Of a DNA stretch of 22,134 nt, positions 1 through 22,134 are shown piece by piece. Below the pieces are notes generated by a model. The model did no database searches. It was not told the origin of the DNA and was given only the letters and a program-made list of their open reading frames with translations. Made by a program: the position numbers and the translations under genes. Position 1 is the stretch's first letter; each line of letters starts with the position of its first letter. Origin of the DNA: a virus; IMG/VR virus record IMGVR_UViG_3300018080_000641, positions 1-22,134 of that record, one strand, 5' to 3'.

Positions 1-52
1 GTCGCCTTTTGTATCTAAGTTACTAGCGCACCCCTTTTGGCCCTGGGTAGTA

Positions 53-691
53 ATGGCCGACGACTTCCTATTCGACGCCATCCTCGGCGACGGCGACCCG
101 CTCGAATCCGCGGAGATCCCCGCGGCCCGGGCCCACCGCGCCACCGCTCGCCGCCGCCTCCAACGCATCGCCCAACAGGAAGCCCTGGCCGACGTCATCC
201 AGGCCCCGCCGGCACCCGGCGAGACCATCCACGTTTTGAGCGACTCCAAGTTCGACTTCTGGACCTGGGTCCCTGTTATGGTCGACTGGCTCGGCACCGT
301 CGACGCCCTCTATTGCTCAACCTGGACCCTCAGCAGGACGACGGCCGTCGAGCTCGCCGAGCTATGGGACGCCGGTAAGATTGCCGCCGGCCAGGTCTGC
401 TTTCTGACCGGCCTCCATTTCAAGCGACGCGAAACCGCCGTCTACGCCACGCTACTCGACACGATCCGCACCCGCGGCGGCCAATACCGCGCTTTCAGGA
501 ACCACGCGAAGCTCCTGTTGCTCCACAACGAGGCCGCCGGCCACTACCTCACCGTCGAGGGCTCGGCCAACCTCACAGCCAACCCGCGGGCCGAGCAGTA
601 CGCCATAACGCACGACCGCGAGCTCTGGGCCTTCTACCGCGAATGGTTCCACGAAATGGCCGAGCGGATCGCGCCCGAGCCGGAGGGCTGA
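53..691 (+). CDS. PLD-fold (HKD) nuclease-like phage protein
   Basis: A 212-aa protein with one phospholipase-D-type motif: H151-x-K153 followed by G170-S171-A-N173 inside NHAKLLLL...VEGSANLT. The classical Asp after HxK is not at its usual spacing; E160 is the nearest acidic residue. Family knowledge: single-HKD proteins are usually phosphodiesterases or nucleases that act as dimers, and similar proteins occur beside phage terminases. The middle (residues 55-130, with HVLSDSKFDFWTW and CSTWTLSR) looks like the conserved core. It ends 3 nt before the small-terminase candidate, so it is probably cotranscribed with the packaging genes. No good Shine-Dalgarno precedes the ATG. A role in DNA processing or in defence against competing DNA is inference. 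Catalysis is plausible but unproven. Confidence 0.75.
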   Translation: MADDFLFDAILGDGDPLESAEIPAARAHRATARRRLQRIAQQEALADVIQAPPAPGETIHVLSDSKFDFWTWVPVMVDWLGTVDALYCSTWTLSRTTAVELAELWDAGKIAAGQVCFLTGLHFKRRETAVYATLLDTIRTRGGQYRAFRNHAKLLLLHNEAAGHYLTVEGSANLTANPRAEQYAITHDRELWAFYREWFHEMAERIAPEPEG

Positions 692-694
692 CCC

Positions 695-1258
695 GTGGCC
701 AAACGCAAACGCACCACCAAGCCCGCGGCCCGACGCCGGCCGGCCCGCAAGAAAGCCGCCCCAAAACCGCCCCCGATCGGCGAGGCCGTCCTCGGCCGCG
801 TTATCTTGCTTCTGGCGTCGCTCCAAGACCGCGCGGCCGTCGCCGAGGCCTGCCGCTCAAAACTCGAGATCCCCGACGGCCAGGTCGACGCGACCATCGA
901 GGAGGCCCGCCGGCAAATCACTCTCGCCGCCGACTACCACCGCAACCAGGAGCTCGGCCGCGCCATAACCCGCCTAAACGACTGCTACGAGCGCTCCCTC
1001 AAAATCCAGGACGTCAAAACGGCCCTCGCAGCGCAAAAGGAGATCAACAAGCTACTCGACCTCTACCGGCCCACCGACGGCCCCGTCGATCCGGACCGCG
1101 AGACGACGCACGACCAGGCCGTCGACGAGCTCGCCGAAGTCCGCGACCACCTGGCCCCCCTCGGCCTGGCCGACGACGAGACCTCCACCGTCGAGCTCGC
1201 CCGCCTGGCCGTCGCCGCAATCTGCGAACACGATGCCCGCAACAGCGACAAAGCGTAA
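695..1258 (+). CDS. probable terminase small subunit
   Basis: A 187-aa protein starting at GTG with a strong GGAGGG ribosome-binding site at 682-687, 7 nt upstream. The first 28 residues are very rich in Lys, Arg, Pro and Ala, as expected for DNA contact. Residues about 30-75 could form a helix-turn-helix-like helical domain (EAVLGRVILLLASLQDR, then DGQVDATIEEARRQ). Residues 80-130 are strongly helical and could oligomerise. No recognisable family signature was seen. The call rests on position: immediately before, and overlapping by 26 nt, the large terminase, where small terminases normally lie. An alternative is another packaging accessory protein. Confidence 0.55.
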   Translation: MAKRKRTTKPAARRRPARKKAAPKPPPIGEAVLGRVILLLASLQDRAAVAEACRSKLEIPDGQVDATIEEARRQITLAADYHRNQELGRAITRLNDCYERSLKIQDVKTALAAQKEINKLLDLYRPTDGPVDPDRETTHDQAVDELAEVRDHLAPLGLADDETSTVELARLAVAAICEHDARNSDKA

Positions 1259-3299
1259 ACCGCGCAAGAAGCGAACCGCCGCCGGCTACCAGCGCGAGCG
1301 CCTCCGCAAGCGCCAGTACGCCGCCCGCCGATCCCACATCGGCCGCGACATCGGCAAGCTACCGCCCGTAGCCGATCCGGCCCGCAAGCGAGCCTGCCGC
1401 TGGGATTTTCGGGCCTTTTGCGAGACCTACTTTCCGGAAGTCTTTTGCCTCGAATGGAGCGAGGGGCACATCGAGGCCATCGAGCGTATCGAGGCCGCAG
1501 TCCTCGACGGCGGCCTGTTTGCGCTGGCCATGCCTCGCGCGTCCGGCAAAACATGCCTCTGCGAGGCCGCCGTCCTCTGGGCCGTCCTCTACGGCCACCA
1601 CCGCTACGTCGTCATCATCGCCAGCGACAAGGACGCGGCGGCAGAGCTCCTAAAGAGCATCAAGAACGAGCTCGAAGGAAACGACACGCTGGCCGCCGAC
1701 TTCCCCGAGGTCTGCTACCCGATCCGCGAAATCGACGGCATAGCCCACCGATGCAAGGGCCAGCTCTACCAGGGCCAGAGAACCCGGATCGGCTGGAAAA
1801 CCCAGGAATGTATCCTGCCGACCATCCCCGGCAGCCCCGCATCCGGCGCCCTTGTCCAGGTCCGCGGAATCACCGGCCGCATCCGTGGCATGAAAAACGG
1901 GACCGACCGGCCCTCCCTCGTCATCGTCGACGACCCGCAGACCGACGGCTCGGCCGTCAGCCCGGCCCAATGCACCCGCCGCGAGCGGACCCTGGCCGGC
2001 GCCGTGCTCGGCCTGGCCGGCCCCGGCAAAAAGATCGCCGGCCTTATGCCATGTACCGTCATCGCCCGCGACGACATGGCCGACCGCATCCTAAACCCGT
2101 CCATCCACCCGGAATGGCATGGCCTCCGGACCAAGCTACTCTATGGTTTTCCAACGCGCCAGGATCTTTGGGAGAAATACGCCGAGCTCCGAGCCGAGGG
2201 CCTCCGCGCCGGCGTCGGCCTGAAACGGGCCACCGCTTTCTACCGTCGCAACCGGCGCGAAATGGACCGCGGAGCCAAGCCGGCCTGGCCGGCCCGCTTT
2301 AATGACGACGAGCTCTCCGCCGTTCAGTACGCCATGAACCTGTATCTGCAGGACCGGCACGCTTTCGCGGCGGAATACCAGAACGATCCATTGCAGGACG
2401 AGGCCGCCGAGGGCCTCATGAGCGCGGAGGAAATCGCCGCCAAACAGCTCAACTACCGCCGCCGCGAGATCCCCACCAATTGCACGCACCTGACCGCCTA
2501 CATTGACGTCCACGACGCGCTGCTTTGCTACGTCGTCAGGGCCTGGGAGCCGGACTTTACCGGCTACGTCGTCGACTACGGCGCGGAGCCCGACCAGAAG
2601 AAGGCCTATTACCTACTCCGGACCGCAAAACCGACCCTGGCCGACGCCGCCCCCAAGGGCAGCAAAGCCGCGGCCGCGGCCATCTACGCCGGCCTCGAGC
2701 GTCTCGTCGACCGCCTCCTGGCCACGCCCTGGAGACGACGCGACGGCGCCGGCCTGCAAATCGGCCGCCTCTTGATCGACTCCGGCTACCAGGCCAAGAC
2801 CATAAACCGCTTTTGCCGCGACCGCCGAAGCGCAATCATTATGCCGTCAAAGGGGCTCCCGCTCGGTCCCGCCCAGAAGCCCTTTTCAGAGTACGAGCGC
2901 CGCCCCGGCGAGCTCTACGGCGACCATTGGCGGATTGTCACGCCCCGCGGCCGCGGCGAGCTCCGGCACATGCAAATCGACGTCAACCACTGGAAGAGCC
3001 AAGCTCACGCCGCCTTTATGACGCCCGCCGGCGAGCCCGGCGCCTCCTTCTTGTGGAAGTCCGACAAGCACCAGCTTTTCGGGGACCACTACCGCGCCGA
3101 AAGCCCGACACGCACGGAGGGCCGCGGCCGCGTCGTCGACGTCTGGCAACTGCCGCCGTCGAAGCCCGACAACCACCTTTTCGACTGCGACGTCGGCGCC
3201 CGCGCCGCGGCCTCTACGCTTGGCGTCGCCCTGCCGTCCGACCGCCTGCCGCAAAAGCCCCAGAGGCAACGCAGACGCCAGGCCGTCAAATACCTTTAG
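1233..3299 (+). CDS. terL: terminase large subunit (packaging ATPase and nuclease)
   Basis: A 688-aa motor protein that pumps DNA into the prohead and cuts the concatemer. The N-terminal ATPase shows a Walker A-like loop MPRASGKT at residues 100-107 and a Walker B strand SLVIVDDPQ at 228-236. Between them is the GITGRIRGMKNG segment typical of terminases. The C-terminal RNase H-like nuclease is marked by TAYIDVHD (D425), GRLLIDSGYQ (D516) and HLFDCDVGARAAAS (about 648-661), giving the usual acidic cluster. The length is within the usual large-terminase range or slightly above it. The first 40 residues are basic. The start overlaps the preceding gene by 26 nt and has no clear Shine-Dalgarno, suggesting translational coupling. 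Confidence 0.93.
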   Translation: MPATATKRKPRKKRTAAGYQRERLRKRQYAARRSHIGRDIGKLPPVADPARKRACRWDFRAFCETYFPEVFCLEWSEGHIEAIERIEAAVLDGGLFALAMPRASGKTCLCEAAVLWAVLYGHHRYVVIIASDKDAAAELLKSIKNELEGNDTLAADFPEVCYPIREIDGIAHRCKGQLYQGQRTRIGWKTQECILPTIPGSPASGALVQVRGITGRIRGMKNGTDRPSLVIVDDPQTDGSAVSPAQCTRRERTLAGAVLGLAGPGKKIAGLMPCTVIARDDMADRILNPSIHPEWHGLRTKLLYGFPTRQDLWEKYAELRAEGLRAGVGLKRATAFYRRNRREMDRGAKPAWPARFNDDELSAVQYAMNLYLQDRHAFAAEYQNDPLQDEAAEGLMSAEEIAAKQLNYRRREIPTNCTHLTAYIDVHDALLCYVVRAWEPDFTGYVVDYGAEPDQKKAYYLLRTAKPTLADAAPKGSKAAAAAIYAGLERLVDRLLATPWRRRDGAGLQIGRLLIDSGYQAKTINRFCRDRRSAIIMPSKGLPLGPAQKPFSEYERRPGELYGDHWRIVTPRGRGELRHMQIDVNHWKSQAHAAFMTPAGEPGASFLWKSDKHQLFGDHYRAESPTRTEGRGRVVDVWQLPPSKPDNHLFDCDVGARAAASTLGVALPSDRLPQKPQRQRRRQAVKYL

Positions 3300-3311
3300 G
3301 AAGGGAAGCCC

Positions 3312-3608
3312 ATGGCCAAGAAAGCCCCCCGCCGCCGGCCTGGCCGGCCAGAGAACGCCACCCAGGTCGACCGCGTCCACGTCCACGAGCTCCGCGCCCA
3401 GTGCCCGCGATGCCACAGCACCAAGCGGACGCCCTACCGCCACGTCACGACCATACACCACGGCGGCACGATCGACGACCGCCCCTACACCCACGTCGAG
3501 AAGAAACGGGCCCAGTGTGCCGACTGCGGCCAACACCTTATGGTCTCCGTCTACCTGTTCGAGCCGGCCGAGGACCAGCTCGGCCTCGACGAGGAGCCGG
3601 CAAATTAA
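3312..3608 (+). CDS. small zinc-ribbon protein
   Basis: A 98-aa protein with two Cys pairs, CPRCHSTKR and CADCGQH, about 38 residues apart, consistent with a single zinc ribbon. The N-terminus is basic (KKAPRRRPGRPEN) and the C-terminal 25 residues are acidic. A good purine-rich ribosome-binding site (AGGAAGGG at 3298-3305) precedes the ATG, and the gene begins 12 nt after the large terminase. Its place between the terminase and the terminator at 3703-3746 suggests a packaging or transcription-related helper, but no family was recognised. The zinc site is read from sequence; the function is unknown. Confidence 0.75.
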   Translation: MAKKAPRRRPGRPENATQVDRVHVHELRAQCPRCHSTKRTPYRHVTTIHHGGTIDDRPYTHVEKKRAQCADCGQHLMVSVYLFEPAEDQLGLDEEPAN

Positions 3609-3762
3609 ATACCAGAATGCTATTTATTCCGTCCTGCCGGCCTAAGAAAAGGCCGCCGGACCGCTTACAGTGAAGGAAAGCGCGGGGACGCTTTACTTCC
3701 CCAAAGGCCGTGCGGGGCCGCACACTCCGCGCGGCCTTTGTTTTTTGGAGCAGCTCGCCGCC
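3609..3762 (+). other. intergenic segment with three consecutive hairpins
   Basis: A 154-nt gap inside an otherwise tightly packed gene set. It holds three inverted repeats in a row: CGGCCT/AGGCCG (3638-3655, loop AAGAAA), AAAGCG/CGCTTT (3677-3694, loop CGGGGA) and the long terminator hairpin at 3703-3739. No gene is evident; a GTG-initiated frame runs through it into gpW but would have to be read through all the hairpins. Confidence 0.6.
3703..3746 (+). terminator. strong intrinsic terminator between packaging and head genes
   Basis: The arms AAAGGCCGTGCGG (3703-3715) and CCGCGCGGCCTTT (3727-3739) pair over 13 bp with a single G.U, around an 11-nt loop. A GTTTTTT tract follows at 3740-3746. 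This is a textbook Rho-independent terminator shape on the plus strand, placed 16 nt before the gpW start codon. Confidence 0.85.
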
Positions 3763-3966
3763 ATGTCCGACCCGATCGCCGCCGAAATCGCCGCCCTCGA
3801 GGCCATCCGCGGCCGCGGCGTGCAGACGGTCGCCGTCGACGGCGTCCAGACGACCTACTTCAGCCCCGAGCAGATCGACCGCCGGCTCCGCGAGCTCCGC
3901 GCCCACCAGAATCCCCGCCGCCGCCCCCGCGTGTCCTCGCTCGCCGGCACCCTCAAAAACTTCTGA
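3763..3966 (+). CDS. W: head-tail joining protein, gpW family
   Basis: A 67-aa protein, almost exactly the length of lambda gpW (68 aa). It shares the pattern of an N-terminal helix (DPIAAEIAALEAIRGRG), a short beta segment with the charged turn QTVAVDGVQTTYF, a second helix (SPEQIDRRLRELRAH) and a basic tail. Lambda gpW sits in the portal-connector region and lets the tail attach. As in lambda, the gene lies between the large terminase and the portal. The ATG at 3763 is preferred over an upstream GTG at 3670 because it restores the family length and follows GGAG at 3747-3750. It ends 2 nt before the portal start. Confidence 0.85.
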   Translation: MSDPIAAEIAALEAIRGRGVQTVAVDGVQTTYFSPEQIDRRLRELRAHQNPRRRPRVSSLAGTLKNF

Positions 3967-3968
3967 CC

Positions 3969-5462
3969 ATGCCCGCAATCGTCGCCGCCGCCCGATCCGC
4001 CGCCCGTCGCCTCTACCAGGCCGCCATCGGCCCCACTCGCTTCGGCTACGACGCCGTCGAGGAGAAGGGGCAGCGCCGCCCGCCCCGCGTCCGCCAGCAG
4101 GCCGAGGACGACGAGCTCACCGCGAGCCAACGCGGCAAGTTCACCGCCACCGTCCGCGATCTGCCGCGAAACTACGCAATCGCCGCCTGGATGATCCGAA
4201 AGCACCTCGACTATTGCGCTACTTTCGGATTCCAGGCCCGCACCAAGAACGCCCGATTCAACCGCCAGCTCGAGACCTACATCGACGCCGCCTCCCAGCC
4301 GGCCCGCTTCGACGTCGCCCAGCGCCACCGCCTGGCCCGTTTCTTGCGCATCGCCGAGGCCCGCCGGACCCTGGAAGGCGACTATTTCCTCCTCAAGCTC
4401 GCCACGGGCCACGTCCAGGGCATCGAGGGCGACCGCATCCGCACCCCCTGGGGCAGCCTCCCGGGCGGCCTGAAGCCCGAGGACCTCACCCACGGCGTCC
4501 GCACCGGCCCGGGCGGCCGCGCCACCGCCTACGCCCTCTGCAACCGGACCAGCGGCGGCGGCTTCCAGTTCTCTCGCATGATCCCCGCCCGTCACATCTA
4601 CCAGCACGCCTACTTTGATCGGACCGACCAGGTCCGCGGTGTGGGCCTCGTCGCGCCGGGCGTCAACACCTTGCAAGACACCTACGAGGGCATCAGCTAC
4701 GCGCTGGCAAAGGCCAAGGTGACGCAGCTATTCGGAATCAAGATCCAACGCGCCGCCGACGACGCCATGGGCGACGTCACCGGCGGCATTGACGCCGACG
4801 GCAAGGAGGACCGCAGCGACTACACCGTCGACTTCGGCCGCGGGCCCTTCCAGCTCGACCTCGACCCGGGCGACGACGCCGACTTCCTCGAGTCAAAGCA
4901 GCCCTCCGCCGAGTTCCGCGCCTTTACTATGAGCTCGATAGCCATCGCGCTCAAATCGGTTGACATCCCCTATTCGTTCTATGACGAATCCTTCACAAAT
5001 TACGCCGGCAACCGCCAGGCCTGGCTCTTGTACGACCAGGGGGCCGACGCGAAACGCGCCGACAACCGCGAGCTCCTGGACGATTGGGTCCGCTGGCGCC
5101 TCCGCCTGGCCGTGCTCGACGGCGAGCTCACGATCCCCAAGAGCGTCGGCACGGTCGACGACATCGCCTTCGAGTGGATCGCCCGGGGCATCCCCTGGAT
5201 TGACCCGCTAAAGGAAATCAAGGCCGACGCCGAGGCCGTCAAACTGGGCGTCACCAGCCGCCGCCGGATCTGCAAGCGCTCCGGCGTCGATTGGTTCGAC
5301 ATCCTCGGCGAGCTCGAAGAGGAGGAGCGCGAGCTCCGCGAGCGCCGGCCGACGATGCCGGCCGAGGCCCCGCCGGAGCCCGGCGAGGAGCTCGCCACCC
5401 TGGCCGAGCGCGTCGACGACCTGGCCGAACTGATAGAGGAGTCCCTCCGCCATGCCGCGTGA
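3969..5462 (+). CDS. B: portal protein (lambda gpB family)
   Basis: A 497-aa protein, close to lambda-type portals. The portal is a dodecameric ring at one vertex of the head through which DNA passes. Features seen: a basic N-terminus, a core with TVRDLPRNYAIAAWMIRK, RIAEARRTLEGDYFLLK and IPARHIYQHAYFDRTDQVRGVG, then the helical VNTLQDTYEGISYALAKAKV. The last 70 residues are acidic and coiled-coil-like (ELEEEERELRERR). I chose the ATG at 3969, 2 nt after gpW, because upstream in-frame sequence overlaps the gpW gene and the terminator. Its stop overlaps the next gene by 11 nt. Neighbours and sequence style agree on the call. Confidence 0.9.
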   Translation: MPAIVAAARSAARRLYQAAIGPTRFGYDAVEEKGQRRPPRVRQQAEDDELTASQRGKFTATVRDLPRNYAIAAWMIRKHLDYCATFGFQARTKNARFNRQLETYIDAASQPARFDVAQRHRLARFLRIAEARRTLEGDYFLLKLATGHVQGIEGDRIRTPWGSLPGGLKPEDLTHGVRTGPGGRATAYALCNRTSGGGFQFSRMIPARHIYQHAYFDRTDQVRGVGLVAPGVNTLQDTYEGISYALAKAKVTQLFGIKIQRAADDAMGDVTGGIDADGKEDRSDYTVDFGRGPFQLDLDPGDDADFLESKQPSAEFRAFTMSSIAIALKSVDIPYSFYDESFTNYAGNRQAWLLYDQGADAKRADNRELLDDWVRWRLRLAVLDGELTIPKSVGTVDDIAFEWIARGIPWIDPLKEIKADAEAVKLGVTSRRRICKRSGVDWFDILGELEEEERELRERRPTMPAEAPPEPGEELATLAERVDDLAELIEESLRHAA

Positions 5463-6765
5463 TGCAGCCACAATCCTCCGCACGTCGCCCACCCGCTTCC
5501 GCGCCCCCGTGGCCCGCGGCGCCGGCCGCGTCGACCCGACCGGCGGCCGCTTCGGCGCCGGCATCATCCGCGACGTCGCCATCGTCACCCGCGGCGAGGC
5601 CCTCGGCCATGGTCTATGGATCGACCGGGCCTTTCTGCGACAAGTCAAAGCCGCCGTCAACGAAACGGCCCCGGCCGGCGTCAAGGCCCGCTTCACGCAC
5701 CCGGGCCTATCGAGCGACGGCCTCGGCCGCTTCCTCGGCCGCTTCCACGACGCCAAGATTAAAGCCGACGTCGTCCGCGGCGACCTCCACCTGGCCCGCA
5801 GTGCCCACGACACGCCCGACGGCGACCTGGCCGCCTACGTCATGGGCCTGGCCCAGGAAGACCCCAAGGCCTTCGGCGAGTCTATCAGCTTCTACCGCGA
5901 CGTCGAGGCCGAGGACGATTTCCTCCTGGAACACGGCGCCGCGGCCGTCGAGTCCGACGACGACGCCGAGCCCGACCACATCGACACGGCCGGCTTCGAG
6001 TCGCCCGACGAACAGAACACCGAGAACTACCCCCACGCCCGCCTGGCCGAGCTCTGCGCGTGCGATAGCGTCGACGAGCCGGCCGCCAATCCCGGTGGGC
6101 TCTTCTACCGCGAGCAGGAGATCGCCCAGGAGGCCGACGCCCTGGCCTCCTACGCCCTCGGCCTCTCCGCCGAGGCCCCCGAACTCGTCACCCTCTCCGT
6201 CGACGCCGAGCGCGTCGCCGGCTTTGTTTCACGTTTCCTCGAATCAAACAATCTGGAGCTCGTACCCATGACCAAGCCAACCAAGGCCCCGACCGACGAT
6301 AAGGCCCTCGCCGCCAACGCGACCGACCCGGAGCCCGTCGAGGACCTCGCCACCGCCGCCACGCCGACCGATGCGGAGCCCGTCGAGGAGCTCGCCGCCG
6401 CCGCCGCCGAGACGCCGACCGAGCCGGCCGAGCCGGAGCCGGCCGAGGCCCTGGCCGCCACCGACGCCCGCGCCGAGTGCGCCCGCTTTCTGGAGGCCTT
6501 TGGCGACGCCGGCGGCAAGTGGTACGCCGAGGGGCTCAGCTTCGAGGACGCGCAGGCAAAGCACGTTGCCCAGCTCAATGCCCGTCTGGCCGACGCCGAG
6601 CGGCGCCTGGCCGCCGTCGACCGCGGCGAGACCGAGCCGGCCGACTTCCAGGCCGAAGAGAGCGACGAGCAAAAGGCCGCCGCCCAGGCCGCCGGCATCG
6701 TCGGCGACAAGCTCGCCCCGCTGGCCGCCAAGAACGCCGCCGCCATGGCCCGCGGCCGCAACTGA
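5452..6765 (+). CDS. prohead maturation protease with C-terminal scaffold region
   Basis: A 437-aa protein. The N-terminal half fits an HK97/S78-like prohead protease: ARFTHPGL gives a candidate catalytic His (H83), then LGRFLGRFHDAKI, VVRGDLHLA, and VMGLAQEDPKAFGESISFY with candidate Ser (S144 or S146). The later segment LCACDSVDEPAANPGGLF resembles one found in such proteases. Residues about 275-345 are a low-complexity Ala/Glu/Pro/Thr linker and about 345-437 are helical, as in scaffolds. Family knowledge: the protease trims scaffold and capsid precursors inside the prohead. The ATG follows AGAGGAG at 5435-5441. The catalytic assignment is by pattern only, and the third triad residue was not identified. 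Confidence 0.78.
   Translation: MPRDAATILRTSPTRFRAPVARGAGRVDPTGGRFGAGIIRDVAIVTRGEALGHGLWIDRAFLRQVKAAVNETAPAGVKARFTHPGLSSDGLGRFLGRFHDAKIKADVVRGDLHLARSAHDTPDGDLAAYVMGLAQEDPKAFGESISFYRDVEAEDDFLLEHGAAAVESDDDAEPDHIDTAGFESPDEQNTENYPHARLAELCACDSVDEPAANPGGLFYREQEIAQEADALASYALGLSAEAPELVTLSVDAERVAGFVSRFLESNNLELVPMTKPTKAPTDDKALAANATDPEPVEDLATAATPTDAEPVEELAAAAAETPTEPAEPEPAEALAATDARAECARFLEAFGDAGGKWYAEGLSFEDAQAKHVAQLNARLADAERRLAAVDRGETEPADFQAEESDEQKAAAQAAGIVGDKLAPLAAKNAAAMARGRN
6268..6765 (+). CDS. probable nested scaffold (internal in-frame start)
   Basis: An ATG at codon 273 of the protease gene is preceded by GGAG at 6255-6258 with 9-nt spacing, a credible internal ribosome-binding site. Translation from it would give a 165-aa acidic, Ala/Glu/Pro-rich and then helical protein starting MTKPTKAPTDDKAL, with no protease residues. 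Lambda makes its scaffold Nu3 the same way from within gene C, and the position just before the capsid gene is the same. The internal start is inferred from sequence. Confidence 0.55.
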   Translation: MTKPTKAPTDDKALAANATDPEPVEDLATAATPTDAEPVEELAAAAAETPTEPAEPEPAEALAATDARAECARFLEAFGDAGGKWYAEGLSFEDAQAKHVAQLNARLADAERRLAAVDRGETEPADFQAEESDEQKAAAQAAGIVGDKLAPLAAKNAAAMARGRN

Positions 6766-6821
6766 CCCGACCATCGCCCCCGCCTTACCTCACCTGACCG
6801 AAAACGCAAAGGAAACCCGCA

Positions 6822-7763
6822 ATGTCTATGCCCACCTTGCTCGACGTCGTCCGCCGCAACGGCACCGACGACGCCGTCGGCCTGATCGAAGAGGCCTCGA
6901 AAGCGACCCCCGAGGTCGCCCTCGGCGGCGCCCGGTCCATCACCGGCCTCAACTACCGGGCCCGCGTGAGGACCGCCGTCCCCACCGTGAACTTCCGCAG
7001 CTCCGGAGAAGGAACGGCGGTCGACCACAGCACCTACGAACAACGCTTGTTCGAGTGCTACCTGCTCAACCCGCAATTCGAGGTCGACAAGGCCGACGCC
7101 GACGCGGCCGAGGACGGCGCCGGCGCCTACCTGGCCGAGGAGGCCCTCGGAATCATGGAGGGCGCATTCCAGGCCCTCGGCACCGCGTTTTTCTACGGGC
7201 AAAACGCGACGGTCGGCAAGGGGGCCAAGAGCTTCCCCGGCCTGTTGGACCAGTACGACGCCGACAACATGACCGTCGACGCCGGCGGCACGACCGACGA
7301 CGTCGCAAGCTCTGTTTGGTTCGTCCGCTGGCACCCCCAGGGAACCCGCTGGCTCCTGGGGCTCGGCGGCAAGGCCGAGGTGACCGACCCGGAGGCCGTC
7401 CGCCTCATCGACACCAACAGCAACCCCTACACGGGCTATCGGCAAGAACTCTACCTCCGGCCCGGCCTCCAGGTGGGCCACCTGAAGAGCGTCGCGCGGA
7501 TCAAGAAATTGACCACCGACAACGGAAAGGGCCTCACCGACGCCCTCATCGACTCGGCCATGGCCCTCTTCCCGGCCGGCAAGCCGCCCACGGTCGCCTA
7601 CATGTCCACGCGGAGCCGCAAGCAGTGGAAGAACAGCCGGACGGCGACCACGCCCACCGGCGCGCCGGCCCCCTGGCCCGACATCATCGACGGCCCCGAG
7701 GGACCGATCCCGGTGAAGGTTACCGACTCGATCCTCAACACGGAAAAGCTCGCCCTCGTCTGA
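6822..7763 (+). CDS. major capsid protein (HK97-like fold)
   Basis: A 313-aa protein directly after the protease/scaffold gene, with a good AAAGGAAA ribosome-binding site at 6808-6814. Recognisable stretches include SITGLNYRARVRTAVPTVNF, an acidic helix EEALGIMEGAFQALGTAFFYG, the loop GAKSFPGLLDQYDA and the ending IPVKVTDSILNTEKLALV. These are typical of a group of HK97-fold coat proteins of about 300-340 aa. It would form the icosahedral shell. No long N-terminal delta domain is present, which agrees with a separately made scaffold. The call is confident from neighbours and style, though the exact capsid family is not. Confidence 0.85.
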   Translation: MSMPTLLDVVRRNGTDDAVGLIEEASKATPEVALGGARSITGLNYRARVRTAVPTVNFRSSGEGTAVDHSTYEQRLFECYLLNPQFEVDKADADAAEDGAGAYLAEEALGIMEGAFQALGTAFFYGQNATVGKGAKSFPGLLDQYDADNMTVDAGGTTDDVASSVWFVRWHPQGTRWLLGLGGKAEVTDPEAVRLIDTNSNPYTGYRQELYLRPGLQVGHLKSVARIKKLTTDNGKGLTDALIDSAMALFPAGKPPTVAYMSTRSRKQWKNSRTATTPTGAPAPWPDIIDGPEGPIPVKVTDSILNTEKLALV

Positions 7764-7838
7764 CCCCGGGCAGGCCGACAAAACCCCCGCGCATCAGTCA
7801 CCAAACCACCAAACAACTCCCAAAACGGAACCCAAACC

Positions 7839-8258
7839 ATGGACCGCACGCAACACGGCGTCCGCGACGCCTCGCTCGTCAAGACCAAGGCCCTCCCGGC
7901 CGCCGGCGCCGCCGCGTCGACCGACGGAATCGACACCGGCGCCCGCACCGGCCGCGGCGCCGCGCTGGAAGACGTCGAATACCGCGTCAGCATCCCGGCC
8001 ACGCCGAGCCTCGTCGAGGATAAGACGATCATCGTCGACATCCAGACCGACAACGACGTCGCCTTCGGCAGCGCGACCACGCTCATCGACAACGCCATCA
8101 CGGTGACCGGGGCCGCCCAGGCCGCCGGCGGCGCCGCCGCCGAGTACCGCTTCCGGCTCCCCAGCGACGCCGAGCGCTACCTCCGCGCCACGGCCACCGT
8201 GCTCGCCGCGGGCGGCGACAACACGGGCGTCGACTTCACGCTCGAAGCCCTCTTTTGA
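7839..8258 (+). CDS. putative capsid decoration or cement protein (Bbp16-like)
   Basis: A 139-aa protein following the major capsid gene after a 75-nt A/C-rich, apparently unstructured leader with only a weak ribosome-binding site. The sequence is beta-rich: GIDTGARTGRGAAL, YRVSIPATPSLVEDKTIIVDIQTD, RFRLPSDAERYLRATATVLA, DFTLEALF. This resembles the jelly-roll-like decoration proteins typified by Bbp16 of Bordetella phage BPP-1. The location right after the coat gene is where decoration proteins are usually found. Function is inferred from pattern and position, and a head-completion role is an alternative. Confidence 0.55.
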   Translation: MDRTQHGVRDASLVKTKALPAAGAAASTDGIDTGARTGRGAALEDVEYRVSIPATPSLVEDKTIIVDIQTDNDVAFGSATTLIDNAITVTGAAQAAGGAAAEYRFRLPSDAERYLRATATVLAAGGDNTGVDFTLEALF

Positions 8259-8290
8259 TGACGCCCGCCACCGCCGGCCGAACCTGACCC

Positions 8291-8318
8291 GGGGCCCGGG
8301 GCCACGCGCCCCGGCCCC
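8291..8318 (+). other. very stable GC hairpin after the capsid genes
   Basis: The arms GGGGCCCGGGGC (8291-8302) and GCCCCGGCCCC (8308-8318) pair with one bulged C around a 5-nt loop. No T-tract follows, so it is not a classical terminator. It may stabilise the upstream capsid message or attenuate downstream expression. Confidence 0.45.
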
Positions 8319-8341
8319 CAATCCCTTGCCAGCCTGAGACC

Positions 8342-8704
8342 ATGCTCGACACGGCCGCCGAAGTCCTCGCCGAGACGATCCGCTGCGACGGCGAGACCGT
8401 TGCCTATGCCAGCGGAGGGCAGACCGCGGAGCTTGCCGCCCTGGTGGGCCGCCAGAAGTTCGCCAGCGACGACGACCGCGGCCAGCTCCGTATCGAGTAC
8501 AGCGACGCCGACTTCCTCGTCGTCGCCGCGGACCTGATCCTCGGCGGCAGCCAACACACGCCCCAGCGAGGCGACACCATCACCTGGGGCAGTCGCACGT
8601 TTCAGGCCGCCCCCTTCGGCGGAGAGAGACACTACCGGCCAGCCGACCGCGGGGCCGTCTGTTTGCGAATCCATACCCAAGAAATCAAGACGCCGACACC
8701 GTGA
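8342..8704 (+). CDS. head-tail connector, lambda FII-like
   Basis: A 120-aa protein. Its C-terminal half, TPQRGDTITWGSRTFQA...GGERHYRPADRGAVCLRIHT, matches the pattern of FII/Gifsy-type connectors, in which a GD-x-I-x-W/Y turn is followed by a final R/D...LRI strand. The first half has IEYSDADFLVVAADLILGG. Such proteins close the portal and provide the tail docking surface. It lies in the expected place between the decoration gene and the neck genes. Its stop codon overlaps the next gene's GTG in a GTGA arrangement, implying coupled translation. Confidence 0.65.
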   Translation: MLDTAAEVLAETIRCDGETVAYASGGQTAELAALVGRQKFASDDDRGQLRIEYSDADFLVVAADLILGGSQHTPQRGDTITWGSRTFQAAPFGGERHYRPADRGAVCLRIHTQEIKTPTP

Positions 8705-9168
8705 ACACCACGCGCGAGCTCGCCCAACGTGTCGCCGACAGAATCAGCGACCACAGCTTTACGGTCGACGTGTCGGCCGTGCGAGACTACGCGCCCGACC
8801 TCGACCAGGCCGAGATGGACGACAGCCTCTATTGCTACGTTGTCCCCATGGGCCGCAGCGATCCGCCGGCTACCGAAGACCCGGCCGTTATGGGCCAACT
8901 CGGCCGCGCCCGCAAGCTCCGCTACTTCGACGTCGATGTCCTACTCACGCGCCAGTTTCGCGGAGTCAACTTCAGCAACGCCACGGCCGACCCCCTCGTC
9001 GACCTCGGCGACGAAATCCGCGAGCTATTCGACGGCCAGCCGCTCGACGGCCTCTCCGGCCGCCAGGTGCGATGCGTGGCCACCGTGCCCCTTGTCGCCG
9101 ATCCGGCCGACAAACGCCGCAATCGCTTTACCAGCTTGCTCGCCCTCACGTTTCGCGTCGTGCAATGA
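8701..9168 (+). CDS. tail terminator/completion protein (gpU-like)
   Basis: A 155-aa protein starting at GTG, overlapping the preceding stop by 4 nt. Helical starts (TTRELAQRVADRI) lead into strands YCYVVPMG and RKLRYFDVDVLLTRQF. Then come a helical DPLVDLGDEIRELF and a last strand pair ending FTSLLALTFRVV. This alternation matches small alpha/beta tail terminators, which cap the finished tail tube and join it to the head. No diagnostic motif exists for the family, so the call depends on length, predicted fold and neighbours. Its last codons overlap the next gene in ATGA. Confidence 0.55.
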   Translation: MNTTRELAQRVADRISDHSFTVDVSAVRDYAPDLDQAEMDDSLYCYVVPMGRSDPPATEDPAVMGQLGRARKLRYFDVDVLLTRQFRGVNFSNATADPLVDLGDEIRELFDGQPLDGLSGRQVRCVATVPLVADPADKRRNRFTSLLALTFRVVQ

Positions 9169-9557
9169 CTACTGCCTTAAAGATTCGATTCGTCGACAAC
9201 CTGAGCCGCCTCGCTACGGTCGCCGACCGAGCGCGCCGACGCTACCTCTACCGCGCCGCGGCCTACGTCCGCACCACGGCCCGCCGTTCGATCCGCCGCC
9301 GCAAGAGCCCGAGCGCCCCCAACTCGCCCCCCTCGACGCGAACCGGCCGCCTGAAAAAGGCTATCCGCTTCTACGTCGACCAGGCCCGCGGCCTGGCCCT
9401 CGTCGGCCCGTCCGTCGACGTCGTCGGCCCGGCCGGCGCCGAACACGAACACGGCGGCCAGTGGCGCGACGAACACTTCGCGCCGCGCCCGTACATGGGC
9501 CCGGCCTACGAGCTGACCCGGCCGAAGCTCCCCGACTTTTACCGCCAATCGTTCTAA
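9165..9557 (+). CDS. neck/tail-completion protein, HK97 gp10/lambda gpZ-like
   Basis: A 130-aa basic protein beginning with the ATG of an ATGA overlap. Longer upstream in-frame sequence would run through the preceding gene and is rejected. The order of elements is that of gp10-like proteins: helix RARRRYLYRAAAYVRTTARRSI, the loop RRKSPSAPNSPPSTRTGRLKKAI, strand ALVGPSV, then GAEHEHGGQW and APRPYMGPAYEL near the end. These proteins form part of the neck between head and tail. Compared with lambda (Z before U) the terminator and this gene appear swapped. Confidence 0.72.
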   Translation: MTTALKIRFVDNLSRLATVADRARRRYLYRAAAYVRTTARRSIRRRKSPSAPNSPPSTRTGRLKKAIRFYVDQARGLALVGPSVDVVGPAGAEHEHGGQWRDEHFAPRPYMGPAYELTRPKLPDFYRQSF

Positions 9558-9591
9558 CAGCAGACCACCCCAACAAATCGGAGATAAAATC

Positions 9592-10011
9592 ATGGCCGCT
9601 GGAGACCTGAGAATCGGCCTCGACGGAGAATTCCACTACGGAGACTCCGGATCGACCGCCACCAACGAGCATCAAAACATTCACGACGTCAACCTCGCCG
9701 CCACGGCCAGGACCGCCGAGGCGCTCAGGCGAAAAAAGAAGTTCGTGACCACCAAGCCGACCTACTTGGAGGCCTCTCTCACCTTCAAGTTACATGACGA
9801 GGAGGGCGACGCGCTCATTCCGCTCTTGCGGGCCGCCTGGGCGAACCGCACCCGGATTGCCCTCTACCCGACCGATGCCGCCGGCGGCGACGGGCTCGAC
9901 GCGGACTATTACATCCTCAAATGTGCCAGGAACGAGTCGAACCCCAACTTCATCGTCTACGACGTCGAGGCCAAGCCGACCGACGAGGAGCGCGACCCGG
10001 TTTGGCAGTAA
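9592..10011 (+). CDS. probable tail tube protein
   Basis: A 139-aa protein with a clear GGAG at 9580-9583. It begins MAAGDLRIGLDGEFHYGDSG and contains RKKKFVTTKPTYLEASLTFKLHDEEGDALIPLLRAAW and TRIALYPTDA. It ends in a beta-rich EsNPNFIVYDVEAKPTDEE section. A charged helix between beta sheets plus a compact size fits the tail-tube fold shared by siphovirus tubes. Position after the neck genes and before the tape-measure chaperones agrees. The next gene is also a tube candidate, so which of the two is the main tube subunit is uncertain. Confidence 0.6.
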   Translation: MAAGDLRIGLDGEFHYGDSGSTATNEHQNIHDVNLAATARTAEALRRKKKFVTTKPTYLEASLTFKLHDEEGDALIPLLRAAWANRTRIALYPTDAAGGDGLDADYYILKCARNESNPNFIVYDVEAKPTDEERDPVWQ

Positions 10012-10065
10012 GCCGCCGCCGCCTGGCCCGCTTCGACGCCAACCAACCCATAAGGACCCGATTCT

Positions 10066-10695
10066 ATGTCCCTCAAAGGAACCATCACGCACAACGCGTC
10101 CGTCGGCGGCGTGTCGATCCAAAGCACGATCCAGCGGACGGCCTCGGCCGCCCTGCCGAGTCAAGAGAAATCGCTCCCGGCCGCCGACGCCGGCAGCCTC
10201 ACCACGCGCACGAGCGACACGGCCGGCACAATCACCGCCGGCTCGGCCCAGCACTCAATCAGTACGGGCGACGTCGTCGACATCTTTTGGCTCGACGCCA
10301 ACGGAGAGCGCCAGTGCGCCCGCGGCGCGACCGTCGGCACCGTCAGCGGGACCAGCATCCCGTTCACCGGCGCCGCCGGCACCGCGCTCCCCGTCCAGGA
10401 CACGGCCGTTACCGTCGACGAGCAGACCACCCTTGACGTCGACTTCGACGGCGACAAACTCCAGATGATCGTCGCCGGCTCGACCAAGGACGGGCACATC
10501 ACGTTCGAGGACTCCGGCGACGCCGTCCTCGACGCCGCCGTCCTCAAGGCCAACGAGCCCTATAGCTTCGTGAAGAACACCGGCCAGACCAACCCGCTCG
10601 AAGGAAACCCCGTCGACGAGATCAAGGTCTCCAACGCCGACAGCTCGGCCGCCGCCACGTTCAAGCTCGGCGGTCTCTACGATTCCGACACGTAG
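10066..10695 (+). CDS. beta-rich tail structural protein
   Basis: A 209-aa protein with AAGGA at 10052-10056, 9 nt before the ATG. The central region has the pattern SLTTRTSDTAGTITAG, then STGDVVDIFWLDANGERQCARGATVGTVSG and LPVQDTAVTVDEQTTLDV, alternating Thr/Val strands with tight turns. I recall similar proteins in planctomycete prophages without assigned function. Ig-like or tube-like beta folds are likely. It sits between the tube gene and the chaperones and is followed by a stable hairpin, suggesting an abundant structural product. A second tube subunit or tube decoration protein are the main possibilities. Confidence 0.5.
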   Translation: MSLKGTITHNASVGGVSIQSTIQRTASAALPSQEKSLPAADAGSLTTRTSDTAGTITAGSAQHSISTGDVVDIFWLDANGERQCARGATVGTVSGTSIPFTGAAGTALPVQDTAVTVDEQTTLDVDFDGDKLQMIVAGSTKDGHITFEDSGDAVLDAAVLKANEPYSFVKNTGQTNPLEGNPVDEIKVSNADSSAAATFKLGGLYDSDT

Positions 10696-10719
10696 TAGTC
10701 CCAGGGGGAAAGGGGCGCC

Positions 10720-10757
10720 GGGGGCGGGTCAGCTAGCTACCGGCTCGGCCCGCCCCC
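10720..10757 (+). terminator. GC-rich hairpin after the tail tube genes
   Basis: GGGGGCGGG (10720-10728) pairs perfectly with CCCGCCCCC (10749-10757) across a 20-nt loop that itself contains AGCTAGCT. Only a short TTCTAT follows, so termination is probably partial: an attenuator that lowers expression of the chaperone and tape measure genes relative to the tube. Confidence 0.45.
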
Positions 10758-10808
10758 TTCTATCGCTCCACCCCCCCCCAACCCTTTCCCACCAAACGGA
10801 CCGTACCC

Positions 10809-11243
10809 ATGCACGAATTCACCGACTCCAAGGGCGAGACCTGGGACGTCGCCATCACCGGCGCGACCGTGAAACGGGCCGCCCACTACCTCGACGTCGA
10901 CCTCGGCAACCTCACCGCGGCCAAACCCGACCAGCCGGCACTACTGACGCGGATCGACACCGACATTGTCTTTCTTGTCGACCTCCTGTTTGTCGTCTGC
11001 AAGCCCCAGGCCGACGCCCGCAAGCTCGCCGACGTCGACTTCGCCGAGCGACTCGCCGGCGAGACCCTCCGCAAGGCCCACGACGCGCTCCTGGAGGCCC
11101 TCTCGGATTTTTACCAATCGCTCGGCCGCCCCGACCAGGCCCGGGCGATCGAAAAGCAACGGGAAGTGATAACGGCCGCCGTGGAGGAGGCGGAGAAGGC
11201 CGTCGCCGCAATCGACGCCTCGACGGTGGCACCTGGCAGCTAA
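10809..11243 (+). CDS. tail assembly chaperone, first part (gpG-like)
   Basis: A 144-aa protein opening with FTDSKGETWDVAITGATVKRAAHYLDVDL. A helical DTDIVFLVDLLFVVCKPQAD segment and ETLRKAHDALLEALSDFYQSLG follow, a pattern I recognise from phage tail assembly chaperones. The C-terminus is a charged helix. In lambda gpG and its frameshift product gpGT coat the tape measure protein and guide tube assembly. Here the gene lies just before the tape measure and ends in TAATG, so its stop overlaps the start of the partner gene by 1 nt. The -1 frame is open for at least 100 nt before the stop, so a frameshift product remains possible, although no canonical slippery heptamer was seen. Confidence 0.7.
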   Translation: MHEFTDSKGETWDVAITGATVKRAAHYLDVDLGNLTAAKPDQPALLTRIDTDIVFLVDLLFVVCKPQADARKLADVDFAERLAGETLRKAHDALLEALSDFYQSLGRPDQARAIEKQREVITAAVEEAEKAVAAIDASTVAPGS

Positions 11244-11518
11244 TGCTCGAGCTCGGCGCCGTCGCCGGCCTCGACCCGGAGCCGCGGACGCTCCGCGAGC
11301 TCCTATGGGCCGCCGAGGCCGCGGACCGCGCCCACTGGAATCGGACGTTTTCAGTGCTAACCCAAATCTACAACACGAACCGACCGACCGACGCCGAGCC
11401 GATCCCGCCGCTCGACTTTTGCCCCTGGCACGAGCCGGCCGAGCCGACGCCCGCCCCGCCGCCCACCGAGGCCGACCGCCGACTACTCCGCGAGTTCTTC
11501 CCGCCACGAAAGGGCTAA
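11243..11518 (+). CDS. tail assembly chaperone partner (gpT-like)
   Basis: A 91-aa protein starting within TAATG at the end of the gpG-like gene, in the -1 frame relative to it. The helical segment TLRELLWAAEAADRAHWNRTFSVLTQIYNT is typical of the small protein that follows tail chaperones in many phages. The remainder is Pro-rich. It ends 3 nt before the tape measure start. By position and pattern it takes the T role of the G/GT pair, made by stop-restart translation instead of, or in addition to, frameshifting. Confidence 0.6.
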   Translation: MLELGAVAGLDPEPRTLRELLWAAEAADRAHWNRTFSVLTQIYNTNRPTDAEPIPPLDFCPWHEPAEPTPAPPPTEADRRLLREFFPPRKG

Positions 11519-11521
11519 CCC

Positions 11522-13828
11522 ATGGGCCTCGGATCTGCCATCAAGGCCGGCGCCGCCTACGTGGAGCTCTACCTCCACGATAGCAAATTCGCCCAGGGCC
11601 TCGACAAGGTCGCCGGCAAAACCAAGGCTCTCGGCTCCCAGCTTACCGCGATCGGCGCCCAGTTCACCGCCGCGGCCGGACTGTTTGCCGCCCCCTTTGT
11701 CGCCGGCGTCAAGGCCGCTTCGAACCTCCAGGAGGTGATGAACAAGTTTGACGTCGTCTTCGGCGCCAACGCCGCCAACATGAAGGCCTGGGGCGACGAC
11801 TTCGCCGGCCAGGTGGGGCGCTCGAAACGACAGATTGCCGAGTTTCTCGCCGGCTCGCAAGATTTGTTCGTCCCGCTCGGCTTCGAGACCGGCGCCGCGG
11901 AGGACATGTCAAAACAGCTTACCGGCCTGGCCGTCGACCTGGCCAGCTTCAACAACAAGGCCGACGCGGACGTCCTGCGCGACCTCCAAAGCGCCCTGAC
12001 CGGCAGCTCGGAGGTTATGAAGAAATACGGCGTCATAGTAAACGAGGCCGCAGTCAAACAGGAGCTCCTACAGCAAGGCATCGACCCCAAGACGGCGAGC
12101 GAACAACAGAAGGTGTACGCCCGCCTGGCCATCATCATGCGGGGGACCACCGCCGCCCAAGGCGACGCGGTCCGCTCGGCCGGCTCTTGGGCCAACGTCA
12201 AGAAGCGACTCTACGGCGTCCTCGAAGACGTCGCCGCCTCGCTCGGAAAGTCCGTCCTGCCGATGGTCACCGAGTACGGCAAAAAGGCCGTCGAGATTGC
12301 CCAAAACGTCGGCGCCTGGATCGAAGAACACCAGGAGTTACTCGCCACCGCCGCCAAGGTGGCCGCCGTGGTCGGCACGGCCGGCGCCGCTATCATGGCG
12401 ATCGGCGCCACCCTGACCGCTACCGCCGGCGTCGTCTCCACCGTATCCGCCGCCGTTACGGGCCTCTCGGCCGCCTTTGCTTTCCTGGCCGCGAACCCCG
12501 TAGTATTGGCCCTGGCCGCCATCGCCGCGGCGACCGTGGCCGTCTCCGTCGCCCTCGACAACGCCCTGGCCCCAACCGTCGAGCTCGGCAAGGCCCAAGA
12601 GGATCTTCTGGGCAAGACCGACGCCCTCCGCAAAGCCGACCAGGACCTTTTCGACCGACTGGAGCAGCTCGGCGACAAGCAGAAATTGACGAGTGCCGAG
12701 CTTGCGGAGGCCGAGTCGATTATCGCCCGCCTCCAAGACCGCTACGGCGACCTCGGCCTCTCCGTCGACCAGACGACCGGCCAGGTCCTCGGCCTGGCCG
12801 ACGCCCAGGACCGTTTGACCGCGGCCATGGCCGAGGGAGCCGACGCGCAAATCAAGTCCGCCCAGAAAGAGCACCTGGCCAACATCCGAATTCTCGGCGA
12901 GGCCATGGACGAGGTGGCCAACTCGAAGCTCAGCTATGGAAAGAAAGTCGAGCTCACCGAGGAATACCGCATCAAGCAGAAGCAGGAGCAGGCCGCCTAT
13001 GATGCCCTCACCGAGCGCCGCGCCGCCCTGAAGGCCGGCCAGGCCGAGGCCCTCACCGGCGAGAAGCTCCCCGAGCCGGCCGCGGCCGCAGCTCGCACCG
13101 CCCCCGGCGTCGCGGCGGCCCAGGCCCTCGCCGAGCTCGCCGCGATCGAAGAGAAGAACGCGCAGCGATTGCACGACCAGAAGCTCGCCCAGATCGAGGA
13201 CGAGAAGGCCCGCCAGCTCGCCATGATCCGCGACAAGTACGAGGCCGAGCGGACCGCCGCCCAGCAACTCGCCGACGACCTGGCCGCGGCCGGCAACGAG
13301 CCGGAGGCCGCCCGGGCCCGCTCCGCCGTGGCCGCGATCGACCAGGCCGAACAGGGCGAAATCGCCGGCGTCGAAAACAAGGCCCTCGAGGACCAGCTCG
13401 CCGCCAAAGTCGCCGACCTCAAAGAACAGGCCGCCGCCCGCGGCGCCTACGCCGACGACGTCGCCCGGCTGGAGATCCAGGCCAACAAGGAAGGGCTCGA
13501 CGAACAGCTCGCGCTCTTGGAGCTCGACCGCAAAAAGGCCCTCGAAGAGGGCGTCGCCGCCGGCGTCGATCCGGAGAAGATCAACCAGAAATTCGACCTC
13601 CTGGGGCAGATTGCCACGCAGCAAGCCCAGATCCCCGCGGCCGCGGCCGCCACCGGCCCCCGCGGGACCTTTTCAGCCTCGGCCGCCGAGCGCTTTGGGG
13701 CCGCCTCCGATCCCATCGACCGCATCGCCAAAGCGACCGAGGAATCGGCCCAAGCCAACAAGGAGGCCGCCAAGAACACCCGTGAGACGGCCAAGAACAC
13801 CCGCTTTACCTTCGCCTGGGGGGGCTAA
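11522..13828 (+). CDS. tape measure protein
   Basis: A 768-aa protein and the longest in the window. It has an amphipathic N-terminal section, and residues 120-215 carry LAVDLASFNNKADADVLRDLQSALTGSSEVMKKYG, a signature-like stretch of many tape measure proteins. A hydrophobic Ala/Val-rich part at about 275-345 could insert in the host membrane during DNA entry. Long charged coiled-coil segments span about 355-700, and a Lys/Asn/Thr-rich repeat-like tail (KEAAKNTRETAKNTR) closes it. It sets tail length and is ejected ahead of the DNA. At the usual 0.15 nm per residue it would give a tail near 115 nm. The preceding AAAGGG supports the ATG. Confidence 0.9.
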   Translation: MGLGSAIKAGAAYVELYLHDSKFAQGLDKVAGKTKALGSQLTAIGAQFTAAAGLFAAPFVAGVKAASNLQEVMNKFDVVFGANAANMKAWGDDFAGQVGRSKRQIAEFLAGSQDLFVPLGFETGAAEDMSKQLTGLAVDLASFNNKADADVLRDLQSALTGSSEVMKKYGVIVNEAAVKQELLQQGIDPKTASEQQKVYARLAIIMRGTTAAQGDAVRSAGSWANVKKRLYGVLEDVAASLGKSVLPMVTEYGKKAVEIAQNVGAWIEEHQELLATAAKVAAVVGTAGAAIMAIGATLTATAGVVSTVSAAVTGLSAAFAFLAANPVVLALAAIAAATVAVSVALDNALAPTVELGKAQEDLLGKTDALRKADQDLFDRLEQLGDKQKLTSAELAEAESIIARLQDRYGDLGLSVDQTTGQVLGLADAQDRLTAAMAEGADAQIKSAQKEHLANIRILGEAMDEVANSKLSYGKKVELTEEYRIKQKQEQAAYDALTERRAALKAGQAEALTGEKLPEPAAAAARTAPGVAAAQALAELAAIEEKNAQRLHDQKLAQIEDEKARQLAMIRDKYEAERTAAQQLADDLAAAGNEPEAARARSAVAAIDQAEQGEIAGVENKALEDQLAAKVADLKEQAAARGAYADDVARLEIQANKEGLDEQLALLELDRKKALEEGVAAGVDPEKINQKFDLLGQIATQQAQIPAAAAATGPRGTFSASAAERFGAASDPIDRIAKATEESAQANKEAAKNTRETAKNTRFTFAWGG

Positions 13829-14635
13829 ATGGCCTACGCCGTCGAACTCAATGGCCGCCAACTTTCCAAGAACGGCGCCACGCTCCACTATCAGATCCAC
13901 GGCACCGACCTCGCCGCGCAGGCCTACCTCCTCGCCATGGCCGCGGCCCCGGTTGTCTTCGACGGCCTCTTGCGCCAGGACGCCGCCGTCGAGGAACTCG
14001 GCAACGAGACATGGGACGCCGACGTCAAGTATGGCCCCTTTCCCGAGGGAAAAGAGGGCGACCCGCCCACGTGGAGCTTCGAGATTGCCGGCCAATCGTT
14101 GCACATCGACCACAGCCTCGAAACGATCCAACGCTACGCCCCCTCCGGCAAGACCCCGCCCGACCACAAGGGAGCCATCGGCGTCCGCCGCGACGGCTCC
14201 GGCGTGACCGTCGACGGCTGCGACGTCCACGTCCCGATTTTCTCCTGGGAAGAGACCCACTACGTCAAGCTCCAGAACATCACGCCCACCTACATCGAGA
14301 CCCTCGAAGAGCTGGTCGCCACGACGAACGAGGACCCCTTTCGGATCTGGGGCAAAGGGGAATTGCTCTTGCTCGGCGTCAACGGCTCCAGCCGCGGCGA
14401 GAAGGACGTCGGCATTACCCACCGCTTTGCGTGTTCTCGCACCAAGACCAACCTCACCGTGGGCGACGTTACCGGAATCGACAAGGAGGGGCACCACTAC
14501 CTTTGGGTCGAATACGAGCCCGTCGACGACACCGTCTCCAAGGCCCTCACCAATCGCCCCAAGGCCGTGCACGTCGAGCGGGTCTACGAATACGGCGACT
14601 TCACGCAGCTCGGCCTCGTCGACCCCTGGAGCTGA
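13829..14635 (+). CDS. tail protein after the tape measure (distal-tail or hub candidate)
   Basis: A 268-aa protein starting directly after the tape measure stop (TAA then ATG, no gap). Distinct segments are AIGVRRDGSGVTVDGCDVHVPIFSWEETHYV, then EDPFRIWGKGELLLLGVNG, ITHRFACSRTKTNLTVGDV and HHYLWVEYEPV. The final VYEYGDFTQLGL resembles uncharacterised siphovirus tail proteins found just after tape measures. Beta-rich content suits a distal tail or hub component. No enzymatic motif was seen. The location makes a tail-tip role likely; the exact role is not known. Confidence 0.6.
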   Translation: MAYAVELNGRQLSKNGATLHYQIHGTDLAAQAYLLAMAAAPVVFDGLLRQDAAVEELGNETWDADVKYGPFPEGKEGDPPTWSFEIAGQSLHIDHSLETIQRYAPSGKTPPDHKGAIGVRRDGSGVTVDGCDVHVPIFSWEETHYVKLQNITPTYIETLEELVATTNEDPFRIWGKGELLLLGVNGSSRGEKDVGITHRFACSRTKTNLTVGDVTGIDKEGHHYLWVEYEPVDDTVSKALTNRPKAVHVERVYEYGDFTQLGLVDPWS

Positions 14636-14638
14636 CCC

Positions 14639-15442
14639 GTGGCCCTCCACAAACCACGCCCCGGCGAGCCCTGGCAAGGCCCCGACGCCATCGCGCACGC
14701 CGCGTTTATCGACGCCGCCGAATGGGTCCGCAGCCAACAGGCCGCCGCCGGCCCCGTGCCCACGCCCGGCGCCCTCTGGCGACCGTGCATTGTCCAGATC
14801 CGCAACGACTCCGGCGCGGCCCGCAACCGCTTTGACGCCCTCGGCATCAGCGGGATTTTCCCCGAGCCGACCGACAACGAGGCCGCCTTTCAGGCCGGCC
14901 CGATCCTCCTGGGCGACACGCCCGACACGGAAAAGCACCGCGGCGGCTTCGGCGTGCTGTTGGCCCCGGCCGGCATCCGCGAGATTGTCCCCGCCTGCCT
15001 GGCCGGCGTCACCACCGCCCGCGTCAACTTCTCCGACGTCGCCCACCAGTACGCCGAGATAGCCGACGCCGACGCCGGCAGCCTGGCCAGCTCGCCGGCC
15101 GGCTCGGCGCGGATCCTCTGGCCCCAGCCCGCCCCGGCCGAGGGCATCCGCGACGCCGTGGTCCTCTTGGGCGGCGGCTCCCAGTGCCTCCAGGCCCTCC
15201 GCTTCGAACTCAAAACCAACCTCACCGCCTTGAACCCGGCCGGCGCGACCGCCTACGAGATCGACGCCGGGGGCGAGCGCACCACCACGGAACACACCGT
15301 CTACGACTTTTTCTTCGGCTTCTACGGCTCCGGCTCGACTGAGGCCGGCATGGTCGGCAGCGGAGAGGGGGCCGGTGCCAAGGGCTGGGCCCTAAAACTT
15401 CCCGGCTCGCTCCGCTGGGAAATCATCCAGCTCACCTGTTAG
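14639..15442 (+). CDS. tail-tip or fibre-associated protein
   Basis: A 267-aa protein starting at GTG after GGAG at 14628-14631. The segment ending CTGACCCGTGGCC is nearly the same as that before the gene at 695. The N-terminus MALHKPRPGEPWQGPDAIAHAAFIDAAEWVR is a helix-forming attachment-like segment that I associate with planctomycete prophage tail proteins. A beta-rich middle (PGALWRPCIVQIRNDSG, NRFDALGISGIF) and a Gly/Ser-rich C-terminus follow. No receptor-binding or depolymerase motif was found. A structural role at the tail tip is inferred from position. Confidence 0.5.
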   Translation: MALHKPRPGEPWQGPDAIAHAAFIDAAEWVRSQQAAAGPVPTPGALWRPCIVQIRNDSGAARNRFDALGISGIFPEPTDNEAAFQAGPILLGDTPDTEKHRGGFGVLLAPAGIREIVPACLAGVTTARVNFSDVAHQYAEIADADAGSLASSPAGSARILWPQPAPAEGIRDAVVLLGGGSQCLQALRFELKTNLTALNPAGATAYEIDAGGERTTTEHTVYDFFFGFYGSGSTEAGMVGSGEGAGAKGWALKLPGSLRWEIIQLTC

Positions 15443-15453
15443 GAGTCCGCGCC

Positions 15454-16515
15454 ATGCCTGTACGCTGGTGGGGCCCCTGCACTGGCCCTTGTTCCTGCGC
15501 CGCCGGCGCCGGCTGCGACTGCGCTATCTGCGCCGACCATACGCCTTGCTGTATCCGTGCCAAAGTCTCCGGCCTGGCCCCGTCCGCCACCTGGCCGTGG
15601 TGCGCGGATGCCGAAAAACTCAACGCTACGTTCGACATGCCGTGGCTCGAATCGCCCACCGGCATCGGCCCGTTTCGGGGCACAAGCGAGGGCGTCGGCT
15701 GCGAGTGGGGCGCCGACATCACGCCCTATTGCGACTTCACCAAGGCCCTCTTTCGAATCGAATACTGGACCACCGGCGGGAACGTCCACTACTACCCGAT
15801 TTTCGCCCTCTCGAACGACGACGGCTCCAAGTACGTCTACTGGCTCGACAACGCCGTCCTCGGCGGCGGCTGGGACCGCGACTGTTTCGGCTGGGACGAA
15901 TCCCCCTTTACCGCCGAGGGCCAGGCCCCGCCCGACCAGGGAGCCGGGGAGAGCCTGTTTGACATCACGGGCGCCACGGCCAAAGTCACCGCCTTTGAGC
16001 GCGCCACCAATGGCCGATGCGGCGACTGGGGCCTCGACTGCGGCGATTGCAGCGATAACCCGCTCCCCTGGGAGCTCGGCGTCGACCTCGGCTCCGGCGG
16101 CTGGACCGACGGGACCGGCTACTACGGCTGCGACGAGTGCAACGAACACGCCCAAGGGATCTACTACCCGAACGCCGGCCTGCAAACTCCGTGCAGTTGG
16201 GAATACACGATCGCGACCGGATGCACGTATCAAGGGAACCCCATCGACTTCGTTGTCGGCGTCCAACTATACATCACACACAACCCGCCCCCCCAGGCCC
16301 AAACCGCCTACTACAAAGTCTGGATTCATTTGACGTCGCTCACCTCCGCGGCCTGGCAAAGTGCGACATTCTATCCCGAGCTAATCGGCTGTCTCGGCCC
16401 GTTCGCCAGCGCCCCCGACGGCAAACTCACCCTCACCAAGGTACACGACAACTCCGGCCTTTTTTGCGACGGCACCATGCCCAACACGATCAAGCTATGG
16501 CTCCCGAACCAGTAA
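15454..16515 (+). CDS. cysteine-rich tail protein of unknown function
   Basis: A 353-aa protein with 21 cysteines, eight within the first 35 residues (GPCTGPCSCA, GCDCAIC, TPCC) and others as CGDC and CDEC pairs. It is also rich in Trp, Tyr and Gly. No signal peptide is seen. The body (FRIEYWTTGGNVHYYPIFALS, GVDLGSGGWTDGTGYYG) looks like a beta-rich extracellular protein. AGGAG at 15441-15445 supports the ATG. The last of the tail genes is where receptor-binding proteins often sit. Disulfides or bound metal could stabilise a tip exposed outside the cell, but no family was recognised. Confidence 0.6.
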   Translation: MPVRWWGPCTGPCSCAAGAGCDCAICADHTPCCIRAKVSGLAPSATWPWCADAEKLNATFDMPWLESPTGIGPFRGTSEGVGCEWGADITPYCDFTKALFRIEYWTTGGNVHYYPIFALSNDDGSKYVYWLDNAVLGGGWDRDCFGWDESPFTAEGQAPPDQGAGESLFDITGATAKVTAFERATNGRCGDWGLDCGDCSDNPLPWELGVDLGSGGWTDGTGYYGCDECNEHAQGIYYPNAGLQTPCSWEYTIATGCTYQGNPIDFVVGVQLYITHNPPPQAQTAYYKVWIHLTSLTSAAWQSATFYPELIGCLGPFASAPDGKLTLTKVHDNSGLFCDGTMPNTIKLWLPNQ

Positions 16516-17714
16516 CCCCCGCCCCCGCCTACTGCAAGCCCGTAAAAGACGCCGACGGCCGCTATGTCTGCGCCGTCTGCGGATTCCGCGACACGGCCAA
16601 CCCCGACCGCCCCTTCCGTCGCCAATGCCCGGGCGGCCGACCCGCGACCATGCCGGCGATGCACCGCCGCGCGTGGAGCGTGACCGCCGCCCTCGGCCAG
16701 TTTGTCGCCGACCGCCTCCACTTTGTCGGCAAGGCCGAATATGCCCGCCGGCTGGCAATCTGTGACCGCTGCGAACACCGCGACGGTGATTGGTGCCGCG
16801 CCTGCGGATGCAGTCTGACCGTCAAGGCAAAGGGCCGCGTCTGGCAATGCACCTTCCACCGCTGGCACCCGGGCGGCGAGGACATGGTCGCCCGCGGCCG
16901 GCCCCATACCTACATCCGCACGGCCGACCTCGTCGCCGAGGCCGAACGCCTGGCCGAATTTCTCCCCGAGGACCTCACCGCCGTTATCGGCGTGGCCCGT
17001 TCGGGCATGATCCCGGCGGCCGCGATCGCCGCCAAGCTCCACTTGCCCCTTTTCGCCATGCCGCCCGAAGGCCCCGTCGTCGACTGCGGGGCCGGATTTA
17101 GACTAAAGGACACCCGCGAGCAGCTCGGCGACGGCCAGCTCGCCCGCCCGCTCGTCGTCGATGACACGATCTGCGCCGGCGTGGCCCTTGGGCGGGCCCG
17201 CAAGGCCCTGGCCCGCGACTTGCCGGGCGCAACGATCCGCACCGCCGTTATCTACTCGACGCCCCACAACGTCGGCCTGGCCGACTACGTCGCCGTGGCC
17301 CTCCCCGTGCCCCACTGGCTCGAGTGGAATCTCTACAACTCGTCGCTCGTCTGCGGCGCGGCCTTTGATCTGGACGGCGTCATCCACGGCCACCGCGGCC
17401 GCCCCATGCAGCTCCCCAGGAGAACCCCCGTGCTGGCCATCGTAACCGCCCGCCTCCAGCGCGAGCGGCCCGCCACCGTCCGCTGGCTCCGGAAATGGGG
17501 CGTCCGCTACCGCCGCCTCATCATGGGCCCCTGGAACACGCTCGCCGATCGCGACCAGCCCGGCGTCGTGGCCCAGTGGAAGGCCGACGTCTACCGCGAG
17601 CTGACCGGGGCCTCGCTCTACGTCGAATCCGAGCCCGGCCTGGCCCGCGAGATTGCCCACCGATCCAAGAAACGGACCCTTTGCCCGCGCACGGGCGAAG
17701 TTTTTACTCCCTGA
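16497..17714 (+). CDS. zinc-finger/phosphoribosyltransferase/HAD fusion protein
   Basis: A 405-aa protein in three parts. Residues 13-120 carry two Cys clusters (C13, C25, C28, C44; then C89, C92, C100, C103, C105, C118) that could bind zinc. Residues about 140-285 form a type I phosphoribosyltransferase, with GVARSGMIPAAAIA and the PRPP-loop LVVDDTICAG at 219-228. Residues about 286-405 are HAD-like: FDLDGVIHG (D291, D293), IVTARL (T317), WKADVY (K362) and YVESEP in the place of the last acidic motif. Family knowledge: the first domain uses PRPP to attach or remove a base and HAD domains remove phosphates. The substrate is unknown. The gene overlaps the tail gene by 19 nt, so it is read with the late genes. 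Confidence 0.75.
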   Translation: MAPEPVTPAPAYCKPVKDADGRYVCAVCGFRDTANPDRPFRRQCPGGRPATMPAMHRRAWSVTAALGQFVADRLHFVGKAEYARRLAICDRCEHRDGDWCRACGCSLTVKAKGRVWQCTFHRWHPGGEDMVARGRPHTYIRTADLVAEAERLAEFLPEDLTAVIGVARSGMIPAAAIAAKLHLPLFAMPPEGPVVDCGAGFRLKDTREQLGDGQLARPLVVDDTICAGVALGRARKALARDLPGATIRTAVIYSTPHNVGLADYVAVALPVPHWLEWNLYNSSLVCGAAFDLDGVIHGHRGRPMQLPRRTPVLAIVTARLQRERPATVRWLRKWGVRYRRLIMGPWNTLADRDQPGVVAQWKADVYRELTGASLYVESEPGLAREIAHRSKKRTLCPRTGEVFTP

Positions 17715-17727
17715 CACGAGGCCCGCC

Positions 17728-18357
17728 ATGCTCTACGACCCGACCCGCAAACTTGTGTTTGTCCACCTTATCCGCTGCGGCGGCACGTCGATCAAGACCT
17801 CGCTCGCCGAGGCCTGCAACGGCGCCATCGTCAAACTCGGCCGCGGCCGCCACCTCCGCGCGTTTGAGATCCGCCGCCGGATCGGCCGCGCCGCCTGGGC
17901 CGGCTGCTACAAGTTCGCCACGATCCGGCCGCCCCACGAGGCCATAGAATCCGACTGGCGTCTCACCCTCCGCGACCTGGAGGCCATGGACCCGCAAGAG
18001 GCCCCGTTTCGTATGTCGCCGTCGTGGTTCACCCGCCTAATGCGTGTCCGCACGCATCGAGACTTCGGCCGCTTTGTGACCGACGAAGTCTTGCCGGCCT
18101 ACCGGCCCGGCGGCTACTGGCAAACCTTCTGCCACACACCCGACGGCCAGGACCTCGGCGTCGAGCCGATCCCCTTCGGCCAGCTCGCCGACCGCTGGCC
18201 GGAGATCCTCGCCCGCGCCGGCCTGCCGGCCGACGTCGAACTCCAACACTTGAACGCCGCCCCGCCGGCGTCGATCGAATGGCCCGAGGGCCTACGCGAG
18301 AAGGTCGCCGAGCACTTCGCCGGCGACTACGAGCTCCTAGAGAGCCTGGCCGAGTAG
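17728..18357 (+). CDS. PAPS-dependent sulfotransferase family protein
   Basis: A 209-aa protein with FVHLIRCGGTSIKTSL at 11-26, matching the 5'-phosphosulfate-binding loop of carbohydrate sulfotransferases (FVHIPKxGGTS). FATIRPPHEAIESDWR at 63-78 occupies the place of the 3'-phosphate site (R67, S75). In the loop the usual Lys is Arg (R16), a change worth noting for activity. The family moves sulfate from PAPS onto sugars or similar acceptors. It follows the PRTase/HAD gene by 13 nt. No membrane segment is apparent, so it would be cytosolic. Modification of cell-surface or virion glycans is inference. The length is short for the family but may be complete. Confidence 0.7.
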   Translation: MLYDPTRKLVFVHLIRCGGTSIKTSLAEACNGAIVKLGRGRHLRAFEIRRRIGRAAWAGCYKFATIRPPHEAIESDWRLTLRDLEAMDPQEAPFRMSPSWFTRLMRVRTHRDFGRFVTDEVLPAYRPGGYWQTFCHTPDGQDLGVEPIPFGQLADRWPEILARAGLPADVELQHLNAAPPASIEWPEGLREKVAEHFAGDYELLESLAE

Positions 18358-18360
18358 CTC

Positions 18361-18453
18361 ACCACGGAGCCACGGAGGAAGAGTGTAGAGGGAAAAGGGC
18401 GAGAGGGAAAAACGGGAAACACCGTCCCTCCGTGCCCTCCGTGTCTCTGTGGT
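18361..18453. repeat. CACGGAG-type inverted repeat with purine-rich spacer
   Basis: The left arm ACCACGGAGCCACGGAGG (18361-18378) pairs with CCTCCGTGTCTCTGTGGT (18436-18453) at 16 of 18 positions. A further CCCTCCGTG lies at 18426-18434. The spacer is largely purine (GGAAGAG, GAGGGAAAAGGG). Such CACGGAG arrays recur between genes in many bacterial chromosomes as I recall, and could be a mobile or extragenic repeat. It divides the late operon from the minus-strand genes, in a 179-nt gap (18358-18536). Confidence 0.7.
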
Positions 18454-18536
18454 AAAGTTTCCCCGCGGATCCACCACCGCCGGCCTCGTCGGGGCTCGAG
18501 CCGCGACGCCGGCGTCGATTGCCGCGGCCGGCGACG

Positions 18537-18755
18537 TTACCCGTGATGCCACCAGGCCAGCCCGCCGCCGACCATCACGACGGCCCCGCCGATGCAGGCC
18601 ACCACGAGCCCGGCGACCATCGGCACCTTCGACACGAACAGCAAGCCGGCCACGCACCCGGCCGCGCCGAGTCCCAGCACGGCCATTCCGATAAGCTGAA
18701 TGGCCTTGTATTTCTTCGCCGTCCGCTCAATGACCACAACCGGCCGCTCGTCCAT
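18537..18755 (-). CDS. small two-helix membrane protein
   Basis: A 72-aa minus-strand protein with a charged N-terminus (MDERPVVVIERTAKKYK) and two hydrophobic stretches. IQLIGMAVLGLGAAGCVAG is at about 19-37 and MVAGLVVACIGGAVVMVGG at about 46-64; the end is WWHHG. A GGAGGG ribosome-binding site lies just upstream on that strand, supporting the start. It lies 28 nt downstream of the other minus-strand gene, probably in one transcript. Two-helix phage proteins can be holins or membrane-protection factors, but nothing here identifies either. Confidence 0.6.
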   Translation of the reverse strand: MDERPVVVIERTAKKYKAIQLIGMAVLGLGAAGCVAGLLFVSKVPMVAGLVVACIGGAVVMVGGGLAWWHHG

Positions 18756-18783
18756 CGTCTTACCCTCCGGCTACCGTCTGTTG

Positions 18784-19044
18784 CTACCCGGCCTCCAGAA
18801 TCCGCCTCTTGACGCTGCCCGCATCCTTCCTTGCTACGCGGACCTGATCCTCGACCCCTTGCGCGAACGCCCAGACCACGGCGACCGCGTCGGCCACCGG
18901 GCCGACGTCCCCGGCCACCTCGGCCAGCCCGGCCGCCTCCGCGTCGTCGGCCAGCGCGTCCAAATCCTGGCCGAGCCGCGAGAGCTCGCCGGAGAGTACC
19001 CCCAGCCCCGCCACCGAAACCCGCTCCGAAGCCGTTTCTGTCAT
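18784..19044 (-). CDS. small helical acidic protein
   Basis: An 86-aa minus-strand protein, mostly predicted helix and Ala/Asp/Glu-rich (SGELSRLGQDLDALADDAEAAGLAEVAGD), ending in a basic RKDAGSVKRRILEAG. GGGAGGG precedes its ATG at a suitable distance. It is the first gene of a probable two-gene minus-strand unit with the membrane protein at 18537. No domain was recognised. Position outside the tail operon and opposite orientation suggest lysogenic or accessory expression. Confidence 0.55.
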   Translation of the reverse strand: MTETASERVSVAGLGVLSGELSRLGQDLDALADDAEAAGLAEVAGDVGPVADAVAVVWAFAQGVEDQVRVARKDAGSVKRRILEAG

Positions 19045-19150
19045 CGCTCAGCCCTCCCGTCGAAGTCCACGTTGCCCCACAAACCACCCAGATTCTACGC
19101 CTCCACCCGCCGCCCGGCCACCGTTTTCCGCCCCCCTGACCGAAAAAGCA

Positions 19151-19179
19151 TTTGCAATTTGGACGCTGTGCGTTACACT
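19151..19179 (+). promoter_or_regulatory. possible sigma70-type promoter
   Basis: TTTGCA (19151-19156) and TACACT (19174-19179) are 17 nt apart. Each resembles the -35 and -10 consensus only partly. The direction would carry transcription toward the excisionase and integrase genes, about 500 nt away. Confidence 0.4.
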
Positions 19180-19231
19180 GATGTTCACCCCGTTGGGGGG
19201 CGAAACCATCATCTTTTGACAACCGGGGCTG

Positions 19232-19274
19232 ATAAAAACAAGGGACGCGAGTACTTGGGCGGTTCTCGCGTCCC
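19232..19274 (-). terminator. intrinsic terminator on the minus strand
   Basis: GGGACGCGAG (19242-19251) and CTCGCGTCCC (19265-19274) form a perfect 10-bp stem. On the minus strand it is followed by TTGTTTTTAT (19241 down to 19232). The plus strand has no T-tract after the stem. It would stop leftward transcription arising in 19275-19680 before it enters the two small minus-strand genes. Confidence 0.65.
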
Positions 19275-19395
19275 CTGAAAACGGCCCCGCTATTCCGGCA
19301 TCAAGGACCAGTCAAGATGCACGGACGCGACCGTTTTTTTCTGTACGTCCCGCGGCTTTCGCCGCTTTGCGTCATCCGGACCCCGTATCCCCACC

Positions 19396-19406
19396 GTGCA
19401 ATGCAC
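19396..19406. promoter_or_regulatory. short palindrome, operator-like
   Basis: GTGCA-A-TGCAC has perfect 5-bp arms around one base, within non-coding sequence upstream of the excisionase-like gene. It could be a repressor half-site pair, but a short palindrome is also expected by chance in a long GC-rich stretch. Confidence 0.25.
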
Positions 19407-19679
19407 CGAAGGTCCGCGCGCATCACGCGAGAGAAAGGAGGAGGAACCGACCAGAGAACCGGCCGCCGCGGAGAGACCCGCGGCCAGAAAAAAGGGGGTC
19501 GAAGCACCGGCCCCCGTTTCCGCGTGGCCCTGGGGTGACCGCTAAACCTCCCCAGGCCCGCCTCTAAGAATCACGAAGCCGAAACAACGCAAAAAGCCGC
19601 GTGCTCGGCCCCGCTGAAGGTCTATACATACAAGACGGGCCCCGCGGCGTCAACCATTTTTTGTGAAAGGACGCCACCC

Positions 19680-19934
19680 ATGGCCGCAAGAACCGCTCCC
19701 CCCCGCCGGGGGCTCATTCGCGCTGACGAGGCCTACACCGTCGCCGAGCTGGCCGAGATCCTCGGATTCAACCAGCCCCGCCAGGTCGCCCGCAAGCTGG
19801 AGGCCCGCGGCATCCAGCTTGACGCGTGGGGCCGCGGCTGGCCCAAAACCCTCATTTCCGGCCGCGTGATTCTCGAATCGGTCGATCGAGCCAACCGGGG
19901 AGAGTCGCCATGCGTCGCCGCCACCGAAACCTAA
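19680..19934 (+). CDS. excisionase-like winged-helix protein
   Basis: An 84-aa protein. AYTVAELAEILGFNQPRQVARKL is a helix-turn-helix, and RGIQLDAWGRGWPKTLISGRVIL is a wing-like segment, as in excisionases and MerR/AlpA-type DNA-binding proteins. AAAGGA lies 9-10 nt before the ATG. The gene overlaps the start of the integrase by 25 nt, the usual Xis/Int arrangement. Family knowledge: such proteins bind beside the attachment site, bend it and turn integration into excision. The paired repeats near attP are its candidate targets. Transcriptional regulation of int is an alternative role. Confidence 0.7.
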   Translation: MAARTAPPRRGLIRADEAYTVAELAEILGFNQPRQVARKLEARGIQLDAWGRGWPKTLISGRVILESVDRANRGESPCVAATET

Positions 19935-21136
19935 AACCCGCCACGGCCGGCCCCTACCGCGTCCGCGCCGTCTGGCGATCGGACCGCGGCGTCTACTATG
20001 CCGAGTGGCGACACACGGCCACCGGCGAGACCGGCCGCCGGAGCCTCAAGACGGACAACGTCCGCGAGGCCGACCGCCTGTGCTCCGACGTCGCCGCCGA
20101 GCTGGCCGCCCGACGCACGGCCGAGCGGACCGGCTGGCGGGCCCTCCGCCGCCGCTACGTCGCCGAACACCTGGCCGGCCTGTCGGCCAGCTACCGCGAG
20201 AGCTTCGAGCTTGCCGCCGACCACTTCGAGCGGATCGTCTGCCCCCGCGACGTTTTCGACGCCGACGCCTCGGCCGTCTCCCGCTACATCGCCGGCCTCC
20301 GCGACCATCACCTGGCCCCCGCGTCGATCGGCTCCTATGCCGCCGCCCTAAAGGCCTTCTTGCGATGGGCCGAGCGACTTCTCGAGGGCGTCTATGCGGC
20401 GCCCCAGATCCAGACCCCCAGCCGCCGCCGCGGCTGTCTGATGCGCGGCCGCCCCATCACGGCCGAGGAATTCGAGCGGATGCTGGCCAAGGCCAAGAAG
20501 GCCGTAGGGGCCGCCCACGCGGCCGGCTGGCGCCACCTGATGCGCGGCCTCTACCTCAGCGGCCTCCGCCGCTGTGAGGCCCTGGCCCTCACCTGGGACC
20601 GCGAGAACACGCTGCACGTCTACCACGGCCCCGAGCCCCGCTACCGGATCGACGGCCGCCGGCCCATGCTGGCCATCCTGGCCGAATTCGAGAAGGGCAA
20701 GAAGGACCGCCTTTTGCCGATCACGCCCGACTTCGCCACGTTCCTCCGCAAGACCCCAGTGAACGAGCGTACAGGCCACGTTTTCCGGCCGACCCTTGCG
20801 AGGGGCCGGCCCCACGAGGACACCGTTTCGCATCGGATACGCCTTATGGCCGAGCTGGCCGGCGTGGCTGCCGGCACGAACGCGGACGGCTCGCCCCGCT
20901 GGGCCACGCCCCACGATTTCCGCCGCAGCTTCGGCGACCGCTGGGCCCCCCACGTGGAGGCCATGGTCCTGAAAGAGCTCATGCGCCATGAGTCGATCGA
21001 GACGACTGAACGCTACTACGTCGGCCGTTCGGCCGAGCGGACGGCCGCGGCGGTCTATGACGCTTTCCAGCGGATCGACCAGGGACGCGACGCGGCCCCC
21101 ACGCGGACGGGCTGCGGACAGGACGCGGACAGATAG
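19910..21136 (+). CDS. int: tyrosine recombinase (phage integrase)
   Basis: A 408-aa protein with all catalytic elements. R is in GLRRCEALAL (about residue 223), K in EKGKKDRLLPI, HDFRR supplies His and the second Arg, the later His is in MRHESIETTE, and the nucleophile Tyr is in ERYYVG. Residues about 12-45 (YRVRAVWRSDRGVYYAEWRHT) form the beta-strand arm-binding type domain. Residues 85-190 are the SAM-like core-binding domain. The ATG at 19910 follows GGGGAGAG and matches the family length. Earlier in-frame codons lie inside the preceding gene. It catalyses integration at a tRNA-Ser gene, judging from the copy at 21287-21341. The last codons lie in the 11-bp repeat array at 21103-21152. 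Confidence 0.93.
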   Translation: MRRRHRNLKPATAGPYRVRAVWRSDRGVYYAEWRHTATGETGRRSLKTDNVREADRLCSDVAAELAARRTAERTGWRALRRRYVAEHLAGLSASYRESFELAADHFERIVCPRDVFDADASAVSRYIAGLRDHHLAPASIGSYAAALKAFLRWAERLLEGVYAAPQIQTPSRRRGCLMRGRPITAEEFERMLAKAKKAVGAAHAAGWRHLMRGLYLSGLRRCEALALTWDRENTLHVYHGPEPRYRIDGRRPMLAILAEFEKGKKDRLLPITPDFATFLRKTPVNERTGHVFRPTLARGRPHEDTVSHRIRLMAELAGVAAGTNADGSPRWATPHDFRRSFGDRWAPHVEAMVLKELMRHESIETTERYYVGRSAERTAAAVYDAFQRIDQGRDAAPTRTGCGQDADR

Positions 21137-21152
21137 CGGACAGGACGCGGAA
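21103..21152. repeat. 11-bp-phased GCGGACA array, cluster A
   Basis: GCGGAC begins at 21103, 21114, 21125 and 21136, and a variant GCGGAA at 21147, each exactly 11 bp apart. The intervening bases differ, so the phase rather than the whole unit is conserved. The array spans the stop codon of int and is 45 nt from the left GTGACCA pair. Regular one-turn spacing suggests cooperative binding by a protein on one face of the helix. Confidence 0.85.
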
Positions 21153-21185
21153 AACCCGCTCCCCGAGCCCCCTGAAAAACCGAAG

Positions 21186-21220
21186 GCGCGCATAAAGTGA
21201 CCATTTGGGTGACCACGCCC
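21186..21220. repeat. left GTGACCA pair (candidate arm-type site)
   Basis: GTGACCA at 21197-21203 and GTGACCAC at 21209-21216, 12 nt start to start, preceded by GCGCGCATAAA. The same arrangement recurs at 21435-21469. It lies 71 nt from the tRNA-derived core. Integrase or excisionase binding is the likely use. Confidence 0.7.
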
Positions 21221-21286
21221 AGCCGGCCCCCCCGCCCACCTTCAGCGGAACACACACAACCCCAGATTGCCAAACAACTTAGAAAG

Positions 21287-21341
21287 CGGAGGGCAAGGGG
21301 CTCGAACCCTCAACCGGCAAGCCGGCACCTGATTTCGAGTC
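21287..21341 (-). other. attP core: 3' part of a tRNA-Ser(CGA) gene
   Basis: Read on the minus strand this is the end of a serine tRNA. It contains the anticodon loop CTCGAAA (anticodon CGA), the 3' anticodon stem TCAGG, and a long variable arm (CCGGC-TT-GCCGG). The T-arm GAGGG-TTCGAGC-CCCTT, acceptor GCCCTCC and discriminator G follow. CCA is not encoded. Upstream of the loop only GA matches the expected stem and the 5' half is absent, so it is not a working tRNA. A phage carries such a copy to restore the host tRNA after integration, with strand exchange probably in the anticodon arm. Integrase beside it supports this. Confidence 0.8.
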
Positions 21342-21356
21342 GAACGGGGGTGTTTA

Positions 21357-21378
21357 CAGGAGGCGCCCAGGAGGCGCC
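21357..21378. repeat. tandem CAGGAGGCGCC
   Basis: Two perfect, adjoining copies of CAGGAGGCGCC (21357-21367 and 21368-21378). Each contains the palindrome GGCGCC. The 11-bp period equals that of the GCGGACA arrays. It lies between the att core and the right GTGACCA pair, a place where accessory bending proteins usually bind. Confidence 0.75.
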
Positions 21379-21434
21379 ACGGCGCATAAGTCCTTTGCCG
21401 AACGTCGCCGACACACCGAGAAACCGCGGCCAAT

Positions 21435-21469
21435 GCGCGCCATAAGTGACCAATAGAGTGACCACACCC
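21435..21469. repeat. right GTGACCA pair (candidate arm-type site)
   Basis: GTGACCA at 21446-21452 and GTGACCAC at 21458-21465, again 12 nt start to start and preceded by GCGCGCCATAA. It is in the same orientation as the left copy, 249 nt away by box position. Because it contains GTG codons it can be mistaken for a start of the HNH gene. Confidence 0.7.
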
Positions 21470-21481
21470 CGGGGCCCCGCC

Positions 21482-21793
21482 ATGCCCATCCGACCGGAGA
21501 ACCGCCACCGCTACCCCGCCGACTGGAAGCTCCGCCGCCGCTTCATCCTCCACTACCGGGCCGGCAACCGCTGCGAGTGGTGCGGAGCCGAAAACTACAA
21601 GCCCCACCCGGTCACCGGCTCGCGCGTCGTCCTCACCATCGCCCACGTCTACGACGACCGCCCCGAGGCCTCTAACCTCTTGAACCTGGCCGCCTTGTGC
21701 CAGCGCTGCCACAACCGACACGACGCGGCCGGGCGACGTCGCCGTCGCCGCGAGCGCCTCGACCGGATCAACGGCCAGCGATTGCTCTTCTGA
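21482..21793 (+). CDS. HNH endonuclease
   Basis: A 103-aa protein with C31-x2-C34, LTIAHVYDD (H55), N65, and CQRCHNRHD (C73, C76, H77, H80). This is the HNH fold with a Cys4 zinc site and a His-Asn-His centre. Phage HNH enzymes of this size often assist terminase-linked cutting of packaging DNA, and others are homing nucleases. The end is basic (GRRRRRRERLDR). I chose the ATG at 21482 since the alternative GTG at 21446 lies in the repeat. No clear ribosome-binding site is present. If the molecule is circular it would lie upstream of the packaging genes with some sequence missing between. Confidence 0.85.
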   Translation: MPIRPENRHRYPADWKLRRRFILHYRAGNRCEWCGAENYKPHPVTGSRVVLTIAHVYDDRPEASNLLNLAALCQRCHNRHDAAGRRRRRRERLDRINGQRLLF

Positions 21794-21801
21794 CGCCGTC
21801 T

Positions 21802-21867
21802 GCGGACACCTTGCGGACAGAACGCGGACGCAATGCGGACACGCTGCGGACACAACGCGGACAGATT
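21802..21867. repeat. 11-bp-phased GCGGACA array, cluster B
   Basis: GCGGAC starts at 21802, 21813, 21824, 21835, 21846 and 21857, six copies at exactly 11-bp intervals, with five of six reading GCGGACA. It begins 9 nt after the HNH stop codon. The same element and period occur in cluster A at the end of int, so both probably bind the same factor. Confidence 0.88.
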
Positions 21868-21971
21868 GCGCCTCAAGAACAAGAACAAGAACCAATACAA
21901 GGTAGGGAGTGAGTCGAGACGACCGTTTACATATCACTCCCAAGAAAAGGCCCACATCGCCCTGATTTCCA

Positions 21972-22003
21972 GTTTTCAGAAAACCGCGATTTTCGCCCGA
22001 AAA
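21972..22003. promoter_or_regulatory. two operator-like palindromes
   Basis: GTTTTC-A-GAAAAC (21972-21984) and TTTTCG-CC-CGAAAA (21990-22003) share TTTTC and GAAAA arms and lie about two helical turns apart by centre. They are in non-coding DNA before the window's right edge, upstream of a possible promoter, and would suit a dimeric repressor. Confidence 0.4.
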
Positions 22004-22098
22004 GTTCTAGCGGGGCGCAGCCGCGCAAGGCCGAGGCGCCGCCGCGCACCCCTCCCGCTAAACGTGGTCACTTTTCACCCCTGAGCCGTCCGCCGATC

Positions 22099-22130
22099 TG
22101 CTATTCTGCCCGCCGTTGAAACACGGAGGG
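22099..22130 (+). promoter_or_regulatory. possible promoter and ribosome-binding site of a gene beyond the window
   Basis: TG-C-TATTCT at 22099-22107 resembles an extended -10, with no good -35. GGAGGG at 22125-22130 is a strong Shine-Dalgarno 4 nt before the window ends, so a start codon is expected just outside. GTGGTCAC lies upstream at 22064. Confidence 0.35.
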
Positions 22131-22134
22131 CTGA

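Follow-up and report, generated by a model that had tools for sequence, protein, structure and literature searches.

Phased GCGGACA arrays beside a phage attachment site: probable iterons of a replication origin

Why should a phage carry two arrays of the same short word, each unit exactly 11 bp from the next, on either side of its putative attachment site? The stretch of DNA analyzed here, called the window, comprises all 22,134 nucleotides of the IMG/VR virus record IMGVR_UViG_3300018080_000641, and the question is raised by features close to its right end:

19910..21136, + strand: tyrosine integrase gene, int (PF00589, phrog_1), start codon uncertain (19826 or 19910)
21103..21153, + strand: iteron array 1, four GCGGAC and one GCGGAA in 11-bp phase, spanning the int stop codon
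21482..21793, + strand: HNH endonuclease gene (phrog_1571), between the att core and array 2
21802..21863, + strand: iteron array 2, six GCGGAC (five GCGGACA, one GCGGACG) in 11-bp phase

Array 1 consists of GCGGACG at 21103, GCGGACA at 21114, 21125, and 21136, and GCGGAAA at 21147, and array 2 of GCGGACA at 21802, 21813, 21835, 21846, and 21857 with GCGGACG at 21824, every step in both being 11 bp. The first-pass annotation had described two such arrays of GCGGAC, and both are confirmed, on the + strand, except that the fifth unit of array 1 reads GCGGAA. It had also placed one array across the int stop codon and the other just past the HNH stop, and this holds: the int stop TAG (21134-21136) falls within array 1, and array 2, which is intergenic, starts 8 nt beyond the HNH stop (21791-21793). 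When all hexamers were scanned at periods of 7-40 over the 22-kb window, arrays 1 and 2 were the only phased runs of at least four units, and in 100 third-order Markov shuffles of the window the longest phased run was 3, as compared to 4 and 6 observed. Lone GCGGACA words are unremarkable in number (9 in the window vs. 4.8 expected), so that the arrays stand out by their phasing and not by single-word counts. That one protein binds repeatedly along a single face of the helix, as had been suggested, still seems the best reading of this phasing. We consider it probable (roughly 0.76) that the arrays are iterons of a phage replication origin which was moved out of the initiator gene to the attP side. 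The possibility that the array is the C-terminal part of the HNH gene was rejected, the end of the HNH gene being conserved-looking and its relatives LE3 and RcDormio having no phased words there.

Three consecutive GCGGACA-N4 units are found in at least 80 IMG/VR contigs, which range from 33 to 72% GC and differ in their spacers. Control searches gave 5 contigs for the scrambled (reversed) word, 51 for 12-bp spacing, and 21 for 10-bp spacing, with near-identical units in many of the arrays examined at 10 and 12 bp. Among the matches listed, 40 of 80 arrays at 11 bp lie inside initiator genes; the share drops to 2 of 51 with 12-bp spacing and to 3 of 21 with 10-bp spacing. The Fisher p value for the 11-bp vs. 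the 12-bp share is 6e-9 and is only a guide, since related contigs are counted; the 32 initiator N-termini used correspond to 16 clusters at 70% identity, and the loci are not all independent. Initiators were called with profiles of the N-terminus only, in order to exclude matches via the translated repeat, and the matches of an iterated profile (g2) to positions 21794-22081 of the window, to L005, L025, and others were discarded, as the translated repeat alone had matched. PHROG families of replication initiation, DnaD-like helicase loader, or O-like proteins were matched by nine of the ten array-bearing proteins tested, and no Pfam family scored above cut-off for the initiators. Within initiator genes, the iterons run on either strand relative to coding (13/27), and it is therefore the DNA word, not a peptide, that is conserved. 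The in-gene arrays are followed by a purine tract on the coding strand with a mean length of 26 nt, as compared to 10 upstream.

In a motif-free test, for which initiators were picked by protein family in Pirellulales and among terminase relatives, phased runs of at least four units occur at period 11 only, among periods of 7-20. The genomes of L340 and L345 had originally been reached via the motif, those of L335 and L336 had not. The heptamer itself varies, being GCGGACA in L340 and L345, GGGGACA in L335, CGGGACA in L337, and of the type GCGGAA in L336, and L334 and L216 possess a CGTTACG-type word at a spacing of about 11-12 bp. The arrays of the Pirellulales initiator L336 extend over 1429-1475 and 1864-1930, about 450 bp apart, and for the one upstream of the start codon autoregulation is possible. 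Outside the window, roughly one GCGGACA array in two is not located within a recognized initiator, some of these lying by late-gene activators or integrases, and the word may therefore serve other proteins too. Of the uses listed in the first-pass annotation, replication-initiator iterons are thus the one backed by comparative evidence. A literature search, with subscription journals outside its scope, retrieved no paper describing a GCGGACA 11-bp iteron, and a search for the heptamer gave, among the matches listed, only unrelated ones and none on phage.

In lambdoid origins (ori-lambda and Stx phages), the iterons are situated in the middle of initiator gene O and are followed by an AT-rich region (PMC7466680). 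Most recognized GCGGACA-type phages resemble ori-lambda in that tandem initiator-binding iterons and an AT-rich region lie in the initiator gene. However, the lambda iterons are 19-bp imperfect inverted repeats, whereas here a 7-bp word recurs every 11 bp, and the arrays of the window and of its sister lineage are located outside the initiator gene, beside attP. Since the window arrays lie outside any initiator, their origin may work like ori-lambda but be laid out differently. The initiators of Salmonella phage epsilon15 and Pseudomonas phage phiPSA1 belong to the group of PHROG families 2509, 9474, 2514, and 186, and in their genes GAGAAGAGAAGAG (a GAGAAG tract) comes after GCGGACA/TGTCCGC words. 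The initiator product of epsilon15 carries a DnaT-like HHpred match in its annotation, and in phiPSA1 the initiator gene is followed by a gene for a DnaC-like loader. In these two phages the words are in the gene, fewer, and partly inverted, whereas the window has 4-5 and 6 of them, on one strand and outside any initiator.

The sister lineage consists of L005, L008 (identical to L360), L025, L063, and L070, which encode a terminase of the window's family:

1233..3299, + strand: terminase large subunit (GpA nuclease), 43% identical to the L063 terminase

Its integrase is distantly related to that of the window, and its tRNA core is a different one, by eye tRNA-Gly. The order in this lineage is int, tRNA core, two GTCCGC/GCGGAC arrays, purine-rich and AT-rich DNA, and terminase, and right after the arrays the GC content is the lowest of the contig in all five (L005, L025, L063, L070, and L360). 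The first-pass annotation knew of no att region laid out in this manner; the sister lineage provides the parallel. L063, L070, and L360, the three members with enough upstream sequence, encode a short initiator (phrog_2509/9474) that comprises the N-terminal domain (match to phrog_2509 with an E value of about 1e-30). The gene terminates at the point that iterons occupy in other initiator genes, and the stop of the L063 gene overlaps the gene that follows. This mini-initiator is predicted to form a mixed helix/strand domain, and when solved structures were searched by sequence and by fold, the only matches were weak and winged-helix-like. A short initiator without iterons together with att-side arrays indicates that the origin became detached from the initiator gene and lies beside attP. 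The window conforms to this arrangement, which it extends by an HNH gene and a second array. Terminase relatives retrieved by a single-sequence search are without such arrays.

The DNA to the right of array 2 contains two further elements:

21861..21980, no strand: candidate DNA-unwinding element, the lowest-GC 120 bp of the contig (47% GC vs. 68%)
21874..21893, + strand: purine-rich (CAAGAA)3, directly 3' of array 2, resembling the purine tract after initiator-embedded arrays

By the criterion used for in-gene arrays, the purine tract of the window is short (11 nt), being broken by C. The in-gene array of L020 is like array 2, including TGCGCC and AAGAAN repeats, and a scan for further exact copies of the array-plus-purine layout identified L020 only. 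Array 1 has no AT-rich neighbor, and no DnaA box was found in the window. We infer that a small winged-helix initiator, probably encoded on a part of the genome that is missing from the contig, would bind to both arrays, occupying one GCGGACA per helical turn, aligned on one face of the DNA. Array 2 is the proposed core of the origin, and the initiator bound there would melt the adjoining AT-rich DNA with its purine tract (21861-21980), so that unwinding would begin to the right of the array and a helicase could be loaded. Array 1 would belong to the same system, as a second, accessory iteron cluster across the att core.

No initiator gene was found in the window, even at relaxed thresholds. 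In G004, G008, and G011, terminase relatives that do have an initiator of this type, it is encoded on the terminase strand, upstream of the terminase in G008 and G011, and in G004 too if that genome is circular. By comparison with these relatives, the initiator of the window is probably located past the left end, or past the right end if the genome is circular, and the contig is probably a fragment of a phage genome. At positions 22125-22134, ten bases before the contig ends, a GGAGGG resembles a ribosome-binding site, which suggests that a gene begins just outside the contig.

If the arrays did not belong to an origin, they might be accessory sites for site-specific recombination, i.e., integrase arm-type or excisionase sites bracketing attP. 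The following elements lie in and around the attachment region:

19680..19934, + strand: gene for a small protein of 84 aa that precedes int and whose position resembles that of an excisionase gene
21197..21215, + strand: GTGACCA-N5-GTGACCA, candidate integrase arm-type pair, P arm
21282..21341, - strand: att core, 3' part of a planctomycete-type tRNA-Ser(CGA)
21446..21464, + strand: GTGACCA-N5-GTGACCA, candidate integrase arm-type pair, P' arm
22065..22071, - strand: lone inverted GTGACCA (TGGTCAC on the + strand), close to the contig end

The core is 87-88% identical to tRNA genes of Pirellulales and Thermoguttaceae and is called as tRNA-Ser(cga) by ARAGORN, so that an attP core between the arrays is well supported. 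For the 84-aa protein, a family search gave no firm match (best phrog_7796, E 0.02). Arm sites like those of P2 had been the first hypothesis, and the arrays do occur on both sides of the tRNA core and, in some bacterial genomes (e.g., L125, L136, and L139), also 3' of integrase genes. It was dropped after a check that the first-pass annotation had proposed, a search for phased GCGGACA in relatives of the integrase: none of the 20 relatives compared (about 37-45% identity) has such arrays. Other paired repeats are present instead: four of the five Pirellulales relatives with a suitably oriented tRNA have direct-repeat pairs about 80-100 bp from it, for example GGTGACAC-TTTT-GGTGACAC; GTGACAC pairs are situated 91 bp from tRNA-Arg in L231 and 92 bp from tRNA-Leu in L237, L246 has GGGTGGCG 82 bp from tRNA-Pro, and L248 a pair at 11-bp spacing near the tRNA, with no paired repeat by the tRNA in L242. 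In the window, this place is held by the GTGACCA pairs, which flank the core on both sides at 67 and 105 bp and are the best candidates for integrase arm sites. With int, tRNA core, and flanking direct-repeat pairs, the window resembles a tyrosine-integrase attP; the GCGGACA arrays, however, lie outside this module. Array 2 begins about 460 bp from the core, past the HNH gene, and the arrays elsewhere lie in initiator genes, mostly with no integrase nearby. We therefore regard a role of the arrays as accessory recombination sites, which had been among the suggested uses, as unlikely. As a single-sequence query against IMG/VR, the window integrase gave no match.

Phased repeats would also suit a ParR-like or repressor protein, and it has to be asked whether the arrays are operators, or a partition or silencing site, for a regulator unrelated to replication. 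Some GCGGACA arrays adjoin late-activator genes (L057 and L064), and one of the two arrays of L336 precedes the initiator start codon. However, no partition gene was seen among the window proteins scanned, the contig being probably incomplete, and such a function would leave both the AT-rich neighbor and the strong association with initiators unexplained, which makes it quite improbable. Since the GCGGACA iteron is common to many phages, the initiator of another phage could also recognize the window arrays, and the element might then carry an origin that is used in trans in a satellite-like manner. This would explain a window without an initiator, but the contig probably represents only part of a genome, and L063, L070, and L008/L360, three contigs of the sister lineage, have an initiator of their own. 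Moreover, with genes for a terminase, a portal, a major head protein, and a tape measure, the window is not a typical satellite; we think an origin used in trans highly unlikely.

Within the reading of the arrays as replication-origin iterons, it might be asked whether the att core splits the origin, with arrays 1 and 2 on opposite sides of the tRNA-Ser crossover and the origin complete only in the excised circle. If so, integration would part the arrays to the prophage ends and excision would rejoin them, and such a bipartite origin would couple replication to excision, no additional switch being needed. We hold this to be unlikely. In the sister lineage, both array clusters are situated on one side of the core, and a split origin would therefore be special to the window's branch.

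If they serve as an origin, the repeats beside attP belong to a class of phage origins that is widespread, Pirellulales genomes included, and apparently little described, in which a 7-bp word recurs every 11 bp, usually within the initiator gene. A lineage with its origin outside this gene makes it possible to ask, as a natural test, why initiator genes are the usual place of origins, and the origins of uncultured phages could be predicted from a motif as simple as the phased GCGGACA.

Other loci with the word differ in context. In L009, L011, L018, L035, L041, L053, L054, L058, and L060, the array lies in a gene unlike those of winged-helix initiators; the gene starts read, those of L009 and L011, are ribbon-helix-helix-like, and perhaps another protein family uses the GCGGACA word there. 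The arrays of L044, L057, L061, L064, L068, and L181 occur behind a common ATCATAATARCACGG-like stretch, and in L057 and L064 the adjoining gene is phage late-activator-like. The arrays located 3' of an integrase gene in L125, L136, and L139 are Betaproteobacterial; in L136 and L139, purine-rich DNA and a DnaA-box-like TGTGGATAA come next, and a phrog_9474 initiator was not found in these three genomes. In Duganella/Rugamonas, three consecutive GCGGACA-N4 units recur in at least eight related genomes (L084, L086, L087, L105, L111, L118, L155, and L157), several of the arrays being preceded by a common stretch resembling CTTGTCGTAAGGTCAAGC. The metagenome-assembled genome RUG13410 of an uncultured Bacteroidetes (L092, L096-L099, L104, L108, and other contigs) has dispersed palindromic arrays in many places, made up of three to four TGTCCGC, TTTTAAA, and three to four GCGGACA.
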